Part shown: positions 1-35,485 of the stretch, one piece after another
How the letters are laid out: each line of letters starts with the position of its first letter
How positions within the stretch are numbered: the first letter of the stretch is position 1
Assembly: GCA_024640135.1 (NCBI GenBank)
Contig: JAHEFO010000012.1
Span: 1-35,485 of the forward strand
Source: Acidobacteriota bacterium
GTDB taxonomy: Bacteria > Acidobacteriota > Vicinamibacteria > Vicinamibacterales > SCN-69-37
Length of the DNA stretch: 35,485 nt
Direction of reading: 5' to 3'
The notes under the pieces: generated by a model
Told to the model about the DNA's origin: nothing
The model's database searches: none
What the model saw: the letters and a program-made list of their open reading frames with translations, nothing else
Translations under genes and position numbers: made by a program

Positions 1-714
1 TTTGTTGATCGCTACATGACCTCCGGCGAGAGTATTGCAAGCCCTGAGTCCGCGCTCGCTCATCGGGTCGAGGCTCGCGGAGAGTCTTACCTGATTGTCG
101 GCGTCGTCAAGACCACCCTTTCCAATGCGTTCGGTGAACCCGCCACGCCGGCGCTCTATTTTTCGTATCGCGACGGCGGGCCCGGCCTGGGTGAGATTCA
201 TGTGCGGACGCGACCTGGAGCCGAAACAGCCGTGTCCTCAGGCGTTCGTCAGGTTGTCAAGGCCATCGACGCCGATCTGCCGGTGTTCAACGTGCGGACG
301 CTCTCCGATCACGTCGAGACGAACCTGGTTTTTCGTCGCGTGCCGGCACGCTTGTTTGCGGTGCTGGGGCCGCTCCTGCTGGTGCTGGCCGGGCTGGGCA
401 TCTATTCACTCGTGTCCTATACGGTCTCGCTTCGGACCAATGAACTGGGTCTGCGGCTGGCCCTTGGCGCCACGCCACGGCGCTTGATCGCAGAGGAACT
501 GGGCGCCAGTGTTCGCGTCGCGACGGCCGGCGTGGTTGTGGGATGGCTGCTTGCCTTTGTGCTGATCGCCGCATTGTTTCCGGAGCAGCTCAGTCAGGTG
601 CTGGTCTTCGCCGGGGTGCCCTTGCTGCTCGTCGGGGTTTCCGCGCTGGCCTCATGGGTGCCTGCGCGCCGCGGTTCTCGAGTTGATCCGCTGACGGCCC
701 TCCGCGCGGACTGA
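1..714 (+). CDS. MacB/ADOP-type ABC permease, C-terminal part (5' truncated by window edge)
   Basis: The frame is open from the first base of the window, so this is the end of a longer protein; the ATG at 16 is probably internal. The visible part begins in the extracytoplasmic MacB-like region. It then shows the C-terminal FtsX domain: a hydrophobic helix at about residues 119-142 (counted from position 1), a cytoplasmic loop with the ELGLRLALGA motif, then two more helices. The ending VDPLTALRAD is typical of the large duplicated orphan permeases (ADOP) that are numerous in Acidobacteriota. Such permeases are thought to export small molecules or act in envelope stress; the substrate here is unknown. 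It is followed 29 bases later by an unrelated EF-P family gene. Confidence 0.85.
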   Translation, partial: FVDRYMTSGESIASPESALAHRVEARGESYLIVGVVKTTLSNAFGEPATPALYFSYRDGGPGLGEIHVRTRPGAETAVSSGVRQVVKAIDADLPVFNVRTLSDHVETNLVFRRVPARLFAVLGPLLLVLAGLGIYSLVSYTVSLRTNELGLRLALGATPRRLIAEELGASVRVATAGVVVGWLLAFVLIAALFPEQLSQVLVFAGVPLLLVGVSALASWVPARRGSRVDPLTALRAD

Positions 715-731
715 ACCGTCACGCCATCCAC

Positions 732-737
732 TAGAAT
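732..737 (+). promoter_or_regulatory. TAGAAT -10-like box immediately upstream of the EF-P family gene
   Basis: TAGAAT differs from the sigma-70 -10 consensus by one base and ends six bases before the ATG at 744. If it is used, the transcript would start at or very near the start codon (a leaderless or very short leader mRNA). No convincing -35 hexamer lies 16-18 bases upstream. An AGGTG word lies between box and ATG and may instead serve as a ribosome binding site on a longer transcript. Confidence 0.3.
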
Positions 738-743
738 AGGTGA

Positions 744-1319
744 ATGGCATCCCTGATAGAGGCGATCGAGATCAAGCGGAAGTCGTACTTCGAGTACGAA
801 AACGCGCCCTACAACTGCATTGACGTTGACGTCTCGAAGCCCACAGCCAGAGGTGGCCAGACGCTCGTGCGCGTCAAGATGCGCAACCTGCTCACCCGGG
901 CCGTGTTCGACCGCACGTTCAAGGCGGGAGAGAAGTTCGCGGAACCCGATCTGACCAAGGTGCCGACGACGTTCCTGTACTCGGATTCAGACGGGCACCA
1001 CTTCATGGATCAGGCGACGTTCGAGACCCTGACGTTGTCTGACGACATGCTCGGGGACGATCGGTACCTGCTGGTCGACAACCTGGAAGTTCAGGTGCAG
1101 AAGTACAACGGGAATCCGATTGCGGTCATGTTCCCGGCCCACGTGGAATTGGCCGTCAAGTCGTGTGAGGGGGCGGTTCGGGGCGACACCAGTAGCGGCA
1201 GTGTCACCAAACTCGCCGTCCTGGAGACGGGCCTGCAAGTGCGCGTGCCGCTGTTCATCAAAGAAGGCGAAAAGGTGAAGGTTCACAGCGAGACGCGTGA
1301 GTTCGCTGGAAGGGCGTAG
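744..1319 (+). CDS. efp: Elongation factor P family protein, EfpL/YeiP-like
   Basis: EF-P family proteins bind between the ribosomal P and E sites and relieve stalling at polyproline stretches. At 191 aa this has the usual three-domain length: an N-terminal KOW-like barrel (about 1-67) and two OB-fold domains (about 70-130 and 135-190). The ribosome-contacting loop reads SKPTARGGQ with Arg36 at the tip. EF-P proper usually reads PGKG with a modified lysine, whereas PTARG is the loop of the E. coli YeiP/EfpL branch. The C-terminal REFAGRA also matches the RRYMGRA type of ending of that branch. The start ATG is preceded by AGG at 738-740. The gene sits directly before a DisA_N-like protein, six bases apart. 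Family assignment is firm; assignment to the EfpL branch is from motif reading and would need a tree. Confidence 0.88.
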   Translation: MASLIEAIEIKRKSYFEYENAPYNCIDVDVSKPTARGGQTLVRVKMRNLLTRAVFDRTFKAGEKFAEPDLTKVPTTFLYSDSDGHHFMDQATFETLTLSDDMLGDDRYLLVDNLEVQVQKYNGNPIAVMFPAHVELAVKSCEGAVRGDTSSGSVTKLAVLETGLQVRVPLFIKEGEKVKVHSETREFAGRA

Positions 1320-1324
1320 GAGGG

Positions 1325-2461
1325 ATGACCGAGCCCGCGTATCCTGTCGCGCGCCATGTCGCGGCGACGGTACACGAACACTTTGCCCGCCACCTGGCTG
1401 CCGCCCGCGCGAAGGGCCGGATCGACTTGGGCGTCGTGCCAGACCTCGCGGCCATTGAAGCGATGATCGACACAGCCTTCTGGGCCAGTCTTCGCCGCGA
1501 GGAGGGGGTCATGCCGACGATCTCGCTGGCGTTGTTGCCGCCCGGTCATGCCGGCCAGGCGCTCACGTTTTCCCAGTGGCTGCCACTGCGTCCGGCCGCG
1601 ATCGCCAAATTGGCCCCGGCCGTCCAACGTCCGGGCATTCACCTGGGCGTCTGGCCCGTCGATGGAGCGCTCCGGGTCTGGGGAACCACCCGCAGCATTC
1701 CCGCATTTTGTTTCGTGCTGGAGGTGATCGGCTCAGGTCTCCTGGTGATCAAGCATCGCAACGAACCCTTCGGCAAGTTCGTCAATATTGCTGTGCTGGA
1801 AGGCGACCAGATCAAGATCGTCGACGAAGGGACGGCAGCCGGGCCGGACTGTCCGGGTCTGCTCAGGGCGCTGCTTGGCCAGAATGAGGTCAATACGAGA
1901 GGCGAGTCCGTGAGCCTCCTCGTGCACCTGGCCGCGTCGATGCGGGCGCATGGTCGCGGCGGTGCCCTGCTGATCGTGCCTGAGGGGGACGACCAGTGGC
2001 GGGAGTCCGTCGTCGAACCAGTCGTGTATGCGGTGGCCCCGCGGTTCACGGAATTGGCCGACCTGATGGGGCGGGAACACGAGGAGCGCCGCACGCACGA
2101 ATGGCAGGAAGACCTGAGGCGGTCGGTTGACGCGATCGCCGGCCTGACGGCTGTGGACGGCGCGATGATCATGACGACCGCGTATCACGTGCTGGCATTT
2201 GGCGCCAAGATCAGCCGTCGGCGATCGCGGCCGCCCGTCGAACGAGTCCTGGTCACAGAGCCGATTCGCGACCACGAACCCGAGTTGGTGACTCCTTCAC
2301 AGTTGGGCGGGACGCGCCATCTCTCGGCCGCCCAGTTCGCCTGGGATCAGCCGGAAGCGACCGCGCTGGTCGCGTCGCAGGATGGGCGGTTCACGATCTT
2401 CCAGTGGTCCCCGTTCGACAGCATCGTTCACGCCCATCGGGTCGAGGCCCTGCTGCTTTGA
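1325..2461 (+). CDS. Putative sensor (DACNV-like) plus DisA_N diadenylate-cyclase-like domain protein
   Basis: A soluble 378-aa protein without signal peptide. The C-terminal third (about 255-378) resembles the DisA_N diadenylate cyclase fold: a DGA motif at 278-280 followed by a strand ending LAFGAKI, and GGTRHLSAAQ at 328-337, which matches the GTRHR motif region. In DisA-type enzymes DGA and RHR contact ATP for c-di-AMP synthesis; here the third position of RHR is Leu333. The N-terminal 240 residues, with GGALLIVP near 218, resemble the DACNV sensor domain described alongside such cyclases; this naming is from memory of the family. The start follows a purine-rich GGAGGG that touches the ATG, an unusually short spacing, so an upstream GGAAGG (1308-1313) may help. 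Probably cotranscribed with the EF-P family gene. Catalytic activity is uncertain because of the substitution. Confidence 0.65.
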   Translation: MTEPAYPVARHVAATVHEHFARHLAAARAKGRIDLGVVPDLAAIEAMIDTAFWASLRREEGVMPTISLALLPPGHAGQALTFSQWLPLRPAAIAKLAPAVQRPGIHLGVWPVDGALRVWGTTRSIPAFCFVLEVIGSGLLVIKHRNEPFGKFVNIAVLEGDQIKIVDEGTAAGPDCPGLLRALLGQNEVNTRGESVSLLVHLAASMRAHGRGGALLIVPEGDDQWRESVVEPVVYAVAPRFTELADLMGREHEERRTHEWQEDLRRSVDAIAGLTAVDGAMIMTTAYHVLAFGAKISRRRSRPPVERVLVTEPIRDHEPELVTPSQLGGTRHLSAAQFAWDQPEATALVASQDGRFTIFQWSPFDSIVHAHRVEALLL

Positions 2462-2507
2462 GGAGCGCGGGCGTGCCAGGGAAGTGTTTGCGGGAATGGA
2501 GGCTTCG

Positions 2508-3506
2508 GTGAAGCAACGATTGTATGGAGCCCTGACGCTGGTTGGGCTGGTTGCGGCCAGCGGCATCGTGTTGGCGGGCGCTTCAGCGCCCGTGTCGCAG
2601 AGCGATCTTGACGCCTTCATGAAGCAAGTGGTGGCGAAGCGAGACGACAACTGGAAGAAGTTCCAGCAGTACGTGCTCGACGAACGCGAGCAGATCGAGA
2701 TTCGCGGACCGGGCAAGATTCCGCTCTGGGGTGACCGCCGCGACTACACCTGGTATTTGCGCGACGGCTTCTTTGTCCGGAGCCCGGTCAAGTCCAACGG
2801 CGTGGCCGTCTCCGAGGAGGACCGGCGGAAGTACGAGGATCAGTTTCTGGAACGGGAACAGAACCTCGAAAAGCGGCGCGCCGGCCAGAGCGGCAGCGTG
2901 TCCATTCGCGGCGGCGTGACCGTCGAGCATTCACGCCCTGGGGCAGACCCGGAGGCGGTTGTGCCGATGGACACGCAGGGGCTGATTCGTCAGTCACGCG
3001 AACCGCAGTTCATTTCCTCGGCCTATTTCCTCAGATTCAAGTTCGAGGAAGGCAAGTACGTGTTTGTCGGACGCGAAACACTGGATGGCCTTGAACTGCT
3101 GAAAGTGGAGTACTACCCGGCGCGGCTGTTTTCACATGAACAGGACGTGCGCGTGAAACGCCGCGCGGAAGGGAACATCAACAAAGAGGACAACGAGGAC
3201 GCGGCACTGGAACGGATGATGAACAAGGTCTCGGTGGTCACGTTATGGATCGAACCGTCCGCCCACCAGATCGTCAAGTACGACTTCGGCAACGTGAACC
3301 TGGACTTCATGCCGGCTGCCTGGCTTGCCCGTCCGACGGAAGTGACCGCGACGATGACGATGCATCAGCCGTTTCCGGACGTGTGGCTGCCGAAGGACGT
3401 CGAGGTGTACTTTTCGGCGATGCTGGCGATCGGCGAAATGGACGCGCGATACCGGCTCGACTATCACGACTACAAACTGGCGACCACGACGTCGAGGATC
3501 AAATGA
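2508..3506 (+). CDS. Secreted protein of unknown function
   Basis: Not recognised as a named family. I chose the GTG at 2508 because GGAGG (2498-2502) lies five bases upstream and the product then starts MKQRLYGALTLVG, a clean signal peptide with cleavage near ASA at about residues 24-26. An in-frame ATG at 2496 adds four residues and is also possible. The mature part (about 305 aa) is charged, rich in aromatic residues, and consists mainly of predicted beta segments ending in a Tyr-rich strand (YRLDYHDYKLATTTSRIK). That pattern could fit a LolA/LolB-like convex sheet, but this is inference. Its stop overlaps the start of the Omp85-like gene (ATGA at 3503-3506), so the two are translationally coupled and probably act together in the periplasm or at the outer membrane. 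Confidence 0.7.
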   Translation: MKQRLYGALTLVGLVAASGIVLAGASAPVSQSDLDAFMKQVVAKRDDNWKKFQQYVLDEREQIEIRGPGKIPLWGDRRDYTWYLRDGFFVRSPVKSNGVAVSEEDRRKYEDQFLEREQNLEKRRAGQSGSVSIRGGVTVEHSRPGADPEAVVPMDTQGLIRQSREPQFISSAYFLRFKFEEGKYVFVGRETLDGLELLKVEYYPARLFSHEQDVRVKRRAEGNINKEDNEDAALERMMNKVSVVTLWIEPSAHQIVKYDFGNVNLDFMPAAWLARPTEVTATMTMHQPFPDVWLPKDVEVYFSAMLAIGEMDARYRLDYHDYKLATTTSRIK

Positions 3507-4768
3507 CACCGCTCGTTCTGGCTGCGATCCTGACGCTGACGCCGGCCGTCCAGGCGCCGGTCGCACAACCCGCCGAGGTTGTGGCAGAAATTCGCGTGCA
3601 CGGTAATCACGTCACCCCGGACGAAGAGGTTGTCGCCATCGCCGGCATCATCGTGGGGAGCCCGGTGACTTCGGAGACGATGGCCCAGGTCAGCGCAAGA
3701 CTCAGGGCTTCAGGGAAGTTTGATGACGTCGAAGTGCTGAAGCGGTTCGCTTCCATTTCGGACTTGTCTCAGATCTCGGTCGTCATCATCGTGAATGAAG
3801 GCCCGGTGCGGATTGCATTCGAGGAGGGGCCGGACGGCGAGGAGGTCGCGGTCATCAAGCGCCGGACCGGCTTTCGGAACTTCATGTTCCTGCCCATCCT
3901 GGACGGCGAGGACGGCTACGGGCTGACGTACGGCGTCATGGCGTCGATTGCCGGGCCGGTCGGAGAACGCAGTCGGTTGTCGTTTCCCTTGTCATGGGGC
4001 GGAACGAGGCGGGCGGGAGTGGAACTTGAAAAGAACTTCCCGTCGGGCGTGTTGACGCGGGTGAAACTTGGTGCGTCGATCCAGCGACGCACCAATCCAG
4101 CGTTCGACGAAGACGATGATCGCGGGCGGGTGTGGGCCCGCGTCGAACACGCCTTCCGGCAGGTGCGTGTCGGCGGCGGTGCCGCGTGGGAACACGTGAC
4201 GTTCGGCCCCCTTTCGGCCGAACTGCGGACAGTTGGTGCCGACGCGACGCTGGATACCCGAATCAACCCGACCTATCCGCGCAACGCGGTGCTGGCCACG
4301 GCGGCCTGGGAGAGAGTGGCGTTTACGAGCGGCGCCTCGCTTCACCGCACCCACGTCGATGCCCGGGGCTATGTCGGATTGATCGGCCAGACTGTCCTGG
4401 CGGTTCGCGTGATGCGCCAGGGCGCCAACGGGCCGCAGCCCGCGTATCTCAAGCCGTTATTGGGCGGCTGGTCCAGCCTTCGCGGGTTCGAAGCCGGCGC
4501 GTTCATCGGCGATATCGTCGTCGCCGGTTCTGCCGAAGTCTTGATCCCGCTGACTTCTCCGTTGTCAGTCGGGCGATTCGGTATCAGTGGTTTTGTCGAT
4601 ACCGGCGTGGCGTACGACCATGGTCAGCGACTGAAGGACCAGGTGCGGCAGACCGGGATCGGGGGCAGCCTGTGGCTGACCGCAACCGCGTTCCGGTTGA
4701 GCCTGTCGGTGGCCCACGGCAGGGGAGCAGGCACACGGATCAACTTTGGCGGGGGCTTGACGTTCTAG
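3503..4768 (+). CDS. Omp85/BamA-superfamily outer membrane protein with short POTRA region
   Basis: A 421-aa protein beginning MTPLVLAAILTLTP, a signal peptide. Residues about 27-105 contain one recognisable POTRA-like unit (EIRVHGNHVTPDEEVVAIAG, then a segment ending VIIVNEGP). The remainder alternates short polar turns with amphipathic strands as in an outer-membrane beta barrel. It contains the Omp85-type SLRGF motif (the conserved barrel-loop motif) followed by a Gly-rich penultimate strand and the terminal strand INFGGGLTF, which ends in Phe as the BAM recognition signal usually does. BamA (about 800 aa, five POTRAs) is much larger, so this is a compact paralogue of unknown substrate. 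The ATGA overlap with the preceding secreted protein and the TAGTG overlap with the next one make a tight three-gene unit. Confidence 0.8.
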   Translation: MTPLVLAAILTLTPAVQAPVAQPAEVVAEIRVHGNHVTPDEEVVAIAGIIVGSPVTSETMAQVSARLRASGKFDDVEVLKRFASISDLSQISVVIIVNEGPVRIAFEEGPDGEEVAVIKRRTGFRNFMFLPILDGEDGYGLTYGVMASIAGPVGERSRLSFPLSWGGTRRAGVELEKNFPSGVLTRVKLGASIQRRTNPAFDEDDDRGRVWARVEHAFRQVRVGGGAAWEHVTFGPLSAELRTVGADATLDTRINPTYPRNAVLATAAWERVAFTSGASLHRTHVDARGYVGLIGQTVLAVRVMRQGANGPQPAYLKPLLGGWSSLRGFEAGAFIGDIVVAGSAEVLIPLTSPLSVGRFGISGFVDTGVAYDHGQRLKDQVRQTGIGGSLWLTATAFRLSLSVAHGRGAGTRINFGGGLTF

Positions 4769-5613
4769 TGCGCGCGGGGTTTGCGGCGTTCGTGATGTGC
4801 GCCAGTGTGATGCCGCTGGCCTCGTGGGCCCAGACGCCAGCACCGTCCCCGGACACGTCGGTCCGCGCGGTCGTCGCGAAAGCCGCGTCGTACGTCAAGG
4901 CCTACCAGAAAGCGTGGGAGTTCCTTCTCGCCGATGAAGTCAATGTGCAGGAAGTCGCGGACGAGGAGGGCGTCCCGGTCGCGCGACTCGAGACGTCGGG
5001 CGATTTCTTCCTCTCGTATGTGCCGGCCGACGGTCGATGGCTCTCCGTGCGGGATGTCGCCATCGTTGACGGCCTCCCGGTGGAGAACCGTGACAACCTG
5101 CGTCAATTGCTGAGCCGTGGCTCTTTCACGCGTATCGGGCGGCAGGTGGCCGACCGCAACGCCCGTTACAATCTGGGGTCCATCGAGCGGAATTTCAACG
5201 ACCCCATGCTGGCGCTGGTCATCCTCGACGACGGACATCGCAACCGCTTCAAGTTCGAACGCCGCAGCGTAGAGCGGGGGCCGGACGGAGTATTCGTGAC
5301 CGTGGCGTTCACCGAGCGCGACCGGCCCACTCTGGTGCGAGGGACCGATGGCAGCCAGATCTTCGCGAAGGGCGAGTTGGTCATTGAGGCAGCCACCGGC
5401 CGCCTGCGCCGGACGGTGATTGCCCTGAAGGACGGCACGATCACTGCCCGGCTCACCACTGCGTTTGCTGAGAACGGCAAACTCGGCCTGTGGTTGCCCG
5501 CGTCCCTGACCGAGCGCTACGAGGGCACGATCAACCGGGTGCGGGAGATCGTCACGGCCGAATCAACCTACACCAACTACCGGAAGTTCGACGTCAACAT
5601 TGTCATCAAGTAG
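4768..5613 (+). CDS. Secreted protein of unknown function
   Basis: The start is the GTG at 4768, which shares its G with the TAG stop of the Omp85-like gene. GGGGGC lies upstream, and translation gives MRAGFAAFVMCASVMPLASWAQ, a signal peptide cleaved after SWA. The mature protein (about 260 aa) has no motif I recognise. Its tail (AESTYTNYRKFDVNIVIK) resembles the tail of the first secreted protein of the trio (RLDYHDYKLATTTSRIK), so the two flanking proteins may be distant relatives with a similar beta-rich fold. It ends 17 bases before the end of the convergent ABC permease gene, with no clear terminator between them. Function may relate to delivery or sorting of substrate to the Omp85-like barrel; this is inference from context only. 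Confidence 0.7.
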   Translation: MRAGFAAFVMCASVMPLASWAQTPAPSPDTSVRAVVAKAASYVKAYQKAWEFLLADEVNVQEVADEEGVPVARLETSGDFFLSYVPADGRWLSVRDVAIVDGLPVENRDNLRQLLSRGSFTRIGRQVADRNARYNLGSIERNFNDPMLALVILDDGHRNRFKFERRSVERGPDGVFVTVAFTERDRPTLVRGTDGSQIFAKGELVIEAATGRLRRTVIALKDGTITARLTTAFAENGKLGLWLPASLTERYEGTINRVREIVTAESTYTNYRKFDVNIVIK

Positions 5614-5630
5614 GCCGCGAATGTCCTGAC

Positions 5631-6926
5631 CTACGCTCGAATCCACTTGAGCAGTTCAGGAAGAGTCGGCGCTTTGCCCTGCATGAGGACGCCGACGCGG
5701 AAGATGCGCGACCCGGCCCACACGGTCAGCGCCGTGGAAGCGATAAGTACGACCACTGACAGCACAGCCTGCCACATGGGCGGTCCCGGCGGCATTGCCA
5801 GCCGCAGCATCATCAGGAATGGGCTCATCGTGGGAAAGAACGACGCGCCCACCGCCACGCCCGAGTCGGGGTTCTGAATGACCACGATGGAGCCCAGATA
5901 GGCGAGGACAATCAGGAGCATGGCCGGCTGCATCAGGCTCTGGGCGTCCTTGATGTCGTTGCACGCCGAGCCCAGCGCGAGAAAGATCGAGCCGTACATC
6001 AGGGCGGCGCACACCAGGAACACGAGAAACCACGCGATGAGAACCAGATTGAGAAGGTCCCAGCGGCCGCTGCTGAAGATGGCGTAGAGGCCGCCGGAAA
6101 TGTAGACCGCCGCCAGAAGCAGGGAGACCGTGACGATGCCCACGAGTTTGCCCATCAACAATTGAAAGGGCGTGACCGAACCGAGAAGGACCTCGCTGAT
6201 CTTGCTCATCTTTTCTTCGATAATCGCGTTGAGCAGTTGCGTGGCCACCGTCATGACTGCCATGAACATGAGAATCAGGAAGAACACCGGCAGAACGAAT
6301 CGCGCCAGTTTGTCCACTTCCTTGGCTTCGGCGACGCTGCCGTCCTGTGCGCGTTCCACCAGGCCGAAGGTCGTGATGTCCGCGCGGACGTTGAGGCGGA
6401 TGATCAACGCCTGATCGATGCCGGCCGCATCGAAGCGGCGCTTCGTGATCTCATCATTCAGCGTCGCACGCAGCCATGACGGCAATGCCTCGTACGAGGT
6501 GGCCTCGGCGTAGTACGCGATCGCGGGCGGATCTTCGGCGGTCGTGATGACGTCTGCTGGAATCTCGATGAACGCGAAAAGTTCCTTCCTGCGGATTCGA
6601 TCGGACAGGTCCACCTTGACGTCGTCGGTCGAGCGGCCCGCCATCTCGACCAGGGTCGCGATGAACTCCGGCCCCGTGCGAGTGCCGTCCTCGAGGGTGT
6701 CCCGGTTGTGGGCGTCGGTCTCGGCCTCGAGTGCCGGGTACAACTCGCCCGTGTGATCGATGACCGCGAATCGCCGGGTCTCCACGTCGATGTGGCTCTC
6801 GGCGTAGTCCATGAAGAAGAAGAGGGCGACCATCATGATCGGCATCAGGACAATGCTGAGAATGAAGGCCTTGGACCTGATGAGGGTCAGGAACTCCGAG
6901 CGGGCAATGGTCAGGACGCGGGTCAC
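5631..6926 (-). CDS. ABC-2 type exporter permease (NatB-like)
   Basis: A 431-aa inner membrane protein starting at the GTG at 6926, whose GTGA overlaps the stop of the upstream ATPase gene. It has the typical NatB/ABC-2 layout. One N-terminal helix (about 22-43, AFILSIVLMPIMMVALFFF) is followed by a large extracytoplasmic domain to about residue 215, then five or six helices to the end, with EEKMSKISEVLLGSVTPFQ in the conserved cytoplasmic loop. The family (COG1668) exports sodium ions, drugs or other small molecules; the substrate cannot be read from sequence. Longer in-frame openings upstream lie inside the ATPase gene and were not used. Coupled translation with the ATPase supports a two-gene operon. 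Confidence 0.85.
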   Translation of the reverse strand: MTRVLTIARSEFLTLIRSKAFILSIVLMPIMMVALFFFMDYAESHIDVETRRFAVIDHTGELYPALEAETDAHNRDTLEDGTRTGPEFIATLVEMAGRSTDDVKVDLSDRIRRKELFAFIEIPADVITTAEDPPAIAYYAEATSYEALPSWLRATLNDEITKRRFDAAGIDQALIIRLNVRADITTFGLVERAQDGSVAEAKEVDKLARFVLPVFFLILMFMAVMTVATQLLNAIIEEKMSKISEVLLGSVTPFQLLMGKLVGIVTVSLLLAAVYISGGLYAIFSSGRWDLLNLVLIAWFLVFLVCAALMYGSIFLALGSACNDIKDAQSLMQPAMLLIVLAYLGSIVVIQNPDSGVAVGASFFPTMSPFLMMLRLAMPPGPPMWQAVLSVVVLIASTALTVWAGSRIFRVGVLMQGKAPTLPELLKWIRA

Positions 6927-7831
6927 GACTCCTCCGGCGCGGGACGCGCGATGCGGACGAAGATGTCGTGCAGCGATGGTTTGGTGATTTCGAACTGCTG
7001 GACGGTCGTCTTCTGGACGAGTTGTTGCAGAAACAGTTGAGGGTCGCCTGAGAGCCGTACCTCCTGGAAGTTTCCGTGATCGTTGATGGACTCCACCGAC
7101 GCCATCCCGGTGAGGGCCGCCGCGCCGCCGCTCACGCGGATCCGGGCCGTGTCGTGGGCGTACTCCTTTTGTATGTCGTCCAGAGTGCCGTCCAGGACCT
7201 TGCGACCCTTGAAAATCATGAAGATACGCTCGCACATCCGTTCGGCAGCGTTCATATCGTGCGTTGAAAACACAATCGTCGTGCCGCGCCGGCGCATCTC
7301 GAGTACGGCGTCCCTGAGCGTCTCGGTGTTCACCGGATCGAGACCCGAGAACGGTTCGTCGAGAATCAACAGTTTCGGACGCGAGATCACCGAGGCGATG
7401 AACTGGACCTTCTGGGCCATGCCTTTGGAGAGGGTTTCCACCTTCTTGTCGGCCCAGGAGCCGAGATCCAGACGGGTCAGCCAGTCGTCGATCGAGGCGT
7501 CAATGTCCGCCAGGGCCTTGCCCTTGAGTTGTCCGTAATAGCGCAGAACCCTGTGGACGGTCATGCTCTTGTACAGTCCCCGTTCTTCCGGCAGGTAGCC
7601 GATGTCGTCGCGGACGTCGGAGGCCCTGGGGCGTCCCAGGACGGAGATTTCGCCCGAATCGGGGACCAGAATATTGATGATCATCCGGATCGTGGTCGTT
7701 TTTCCGGAGCCGTTTGGCCCGATAAACCCGTAGATCGAGCCCTCAGGCACGGTCAGAGAGACGTCATCGACAGCCTGGTGGTCACCGAACCGCTTGGAGA
7801 CATTGCGAAGGCTGATGGCACTCGGTGGCAA
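6923..7831 (-). CDS. ABC transporter ATP-binding protein (NatA-like)
   Basis: A 302-aa ATPase that powers the adjacent ABC-2 permease. Walker A is GPNGSGKT at 38-45, the signature is LSKGM at 133-137, Walker B is LLILDEP with Asp157-Glu158, and the H-loop is FSTHD. The last about 80 residues form the DUF4162 type C-terminal domain common in this family (ending PSLHDIFVRIA). The start is a TTG codon at 7831 with AAAGG about nine bases upstream; no in-frame ATG or GTG exists before the first conserved strand, and an in-frame TAA precedes it. It is divergent from the ACIII operon, with 206 bases between them. A TATAAT box for this gene lies at 7879-7884 on the minus strand. Confidence 0.9.
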   Translation of the reverse strand: MPPSAISLRNVSKRFGDHQAVDDVSLTVPEGSIYGFIGPNGSGKTTTIRMIINILVPDSGEISVLGRPRASDVRDDIGYLPEERGLYKSMTVHRVLRYYGQLKGKALADIDASIDDWLTRLDLGSWADKKVETLSKGMAQKVQFIASVISRPKLLILDEPFSGLDPVNTETLRDAVLEMRRRGTTIVFSTHDMNAAERMCERIFMIFKGRKVLDGTLDDIQKEYAHDTARIRVSGGAAALTGMASVESINDHGNFQEVRLSGDPQLFLQQLVQKTTVQQFEITKPSLHDIFVRIARPAPEES

Positions 7832-7853
7832 ACTCGGACCTTTTTGGACGGGG

Positions 7854-7883
7854 TTGACAGCCTTGTGAAAGCTTTCACATTAT
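7854..7883 (+). promoter_or_regulatory. Candidate sigma-70 promoter for the ACIII-caa3 operon
   Basis: A perfect TTGACA at 7854-7859 is followed after 18 bases by CATTAT at 7878-7883 (four of six matches to TATAAT). Transcription from here would leave a leader of roughly 150 bases before actA. The spacer is almost entirely occupied by the palindrome at 7864-7879, so binding there would interfere with polymerase. Prediction from consensus only. Confidence 0.45.
7864..7879. promoter_or_regulatory. Perfect 16-bp palindromic operator candidate (TGTGA-N6-TCACA)
   Basis: TGTGAAAGCTTTCACA is a perfect inverted repeat and has exactly the TGTGA-N6-TCACA form of CRP-type sites. It lies between the -35 and -10 of the plus-strand promoter candidate. 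It is also directly downstream of a minus-strand TATAAT, covering that promoter's expected start point. In both directions the geometry suggests repression. The identity of the regulator (CRP/FNR family or another dimeric factor) is not shown by the sequence. Confidence 0.55.
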
Positions 7884-7884
7884 A
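7879..7884 (-). promoter_or_regulatory. TATAAT -10 box for the divergent ABC exporter operon
   Basis: The reverse complement of 7879-7884 is TATAAT, a perfect -10 hexamer, giving a transcription start near 7872 and a leader of about 40 bases before the TTG at 7831. No good -35 is seen 16-18 bases upstream on this strand, so the promoter may need an activator or be weak. Confidence 0.4.
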
Positions 7885-8037
7885 GGAGGCGCTGCCCGGG
7901 TACTCCGCCCGTCCGGGACGCTTGTTCGAAGGCTAACACACTCCCGCGCGCTGCCATTGTCGCCCAATTTCGGGCCCCGGCGGTGCCCGTGTGCATTTGA
8001 CTTCTGATCGAGTAGGCTAGGGGCGTTTCGCAGCCCT

Positions 8038-8697
8038 ATGAGCCAGATTTTTCCTAAGAGCGCCAACGCCGCTGTCCGCTCGAGTCTCTTCGCCGTGATG
8101 GCCCTGACCCTGTTCGCGGGGTGGGGTGTGTTCACGCTGATGCGTTCATCGTGGCTGACCAAGCAGAGCGAGTTCGTCGATCAGCCGATTCAGTTCAGCC
8201 ATGCCCACCATGTGGGCGGCGTCGGTCTGGACTGCCGCTATTGTCATACGTCAGTGGAGAAGTCTTCGTTCGCCGGAATTCCGCCGACCAAGACCTGTAT
8301 CAACTGCCATTCCCAGATTTGGACGAACGCGCCCATTCTCGAACCGGTCCGGGCGAGCTTCCGAAATGACACGCCGCTGAGTTGGGTTCGTGTCAATGAC
8401 CTGCCGGACTTCGTGTACTTCAGCCACCAGATACACGTGAAGCAGGGAGTTGGATGTGCCACGTGTCACGGCCCGGTCGACAAGATGCCCCTGACCTATC
8501 AGGCCACCTCGTTGCAGATGGAGTGGTGTCTGGACTGCCATCGCGCGCCGGAGAAATTCCTGCGTCCGCGGTCGGAGGTCTTCAACATGGCCTACGAAGC
8601 GCCGGCGGACCAGCTGGAGTTGGGTTTGAGGCTGAAGAAGGAATACAACGTTGCCGGGATCGCTCACATGACCAGCTGCTCGGTGTGCCACCGATGA
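8038..8697 (+). CDS. actA: Alternative Complex III pentaheme cytochrome c subunit ActA
   Basis: A 219-aa periplasmic multiheme cytochrome anchored by one N-terminal helix (about 14-36). Five CXXCH motifs are visible: CRYCH 66-70, CINCH 87-91, CATCH 140-144, CLDCH 164-168 and CSVCH 214-218. Additional His residues (for example in SHAHHVGG and YFSHQIH) are suitable as distal heme ligands. Five hemes and the position at the head of an act operon identify ActA, which passes electrons within ACIII toward the monoheme subunit or the oxidase. No clear ribosome binding site is seen before the ATG. The final codons overlap the start of actB (ATGA at 8694-8697). Confidence 0.95.
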   Translation: MSQIFPKSANAAVRSSLFAVMALTLFAGWGVFTLMRSSWLTKQSEFVDQPIQFSHAHHVGGVGLDCRYCHTSVEKSSFAGIPPTKTCINCHSQIWTNAPILEPVRASFRNDTPLSWVRVNDLPDFVYFSHQIHVKQGVGCATCHGPVDKMPLTYQATSLQMEWCLDCHRAPEKFLRPRSEVFNMAYEAPADQLELGLRLKKEYNVAGIAHMTSCSVCHR

Positions 8698-11600
8698 CAT
8701 TCGCAGACATTCGCACTCGCCTCGCCAGCCCGACGACCCCCGATGGCCCCGCGTATTGGCGCAGCCTTGATGAGCTGGCAAACACCGAGGAGTTCCAGAA
8801 CTTCGTTGCGCGCGAGTTTCCGTCGCAGGCCTCCGAGTTCAACGATCCGGCGGGCCGGCGCCAGTTCCTGAAGTTGATGGGGGCCTCGCTCGCGCTGGCT
8901 GGTGTCAGCGCCTGCACCCGTCAGCCCGAGGAGATGATCGTTCCGTACGTGCGCCAGCCCGAGGACGTGATTCCCGGCCGGCCGATGTTCTTTGCGACGT
9001 CGATGACGGCCGGCGGTTTCGGGATGCCGCTCCTGGCCGAGAACCACCTGGGCCGTCCGACAAAGCTCGAAGGCAATCCGGACCATCCGGCCAGCCTCGG
9101 TGCCACGGATGTCTTCGGCCAGGCTGCCGTACTGTCGCTGTATGACCCCGATCGCTCGCGCACGTTGCGTTACCGCGGTGATACGAAGACCTGGGCGGGT
9201 TTCACGGCCGCCCTCCAGGCGGCACTCAACACGCAGCGATCCCTCGACGGGGCCGGCCTGCGTATTCTGACCGAGCCGATCACGTCCCCCACCCTGATCG
9301 AGCAGTTGCACAGGATACTGACCGACTTGCCGGAGGCGAAGTGGCATCAGTGGGACGCCGTGTACGGCACCGTGCAGGCCGGCGGGCCCGCGGCGACCCC
9401 GCTTTATCACTTCAAGAACGCCGACGTCGTCGTCTCGCTTGACGCGGACTTCCTGGGTTTCGGCCCGTCAGCGGTGCGCTACACAAAGGATTTCTCGTCG
9501 CGGCGCCGCATCGGGACGCCGGCCGATCAGCAGAACCGTCTTTACGTGGTCGAGCCCGTGCCCACACTGACGGGTGCCAAGGCCGCGCACCGCGTGGCCG
9601 TCAAGGCCCGCGACGTGCATGGCGTCGCCAGCGCGCTGGCGACGGCGGTTGGCGTGTCGGCACCGGAGTCTGGTGCGCTCAGTGAGGCCATCCAGAAGGT
9701 GCTGCCGGTCATGGCCCAGGACCTGATGGATCACCGCGGCCGGTCGGTGGTCGTGGCCGGGCCGCATCAGCCTGCCGCGGTCCACGCGCTGGCGCGGGCG
9801 ATGAACGAGGCTCTGGGGAACGTCGGGTCCACCGTTATCTACACCGCGCCCGTGGCCGCCGGCCCGGCCGATGGGGCTGCGTCCCTTTCCTCTCTTGTGG
9901 AGGACATGAACGCGAGCAAGGTGGACGTGCTGCTGGTGCTCGGCGGCAACCCCGTGTTCACGACACCGGCTGACATTGGATTCTCCGAGGCGCTCGGCAA
10001 GGTCGGGACGCGCATTCACCTGGGCCTGTACTACGACGAGACGGCGGAGTTGTGCGACTGGCACGTGCCAGAGGCGCACTTCCTGGAGTCGTGGGGCGAT
10101 GCGCGCGCCTTCGACGGGACGGTCTCGCTCCAGCAACCCCTGATCGCGCCCCTGTATGACGGGCGTCAAGCCGTGGAGCTGTTGTCCGCGCTGAATGGCG
10201 CGCCGGGTCGCACGCCGGCAGAACTCGTCAAGGATTATTGGACACGCGCCTTCACATCCGGCGATTTCACGGACCCTGCGGGTGCGCCATTCGCCACCGT
10301 TGAGGCGTTCTGGCGCTCGGTCCTGCACGATGGATTCATTGCCAGCACGTCGCTGTTGCGGGACGGCGCCGAGGTGCCCATGGCGCCGGCGAACGACGCA
10401 TTCGATGCGCCGCCGGCATCGGCAACCGGCCTGGAAGTGGTGTTCCGGCCCGATCCCACCGTCCTTGACGGGCGGTACGCGAACAACGGCTGGTTGCAGG
10501 AATTGCCCAAGCCCCTCTCGAAGCTGACCTGGGACAACGCGGTGTATGTCAGCTTCACGACCGCCGAGCAGAACCACCTCAAGAACGAAGACGTGATTGA
10601 GATCACGCTGGGTGGACGCACCGTGAAGATGCCCGTCTGGGTCATGCCCGGGACGGCCGACGATGTCCTGGTGGTGCATTTCGGATACGGTCGGCGCAAG
10701 GCCGGCCGAGTGGGCTCGAACATCGGCGCGAACCCGTTCGTGATTCGCACGGCGCAGGCGCCGTGGTTCGAGAGCGGCGCGTCGATGGTGCGCACCGGTG
10801 AGACGCACACCCTCGCGTCCACGCAGACCCACTTCGCGATGGAGGGCCGCAACTCGGTCCGAATCGTTGACGCGGTCGATTACCAGGCCGATCCGGCAAT
10901 CGTGAAGCACATGGGCCATAAGCCTGCGGACAACCTCACGCTGTATCCGCCCCGCGAATACAACGGCAACAAGTGGGGCATGGCCATCGATCTCAATGCC
11001 TGCACCGGTTGCAGTGTCTGCATCGCCGCGTGCGTGGCCGAGAACAACATTCCCGTGGTCGGCAAGGATCAGGTCAAGCGCAGCCGCGAAATGCACTGGA
11101 TCCGCGTGGACACGTACTTCGAAGGCGATCCTGCGGAGCCCTCGGGCACGTATCATCAGCCGCTGCCGTGCCAGCAGTGTGAGGACGCGCCGTGCGAGGT
11201 GGTCTGTCCGGTCGCCGCCACGGTTCACAGCGATGAGGGCCTGAACGACATGGTCTACAACCGCTGCGTCGGCACCCGCTACTGCTCGAACAACTGTCCC
11301 TACAAGGTGCGTCGCTTCAATTTCATGCTCTACTCCGACTTCACGACGCCGGAGTTGAAGGCGCAGCGGAATCCCGACGTGACGATCCGCAGCCGCGGTG
11401 TGATGGAGAAGTGCACGTATTGCGTGCAGCGCATCAACCATGCGCGCATCGACGCGAAAACTGGCGAGCGGCCGATTGCCGATGGGGAAATCCAGACGGC
11501 GTGCCAGCAGGCGTGCCCGGCCGACGCCATCGTCTTCGGAGACCTCAACAGTCCCGACAGCCAGGTGTCGAAACTGGCCGCGCAGGACCGCAACTATGGG

Positions 11601-11714
11601 CTACTGGAAGATCTGGGCACTCGTCCGAGGACGACATACCTGGCGGTAGTCCGCAACCCGAATCCGGCGCTGCCGAGTGAAACGTCGTCGGGCAACAAGG
11701 CTTCCGGTCATTAG
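8694..11714 (+). CDS. actB: Alternative Complex III molybdopterin-like/iron-sulfur subunit ActB
   Basis: A 1006-aa fusion typical of ActB. A Tat-type signal lies unusually far in (RRQFLKLMGASLALAG from Arg55), as in other ActB proteins. Residues about 80-740 form a molybdopterin-oxidoreductase-like domain, known in solved ACIII structures to lack the cofactor. The C-terminal ferredoxin-like domain has four cysteine groups for Fe-S clusters, beginning at Cys770 (CTGCSVCIAAC), Cys826 (CQQCEDAPCEVVCP), Cys858 (CVGTRYCSNNCP) and Cys907 (CTYC, completed by ACQQACP). The start is the ATG overlapping the actA stop; an upstream in-frame extension lies inside actA and was rejected. The domain probably relays electrons from the quinol site near ActC to the ActA hemes. 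Confidence 0.95.
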   Translation: MTFADIRTRLASPTTPDGPAYWRSLDELANTEEFQNFVAREFPSQASEFNDPAGRRQFLKLMGASLALAGVSACTRQPEEMIVPYVRQPEDVIPGRPMFFATSMTAGGFGMPLLAENHLGRPTKLEGNPDHPASLGATDVFGQAAVLSLYDPDRSRTLRYRGDTKTWAGFTAALQAALNTQRSLDGAGLRILTEPITSPTLIEQLHRILTDLPEAKWHQWDAVYGTVQAGGPAATPLYHFKNADVVVSLDADFLGFGPSAVRYTKDFSSRRRIGTPADQQNRLYVVEPVPTLTGAKAAHRVAVKARDVHGVASALATAVGVSAPESGALSEAIQKVLPVMAQDLMDHRGRSVVVAGPHQPAAVHALARAMNEALGNVGSTVIYTAPVAAGPADGAASLSSLVEDMNASKVDVLLVLGGNPVFTTPADIGFSEALGKVGTRIHLGLYYDETAELCDWHVPEAHFLESWGDARAFDGTVSLQQPLIAPLYDGRQAVELLSALNGAPGRTPAELVKDYWTRAFTSGDFTDPAGAPFATVEAFWRSVLHDGFIASTSLLRDGAEVPMAPANDAFDAPPASATGLEVVFRPDPTVLDGRYANNGWLQELPKPLSKLTWDNAVYVSFTTAEQNHLKNEDVIEITLGGRTVKMPVWVMPGTADDVLVVHFGYGRRKAGRVGSNIGANPFVIRTAQAPWFESGASMVRTGETHTLASTQTHFAMEGRNSVRIVDAVDYQADPAIVKHMGHKPADNLTLYPPREYNGNKWGMAIDLNACTGCSVCIAACVAENNIPVVGKDQVKRSREMHWIRVDTYFEGDPAEPSGTYHQPLPCQQCEDAPCEVVCPVAATVHSDEGLNDMVYNRCVGTRYCSNNCPYKVRRFNFMLYSDFTTPELKAQRNPDVTIRSRGVMEKCTYCVQRINHARIDAKTGERPIADGEIQTACQQACPADAIVFGDLNSPDSQVSKLAAQDRNYGLLEDLGTRPRTTYLAVVRNPNPALPSETSSGNKASGH

Positions 11715-11738
11715 AGACCGGACGAACGGAGATAGTCG

Positions 11739-13142
11739 GTGGACGTGAGCCACAATACCAAGCAGGACCCGCTCGGCGCGGTGCCGGTGATTACACCCGG
11801 CTACAGCTACAGCGGCATCACAGACAAGCTGTCTGCGCTTGTCCTGACGCACAACACGCCCGCCGCCTGGTTTGCGTTCATGGGCGTCGGGCTCGTCTTG
11901 TTGATGTGCCTCCTCATGTCGTTGACCTACTTGCTGTTCAAGGGCGTCGGCATCTGGGGTAATCAGGTTCCAGTCGCATGGGCCTTCCCGATCATCAACT
12001 TCGTCTGGTGGATCGGCATCGGTCACGCAGGCACGCTGATCTCGGCCATTCTGCTGCTCTTCAAGCAGGACTGGCGCACGTCGATTAACCGGTTTGCGGA
12101 GGCCATGACCCTGTTCGCCGTGGCGTGCGCGATGATCTTTCCCATCTTCCATACCGGCCGGCCGTGGCTGGCGGTCTACTGGTTGTTGCCGTACCCCAAC
12201 GTGATGGGGTTGTGGCCGAACTTCCGCAGCCCGCTGATCTGGGACGTGTTCGCGGTCTCCACCTACGGGTCGGTCTCGCTGCTGTTCTGGTACATCGGCC
12301 TGATCCCCGACCTGGCCACCTTCCGCGACAAGGCGGAGAAGCCGCTGATCAAGAAACTCTACGGCGTGCTGGCGATGGGCTGGCGCGGGTCCGCGCGGCA
12401 CTGGTACCGCTACGAGACCGCGTACCTCATCCTGGCCGGTCTGTCGACGCCGCTGGTCCTGTCGGTGCATACGGTGGTCAGCTTCGACTTCTCGGTCTCG
12501 AACCTGCCCGGCTGGCACGCGACGATCTTTCCGCCGTACTTCGTCGCCGGTGCCGTCTACGCCGGCTTCGCGATGGTGCTGACGCTGGCCATTCCGCTGC
12601 GGGCGATCTACAAGCTCCACGACTTCATCACGATGCGGCACCTGGAGAACATGGCCAAGGTGACGCTCGTGACCGGGCTCATCGTTGTGTATGGCTACGC
12701 GTGCGAACTGTTCTTCGGCTGGTACAGCGGCAGCCTCTACGAACGTGAGATGCTGCGCCTGCGCATCTTTGACGGCTTCTATCCCTGGGCCTACCCGGCG
12801 CTGCTGTTGTGTAACTTCATCGTGCCGCAGCTGCTCTGGGTCAAGAAGTACCGCCGGAATATCGCGGTGCTCTTCACCGTGGCGATGTTCGTGAACGTCG
12901 GGATGTGGCTCGAACGATTCGTGATCATCGTGACCAGTCTGAGCAGCGACTTCCTGACCTCGTCCTGGGCGTCGTTCAGTCCGACCCGATGGGATTTCCT
13001 CACGTTTGCCGGAACGATCGGCTTGTTCGTGACGCTGTTCTTCCTGTTCGTGCGAGTCCTGCCGGCGATTTCCATTTTCGAAATGCGCACGCTGCTGCCT
13101 GAGGCTGCCACGAAGCAGACGCCAGAAGGAGGGTCGCACTGA
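11739..13142 (+). CDS. actC: Alternative Complex III NrfD-like membrane subunit ActC
   Basis: A 467-aa polytopic protein of the NrfD/PsrC family with about ten membrane helices. In ACIII it forms the quinol-binding membrane module under ActB. Recognisable family features are [20 protein letters not shown] near 82-101 and the FHTGRPW segment near 137. A long C-terminal half carries further helices, ending in a cytoplasmic tail. The start is GTG at 11739, seven bases after GGAG; another GTG two codons downstream is possible. It follows actB by 24 bases and overlaps actD by one base (TGATG at 13140-13144). Confidence 0.93.
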
Positions 13143-13693
13143 TGGATCATCAGGCGCAGTCATCGTCGCAGGTCTACGGTCTGATGGCGGAATTTGATTC
13201 CGCCCAGGCCCTGCTCGAAGCCGCACAGAAGGTGCGCGGCGCGGGCTACACGCGGACCGACGCGTACTCCCCCATGCCCATTCACGGCCTCGCCGAAGCC
13301 CTTGGCATGACCGAACGCAAGGTGGCGCCCTTCGTGCTGGCTGGCGGTCTGATAGGGTGCATGACTGGATACGGTCTTCAGTTCTGGACCTCCGTCATCG
13401 ACTACCCGATGAACATCGGTGGCCGGCCCTTCCACTCGTGGGTGTCGTTCATTCCGGTGACATTTGAGTTGACGATCCTGTTCGCGGCGTTCTCCGCCGG
13501 GATTTCCATGATCGTGTTGAATGGATTGCCGCAGCCCTACCATCCCGTCTTCAACGCGAAGCGTTTTTCGACGGCCAGCCAGTCATCGTTCTTTCTGGCG
13601 ATCGAGGCCGCAGATCCGAAGTTCGATGCCGGACAGACTGCTGCATTCCTGGCGAGTCTCCATCCGCGCGAGGTGGTGTCCGTTGATGAATAG
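13142..13693 (+). CDS. actD: Alternative Complex III subunit ActD (DUF3341)
   Basis: A 183-aa protein matching the DUF3341 pattern: an N-terminal soluble part opening with YGLMAEFDSAQALLEAAQ, the YSPMPIHGL segment, then two membrane helices (about 63-81 and 104-126) separated by a short loop (NIGGRPFHSW), and the PYHPVFN motif after the second. ActD is a structural membrane subunit of ACIII without cofactors. Its start overlaps the actC stop, and its last eight bases overlap actE. Confidence 0.93.
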   Translation: MDHQAQSSSQVYGLMAEFDSAQALLEAAQKVRGAGYTRTDAYSPMPIHGLAEALGMTERKVAPFVLAGGLIGCMTGYGLQFWTSVIDYPMNIGGRPFHSWVSFIPVTFELTILFAAFSAGISMIVLNGLPQPYHPVFNAKRFSTASQSSFFLAIEAADPKFDAGQTAAFLASLHPREVVSVDE

Positions 13694-14312
13694 AACCATA
13701 GCGACGTCGGTCGTCTTGCTGGCCCTTGTTTCGGTGACCGCTGCCGGCTGCCGTCAGGACATGCACGACGCGCCCCGATACGACCCGCTGGAGAAGTCGG
13801 ATCTGTTCCTCAATGGCAGTTCCGCCCGCCCGCTGGTCGAGGGCACCGTCGCGCGCAGCCAGTTGAACGATGACACGTTCCTGCACACAGGCAAGGGGCC
13901 TGACGGCAAACCGGTGGCCGCGTTTCCATTCGCGATCACGCACACGGAACTGAACCGGGGACAGGAGCGCTTCAACGTGTACTGCGCGCCCTGCCACGCC
14001 CGCACCGGCGAAGGGAATGGCATGGTCGTGCAGCGCGGCTTCCGGCAGGCGCAGTCGTTGCACATCGACCGCCTGAAAGCAGCGCCCGTTGGCTACATCT
14101 ACGACGTCATCACGAATGGATTTGGCGTGATGCCGGACTATCGCGACCAGATTCCGGTGGAAGACCGCTGGAAGATCATCGCCTACGTGCGAGCGCTTCA
14201 ACTGAGCCATCAGGCGACGACGGCCGATGTGCCGGCTGACATGCTCGAACAGTTGCTGAGGGGCGGGCAGGCGCCCGCGGCGACCGACGCCCCTGTGGAG
14301 ATTCACCGATGA
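13686..14312 (+). CDS. actE: Alternative Complex III monoheme cytochrome c lipoprotein ActE
   Basis: A 208-aa lipoprotein cytochrome. The signal peptide ends in the lipobox TAAGC with Cys22 as the lipidation site. One CAPCH heme motif lies at 100-104, with GVMPDY providing Met149 as the likely sixth heme ligand. Monoheme ActE is thought to hand electrons on to the caa3 oxidase. The start ATG at 13686 lies inside the end of actD, giving a Cys-lipoprotein signal directly; longer in-frame starts would destroy it. Confidence 0.93.
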   Translation: MNRTIATSVVLLALVSVTAAGCRQDMHDAPRYDPLEKSDLFLNGSSARPLVEGTVARSQLNDDTFLHTGKGPDGKPVAAFPFAITHTELNRGQERFNVYCAPCHARTGEGNGMVVQRGFRQAQSLHIDRLKAAPVGYIYDVITNGFGVMPDYRDQIPVEDRWKIIAYVRALQLSHQATTADVPADMLEQLLRGGQAPAATDAPVEIHR

Positions 14313-15517
14313 CAAGCGACTGGAAGCCGGCGGAGATGCTCAAGGAGCGTCCGACAGCCGATCTCAGCCGGCTCAGCAGCCGGGGGTTGCTGCTGGGCGG
14401 CGTGGGGGCCGCAGCCTGCGCGGCGGGGTATGTCATGGTGGACAGTTTGCAGTTCCTCCAGTCGTATCTGATCGCCTACATGTTCTGGATTGGCCTGTCG
14501 CTCGGTTCGTTGGCGCTGCTGATGATCCAGCACCTGAGCGGCGGCGCCTGGGGTCTGGTGGGCCGGCGGGTGTTCGAAGCGGCGACGCGGACACTGCCGT
14601 TGATGGCGGTGCTGTTCATTCCCATCGCGCTGAACCTCGAGACGTTGTTCCTCTGGGCGCGGCCGGAAGCAGCCACCGACCCGGTTCTCGTCGCGAAGGC
14701 GGCCTATCTCAACCCGAATTTCTTCTACGGACGCGCGGTTTTGTACTTCGCCATCTGGATTGGACTGGCGTTCACGCTGAGCCGATGGTCGAAGGCGCAG
14801 GATGAGACGGCGCCAGTCGGGCCGGGGCCGCTGGACCGGCGGTTCCGCGTGTTGTCCGGCCCAGGGCTCGTGTTGTTCATGTTGACCGTGACGTTCATGA
14901 GCGTGGACTGGGTGATGTCGCTCGACCCGCATTTCTATTCCACGATCTTCGGCGTGCTGACGGTGGGCGGACAGGGACTGGCGACCCTGGCATTTACGAT
15001 TCTGGTCCTGCAGGGGCTGTCTGGCTCCAAGCCCATTTCAGACGTGACCAGCGCCGAGCGGTTCCACGACTACGGGAAGTTGATGCTGGCGTTCGTGATG
15101 TTGTGGGCCTACTTCAACGTTTCACAGCTGTTGATCATCTGGTCAGCGAACCTGCCTGAGGAAATTCCCTGGTATATCGAGCGACTGCAGGGGCACTGGG
15201 CTCCGTGGGCCGTCGTTGTGCTGCTGGGCCATTTCGTGGCGCCGTTCGTGCTGCTGCTCTCGCGTGATCTCAAGCGGCATGGCCGGATGCTGTCGCGGGT
15301 GGCGCTCTTCGTGCTGGTCATGCGCGTGGTGGATCTGGTGTGGACCATTGGTCCGGTGTTCCGCCACGAATCCACGGTGCACTGGCTGGACTTCGCCATG
15401 GTACTCGGGATGGCCCTGCCCTGGCTGTTCTTGTTCTACCGCAACCTGGGAAGCCGTGCCCTGGTTCCGGCGAACGACCCGTATTTCGAGGAAGCAGTGA
15501 TCAATGAAGGACATTAA
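14309..15517 (+). CDS. actF: Alternative Complex III second NrfD-like membrane subunit ActF
   Basis: A 402-aa integral membrane protein with about ten helices. It is the second, more divergent NrfD-like subunit of ACIII, paralogous to ActC. The segment MSVDWVMSLDPHFYSTIFG (about 190-208) is a strong ActF landmark. The start overlaps actE (ATGA at 14309-14312) and the end overlaps the following gene by 14 bases. The protein has no cofactor motifs; in known structures it packs against ActC, may take part in quinol binding or proton transfer, and contacts the oxidase in supercomplexes. Confidence 0.93.
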   Translation: MTSDWKPAEMLKERPTADLSRLSSRGLLLGGVGAAACAAGYVMVDSLQFLQSYLIAYMFWIGLSLGSLALLMIQHLSGGAWGLVGRRVFEAATRTLPLMAVLFIPIALNLETLFLWARPEAATDPVLVAKAAYLNPNFFYGRAVLYFAIWIGLAFTLSRWSKAQDETAPVGPGPLDRRFRVLSGPGLVLFMLTVTFMSVDWVMSLDPHFYSTIFGVLTVGGQGLATLAFTILVLQGLSGSKPISDVTSAERFHDYGKLMLAFVMLWAYFNVSQLLIIWSANLPEEIPWYIERLQGHWAPWAVVVLLGHFVAPFVLLLSRDLKRHGRMLSRVALFVLVMRVVDLVWTIGPVFRHESTVHWLDFAMVLGMALPWLFLFYRNLGSRALVPANDPYFEEAVINEGH

Positions 15518-15935
15518 TCACCCGGATTCCGGAACGGTCCGCACCGAGGGCGACGGTGTTCACTACCGGGGCCTTGCCTGGTCGATGATCATTCTGACGA
15601 TTCTGACGCTCGTGTGCTACGCGATCGTCGTCGGGCTCTTCAAGTTCATGGAGTCACGGGCTGTGGCCGGTGATACCGATCGCGCGCCGTTGGCGGCCGC
15701 CCCCGTGCAGCCCACCATTGTGGATGGTCGGGTGGAGAGCGGGAGTATGGCGCCGGTGCCGTCTCTGCTGGTGAACGAGCCCGTCAACTTGGAGAAGTTT
15801 CGATCGCACGAAGAACAGATGCTGACCACCTACGGGTGGGTGGATCAGAACGCCGGTGTCGTCCGGCTGCCTATCGAACGAGCGAAAGACCTGCTGCTTG
15901 AGCGGGGCCTTCCGGTCCGAGAGCCACAACGATGA
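15504..15935 (+). CDS. Small single-helix membrane protein of unknown function in the ACIII-caa3 operon
   Basis: A 143-aa protein. Residues 1-23 are polar, one membrane helix spans about 25-48 (LAWSMIILTILTLVCYAIVV), a Pro/Ala-rich linker follows (about 55-95), and the periplasmic C-terminal part contains EEQMLTTYGWVDQNAGVV then RLPIERAKDLLLERGLP. No heme, copper or Fe-S motif is present. It lies between actF and sco, overlapping both (14 and 4 bases). It could be a small ACIII or supercomplex subunit (some ACIII contain a seventh small subunit) or an assembly factor; the sequence does not decide. I recall comparable C-terminal segments in the same position in other ACIII operons but cannot verify that here. 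Confidence 0.75.
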   Translation: MKDINHPDSGTVRTEGDGVHYRGLAWSMIILTILTLVCYAIVVGLFKFMESRAVAGDTDRAPLAAAPVQPTIVDGRVESGSMAPVPSLLVNEPVNLEKFRSHEEQMLTTYGWVDQNAGVVRLPIERAKDLLLERGLPVREPQR

Positions 15936-16813
15936 ACGGACGTCAGGGATTCTTCATGGTGTGTGTGACAGCCGCAATGGTTGCCGCCGCCGTGGTGTCG
16001 CCAGCCGCGCAGCGGACGGCGCCAGGGTCGAGCGCGCCAGGGCAACCCGCGATGGCGCCGTTGCCGATTCTGAAGGACGTGCGGATCGACCAGAAGCTCG
16101 ATTTCCCGGTGCCCCTCGACCTGGCCTTTGTGGATGAAGCCGGCAAGGATGTGACGCTGAGCCAGTACTTCGGGACTCGGCCGGCAGTGCTCGCGCTGGT
16201 GTACTACGAGTGCCCGATGCTCTGCACGCAGGTGCTCAACGGGTTGTTCTCGTCGATGCAGCCCTTGACGCTCGACGCAGGCCGCGACTTCGACATCATC
16301 GTGGTGAGTTTCGATCCGGGCGAGACGCCGGCGATGGCGCAGGCCAAGAAAGCCAGCTACCTGGCACACTATCAGCGGCCGACGGCCGAAGCCGGTATCC
16401 ACTTCCTGACCGGCCGCCAACAGGCCATCGACGCGCTCGCCGATGCCGTCGGCTTCCGGTATGCCTACGACGAAGCGATCGACCAGTATGCGCACCCCGC
16501 GGCCGTCACGGTCCTGACACCGCAAGGGCATGTGTCGAAGTACCTCTACGGTGTCGAATTCGCGCCGATGGACTTTCGTTTTGCGATGGTGTCCGCCGGC
16601 GAGGGCCAGATTGGCACGCTGGTGGACCAGGCACTGCTCTACTGTTTCCACTACGACCCCGCCACAGGCAAGTACAGCGTGGCAATCATGAAGTTTGTGC
16701 AACTGGGCGCAATTCTGACGCTGCTCGGCATCGGGGCCTTCGTGTTCGTTCACCTGCGGCGCGATCGCCAGCAGAACAGGGCGGTGGCCTCCACCGCAAC
16801 GGGTAATCGGTAA
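15932..16813 (+). CDS. sco: SCO1/SenC/PrrC-family copper chaperone
   Basis: A 293-aa thioredoxin-fold protein that delivers copper to the CuA site of cytochrome oxidase subunit II. The copper ligands are visible: CPMLC with Cys94 and Cys98, and His188 in YAHPAA. It has an N-terminal signal-like helix and, less usually for SCO proteins, a C-terminal membrane helix (about 249-271) with a basic tail, so the copper domain is held in the periplasm. It overlaps the 143-aa gene (ATGA) and coxB (TAATG at 16811-16815). Its location directly before coxB fits maturation of the CuA centre there. Confidence 0.93.
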   Translation: MNGRQGFFMVCVTAAMVAAAVVSPAAQRTAPGSSAPGQPAMAPLPILKDVRIDQKLDFPVPLDLAFVDEAGKDVTLSQYFGTRPAVLALVYYECPMLCTQVLNGLFSSMQPLTLDAGRDFDIIVVSFDPGETPAMAQAKKASYLAHYQRPTAEAGIHFLTGRQQAIDALADAVGFRYAYDEAIDQYAHPAAVTVLTPQGHVSKYLYGVEFAPMDFRFAMVSAGEGQIGTLVDQALLYCFHYDPATGKYSVAIMKFVQLGAILTLLGIGAFVFVHLRRDRQQNRAVASTATGNR

Positions 16814-17772
16814 TGCAGAGTAGTTTTCCTCTGTTCCCGCAGGCGGCATCCTCGATCGCGAGTGAAGTTGACCTGCTGTACTTCTTCATTCTGGCGGTCG
16901 CCTCGTTCTTCGCCGTGCTGGTGTCGGTGGCGGTGGTGTTCTTCGCGATCAAGTTCCGTCGGCGCCATGCGGATGAGATCGGGCACGATATCCACGGCTC
17001 GATCGCGCTTGAACTGATCTGGAGCATCATCCCCTTCGTTCTCGCGATGGTGATGTTCTTCTGGGGGGCCGACCTGTACTTCCGCATCGCGCGTCCGCCC
17101 GCTGACGCCATGGACGTGTACGTGGTGGGCAAGCAGTGGATGTGGAAAGTGCAGCATCCCGAAGGCGTCCGTGAAATCAACGAACTGCACGTGCCGTTGG
17201 GCCGCCCCGTGCGCATCACGTTGGGTTCCGAAGACGTCCTGCACGACTTCTACATTCCGGCGTTCCGCGTGAAGATGGACGCGGTCCCGGGCAAGTTGAC
17301 GACGCTGTGGTTCACCGCGACGAAAACCGGCAGCTACCATGTCTTCTGTGCGGAGTACTGCGGCACCCAGCACTCCGGAATGATCGGCCAGGTCATCGTG
17401 ATGGAACCCCACGACTACGAGGCCTGGCTGGCCGGTGGCAGGTCGACCGGCACGGCCGTCCAGAACGGCGAGAAACTGTTCACCCAGTTGGCGTGCATCA
17501 CGTGCCACAAGACCGATACGTCCGGCCGCGGTCCCGTGCTGACCGGCGTGTTCGGGTCAACCGTGCAGTTGATGGACGGCCGGCAGGTGATCGTCGACGA
17601 GAACTACCTGCGCGAGTCCGTCATGAATCCGCAGGCCAAGATCGTGCTGGGGTACCAGCCGATCATGCCGACATTTCAGGGCACGGTGAGCGAGGAGAAT
17701 CTTCTCCAGCTCATCGCCTACATCAAGACGCTGAAGGCGACGACCCCGGAGAGTCCTGAGGGCGGGCAGTAA
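16813..17772 (+). CDS. coxB: Cytochrome c oxidase subunit II with fused cytochrome c (caa3 type)
   Basis: A 319-aa subunit II. Two N-terminal helices (about 16-43 and 64-90) are followed by the periplasmic cupredoxin domain with the complete CuA ligand set: His144 (LHDFY), Cys179, Glu181, Cys183, His187 and Met190 in CAEYCGTQHSGM. A class I cytochrome c domain follows with CITCH at 228-232 and a PTF-preceding Met (about 286, PIMPTFQG) as heme ligand. The fused cytochrome defines caa3 oxidases and would accept electrons from ActE or ActA without a soluble carrier. It overlaps the sco stop by one base and precedes coxA by 15 bases. Confidence 0.96.
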   Translation: MQSSFPLFPQAASSIASEVDLLYFFILAVASFFAVLVSVAVVFFAIKFRRRHADEIGHDIHGSIALELIWSIIPFVLAMVMFFWGADLYFRIARPPADAMDVYVVGKQWMWKVQHPEGVREINELHVPLGRPVRITLGSEDVLHDFYIPAFRVKMDAVPGKLTTLWFTATKTGSYHVFCAEYCGTQHSGMIGQVIVMEPHDYEAWLAGGRSTGTAVQNGEKLFTQLACITCHKTDTSGRGPVLTGVFGSTVQLMDGRQVIVDENYLRESVMNPQAKIVLGYQPIMPTFQGTVSEENLLQLIAYIKTLKATTPESPEGGQ

Positions 17773-17787
17773 GGCGCAAGGATCGCT

Positions 17788-19404
17788 ATGAATCACGACA
17801 TCAAAGCCGGCAGCTATCTGGACGCTCCCCACGGGATCGCGTCGTGGCTGTTGACCAAGGACCACAAACGGATCGCGTTGCTCTACCTCATCTCGATCAC
17901 GGTGTTCTTCATCATCGGCGGGATTTTTGCCGCCGGCATTCGCACCGAGTTGATGACCCCTGAGGGGGATCTGTTCACGGCGGACATGTACAACAAGGTC
18001 TTCACGCTGCACGGCGTCGTGATGATCTTCTTCTTCCTCATTCCGTCGATTCCGGCCACGCTGGGCAACTTCCTGGTGCCGATCATGTGCGGCGCCAAGG
18101 ACCTGGCATTTCCCAGGATCAACCTGCTGAGCTGGTATCTCTATGTGGCCGGGGCGTCGCTGACGATCGGCGCCGTGGCGCTGGGTGGCGTCGACACGGG
18201 CTGGACGTTCTATACGCCGTACAGTTCGATGGCCTCGAACACCAACGTGACGCTGGCGGCCCTCGGTGTGTTCATTGCCGGGTTCTCCTCGATTCTCACG
18301 GGCTTCAATTTCATCGTCACGATCCACCGGATGCGGGCCCCTGGCCTGACGTGGTTCAGGATGCCGCTGTTTCTGTGGGCGCACTACGCGACCAGCCTGG
18401 TCATGATCCTGGGCACGCCCGTCGTGGCGATCACCATCCTGCTGGTGGGCGCGGAGCGCGCGCTCGGTTTCGCCATCTTTGACCCGCGCGTGGGCGGAGA
18501 CCCGGTGCTCTTCCAGCACTTGTTCTGGTTCTACTCGCATCCGGCCGTCTACATCATGATTCTGCCCGCCATGGGCGTGATCAGCGAACTCGTCGCCGCC
18601 GTGTCGCGCAAGCAGATCTTCGGGTACAGCTTCGTGGCCTACTCGAGCCTGGCCATTGCCATCATCGGCTTCCTGGTCTGGGGCCACCACATGTTCGTCA
18701 GCAGCCAGTCCATCTATGCCGGCCTGGTGTTCTCGATCATCACGATGATCGTCGCCGTGCCCTCGGCCGTGAAGACCTTCAACTGGACGGCGACCATGTA
18801 CAAGGGGTCCATTACGTGGGACTCGCCGACCTATTGGGTGCTCGGCTTCATGGGATTGTTTCTCATCGGCGGATTGACCGGACTGTTCCTGGGCACGATG
18901 GGGCTTGACGTCCACCTGCACGACACCTACTTCGTGGTGGCGCACTTCCACTACATCATGGTCGGTGGCGGCGTGATGGGGTTCCTGGGCGGCGTCCACT
19001 TCTGGTGGCCGAAGATGACGGGCCGCATCTATCCGGAGACCGCGGGCAAGATCGCCGCCGTGCTGGTATTCGTCGGCTTCAATTTGACGTTCTTCCCCCA
19101 GTTCGTAGTGGGGTATCTGGGCATGCCTCGCCGGTACCATGCCTATCCTGAGGAGTTCCAGATTCTCAACGTGCTGTCAACGGGCGGCGCCGCGGTGCTG
19201 GGTGCCGGCTACCTGTTGATCCTGGCCTATCTGGTGGCTTCATTCTTCAAGCCTCGAAACGCGCCGGCGAATCCGTGGGGCGCAACGGGTCTGGAGTGGG
19301 ACATCCCGTCGCCGCCCACGACTTTCAATTTCGAACACGACCCTGTCGTGACCGAAGACGCCTATGACTACGTTGGCCGTGCCCGGAAGGCGAGGGAGAA
19401 CTAA
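17788..19404 (+). CDS. coxA: Cytochrome c oxidase subunit I, A2 type
   Basis: A 538-aa heme-copper oxidase catalytic subunit with about twelve helices. The metal ligands are present: His75 and His388 for the low-spin heme, His386 for heme a3, and His251, His300 and His301 for CuB, with Tyr255 placed to crosslink to His251. The helix VI motif reads YSHPAVY (249-255) instead of the A1-type GHPEVY. Tyr249-Ser250 in place of the proton-gating Glu is the hallmark of A2-type oxidases such as those of Rhodothermus and Thermus caa3. AAGGA lies six bases before the ATG. It reduces oxygen to water and pumps protons. Confidence 0.97.
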
Positions 19405-19405
19405 C

Positions 19406-20065
19406 GTGGAAAACCCGAACGCTCCGCACGAACATCACCCGGCGCTGCAGCATCACTTTCACAGCATGGCGCAGCAGCTCGAGGCGTCCGTCCTCGGGAT
19501 GTGGGTGTTCCTGGTCACTGAAGTCATGTTCTTCGGTGGCCTGTTCATGGCCTACATCCTCTACCGCTCGCTGTACCCCGATGCGTGGCTGGCGGGGAGC
19601 CAGGAGCTCGATGAGTTCCTCGGTGGCCTGAATACCGTCGTCCTGATCTGCAGCTCCCTGACGATGGCGCTGGCCGTGCGTGCCGCCCAGGTCGGATCGC
19701 GAAAGGGACAAATCGTCAATTTGATCCTGACGATCGTCTTTGGAACCGTATTCCTCGTGGTGAAGTACTTCGAGTACGCCAAGAAATTCGAACACCATCT
19801 GGTCCCCGGGGCGCACTTCGACCCGGCTCGCGACCCGGCGCAGCAGCTCTATTTTTCCCTGTACTTCATGATGACCGGCGTCCACGCCCTGCACATGGTG
19901 GTGGGGATTGGGCTGATGCTGGTCATGCTGCACATGGCCTGGAAGGGTCGTTTTTCAGCCGAATATTTCGCCCCAGTGGAAATCTCCGGTCTCTACTGGC
20001 ACTTCGTCGACATCGTCTGGATTTTTCTGTTCCCGCTGCTGTACCTCATCGGGAAGCATCATTAG
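19406..20065 (+). CDS. coxC: Cytochrome c oxidase subunit III
   Basis: A 219-aa membrane protein with five helices, the short form of subunit III that lacks the first two helices of the mitochondrial type. Landmarks are GMWVFLVTEVMFFGGLFMAY (about 32-51), YFMMTGVHALHMVVGIG (about 155) and the final YWHFVDIVWIFLFPLLYL. I chose the GTG at 19406, just after the coxA stop and seven bases from GGGAG. An in-frame ATG at 19364 would overlap coxA by 41 bases and add residues without family resemblance. The His-rich N-terminus (HEHHPALQHHFH) is notable. Confidence 0.94.
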   Translation: MENPNAPHEHHPALQHHFHSMAQQLEASVLGMWVFLVTEVMFFGGLFMAYILYRSLYPDAWLAGSQELDEFLGGLNTVVLICSSLTMALAVRAAQVGSRKGQIVNLILTIVFGTVFLVVKYFEYAKKFEHHLVPGAHFDPARDPAQQLYFSLYFMMTGVHALHMVVGIGLMLVMLHMAWKGRFSAEYFAPVEISGLYWHFVDIVWIFLFPLLYLIGKHH

Positions 20066-20079
20066 CGCGCTGAGAGACC

Positions 20080-20376
20080 ATGTCCCACATAAGTTCCAAA
20101 CGTCTCTTCTATACGATCTTTGTCTCATTGATCATTCTGACGGGCCTGACAGTTTTCGTCGCCCGACAGGATTTTGGTGCGATGAATACGCCGGTCGCGC
20201 TCGCGATTGCAGGACTCAAGGCCACGCTCGTCATTCTCTATTTCATGGGCGTGCGGTACAACACGCCGCTCACGAAGGTGGTGGCGGCGTCGGGATTCGT
20301 CTGGCTCATCATCCTGTTCGGTATGACGATGGGCGACTATCTGACGCGAAGCTGGCTCGGATTCCCGGGCCGCTAG
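20080..20376 (+). CDS. coxD: Cytochrome c oxidase subunit IV (prokaryotic type)
   Basis: A 98-aa protein with three membrane helices (about 9-29, 38-57 and 64-86). It fits the prokaryotic caa3 subunit IV family by size, topology and position as the last gene of the operon, 14 bases after coxC. The family is structural and poorly conserved. The landmark LKATLVILYFMGVRYNTPLT is typical. It ends with TAG at 20374-20376, followed by two small inverted repeats that may end the operon transcript. Confidence 0.88.
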   Translation: MSHISSKRLFYTIFVSLIILTGLTVFVARQDFGAMNTPVALAIAGLKATLVILYFMGVRYNTPLTKVVAASGFVWLIILFGMTMGDYLTRSWLGFPGR

Positions 20377-20582
20377 CCGAAATCTGCGCCTGGATTTCCG
20401 GTTCTCGACTGCAATCTGAGATTGCCGGTTACCGACCAGGCACCTCCACCCGCCGATTTCGCACCTCACGCCGCGCCGCTCGTGCGTCACAATTGCGGTA
20501 ACGATGAGCGATGAGCCCCTGGACACCTGCCTTCCGCAGTCGGCCTCCGAAGGCCCGTGGGCGTTAGAATCAGGTGTTAGCC
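20377..20582 (+). other. Intergenic spacer with two small inverted repeats after the oxidase operon
   Basis: This spacer holds GAAATC/GATTTC (20379-20384 and 20393-20398, 8-base loop) and GCAATC/GATTGC (20411-20416 and 20420-20425, 3-base loop). Neither is GC-rich nor followed by a T-run, so a role as terminator is doubtful. The words AGATTGCCG and TTACCGA recur in the clpA-grpE repeat region. A TAGAAT box at 20565-20570 precedes the next gene. No coding potential was seen. Confidence 0.4.
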
Positions 20583-21809
20583 GTGACTGAGCTCAAGGAC
20601 GATCTGTCGGCCCTCCGTATCGAACGCACCCCCATGGCCCCCGAGGGGCGGGGACGCTGGATCAAGTGGGTGGTGCTCCTGGCGCTATTGGGCGGCGGTG
20701 GGTACTACGGCTGGGCCTGGTTGACGCGGGAACGCCCCGCGGAAGTCGAAGTGGTTGCCGTGCTTGAGCGGGCTGCGGGAACCCAGGCCTCGGTCTTGAA
20801 CGCCTCCGGCTACGTGACCGCGCGCCGGAGGGCGACGATTTCCTCAAAGGTCACCGGCAAACTGGTTGAAGTGAACGTCGAGGAGGGCATGGCCGTGCGG
20901 GAAGGGCAGGTGCTGGCCCGCCTGGACGACGCAACTGCGCGCGCCGGTCTCGCGTTGGCCCAGGCGCAGTTGGTGGCTTCGCAGGGCGCGATGCGAGAGA
21001 CCGAAGTGCGTCTGGCGGAGGCGCAGTTGACCTTGAAACGGCGGATCGAGCTGGCCGCTGAGGGTTTTGCCCCGCAGTCCGAGGTGGACCAGGCCCGGGC
21101 CGAGGTGGATTCCCTGGTGGCCCGGATCGCATCCTCCCGCGAACAGATCAATGTCGCGGAGCGACAGGTGGCCCTGCAGCAGACCGATCTCGACAACACG
21201 ATTGTCCGGGCGCCTTTCAGCGGTGTGGCGATTTCCAAGGATGCGCAGGCCGGGGAAATGGTGTCGCCGGTGTCTGCCGGTGGCGGCTTCACGCGGACCG
21301 GGATCAGCACGATTGTTGACATGAACTCCCTGGAGATTGAGGTGGATGTCAATGAGAGTTACATCAATCGCGTGAAGTCGAACCAGGACGTCACGGCTGT
21401 GCTGGATGCCTATCCTGATTTCCAGATTCCCGCGCGGGTGATCACCACTGTTCCCACAGCCGACCGGCAGAAGGCCACCGTGCTGGTGCGCATTGGTTTT
21501 GTCGCGCTTGATCCGCGCATCTTGCCCGATATGGGCGTGAAGGTGACGTTCCTGCGCGACGCCGCTGAGGCGGACGCCCAGGCGGCTCAGCCGGTCTCCC
21601 TCGTGCCGAAGAGCGCGATCGCCACAATGGGCGACCAGACGGTCGTCTTCGTCGTGCGCCCCGACAGCACCGTGGAGCGCCGGCCTGTGCGCACGGGAGG
21701 CGTCGACGGCGACCGGCAGGAGGTTGTGGCCGGTCTTCGAGCTGGCGAGCGCATCGTCGTCGTACCGCCTCCGGCGATGGTGGACGGTGCGCGCATTGTG
21801 ATCAGGTAG
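20583..21809 (+). CDS. HlyD/MacA-type periplasmic adaptor of an ABC exporter
   Basis: A membrane-fusion protein that would link the inner-membrane ABC permeases downstream to an outer-membrane channel. It has one N-terminal helix (about 23-43, WIKWVVLLALLGGGGYYGWA). The lipoyl half-motif ASGYVTARRRATISSKVTG is followed by a coiled-coil hairpin rich in Ala, Glu and Gln (about 105-190), the second lipoyl half-motif IVRAPFSGVAIS, and beta-barrel and membrane-proximal domains. I chose the GTG at 20583 because AGGTG (20572-20576) lies six bases upstream; a GTG at 20574 would add three residues. No outer-membrane TolC partner lies in the window. Together with the next three genes it forms a MacAB-like export operon; the substrate is unknown. 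Confidence 0.88.
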   Translation: MTELKDDLSALRIERTPMAPEGRGRWIKWVVLLALLGGGGYYGWAWLTRERPAEVEVVAVLERAAGTQASVLNASGYVTARRRATISSKVTGKLVEVNVEEGMAVREGQVLARLDDATARAGLALAQAQLVASQGAMRETEVRLAEAQLTLKRRIELAAEGFAPQSEVDQARAEVDSLVARIASSREQINVAERQVALQQTDLDNTIVRAPFSGVAISKDAQAGEMVSPVSAGGGFTRTGISTIVDMNSLEIEVDVNESYINRVKSNQDVTAVLDAYPDFQIPARVITTVPTADRQKATVLVRIGFVALDPRILPDMGVKVTFLRDAAEADAQAAQPVSLVPKSAIATMGDQTVVFVVRPDSTVERRPVRTGGVDGDRQEVVAGLRAGERIVVVPPPAMVDGARIVIR

Positions 21810-21824
21810 GAGCGGAGCCTAAGG

Positions 21825-22508
21825 ATGAACCCACTCGTTCGCGTCACTGGCGTCCACAAGTACTTCTCTCGGGGCAACGAGCGCATTGATGTCCTGCAGG
21901 GCGTCAACCTCGATATTCCCGAGGGCGACTTCCTGGCGTTGATGGGGCCGTCGGGCTCCGGAAAGACAACGCTTCTCAACCTGATGGGCGGCCTGGACCA
22001 ACCGTCGGCCGGACAACTCGAGGTGGCCGGGGCCAACATCGCCGGCATGTCTGGCGCCCAGTTGTCACGATGGCGCTCGCAGCATATTGGATTCGTGTTC
22101 CAGCTCTACAACCTGTTGCCCGTGCTGACGGCGGAGAAGAACGTCGAACTGCCGCTCTTGCTGACGACATTGTCCAAGGCGGAGCGGCGCAAGCGTGTGG
22201 CCATCGCGCTCAAGGTCGTCGGCCTGAGCGACCGGGCACGGCACTATCCGCGCCAGTTGTCCGGAGGTCAGGAGCAGCGCGTGGGCATCGCGAGAGCGAT
22301 CGTCACCGACCCGACGTTGCTTCTGGCCGACGAGCCGACGGGCGATCTCGATCGCAAAGCCGGCGACGAGATCCTGGACCTCCTCCAGACCTTGAACCGC
22401 GACCACGGCAAGACCATCGTCATGGTGACGCACGATCCACATGCGGCTGAGCGGGCGAAGCGGACGTTGCACCTGGAGAAGGGTCTCCTCATCGGAGCGG
22501 ACGCATGA
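21825..22508 (+). CDS. ABC transporter ATP-binding protein (MacB/LolD family)
   Basis: A 227-aa ATPase of the MacB/LolD/FtsE type. Walker A is GPSGSGKT at 41-48, the Q-loop lies in FVFQLYNLLPVLTA, the signature is LSGGQEQR (Glu where Gln is more usual), Walker B is LLLADEPTGDLD, and the H-loop is MVTHDP. AAGG directly precedes the ATG. It follows the adaptor by 15 bases, and its end overlaps the first permease (ATGA at 22505-22508). It would drive mechanotransmission by the FtsX-type permeases rather than classical import or export through the membrane. Confidence 0.94.
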   Translation: MNPLVRVTGVHKYFSRGNERIDVLQGVNLDIPEGDFLALMGPSGSGKTTLLNLMGGLDQPSAGQLEVAGANIAGMSGAQLSRWRSQHIGFVFQLYNLLPVLTAEKNVELPLLLTTLSKAERRKRVAIALKVVGLSDRARHYPRQLSGGQEQRVGIARAIVTDPTLLLADEPTGDLDRKAGDEILDLLQTLNRDHGKTIVMVTHDPHAAERAKRTLHLEKGLLIGADA

Positions 22509-23656
22509 AGTTTCTTCCGCTGCTCTGGAAGAGCCTCTGGCGCAAGAAGCTCCGGACGATCTTTACCCTGCTCTCCGTCTTTGTCGCGTTTGTCCTGTTC
22601 GGTCTGTTGATGACCATCCGGACGGCGTTTTCGTTCGGCGTGGACATTGCGGGCATTGATCGCCTGGTGTTGATCCACAAGGTCAGCCTGATCATGCCGC
22701 TGCCCGTGTCGTATCAGGGCCGTCTGCAGAGCACCCCTGGTGTCGAGGTGGCGACGCACAACACGTGGTTCGGCGGCGTCTATCAGGACCCCGCGAATTT
22801 CTTCGCTCAGATCGCGGTGGAACCTGAACCCTTCTTGAAGATCTACCCGGAGTACCAGTTGCCACCGGAGCAGATGAAGGCCTGGCTGGCCGACCGCCAG
22901 GGGGCCATCGTGGGCGCGGACCTGGCGAAGCGGTTTGCGTGGAAGATTGGTGATCGGATTCCCATTGGGGGCACGATCTGGCAGCCGAAGGGCGGCGGGC
23001 AGACGTGGGAATTCAACATTGCCGGGATCTATGACGGGGAACAGGGCGTAGACAAGACCCAGTTCTTCTTCCGCTACGACTACCTCGACGAAAATCGCGC
23101 TGGTGGCGAAGGCCTCGTGGGGTGGTATGTGGTGAAAATCAGTGATCCGTCGCAATCGCAGGCGATGGGGGCAAAGTTCGATGCGATGTTCGAGAATTCC
23201 GACGCCGAGACGAAGACGACGACGGAAAAGGGTTTCGTGGAGGGGTTTGCGAACCAGGTCGGCGACATTGGCGCGATGATGGTCGCCATTCTGGTGGCCG
23301 TGCTCTTCACGATACTGGTGGTGGCGGCCAACACCATGGCGCAGTCGGTGCGCGAACGGACGAGCGAAATGGCCGTCATGAAGACACTCGGATTCTCGAA
23401 CGGGTCCATCCTCACGCTGGTCCTCGGCGAGTCGGTGTTCATCTGCACGCTTGGCGGCAGCCTTGGGTTGTTGCTGGCCTGGTTGTTCGTGCAGGGCGGC
23501 GATCCAACTGGCGGGATGCTTCCGATCTTCGTCCTGCAACCACGAGCCCTGGCGATCGGGGCCGCACTCATCGTTGGGATGGGAGTGGCGGCAGGGTTGT
23601 GGCCCGCGCTGTCGGCCATGCAGTTGAAAATCACCGACGGCTTGCGGCGAAATTAG
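22505..23656 (+). CDS. FtsX/MacB-type ABC permease, first of two
   Basis: A 383-aa permease. One N-terminal helix (about 15-38, after KSLWRKKLRT) is followed by a large periplasmic MacB-like domain (about 45-250) and three C-terminal helices forming the FtsX domain, with the cytoplasmic loop motif VRERTSEMAVMKTLGF (about 281-296). The topology is that of MacB without its fused ATPase. ATGA overlap with the ATPase gene shows coupling. It is clearly different in sequence from the next permease, so the transporter is probably a heterodimer. Confidence 0.9.
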   Translation: MKFLPLLWKSLWRKKLRTIFTLLSVFVAFVLFGLLMTIRTAFSFGVDIAGIDRLVLIHKVSLIMPLPVSYQGRLQSTPGVEVATHNTWFGGVYQDPANFFAQIAVEPEPFLKIYPEYQLPPEQMKAWLADRQGAIVGADLAKRFAWKIGDRIPIGGTIWQPKGGGQTWEFNIAGIYDGEQGVDKTQFFFRYDYLDENRAGGEGLVGWYVVKISDPSQSQAMGAKFDAMFENSDAETKTTTEKGFVEGFANQVGDIGAMMVAILVAVLFTILVVAANTMAQSVRERTSEMAVMKTLGFSNGSILTLVLGESVFICTLGGSLGLLLAWLFVQGGDPTGGMLPIFVLQPRALAIGAALIVGMGVAAGLWPALSAMQLKITDGLRRN

Positions 23657-23692
23657 CGTGGCGCGGGGTGTGAATCCCGGGGGAGTCAGAAC

Positions 23693-24883
23693 GTGTTCAG
23701 CTGGATTAGTCAGACCGCGGCGGTCACCGCCCTCAACCTGAGGACCATTCCCCAGCGCCTGGGTTCGTCCGGTGTGGCCATCGTGGGTATCGCCGGCGTA
23801 GTGGTGGTGTTCGTCTCGGTGCTCTCGATTGCGACGGGGTTCACGGCGGCGATGGAAGGGACCGGTTCACCCTCGCGGGCCATCGTCATGCGGAGTGGCG
23901 CTGACAGCGAGATGACGAGCGGCATCGGCGGCGCGGCGGCCACGATCATCAAGGAGGCGCCGGGCTTGCGTCGCGATGGCCAGACGGCGTTGGCGTCGGC
24001 TGAACTGTTCGTGATCATCGACCTGCCGAAGCGGTCGACGGGAACGCCGGCCAATGTGCCGATGCGGGGTGTCGAACCGGCGGCGTTCCAGGTCCGGGAC
24101 GAAGTGAAGATTGTCGACGGACGCCCGTTTCAATTCGGGACGAACGAAGTCATTGTCGGTCGTGGCGCGCGCGGCCAGTTCTCCGGATTGACGGTGGGCG
24201 ACACGGTGACGTCCGGGAAGGCCACCTGGCAGGTGGTCGGTGTATTTGACGCCGGCGGTGGTGTGTCGGAGACCGAAATCTGGGTGGACGCTCGCGTGTT
24301 GCAGGGCGTGTACAACCGCGGCAATTCGTACCAGACCGTTCTGGCGCGCCTGGAGTCGTCCGAGAGCTTCGACACTTTTCGTGACTGGCTGGTGACCAAT
24401 CCTCAACTCAACGTGCAGGTGCGTCGCGAGACCGAGTACTACGCGCAGCAGTCGCGGGCGCTCAGCGGTCTCATCCGCGGCGTCGGATTTGGTATCGCCG
24501 CGCTGATGGGGATCGGTGCCGTCTTCGGCGCCATCCTGACGATGTATACCGCTGTGTCGACGCGGTCCCGCGAGATCGCCACACTTCGGGCGCTGGGGTT
24601 CAACACGGCGTCCGTTATTGTGTCGGTCCTGGTGGAGTCGCTGGCTCTGGGCGCCATCGGTGGCGTGATTGGGGGGCTGGGCGCCTACTTCGGGTTCAAT
24701 GGCTATCAGACGTCAACGATCAACTTCCAGACGTTCAGCCAGGTGGCGTTCGCCTTTCGGGTGACTCCTGAGCTGCTCGTGACCGGGTTGGCCTACGCTC
24801 TGCTGATGGGACTGGTCGGCGGACTCCTGCCTGCCCTCCGTGCCGCGAGCCTCCCCATTCCCTCGGCCCTGCGCGAGCTGTAG
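23693..24883 (+). CDS. FtsX/MacB-type ABC permease, second of two
   Basis: A 396-aa permease with the same layout as its neighbour: an N-terminal helix (about 27-48), a periplasmic domain to about 255, and three C-terminal helices with the motif STRSREIATLRALGFN (about 287-302). The ending PIPSALREL is typical of the family. It starts at GTG 23693 with GGGGGAG nine bases upstream. It lies 36 bases after the first permease. The pairing of two permeases with one ATPase and one adaptor suggests an asymmetric exporter. Confidence 0.9.
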   Translation: MFSWISQTAAVTALNLRTIPQRLGSSGVAIVGIAGVVVVFVSVLSIATGFTAAMEGTGSPSRAIVMRSGADSEMTSGIGGAAATIIKEAPGLRRDGQTALASAELFVIIDLPKRSTGTPANVPMRGVEPAAFQVRDEVKIVDGRPFQFGTNEVIVGRGARGQFSGLTVGDTVTSGKATWQVVGVFDAGGGVSETEIWVDARVLQGVYNRGNSYQTVLARLESSESFDTFRDWLVTNPQLNVQVRRETEYYAQQSRALSGLIRGVGFGIAALMGIGAVFGAILTMYTAVSTRSREIATLRALGFNTASVIVSVLVESLALGAIGGVIGGLGAYFGFNGYQTSTINFQTFSQVAFAFRVTPELLVTGLAYALLMGLVGGLLPALRAASLPIPSALREL

Positions 24884-24951
24884 CCGCCCTCGGCTGGGTC
24901 TCCGGCCATTCTGGGAAGGATGAGGACGCTCCGGAGAGGCAGGATCTGAGA

Positions 24952-24973
24952 GCCGCCACCTGGAATTGGCGGC
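24952..24973 (+). terminator. GC-rich hairpin after the exporter operon
   Basis: GCCGCCA (24952-24958) and TGGCGGC (24967-24973) form a perfect 7-bp stem around an 8-base loop, about 70 bases after the second permease gene. There is no following T-run, so intrinsic termination is uncertain. The rest of 24884-25086 shows no coding potential. Confidence 0.3.
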
Positions 24974-25086
24974 ACTGAGAACCGCTGCGTATGACCTGGT
25001 AGTGATAAGGTGAATCGGATGTCTCACAGATCAATGTCACCGGACGTGACGGTCGCCCTGTTCTCGGGGGTTGCGGTGTTCGTGCC

Positions 25087-27855
25087 ATGACGCTGCGAGG
25101 ACTGCCCGGCCTGATCCTGCTGGCCGCGGTGTTGCTGTTCGCCGTGCCCTCGGTCGCGGGCTTCTACACCGATTGGCTCTGGTTCCAGGAACTGGGTTAT
25201 CAGGGTGTCTTCCTCCGCACACTGAAGGCCCAAATCCTGGTGTTCGCGGGCACGTTTACGTTTGCCTTCGTGTTTCTCTTCCTGAATCTGAAGGTCGCAC
25301 GAAAAGCACTCTCACGCCCGCAGTTCGTGCTCGGCACCACCGAGGACGGCCGGCCGATCGTGGTCGAGAGCCGAATGCTGGCGAATCTGATGCTGCCGGG
25401 CGCCCTCATCGTGTCGCTCGGTCTGGCGGTCACCGCGTCGACGAACTGGCTCGAATGGCTCAGCGCACTCAACGCCGCGCCGTTTGGTGATACGGACGTC
25501 CTTTTCGGGCGCGACGTAGCGTTCTACGTGTTTCAGATGCCGGTGCTCGACCTGGTCCGGCAGCAGGCGTTGGTCTTGACCGTGCTGGCCCTGGGCGCGT
25601 CCGCGTTCCTGTACCTGCTGTCGGGCAACGTGGTGATGGAGCCTCGGTACGGGGTGGCGTTCTGGCCCAAGCTCAACCTGGCATCGACGGCCCGGCGCCA
25701 TTTGTCACTGCTGCTGGCCGTCCTTCTCGCGCTGATGGCCTGGGGCACCTGGCTTGAACTGCCGCGCACGCTCATCACCGGAGCTGTGACGAACGTGGTG
25801 TACGGCGCGTCCTATACGGACGTCTACGCACGCGTGCCGTTCCTCCGTGTCAGTCTGGTCGTGATGTCGCTGGCCAGTCTGCTGTCCTGCTGGCAGGCGT
25901 TTTCACCGAGGCGCTGGCTGCTGCCCGTGGCGATTGGTGCGTACGTGCTGGTCTCGACGGCCGGAGGCGTCTACGCGAGCATCGTTCAGCGGTACGTCGT
26001 CGAGCCCAATGAACAGACGACGGAACAACCGTTCATCCTCAACAATATCGCCGCGACACGAAAGGCGTATGCGCTGGACCGGGTGGAGGAGCGGCCGCTG
26101 TCCGGCGATGCCGCCTTGTCCGCGGACGACATCATTGCGAACGCCGGCACCATTGAGAACGTTCGCCTGTGGGACCATCAGCCCTTGCTCCAGACCTTCG
26201 GGCAACTGCAGGAAATCCGCTCCTACTACGACTTCGTCAACGTTGATAACGATCGGTACACGCTCGACGGCAAGTATCGGCAGGTAATGCTCTCGCTGCG
26301 AGAGATGAATACCGAGTCGCTGTCAACCCGCTCCTGGGTCAACGAACGCCTGACCTACACGCACGGCTACGGCCTCACACTGGGTCCGGTCAATGAAGTC
26401 ACGTCCGTCGGCCAGCCCGTGCTGTTCGTGAAGGATCTGCCGCCGAAGACGACCGTGGATTTGCGTATCGACGAGCCCAGCATCTACTACGGTGAGCGGT
26501 CGAGTGACTACGTGCTGGTGAAGACGCTGAGCCCGGAGTTTCACTATCCGCGGGGCGAGGACAACGTCACGAATACCTACGACGGCACTGGTGGAGTGCC
26601 CGTTGGTGGATTGTTCCGGCGGCTGCTGTTCGCCATTCGATTCGGGGCCACCAATATCGTCGCGACCGGGCAATTGACCGGCGAGAGCCGGATCATGTTC
26701 TACCGGCAAATCGGTGAGCGCGTTCGCAGAATTGCCCCGTTCCTGCAGTACGATTCGGATCCGTATGCGGTTGTCGCTGACGGACACCTGTTCTGGATTC
26801 AGGACGCCTACACGACCAGCACGAACTATCCGTACGCCACGCCGTTTGGCGCGCGCGGCATCAACTACCTCCGCAACTCCGTCAAGATCGTCATCGACGC
26901 GTACCATGGCTCCACGGCGTTTTATCTCTGGGAACCGACCGATCCCATCGCGTTGACCATCGATCGCATCTTTCCCGGGATGCTCAGGCCGATGGACGAG
27001 ATGCCGGAGTCGCTGCGGAGTCACGTGCGATACCCCGAGGAAATATTCCGGGTGCAGGCTGCGGCATTCGCCACGTTCCACATGACCAATCCGCAGGTCT
27101 TCTACACCAAGGAAGATCAGTGGCAGGTGCCAATCATTGACGACGATGGAGGCGCCGCGCCGATGCAGCCCTACTACACAATCATGAGGCTGCCTGGTGA
27201 GACGGGGACGGAGTTCATCCAGATGTTGCCGTTCACGCCGCGATTGAAGGACAATCTCGCCGCCTGGATGGTGGCCCGAAGCGACGGCGAGCACTACGGC
27301 CGGCTCTTTGTCTTCCAGTTTCCGAAGCAGAAGGTCGTGTTCGGTCCACGTCAGATTGTCGCGCGGATCAATCAGGATCAAACGATCTCTCCCCAGATCA
27401 CTCTCTGGAATCAGCAGGGGTCGCAGGTCATCCAGGGCACGCTGCTCGTCATTCCGATTGAGGAGTCGCTGCTCTACGTACGGCCGCTGTACCTGCGATC
27501 GTCGGGCGGCAGGATTCCGGAGCTCAAGCGAGTGATCGTGGCCTATCAGGATCAGATCGTCATGGAAGAGACCCTCAATCAGGGCCTGGTTGAGATTTTC
27601 GGCAGATCAGTGGCGAGTGCGTTGACGCCGGACCTGCTTCAGGTCACCGAGGGCGGCGTGCCGGTGGAGACGGCTCCTCCATCAGCAGAGGCAGCCGTGT
27701 CTGTCAGTCCAGACCTGGCGGCGCTGGCCCAGGAGGCCAACGACCACTTCGAACGCGCCGCGGCCGCCCAGCGCGCCGGAGACTGGGCCCTCTACGGCGA
27801 GGAGATGAAGAAACTCGGCGAAGTGCTGGCGCAGATGGAAAAGATCAGGAGATAG
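25087..27855 (+). CDS. UPF0182 family membrane protein
   Basis: A 922-aa protein of the UPF0182 (COG1615) family, whose function is not established. Seven hydrophobic helices fill the first third (about 8-27, 48-71, 97-118, 158-180, 205-222, 251-268 and 278-300). A long extracytoplasmic region follows with family landmarks VWDHQPL-like VRLWDHQPLLQTFGQLQEIR (about 359-378), YYDFVNVDNDRY, and IYYGERSSDYVLV. The C-terminus ends in an Ala/Glu-rich coiled-coil-like tail (about 875-922). Length matches the family (about 900-1000 aa). The ATG has no good ribosome binding site close by. It converges with the metallo-beta-lactamase gene, leaving only four bases between stop codons. Confidence 0.92.
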   Translation: MTLRGLPGLILLAAVLLFAVPSVAGFYTDWLWFQELGYQGVFLRTLKAQILVFAGTFTFAFVFLFLNLKVARKALSRPQFVLGTTEDGRPIVVESRMLANLMLPGALIVSLGLAVTASTNWLEWLSALNAAPFGDTDVLFGRDVAFYVFQMPVLDLVRQQALVLTVLALGASAFLYLLSGNVVMEPRYGVAFWPKLNLASTARRHLSLLLAVLLALMAWGTWLELPRTLITGAVTNVVYGASYTDVYARVPFLRVSLVVMSLASLLSCWQAFSPRRWLLPVAIGAYVLVSTAGGVYASIVQRYVVEPNEQTTEQPFILNNIAATRKAYALDRVEERPLSGDAALSADDIIANAGTIENVRLWDHQPLLQTFGQLQEIRSYYDFVNVDNDRYTLDGKYRQVMLSLREMNTESLSTRSWVNERLTYTHGYGLTLGPVNEVTSVGQPVLFVKDLPPKTTVDLRIDEPSIYYGERSSDYVLVKTLSPEFHYPRGEDNVTNTYDGTGGVPVGGLFRRLLFAIRFGATNIVATGQLTGESRIMFYRQIGERVRRIAPFLQYDSDPYAVVADGHLFWIQDAYTTSTNYPYATPFGARGINYLRNSVKIVIDAYHGSTAFYLWEPTDPIALTIDRIFPGMLRPMDEMPESLRSHVRYPEEIFRVQAAAFATFHMTNPQVFYTKEDQWQVPIIDDDGGAAPMQPYYTIMRLPGETGTEFIQMLPFTPRLKDNLAAWMVARSDGEHYGRLFVFQFPKQKVVFGPRQIVARINQDQTISPQITLWNQQGSQVIQGTLLVIPIEESLLYVRPLYLRSSGGRIPELKRVIVAYQDQIVMEETLNQGLVEIFGRSVASALTPDLLQVTEGGVPVETAPPSAEAAVSVSPDLAALAQEANDHFERAAAAQRAGDWALYGEEMKKLGEVLAQMEKIRR

Positions 27856-27859
27856 TCCT

Positions 27860-28798
27860 TCACGCCTCGTGTGATGTTCTGGTTCTCCAGTACCGCGCCA
27901 GGCCGGCCCACGAGAAATCGAAACGGCCGGCGCGCGCGTAAGCCTCAGCCTCAGCGCGGCTCGTGGCCCGTTCCAGTTCGTCAACCACGGCAGCGGTGAA
28001 CGCGTCGGACCGCTTCTGGTCGGAGCCGTCGTTGGCGAGCGATGCCCTCACCCGGCGACTCCAGTCATCCATGAGACGCCACATGTCCTGCAGGTGCACA
28101 CGCGGCGACGGTTGCGGTCCGAAGTGCGTAAGGAACAACACGTCAGGATTCCATCCAAGGATTGTCTCGGTGCTGGTCTGCCACGCCTCGAGGTCGATGT
28201 CCGGCGGAGGCGTGGCGGGCAACACGACCCGACCGCTCGGACGGCAGATACCGGCCGTGTCGCCGACGAAGGCAAGACCTGCCGAAGGCAGGTAATAGCT
28301 GACGTGGTGCCTGGCGTGACCAGGGGTCCAGGCGGACTCCATCTCGTGGCCGACGACTGAGAGTCTGTTTCGATCGCCCAGCACCTGGATGCGGTCGGCG
28401 GGGACCGGCAGTATCTCGCCCCAGAGCCGGTCCATGTCGTCCTGGTAGAGCCGTGTCGCGCTGGCGATGAGTTTTGACGGATCCACCATGTGGCGAACAC
28501 CGTGTTCGTGGACGTAGACCCTGGCGGAGGCTGCGGCCTTCAGCACGTGGCCTGTCGCGCCTGCGTGGTCCAGGTGGATATGTGTCAGCAATACGGCCCG
28601 GACGTCCGGCCAGTCGAATCCCCTGGCGTGAAGGGCGGCCTCGAGCGCGTGTAGCGAGGTCGTGGGGCCTGGGTCGACAATGGCCACGCCGTCGTGGCCG
28701 TGAATCAGACCCGTGGCGATGATGCCCGCCTGGCCGGCAAAGTTGAGGTCGGCGTAGTCCACGCCCGGGGCAAGCGGAATCGGATAGGCTTTAGTCAT
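27860..28798 (-). CDS. Metallo-beta-lactamase-fold hydrolase
   Basis: A 312-aa cytoplasmic protein. The zinc-binding motif THIHLDHAG (His73, His75, Asp77, His78) is preceded by AIVDPGP. Further metal ligands are likely the His of WTPGHARHH, the Asp of FVGDTAG and the His of FLTHFGP. The C-terminal about 80 residues are helical. The overall pattern resembles glyoxalase II-like MBL hydrolases of unassigned substrate. The start at 28798 is the only ATG before the first conserved strand; an in-frame opening extends to 28948 but lacks family resemblance. Its start codon overlaps, on the opposite strand, the ATG of the thioredoxin-like gene. Confidence 0.88.
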   Translation of the reverse strand: MTKAYPIPLAPGVDYADLNFAGQAGIIATGLIHGHDGVAIVDPGPTTSLHALEAALHARGFDWPDVRAVLLTHIHLDHAGATGHVLKAAASARVYVHEHGVRHMVDPSKLIASATRLYQDDMDRLWGEILPVPADRIQVLGDRNRLSVVGHEMESAWTPGHARHHVSYYLPSAGLAFVGDTAGICRPSGRVVLPATPPPDIDLEAWQTSTETILGWNPDVLFLTHFGPQPSPRVHLQDMWRLMDDWSRRVRASLANDGSDQKRSDAFTAAVVDELERATSRAEAEAYARAGRFDFSWAGLARYWRTRTSHEA

Positions 28799-29375
28799 GC
28801 AGACGCTATTGTTGACGATTCTCGCCCTGGTTGCCGTTCCGCAGGCGCCACAGGCGATCGACGGCGCCGCCATGTTCGAGCAGGGACGGGCGTACGAGGA
28901 CTTCCTCGGTGCGGCTGACGCAAGAGTCGAGGTCTGGCAGTCCAACACCAGGAGGAGTCGTCCGCCAGTGGCCCTTGTGGACCGCCTGAAGAAGGCAAGC
29001 GACGGTCTGCGGTTCGTGGTGGTGGCAGTGGCGGCGTGCAGTGACTCGGTTCATACGGTGCCCTACGTGGCAGCCCTCGCCCGGGAAGCCGGCGTGCCGC
29101 TCCGGATTGTCGACGCCTCGATTGGTCGCCCCATCCAGAACGCGTTCAAGACGCCGGACGGCCGCGGCGCGACGCCGACCGTGGCCATTCTCCGCGGTGA
29201 CACCGTTGTTGGCGCGTGGGTGGAACGACCCGGGGCGCTGCAGACCTGGATGCTGGGGCCTGGCTCGGTCCTGTCGCAGTCTGAACGGCTCGACCGGAAG
29301 TTCGGCTGGTATGAATGGGACCGCGGCGAGTCCACGGTCACGGAATTGGTGGAACTCGTCGAACGGCTCCGCTGA
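28797..29375 (+). CDS. Exported thioredoxin-like protein with a single active-site cysteine
   Basis: A 192-aa protein with a short signal-like N-terminus (MQTLLLTILALVAVPQAPQA). The body resembles the thioredoxin family members whose motif sits at the end of a strand: FVVVAVAACSDSVHTVPYVA, with Cys81 in CSDS rather than CXXC. It continues with VPLRIVDASIGRP, and GRGATPTVAILR supplies the cis-Pro region. Loss of the second cysteine argues against classical disulfide exchange; a glutaredoxin-like monothiol or binding role is possible. It is followed by clpS seven bases later, so cotranscription is likely. Confidence 0.75.
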   Translation: MQTLLLTILALVAVPQAPQAIDGAAMFEQGRAYEDFLGAADARVEVWQSNTRRSRPPVALVDRLKKASDGLRFVVVAVAACSDSVHTVPYVAALAREAGVPLRIVDASIGRPIQNAFKTPDGRGATPTVAILRGDTVVGAWVERPGALQTWMLGPGSVLSQSERLDRKFGWYEWDRGESTVTELVELVERLR

Positions 29376-29382
29376 CGCTGTC

Positions 29383-29697
29383 GTGAGCAAGGATCAGTCA
29401 CAGACCGGCGACGTCGTCAAAGAACGCGTCGAGACGGAGAAGGACGAGCCAAAACTCTACAAAGTCGTCCTGATGAACGACAACTATTCGACGATGGAGT
29501 TCGTCCTGCATGTGCTCGAAAATGTGTTCCAGAAGTCACCGGCTGAAGCCTACCGGGTGATGATGCAGGTGCACCAGCAGGGCTCGGGAGTGGCTGGTGT
29601 TTATCCCTGGGAAGTGGCCGAAACGAAGGTCGAGACGGTGATCAAGATGGCGAAGGATGCCGGCTTCCCGCTGCGCGCCGTCATCGAGGAGGCGTGA
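29383..29697 (+). CDS. clpS: ATP-dependent Clp protease adaptor ClpS
   Basis: A 104-aa adaptor that delivers N-degron substrates to ClpAP. After a charged, disordered N-terminus (about 1-23) the core shows KVVLMNDNYSTMEFVLHVL, with the conserved NDNY/TM surface for substrate binding. VHQQGSGVAGVY follows, then EVAETKVETVIKMAKDAGFPLRAVIEEA. The start is GTG at 29383; the open frame extends upstream inside the thioredoxin-like gene but without family resemblance. The last 17 bases overlap the 3' end of the convergent nucleotidase gene. Its partner clpA starts 1.5 kb downstream on the same strand. Confidence 0.95.
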   Translation: MSKDQSQTGDVVKERVETEKDEPKLYKVVLMNDNYSTMEFVLHVLENVFQKSPAEAYRVMMQVHQQGSGVAGVYPWEVAETKVETVIKMAKDAGFPLRAVIEEA

Positions 29698-31159
29698 TCG
29701 GGAACGTGGCGGCCAGTTCCGCAATCAGCGCCTTCCGAATGTCCTGCAAGTCCTGTACGTGACCGATCAGCGGATGCGTGCGCGTCAGGAAGTCAAGATT
29801 CGCCTCGCGTCCGGTCATCAAGAACTCTGGCATCGCCACCGTATACCGCGTGGACGGGTTCAGCGGCTTGCCTTGCACCAGCCACTGATCACCTTGTGGC
29901 GTGATGCCCCATGTGTGTAAATAGCCGCCGCCGCCCCGATTCCTGATTCCGGCCTCCAGCACCTTGATCAGCATGGAACCAGGCATCGAGACACGGGTCA
30001 CGGCGCCCCCGAACGGCAGGACGCGAATGACGTCGTACTCGGTCACCGGTCCGGCTGGCAGTTCGTCGTCAATTCTGATGCTGCCGCCGTTGACAATCGC
30101 AACATCCACCGGCGCGGCCTCGCGCGCCAGAGCGTCTGTGATCACCTTTGTGAGCGCGCCAGAGCGGTTCCGCACCGCGGATTGCCGGCCATCCAGGCTG
30201 GATGTCAGGGTGGCGACGACCCGCGCGGGCTCGAAGCCGGCGCTCCGGAACGCGTCGAAGGCCGCGGTGGTCCAACGCGCCACTTCAGCGTCCACAGCCG
30301 GGTCGGAGGCGATCTCGCTGGTGATGGATCTGAGGCGAACTGACACTTCGGGCCGCCGGTCCGGCGGGAAGGTCATGCGGATAATGGCCAGTGTGCGCAC
30401 GTTGGCATCGGCCTTGACGATCGGAGTCAGGTTCGCGCCACGATGGAGCAGCCAGTTCTCGTGCTCGTGGCCACCGAGCACGAGATCAATCTCCGGAATG
30501 GCTGTCACCAGTTCCTCGTCGCCAGTCAGGGCCATGTGCGTCAGTGCGATGATGGCGTCCACCGGTCCGGTCGCCTGGATTTTCGCGATTGCCGCGCGTG
30601 CCGAGGCCACGGCTGGCGCGAACCGCACCCAGGCCCTCGGTTCCTCCATGGTCAGGCCAATGAGGCCAATTCGAAGCGAGCGTCCTCCGACGGAAACCGG
30701 GACGACGGCAAAGTCTTCTGTATGCGGAAACATGGCGCCGGTCGCATCCGTGACGTTCGAGATGACGATGTGGAAGGCGGATTGCTCCAGCCGGGCGCGG
30801 AACGCGGGCTCAGGCAGGTCGAATTCATGGTTGCCGAGAGTGGCCCACTCCAGGCCGAGAGCATTCAGCACGTCCACCATCTGGCGTCCGCCAATCGGCT
30901 CGTTGTCCACGATGGGGATTGCGAGTGCGGAAGGCGAGAGATAGTCACCCCCAAGGGTTGAGATGACCGGCGCGGTGGTGCGGCGCAGGTCGTTGAGGAC
31001 GGTCGCCACCCGTGCCAGGCCTCCGACGCGTCCCCCTTCGACGGGTCCAATCTCGTAGATGTCATTGAAATGCACGATGGTCAGGGCGGCCGGGGCGGGG
31101 CCCCCGCAGGCCAGCGGCGTCAGAAGGAGGACCAGCGGCAGGAGACGAAACCGGGACAT
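29681..31159 (-). CDS. 5'-nucleotidase/UshA-type metallophosphatase lipoprotein
   Basis: A 492-aa exported protein starting at ATG 31159. Its signal peptide ends in LTPLACG, a lipobox, so it is probably a lipoprotein. The metallophosphatase domain shows HFNDIY, GGDYLSP, TLGNHEFD, ALTHMAL and LGGHEHENW, the five metal-binding blocks of the calcineurin-like family. The C-terminal 5'-nucleotidase domain has NGGSIRIDDELPAGPVTEYD and the YTVAMPEFL segment. The likely role is periplasmic or surface hydrolysis of nucleotides or related phosphoesters. It lies on the opposite strand between clpS and clpA, overlapping clpS at its 3' end and leaving only 30 bases to the clpA start at its 5' end. Confidence 0.9.
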   Translation of the reverse strand: MSRFRLLPLVLLLTPLACGGPAPAALTIVHFNDIYEIGPVEGGRVGGLARVATVLNDLRRTTAPVISTLGGDYLSPSALAIPIVDNEPIGGRQMVDVLNALGLEWATLGNHEFDLPEPAFRARLEQSAFHIVISNVTDATGAMFPHTEDFAVVPVSVGGRSLRIGLIGLTMEEPRAWVRFAPAVASARAAIAKIQATGPVDAIIALTHMALTGDEELVTAIPEIDLVLGGHEHENWLLHRGANLTPIVKADANVRTLAIIRMTFPPDRRPEVSVRLRSITSEIASDPAVDAEVARWTTAAFDAFRSAGFEPARVVATLTSSLDGRQSAVRNRSGALTKVITDALAREAAPVDVAIVNGGSIRIDDELPAGPVTEYDVIRVLPFGGAVTRVSMPGSMLIKVLEAGIRNRGGGGYLHTWGITPQGDQWLVQGKPLNPSTRYTVAMPEFLMTGREANLDFLTRTHPLIGHVQDLQDIRKALIAELAATFPITPPR

Positions 31160-31189
31160 GAAGGAAAAATACTCCATAATCAGATCATC

Positions 31190-33472
31190 GTGTTTTCTGC
31201 TTCTGTCGAGATCGTCCTGACCATTGCGTACCGGGAGGCCGTGACGCGGCGTCACGCCTACCTGACCCTGGAACATCTCCTGTTCGCGCTGGCGCACGAC
31301 CAGGATGGCGAGCGAATCCTGAGCGCCTGCGGCGCCGATCTGCAGAAATTGCGTGAAGACCTGGGACAGTATCTCCAGCAGTCAATCGAGGAGACCAAAC
31401 GAGGCGAGGAGCGCGATCCGGAGCAGACCGCGGCGTTTGGGCGCGTCTTGCAGACGGCTGTGCTCCATGTGCAGAGCGCGCAGCGACCCGAGGTGGAGGC
31501 TGGCGACATTCTGGCGGCAATGCTCCAGCAGCCGCGAAGCCAGGCCGCGCGGCTGCTGGCGGCGCAGCACATTACCCGACTCGACGTGCTCGAGTACATC
31601 TCGCATGGCATTTCGAAGGCACACGTGCCCTCGGGGCAGCCGGAGGAGACCCTGGGAACGCCGGAGCCAGCCGAAGGGGCCCAGGCATCCGCGTCACGAG
31701 ATCCGCTGGCTGCTTACTGCACCAACCTCACTGAACGGGCCCATCTGGGGCGTCTCGACCCGCTGGTGGGACGTGTGGCGGAGTTGCAGCGCACCATCGA
31801 AGTGTTGTGCCGCCGCCGAAAGAACAACCCGGTCTTCGTCGGCGATGCGGGGGTTGGCAAGACGGCCATGGCCGAGGGCCTGGCGACGCGGCTGCTGGAG
31901 CCGGACGTGCCGTCGATCCTGAAGGGCGCAGAGGTCTTTTCACTGGACACGGCCGGTCTTCTGGCCGGCACGCGGTTTCGTGGAGACTTCGAGGAACGCT
32001 TCAAGGCGGTCATCAACGCGCTGGCTGAGCGCCCGCGGGCCATTCTGTTCATCGACGAGATTCATTCGGCCGTCGGCGCCGGCGCGACGACCGGCGGGAC
32101 GATGGATCTGGCGACATTGATCAAGCCGATCCTGACCGCCGGCGATCTTCGGGTCATCGGGTCGACGACCTTCGACGAATTCAAGCACGTCGAGAAGGAC
32201 CGCGCGCTGGCGCGAAGGCTGCAGCGCATTACCATCGACGAGCCTTCTGTGGAGGAGACCGTGCGCATCCTGTCCGGCTTGAAGAGCCGGTATGAAGCGC
32301 ATCACGACGTGGTGTACGAGGAGGCGGCGCTGGAAGCGGCGGCCAAGCTCGCCGCGCGGCACCTGCGTGATTCCCGGCTGCCGGACAGTGCGATTGATGT
32401 GATTGACGAAGCCGGCGCCGTGAGCCGGCTCAGTCGGGGGGACGGAGATGCGAGTGGCCCCGCCACCATCACGCCGGCCGAAGTGGAGGCTGTCGTGGCG
32501 AGGATGGCGAGAATCCCCGCGCGGCAGGCGTCGGCGTCCGATCGCGAGCGCTTGCGCACGTTGCAGGAGTCACTCGAACGGGTCGTGTTCGGGCAGTCCG
32601 AGGCCGTGACGCTGGTGGCGCAGGCGATCAAGCGATCGCGCGCCGGGCTCGGGGCGCCGGAGCGACCAGCCGGGAGCTTCCTGTTCACGGGGCCGACGGG
32701 CGTGGGCAAGACCGAGCTGGCGAAACAGTTGGCGCTTCAGCTGGGCAACGAGTTCGTGCGGTTCGACATGAGTGAGTACATGGAGAAACATGCCGTGGCC
32801 CGGCTGATTGGCGCGCCTCCAGGATATGTCGGGTTTGAGCAGGGCGGGCTGCTCGTGGACGCGGTGCGCACGCATCCGTACAGCGTCGTGTTGCTCGACG
32901 AAATCGAAAAGGCGCACCCGGATGTGTTCAATATCCTTCTGCAGGTGATGGATCACGCCACGCTGACCGACAACACGGGCCGCAAGGCCGATTTCCGGAA
33001 TGTCGTTCTCATCCTGACGTCGAATGCCGGCTCACGGGAATTGAGTTCGTCCGCCATCGGGTTCACGGACAAAGGCGGAGAGTCGGGGCAGCGGACGGCA
33101 GAGGGCCGGTCGAAGAGTGCGGTCGAGCGTGTGTTTTCCCCGGAGTTCCGCAACCGGCTCGATGCCATCGTGACGTTCAAGGCCCTGGCGCCAGCGGCGA
33201 TGGAGATGATCGTCGAGAAGTTCATTCTGCAGCTCGAGGCGCAGCTTGGCGAGCGGCGCGTAGCCATCACCCTGGAGCCCGCCGCACGCGAGTGGCTGGC
33301 GAAACGGGGCTACGATCCCGTGTATGGCGCCCGCCCTCTGGCGCGAGTCGTGCAGCGCGAAGTGCGCGACAGGCTCACGGATGAGATCCTGTTTGGCAAG
33401 CTCGAGAATGGCGGAACCGTGGCCATCGGCGCCGAGGATGATGCCCTCACGTTCAATTTCGAGGTGCCATGA
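31190..33472 (+). CDS. clpA: ATP-dependent Clp protease ATP-binding subunit ClpA
   Basis: A 760-aa AAA+ unfoldase, near the 758 aa of E. coli ClpA. The N-terminal Clp_N domain has two repeats (TLEHLLFAL near 27). AAA1 has Walker A GDAGVGKT at 218-225 and Walker B ILFIDEIHS. AAA2 has GPTGVGKT at 501-508, pore loop GYVGFEQGG and VVLLDEIEKAHP. There is no ClpB-type coiled-coil insert. IGF at 623-625 is in the place of the IGL/IGF loop that docks to ClpP. I chose the GTG at 31190 because translation then begins directly at the Clp_N domain; there is no strong ribosome binding site. The upstream open frame overlaps the divergent nucleotidase gene. The stop lies inside the first copy of the tandem repeat array. 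Confidence 0.95.
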   Translation: MFSASVEIVLTIAYREAVTRRHAYLTLEHLLFALAHDQDGERILSACGADLQKLREDLGQYLQQSIEETKRGEERDPEQTAAFGRVLQTAVLHVQSAQRPEVEAGDILAAMLQQPRSQAARLLAAQHITRLDVLEYISHGISKAHVPSGQPEETLGTPEPAEGAQASASRDPLAAYCTNLTERAHLGRLDPLVGRVAELQRTIEVLCRRRKNNPVFVGDAGVGKTAMAEGLATRLLEPDVPSILKGAEVFSLDTAGLLAGTRFRGDFEERFKAVINALAERPRAILFIDEIHSAVGAGATTGGTMDLATLIKPILTAGDLRVIGSTTFDEFKHVEKDRALARRLQRITIDEPSVEETVRILSGLKSRYEAHHDVVYEEAALEAAAKLAARHLRDSRLPDSAIDVIDEAGAVSRLSRGDGDASGPATITPAEVEAVVARMARIPARQASASDRERLRTLQESLERVVFGQSEAVTLVAQAIKRSRAGLGAPERPAGSFLFTGPTGVGKTELAKQLALQLGNEFVRFDMSEYMEKHAVARLIGAPPGYVGFEQGGLLVDAVRTHPYSVVLLDEIEKAHPDVFNILLQVMDHATLTDNTGRKADFRNVVLILTSNAGSRELSSSAIGFTDKGGESGQRTAEGRSKSAVERVFSPEFRNRLDAIVTFKALAPAAMEMIVEKFILQLEAQLGERRVAITLEPAAREWLAKRGYDPVYGARPLARVVQREVRDRLTDEILFGKLENGGTVAIGAEDDALTFNFEVP

Positions 33473-33600
33473 TTCCCCGATTGCCGATAGATTCCCCGAT
33501 TGCCCGATAGATTCCCCGATTGCCCGATAGATTACCGATTGCCCGATTGCTGATTTGTCGATAAACGATTACCGATTCCAGATTCCAGATTGCCGATTTA
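33471..33600 (+). repeat. 20-bp tandem repeat array between clpA and grpE, with degenerate tail
   Basis: The unit GATTCCCCGATTGCCCGATA occurs at 33490-33509 and 33510-33529, with a copy missing one base at 33471-33489. A degenerate tail to about 33600 is built from the words GATTACCGATT, GATTGCCGATT and GATTCCAGATT. The first copy overlaps the clpA stop codon (33470-33472). Base composition is lower in GC than the surroundings. No open frame or spacer-repeat structure is present. Confidence 0.85.
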
Positions 33601-33606
33601 ACCAAC

Positions 33607-34164
33607 ATGCCTGACATGAAAGTGACTGACCGCCGCTGGTGGGTACGTGGCGAGGGCGAGGCGCCATCCGAGACGCCTTCGCTCAAGCCGACATACATCG
33701 AGGAGCTCGAGGCTCGCCTTGCCGAGAAGGATCTCGAAATCCAGCAGTTGCTGCAGAAATACCGTGGCGCATCGGACGAGTTTGAGCAGGCCCGCGCGCG
33801 GTTGCGCAAGGAAGTGGGAAAAGACGTGGAGCGCGGCCGCCGATCGCTCATCGTGTCGTTCCTCGAGGTGCTGGACAATCTCGATCGCGCGCTGGAGGTG
33901 GGTGAGGACCGGGGTGACGATCCCTTTGTGCAAGGCGTGGCGCTGGTGCGACAGCAGTTCATTGCCACGCTCGAGGGCCTCGGCATCACGCGCGTGAATC
34001 CGATAGACCAGTTGTTCGATCCGGCCATGCACGAGGCGGTCTCGACCGCGCCGGCCGAGTCGGCCGATGTGGATGGCCGCGTGATTGGTGTGGTGCGGCC
34101 TGGCTACGTGATGGGCGAGGACGTGCTTCGACCCGCCCAGGTGGCAGTCGCGCGATTACCGTAG
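33607..34164 (+). CDS. grpE: Nucleotide exchange factor GrpE
   Basis: A 185-aa cochaperone that releases ADP from DnaK. After a short N-terminus with an odd RRWWVRGEGE segment there is a long coiled coil (about 30-85). The GrpE head follows: SFLEVLDNLDRALEVG, VRQQFIATLEGLGI, FDPAMHEAVST and VRPGYVMGEDVLRPAQVAVAR, all family hallmarks. The ATG at 33607 or the ATG three codons later could be the start; neither has a clear ribosome binding site because the repeat array occupies the upstream region. No dnaK or dnaJ is in the window. Confidence 0.95.
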   Translation: MPDMKVTDRRWWVRGEGEAPSETPSLKPTYIEELEARLAEKDLEIQQLLQKYRGASDEFEQARARLRKEVGKDVERGRRSLIVSFLEVLDNLDRALEVGEDRGDDPFVQGVALVRQQFIATLEGLGITRVNPIDQLFDPAMHEAVSTAPAESADVDGRVIGVVRPGYVMGEDVLRPAQVAVARLP

Positions 34165-34310
34165 GGCGGCGCGATGTTCTACCTGAACTAGCCAGCTGAG
34201 CTCTCGGGAGGGTCCCCAGGCTGGTCAAGAACAGCGGTTATGTCGACTGGAAAGGCCCTCAGTAAGGCCTATCTTCGGGCTGTTATATGCTTGCAGCCGC
34301 CGAGGAGCGC

Positions 34311-34340
34311 ATGCCGCGCGACCGGCTGAGGTGCCCATGA
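34311..34340 (+). CDS. Possible 9-codon leader ORF coupled to the FkbM-type gene
   Basis: AGGAG (34303-34307) precedes an ATG at 34311 that encodes MPRDRLRCP and stops at TGA 34338-34340. This overlaps the ATG of the next gene as ATGA, the same coupling geometry seen in the operons of this window. It may be chance; conservation would decide. Confidence 0.25.
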   Translation: MPRDRLRCP

Positions 34341-35218
34341 CAGCTTCCAAACCCAGTGCGAAACTGAGTGTTCCAAACACAGGTCAGTCGGAGTTGCGCC
34401 GCTTCGCGACCCTGAGCACGTCAGAAATGATCGTCGGGCTCACACTGGCCGCCGTGCTGGCCGGCCTGTGCTGCGTTCGCTATGGCAGCCGGTACGCTCT
34501 CAACGAACTCTACCTGGGCGCTCCGCGCGAAGCACTGGTTCGCCTGTCGCTCCGCGAGGCGATCGGCCTGACCACGACCAACGCTCAGTTCACGCAGGAC
34601 CTGTGGGTGATGTACGCGGTGTATCCAGACGTCCGGGACGGCTTCTTCGTGGACGTCGGGTCGGCTGATGGGGTGCTGCTCTCCAACTCGAGGCAACTCG
34701 AACATCGAGGCTGGCACGGCCTGTGTGTCGATCCCTTTCCGACCAACATGGAGTCGCGCACGTGCAAAATGCTCAAAGAGGTGGTCTACAGCAAATCCGG
34801 CCAGCAGATGGAGTTTCGCGTTGCCGGAGTGCTCGGCGGACTCGACCAGGAGGCGGGAACCTGGCAGGAAGCCACGAAGGATGTACCAACGGTGAGCTTT
34901 ACGACGACCACCTTGGACGACATCCTGACGGCTAATCAAGCACCGGCGTTTATCCACTACGTCAGCCTGGATATCGAGGGCGCGGAGTTGGAGGCGTTGC
35001 GCGGCTGGACTCCCGAGAAGTACCGGGTCGGTGCTTTCACGATCGAACACAATTTTGAAGAGCCGAAGCGCACGGAGATCAAGGAGTTCCTTGAGGCTCT
35101 GGGGTATCGTCGCGTGCGTTCTGTCGGAGTCGACGACTGGTACGTGCTCGGGGAACTACCGGCCAGCCAGATCGAGTATGCCGCCATCTATCGGTATTTT
35201 CCTCCCTCAATGCAGTAG
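34337..35218 (+). CDS. Membrane-anchored FkbM-family methyltransferase
   Basis: A 293-aa protein with one N-terminal helix (about 31-48) and a soluble SAM-dependent methyltransferase domain. FFVDVGSADGVLLSNS at 103-118 is the SAM-binding motif I, GLCVDPFP is motif II, and YVSLDIEGAELEALRGW is the characteristic FkbM-family segment. FkbM-type enzymes O-methylate sugars or small molecules and are common in surface polysaccharide loci. I chose the ATG at 34337, with GAGGTG just upstream; a GTG at 34331 would add two residues. The following GT22-type gene fits a glycan-related job. Confidence 0.85.
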   Translation: MTASKPSAKLSVPNTGQSELRRFATLSTSEMIVGLTLAAVLAGLCCVRYGSRYALNELYLGAPREALVRLSLREAIGLTTTNAQFTQDLWVMYAVYPDVRDGFFVDVGSADGVLLSNSRQLEHRGWHGLCVDPFPTNMESRTCKMLKEVVYSKSGQQMEFRVAGVLGGLDQEAGTWQEATKDVPTVSFTTTTLDDILTANQAPAFIHYVSLDIEGAELEALRGWTPEKYRVGAFTIEHNFEEPKRTEIKEFLEALGYRRVRSVGVDDWYVLGELPASQIEYAAIYRYFPPSMQ

Positions 35219-35305
35219 TCTGGACCACCCGGAACGTCGCCGCCGTGTGGTGCAGCGGCATCCCCAGTGGGGCTCGCTGTGGATGTGCAAGAGGTTGATT
35301 GTCGC

Positions 35306-35485
35306 GTGAAGCCAGCTCGTCTCATTCTCACCGTGTCATTGCTCGCGGGCGGCGCCATTCGCGTCTGGCTCGCGCTGAATGACGATGGCATCTACTGGCC
35401 GGATGAAGTGTACCAGAGTCTGGAACCGGCGCACTGGCTCGTCTTCGGGTACGGACTCCTTCCCTGGGAGTTCATCGACGGGATG
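35306..35485 (+). CDS. GT22 (ALG9/PIG-B-like) mannosyltransferase-family protein, 5' part (truncated by window edge)
   Basis: An open frame from GTG 35306 (AGAGG about eleven bases upstream) runs to the window end, 60 codons. It begins with a hydrophobic helix (ARLILTVSLLAGGAIRVWLA). Then comes GIYWPDEVYQSLEPAHWLVFG with the PDE of GT-C enzymes, and LLPWEF. This matches the N-terminal pattern of the GT22 family (ALG9, PIG-B, SMP3), where the Asp-Glu after Pro is the catalytic or metal-binding motif and TWEF-like follows. Such polyprenyl-sugar-dependent glycosyltransferases act at the membrane. The family call rests on a short stretch. Confidence 0.65.
   Translation, partial: MKPARLILTVSLLAGGAIRVWLALNDDGIYWPDEVYQSLEPAHWLVFGYGLLPWEFIDGM

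Follow-up and report, generated by a model that had tools for sequence, protein, structure and literature searches.

The protein described here is a real, conserved and unusual member of the diadenylate cyclase (DAC) fold, and the DACNV family to which it belongs is widespread. Its gene was found in the window, the whole stretch of 35,485 nucleotides that was analysed, which comes from a soil bacterium of the Acidobacteriota; a plasmid search with the gene gave zero matches. The motif RHR serves as a diadenylate cyclase signature, and in the window protein it reads RHL, while the (V/I)SEE motif of DACs reads ASQD. A preliminary description had placed DGA at residues 278-280, GTRH at 329-332 and Leu at 333, and had proposed a DAC-like protein with a deviating RHR motif; the translation and the model described below agree with it on these points, and no true RHR was found anywhere in the protein. 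The Pfam family DACNV was matched with 96.1 bits against a cut-off of 27 (Table 1). DACNV was reportedly named in a comparative-genomics paper, and our literature searches on it found nothing on the family, by which we do not claim absence from print.

Table 1 Positions in the window of the gene, the parts of its protein and the upstream neighbour.
Feature	Coordinates	Strand	Remarks
DACNV-DAC protein gene	1325..2461	+	378 aa, ATG start; stop codon within coordinates
N-terminal half, residues 1-170 (DACNV 'sensor' and following strands)	1325..1834	+	predicted degenerate DAC-like fold (AF2 model)
Pfam DACNV match, residues 37-122	1433..1690	+	PF21751
C-terminal DAC-fold half, residues 186-378	1880..2458	+	structure alignment of AF2 model
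GALI-like motif GGALL, residues 212-216	1958..1972	+	Gly213 in 128/128, Leu215 in 108/128
DGA, residues 278-280	2156..2164	+	Asp278 and Gly279 in 127/127 readable rows
Lys295, LmCdaA Tyr187 position	2207..2209	+	by-eye alignment of the DGA-to-GTRH segment
GTRH and Leu333, residues 329-333	2309..2323	+	Leu333 codon at 2321-2323
SQD replacing SEE, residues 351-353	2375..2383	+	Ser351 and Asp353 in 126/126 readable rows
EF-P family gene, EfpL-type loop PTARGG	744..1319	+	Pfam EFP_N/EFP/Elong-fact-P_C

The DAC fold and ATP site of the C-terminal half

Residues 172-378 of the full-length AF2 model (alignment A1, 29 relatives; mean pLDDT 82, pTM 0.66) were found to be closest to the DisA proteins of M. 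tuberculosis (MtDisA, 9y9y_D; Z 15.2, 133 residues, 2.2 Å) and T. maritima (TmDisA, Z 14.3), followed by CdaA, DacA, CdaM and CdaS entries with Z 11.3-12.8, and the best unrelated entry reached 2.7. Profile alignment with the canonical DACs of the phylum paired GGTRHL with GTRHRA and SQD with SEE, and in the pairwise profile alignment (E 2.6e-5, probability 75%) Leu333 fell on the second Arg of GTRHR. The structure match and the profile alignment therefore establish that the C-terminal half, as modelled, has the DAC fold despite a sub-threshold score of 11.9 bits (E 0.17; cut-off 27) for the Pfam DAC/DisA_N family (PF02457). The likeness to DisA_N suggested earlier thus stands for the fold and falls for the Pfam domain, and the missing Pfam match is no refutation because the model aligns to MtDisA so well. 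A sequence search of solved structures with the window protein gave no DAC match.

The protein resembles CdaA/DacA (LmCdaA, BsCdaA, SaDacA) in the fold of this half (Z about 11-13), the GALI-like motif, DGA, GTRH and the Ser of SEE, but differs at RHR (here RHL), SEE (here SQD) and Tyr187 (here Lys), has an insertion that separates strand 4 from the GTRH helix, carries an extra N-terminal half, and gave no match to the CdaA_N membrane domain. In DisA the DAC domain is N-terminal and the C-terminal region binds DNA, whereas the window protein has its DAC half at the C-terminus and gave no HhH match in Pfam.

The passages of PMC7288161, a review, on the ATP site of LmCdaA give the side chains of Leu31, Asp71, Thr102, Arg103, His104, Ser122 and Glu124 and the main chain of Leu88, Gly101 and Glu123; in the CdaA-ATP structure, the phosphates are bound by Thr102 and by Arg103 and His104 of RHR, and the second Arg of RHR (residue 105) is not among these ten residues. 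The earlier idea that Leu333 removes a ligand of the ATP phosphates is therefore unsupported. All seven side-chain positions, mapped by alignment, are kept in the window protein, as Leu215, Asp278, Thr330, Arg331, His332, Ser351 and Asp353, the last of these standing in for the metal Glu, and Gly329 matches Gly101. Across the family, Gly329, Arg331 and His332 were found in 128/128 proteins and Thr330 in 118 (4 Ser, 4 Met and 2 Ala in the others); residue 215, where not Leu, is Ile, Val or Met, and Gln352 occurs in 119/126 readable rows. With the ATP-site positions so conserved, the capacity for binding is probably kept, and judged from these residues the C-terminal half is likely to bind ATP. 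Mutation of RHR to AAA abolished the activity of MtDacA and of B. thuringiensis CdaS, as stated in passages of PMC3328451 and PMC4568413, respectively; both mutants also lose the first Arg and the His, and the literature passages on DAC mutants contained no single-Arg mutant of RHR.

Residues 333 and 295 across the family

Comparisons across the family showed that Leu333 is a clade character, which rules out a local mutation or defect. Among 42 close relatives (L002, L008, L015 and L021 removed), residue 333 is Leu in 36, Ile in 3, Phe in 2 and Met in 1, and GTRH and the Ser after it are invariant. In the larger set of 128 proteins, from which 11 ORFs shorter than 300 aa and copies sharing the same final 150 residues had been removed, Arg333 is absent in 113 (Leu 96, Met 4, Ile 4, Phe 4, Val 2, Gln 2, Ser 1) and kept in 15, all distant relatives of the window protein; gaps occur at some positions in one or two rows, and counts are given as readable rows. 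In the tree of these 128, built without columns 295 and 333, one deep branch sets off 112 of the 113 proteins, and the distribution needs two changes, one on that branch (SH-aLRT 99) and one at L225. A tree of 68 rows (fragments L008, L070 and L014 and the duplicate L002 removed) needs a single change. Several long branches meet near the deep branch, which leaves the exact positions of L068, L069 and L223 in doubt. Whether Leu at this position marks a clade had been raised before, and both trees answer it: Leu or another non-Arg residue does. The canonical DACs inspected keep RHR in 31/31 cases, 27 of them found by a pattern that requires it and 4 by a looser one.

The DACNV paralogues that keep RHR (15/128; for example L018, L067 and L111) share with the window protein the DACNV and DAC layout, DGA or DGV, and SQD, but in them Arg333 goes together with a Glu, Val or Met as residue 295, and the E312, D341, Q342 and H106 of the window clade are unconserved in them. 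Such an RHR-type protein was also observed as a second paralogue beside the RHL form in Acidobacteriota and Bacteroidota genomes (L017-L020, L111, L122 and L123), some with Met or Ala at the Thr that binds ATP phosphate. L225, a DACNV protein of the RHR group, has changed independently from Arg to Leu at 333 and carries Val295. L024 lies on a MAG contig titled Cyanobacteria but groups within the Acidobacteriota clade, with which it has local synteny in common; the title is probably wrong.

One and the same deep branch carries the loss of Arg333 and the appearance of a basic residue at 295, which lies on a neighbouring strand. Residue 295 is Lys or Arg in 110 of the 112 readable non-Arg333 proteins (Lys 109, Arg 1) and in none of the 15 Arg333 proteins (Glu 10, Val 3, Met 2); the pairing is broken by L059 (Thr295 with Leu333) and by L225. 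E312, D341, Q342 and H106, the last in the N-terminal half, were fixed in the same clade. Lys295 falls at the position of LmCdaA Tyr187 in an alignment of strand 4 made by eye, where slippage by one residue is possible, and canonical DACs mostly have Phe or Tyr there. In the relevant passages of PMC10167629, Tyr187 stacks on adenine and must move as the active dimer forms. From sequence comparison, it is plausible that Lys295 compensates for the lost Arg333. The association is in effect one event and is for that reason not statistical proof of compensation, and an independent-pairs test yielded 2 pairs only, with which significance is unreachable.

The N-terminal half and the distribution of the family

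The N-terminal half is probably a degenerate DAC fold, as suggested by an AF2 model of residues 1-180 alone (alignment A2, 28 sequences; pLDDT 85.4, pTM 0.83). The five best Foldseek matches of this model in the PDB were DAC domains (E 0.07-0.16, probability 0.51-0.66), and the next, a non-DAC match, had a probability of 0.02. Among the VIA-align entries listed with Z >= 2, 38/40 were DAC domains, aligned in sequential order with Z 5.3-8.1, where Z < 8 may mean a shared arrangement only; the best was 2fb5 (115 residues, 3.4 Å), and the two non-DAC entries among those listed had Z 2.9 and 2.5. In the model the strands follow one another in a DAC-like way, but no helix stands where GTRHR would be, and the half lacks DGA and the RHR helix. 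Since it matches DAC domains by itself, the whole protein may consist of two DAC folds in tandem, one of them degenerate. The argument for a tandem is a structural one, because hhalign of the two halves gave a probability <1% in every setting tried and a duplication is unsupported by sequence; a DAC-like fold of this half is thus supported by the models, though unproven. The passages of PMC7288161 on the fold report no detected similarity of DAC to other domains. The Pfam entry, 'Probable sensor domain DACNV', agrees with the N-terminal match and the two-part layout of the family, but its 'sensor' ends at residue 122, and the model suggests a larger DAC-like domain reaching to about 165.

DACNV was found in 18/247 genomes sampled across the phylum, 65/162 genomes of the window's order, 39/162 of another acidobacterial class, 11/395 of Larkinella's phylum and 0/14 controls. 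The Bacteroidota copies are 50-60% identical to the window protein, with many invariant residues. Within the genus the gene is under purifying selection, with dN/dS of 0.056-0.098 between the window copy and three same-genus copies and dS saturated, and it is lost or broken in 3/7 genomes of the genus (G008, G013 and G011). In G008 (L157) it is frameshifted after about residue 273, which may be an assembly error, and in G013 (L154) it is reduced to fragments; the EF-P gene is intact in both. A search for a shared neighbour by ORF clustering at 32 loci returned shadow frames of the gene itself, clade synteny and one loose cluster, and was judged uninformative. Clade-specific synteny was seen as ScpA/ScpB-like genes in 4 Acidobacteriota loci and as Larkinella neighbours, and a loose cluster of signalling proteins lies near DACNV in 14/32 loci, half of them Larkinella.

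A canonical DAC is also present in 17/18 DACNV genomes of the phylum sample, so these genomes have no need of a second cyclase; the co-occurrence compares with 178/229 in the other genomes (Fisher p 0.13, relatedness ignored), and one genome, G169, has DACNV without a canonical DAC at 98% completeness. The window's genome carries one canonical DAC, a cdaA-like gene preceded by a folP-like gene and followed by a ybbR-like one (names of both neighbours from reading ORFs). TrkA_C is a known c-di-AMP receptor domain, and a check for such receptors, proposed earlier, found three ORFs with TrkA_C domains in this genome; the PgpH-type phosphodiesterase domain (7TMR-HDED) was not found there. The resident cdaA and the TrkA_C ORFs indicate that a c-di-AMP context exists.

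Possible functions and the EF-P neighbour

The fold of the C-terminal half, the conservation, the clade structure and the coincident change at 295 and 333 were computed directly; nucleotide binding, catalysis, product and regulation are what we infer. The explanation we tentatively prefer, at somewhat less than an even chance, is a DAC-fold, ATP/Me2+-binding DACNV signalling protein that has most likely remained a dinucleotide cyclase, or has become a slow and regulated form of it, under the control of its N-terminal half. In such an enzyme Asp278 would activate the ribose 3'-OH, Thr330-Arg331-His332 and Ser351 would hold the phosphates and Asp353 the metal, and Lys295 would give a positive charge in place of Arg333, perhaps across a head-to-head interface. 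The N-terminal half, being DAC-like without catalytic motifs, could control the C-terminal cyclase as an internal pseudo-partner or ligand sensor. We counted in favour the C-terminal fold, the kept ATP site, purifying selection, the 295/333 coincidence and the c-di-AMP context, and against it the dead RHR-to-AAA mutants, SQD (in which the metal-binding Glu becomes Asp), the sub-threshold Pfam DAC score, the frequent canonical DAC, L225 and L059, and the gene losses. A more specific form of this idea, a covalent pseudo-heterodimer of two DAC folds in one chain, in which the N-terminal half, having lost the catalytic motifs, would bind a regulator or act as a cap and the other half would keep the ATP site with its basic residue moved from 333 to 295, is speculative and rather unlikely; mammalian adenylyl cyclase C1/C2 offers the comparison.

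A pseudo-cyclase sensor, whose C-terminal half would bind ATP or c-di-AMP (perhaps from the resident CdaA) and signal to a partner with no catalysis, is a serious if doubtful contender. It would fit the retention of the binding residues while RHR and SEE changed, the lack of catalytic motifs in the N-terminal half, the cdaA of the genome and the canonical DACs of nearly all DACNV genomes. However, the ribose-contacting Asp278 and the acid at the metal position are as invariant as the phosphate-binding residues, the co-occurrence with canonical DACs is not significant, and G169 has no canonical DAC. Because Lys295 replaces the adenine-stacking Tyr or Phe and Gln352 replaces Glu, we also considered a cyclase that makes something other than c-di-AMP, for instance a linear or mixed dinucleotide or a cyclic mononucleotide, and the clade-specific E312, D341, Q342 and H106 that accompany Lys295 would suit it; we regard it as improbable. 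The DisA proteins of T. maritima and B. subtilis make c-di-AMP. Both are also without the Tyr (PMC6368335), and the adenine contact at 296, made by the main chain, cannot be read from sequence. That the gene is a decaying, non-functional remnant, as its patchy occurrence in the phylum sample and its breakage or absence in the genus might suggest, is hardly credible: the window copy is intact, its dN/dS is low, residues are invariant across two phyla and the gene is frequent in the order, and this reading is largely refuted by conservation.

The preliminary description had also linked the gene to an EfpL-like factor six bases upstream, as a possible tie between nucleotide signalling and ribosome stalling. 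The spacing is 5 bases, GAGGG, a Shine-Dalgarno-like sequence between the EF-P stop and the ATG, and no terminator-like site was found within 600-2700. The neighbour has an EfpL-type loop, PTAR, with Pro three residues before the loop Arg, a feature of EfpL in the passages of PMC11611912 on the loop, and the loop is two residues longer than in 6rk3; it scores 183.5 bits for the NCBIfam EF-P subfamily (cut-off 161) but 135.4 for EfpL (cut-off 216), so that the name EfpL holds for the loop and not for the family model. A second, divergent EF-P is present as well. Conservation of the pair was contradicted by synteny in 14 family genomes and 32 genome_contigs loci, and coupling as a general feature was rejected. 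The genes are directly adjacent in 4/14 family genomes, all of the genus, with DACNV intact in G000 and G009, frameshifted in G008 and a relic in G013, so that two of the four DACNV genes are broken beside an intact EF-P. They lie 1.3-1.7 kb apart (within 2 kb) with genes between in G005, G006 and G010; in G002, G003 and G007 they share a contig but are far from each other, and in G001 they are on separate contigs. G004 and G012 yielded no close EfpL copy, and G011 has EF-P and no DACNV. The intervening ORFs, named by sequence reading in the first case, are AAA-like ATPase in L151 (G005) and L150 (G006), and AroB-like and ComEA-like in G010. In G011 (C1:206077-208014, L153), a CPA2/Kef-type cation antiporter-like ORF, also by sequence reading, occupies the place of DACNV beside EF-P. 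Of the 32 loci, L021 and L022 match contigs of G012 and G010 in length and position, and the 30 others had no EF-P ORF near DACNV in the DNA examined, some stretches of which were short. Functional coupling to EF-P is therefore unlikely, and the proposed tie to ribosome stalling, which the close spacing and the local adjacency favour, is very improbable.

If the N-terminal half is a degenerate DAC, the 'sensor' label of Pfam needs changing. If the pseudo-heterodimer is true, the proteins would form a class of DAC enzymes that is regulated in its own way and may have a product of its own; the class would be frequent in Acidobacteriota and scattered among Bacteroidota. A large RHR-less family of the DAC fold with its ATP site intact tests whether the second Arg is catalytic or structural, and DACNV would extend c-di-AMP-type signalling in Acidobacteriota beyond CdaA.
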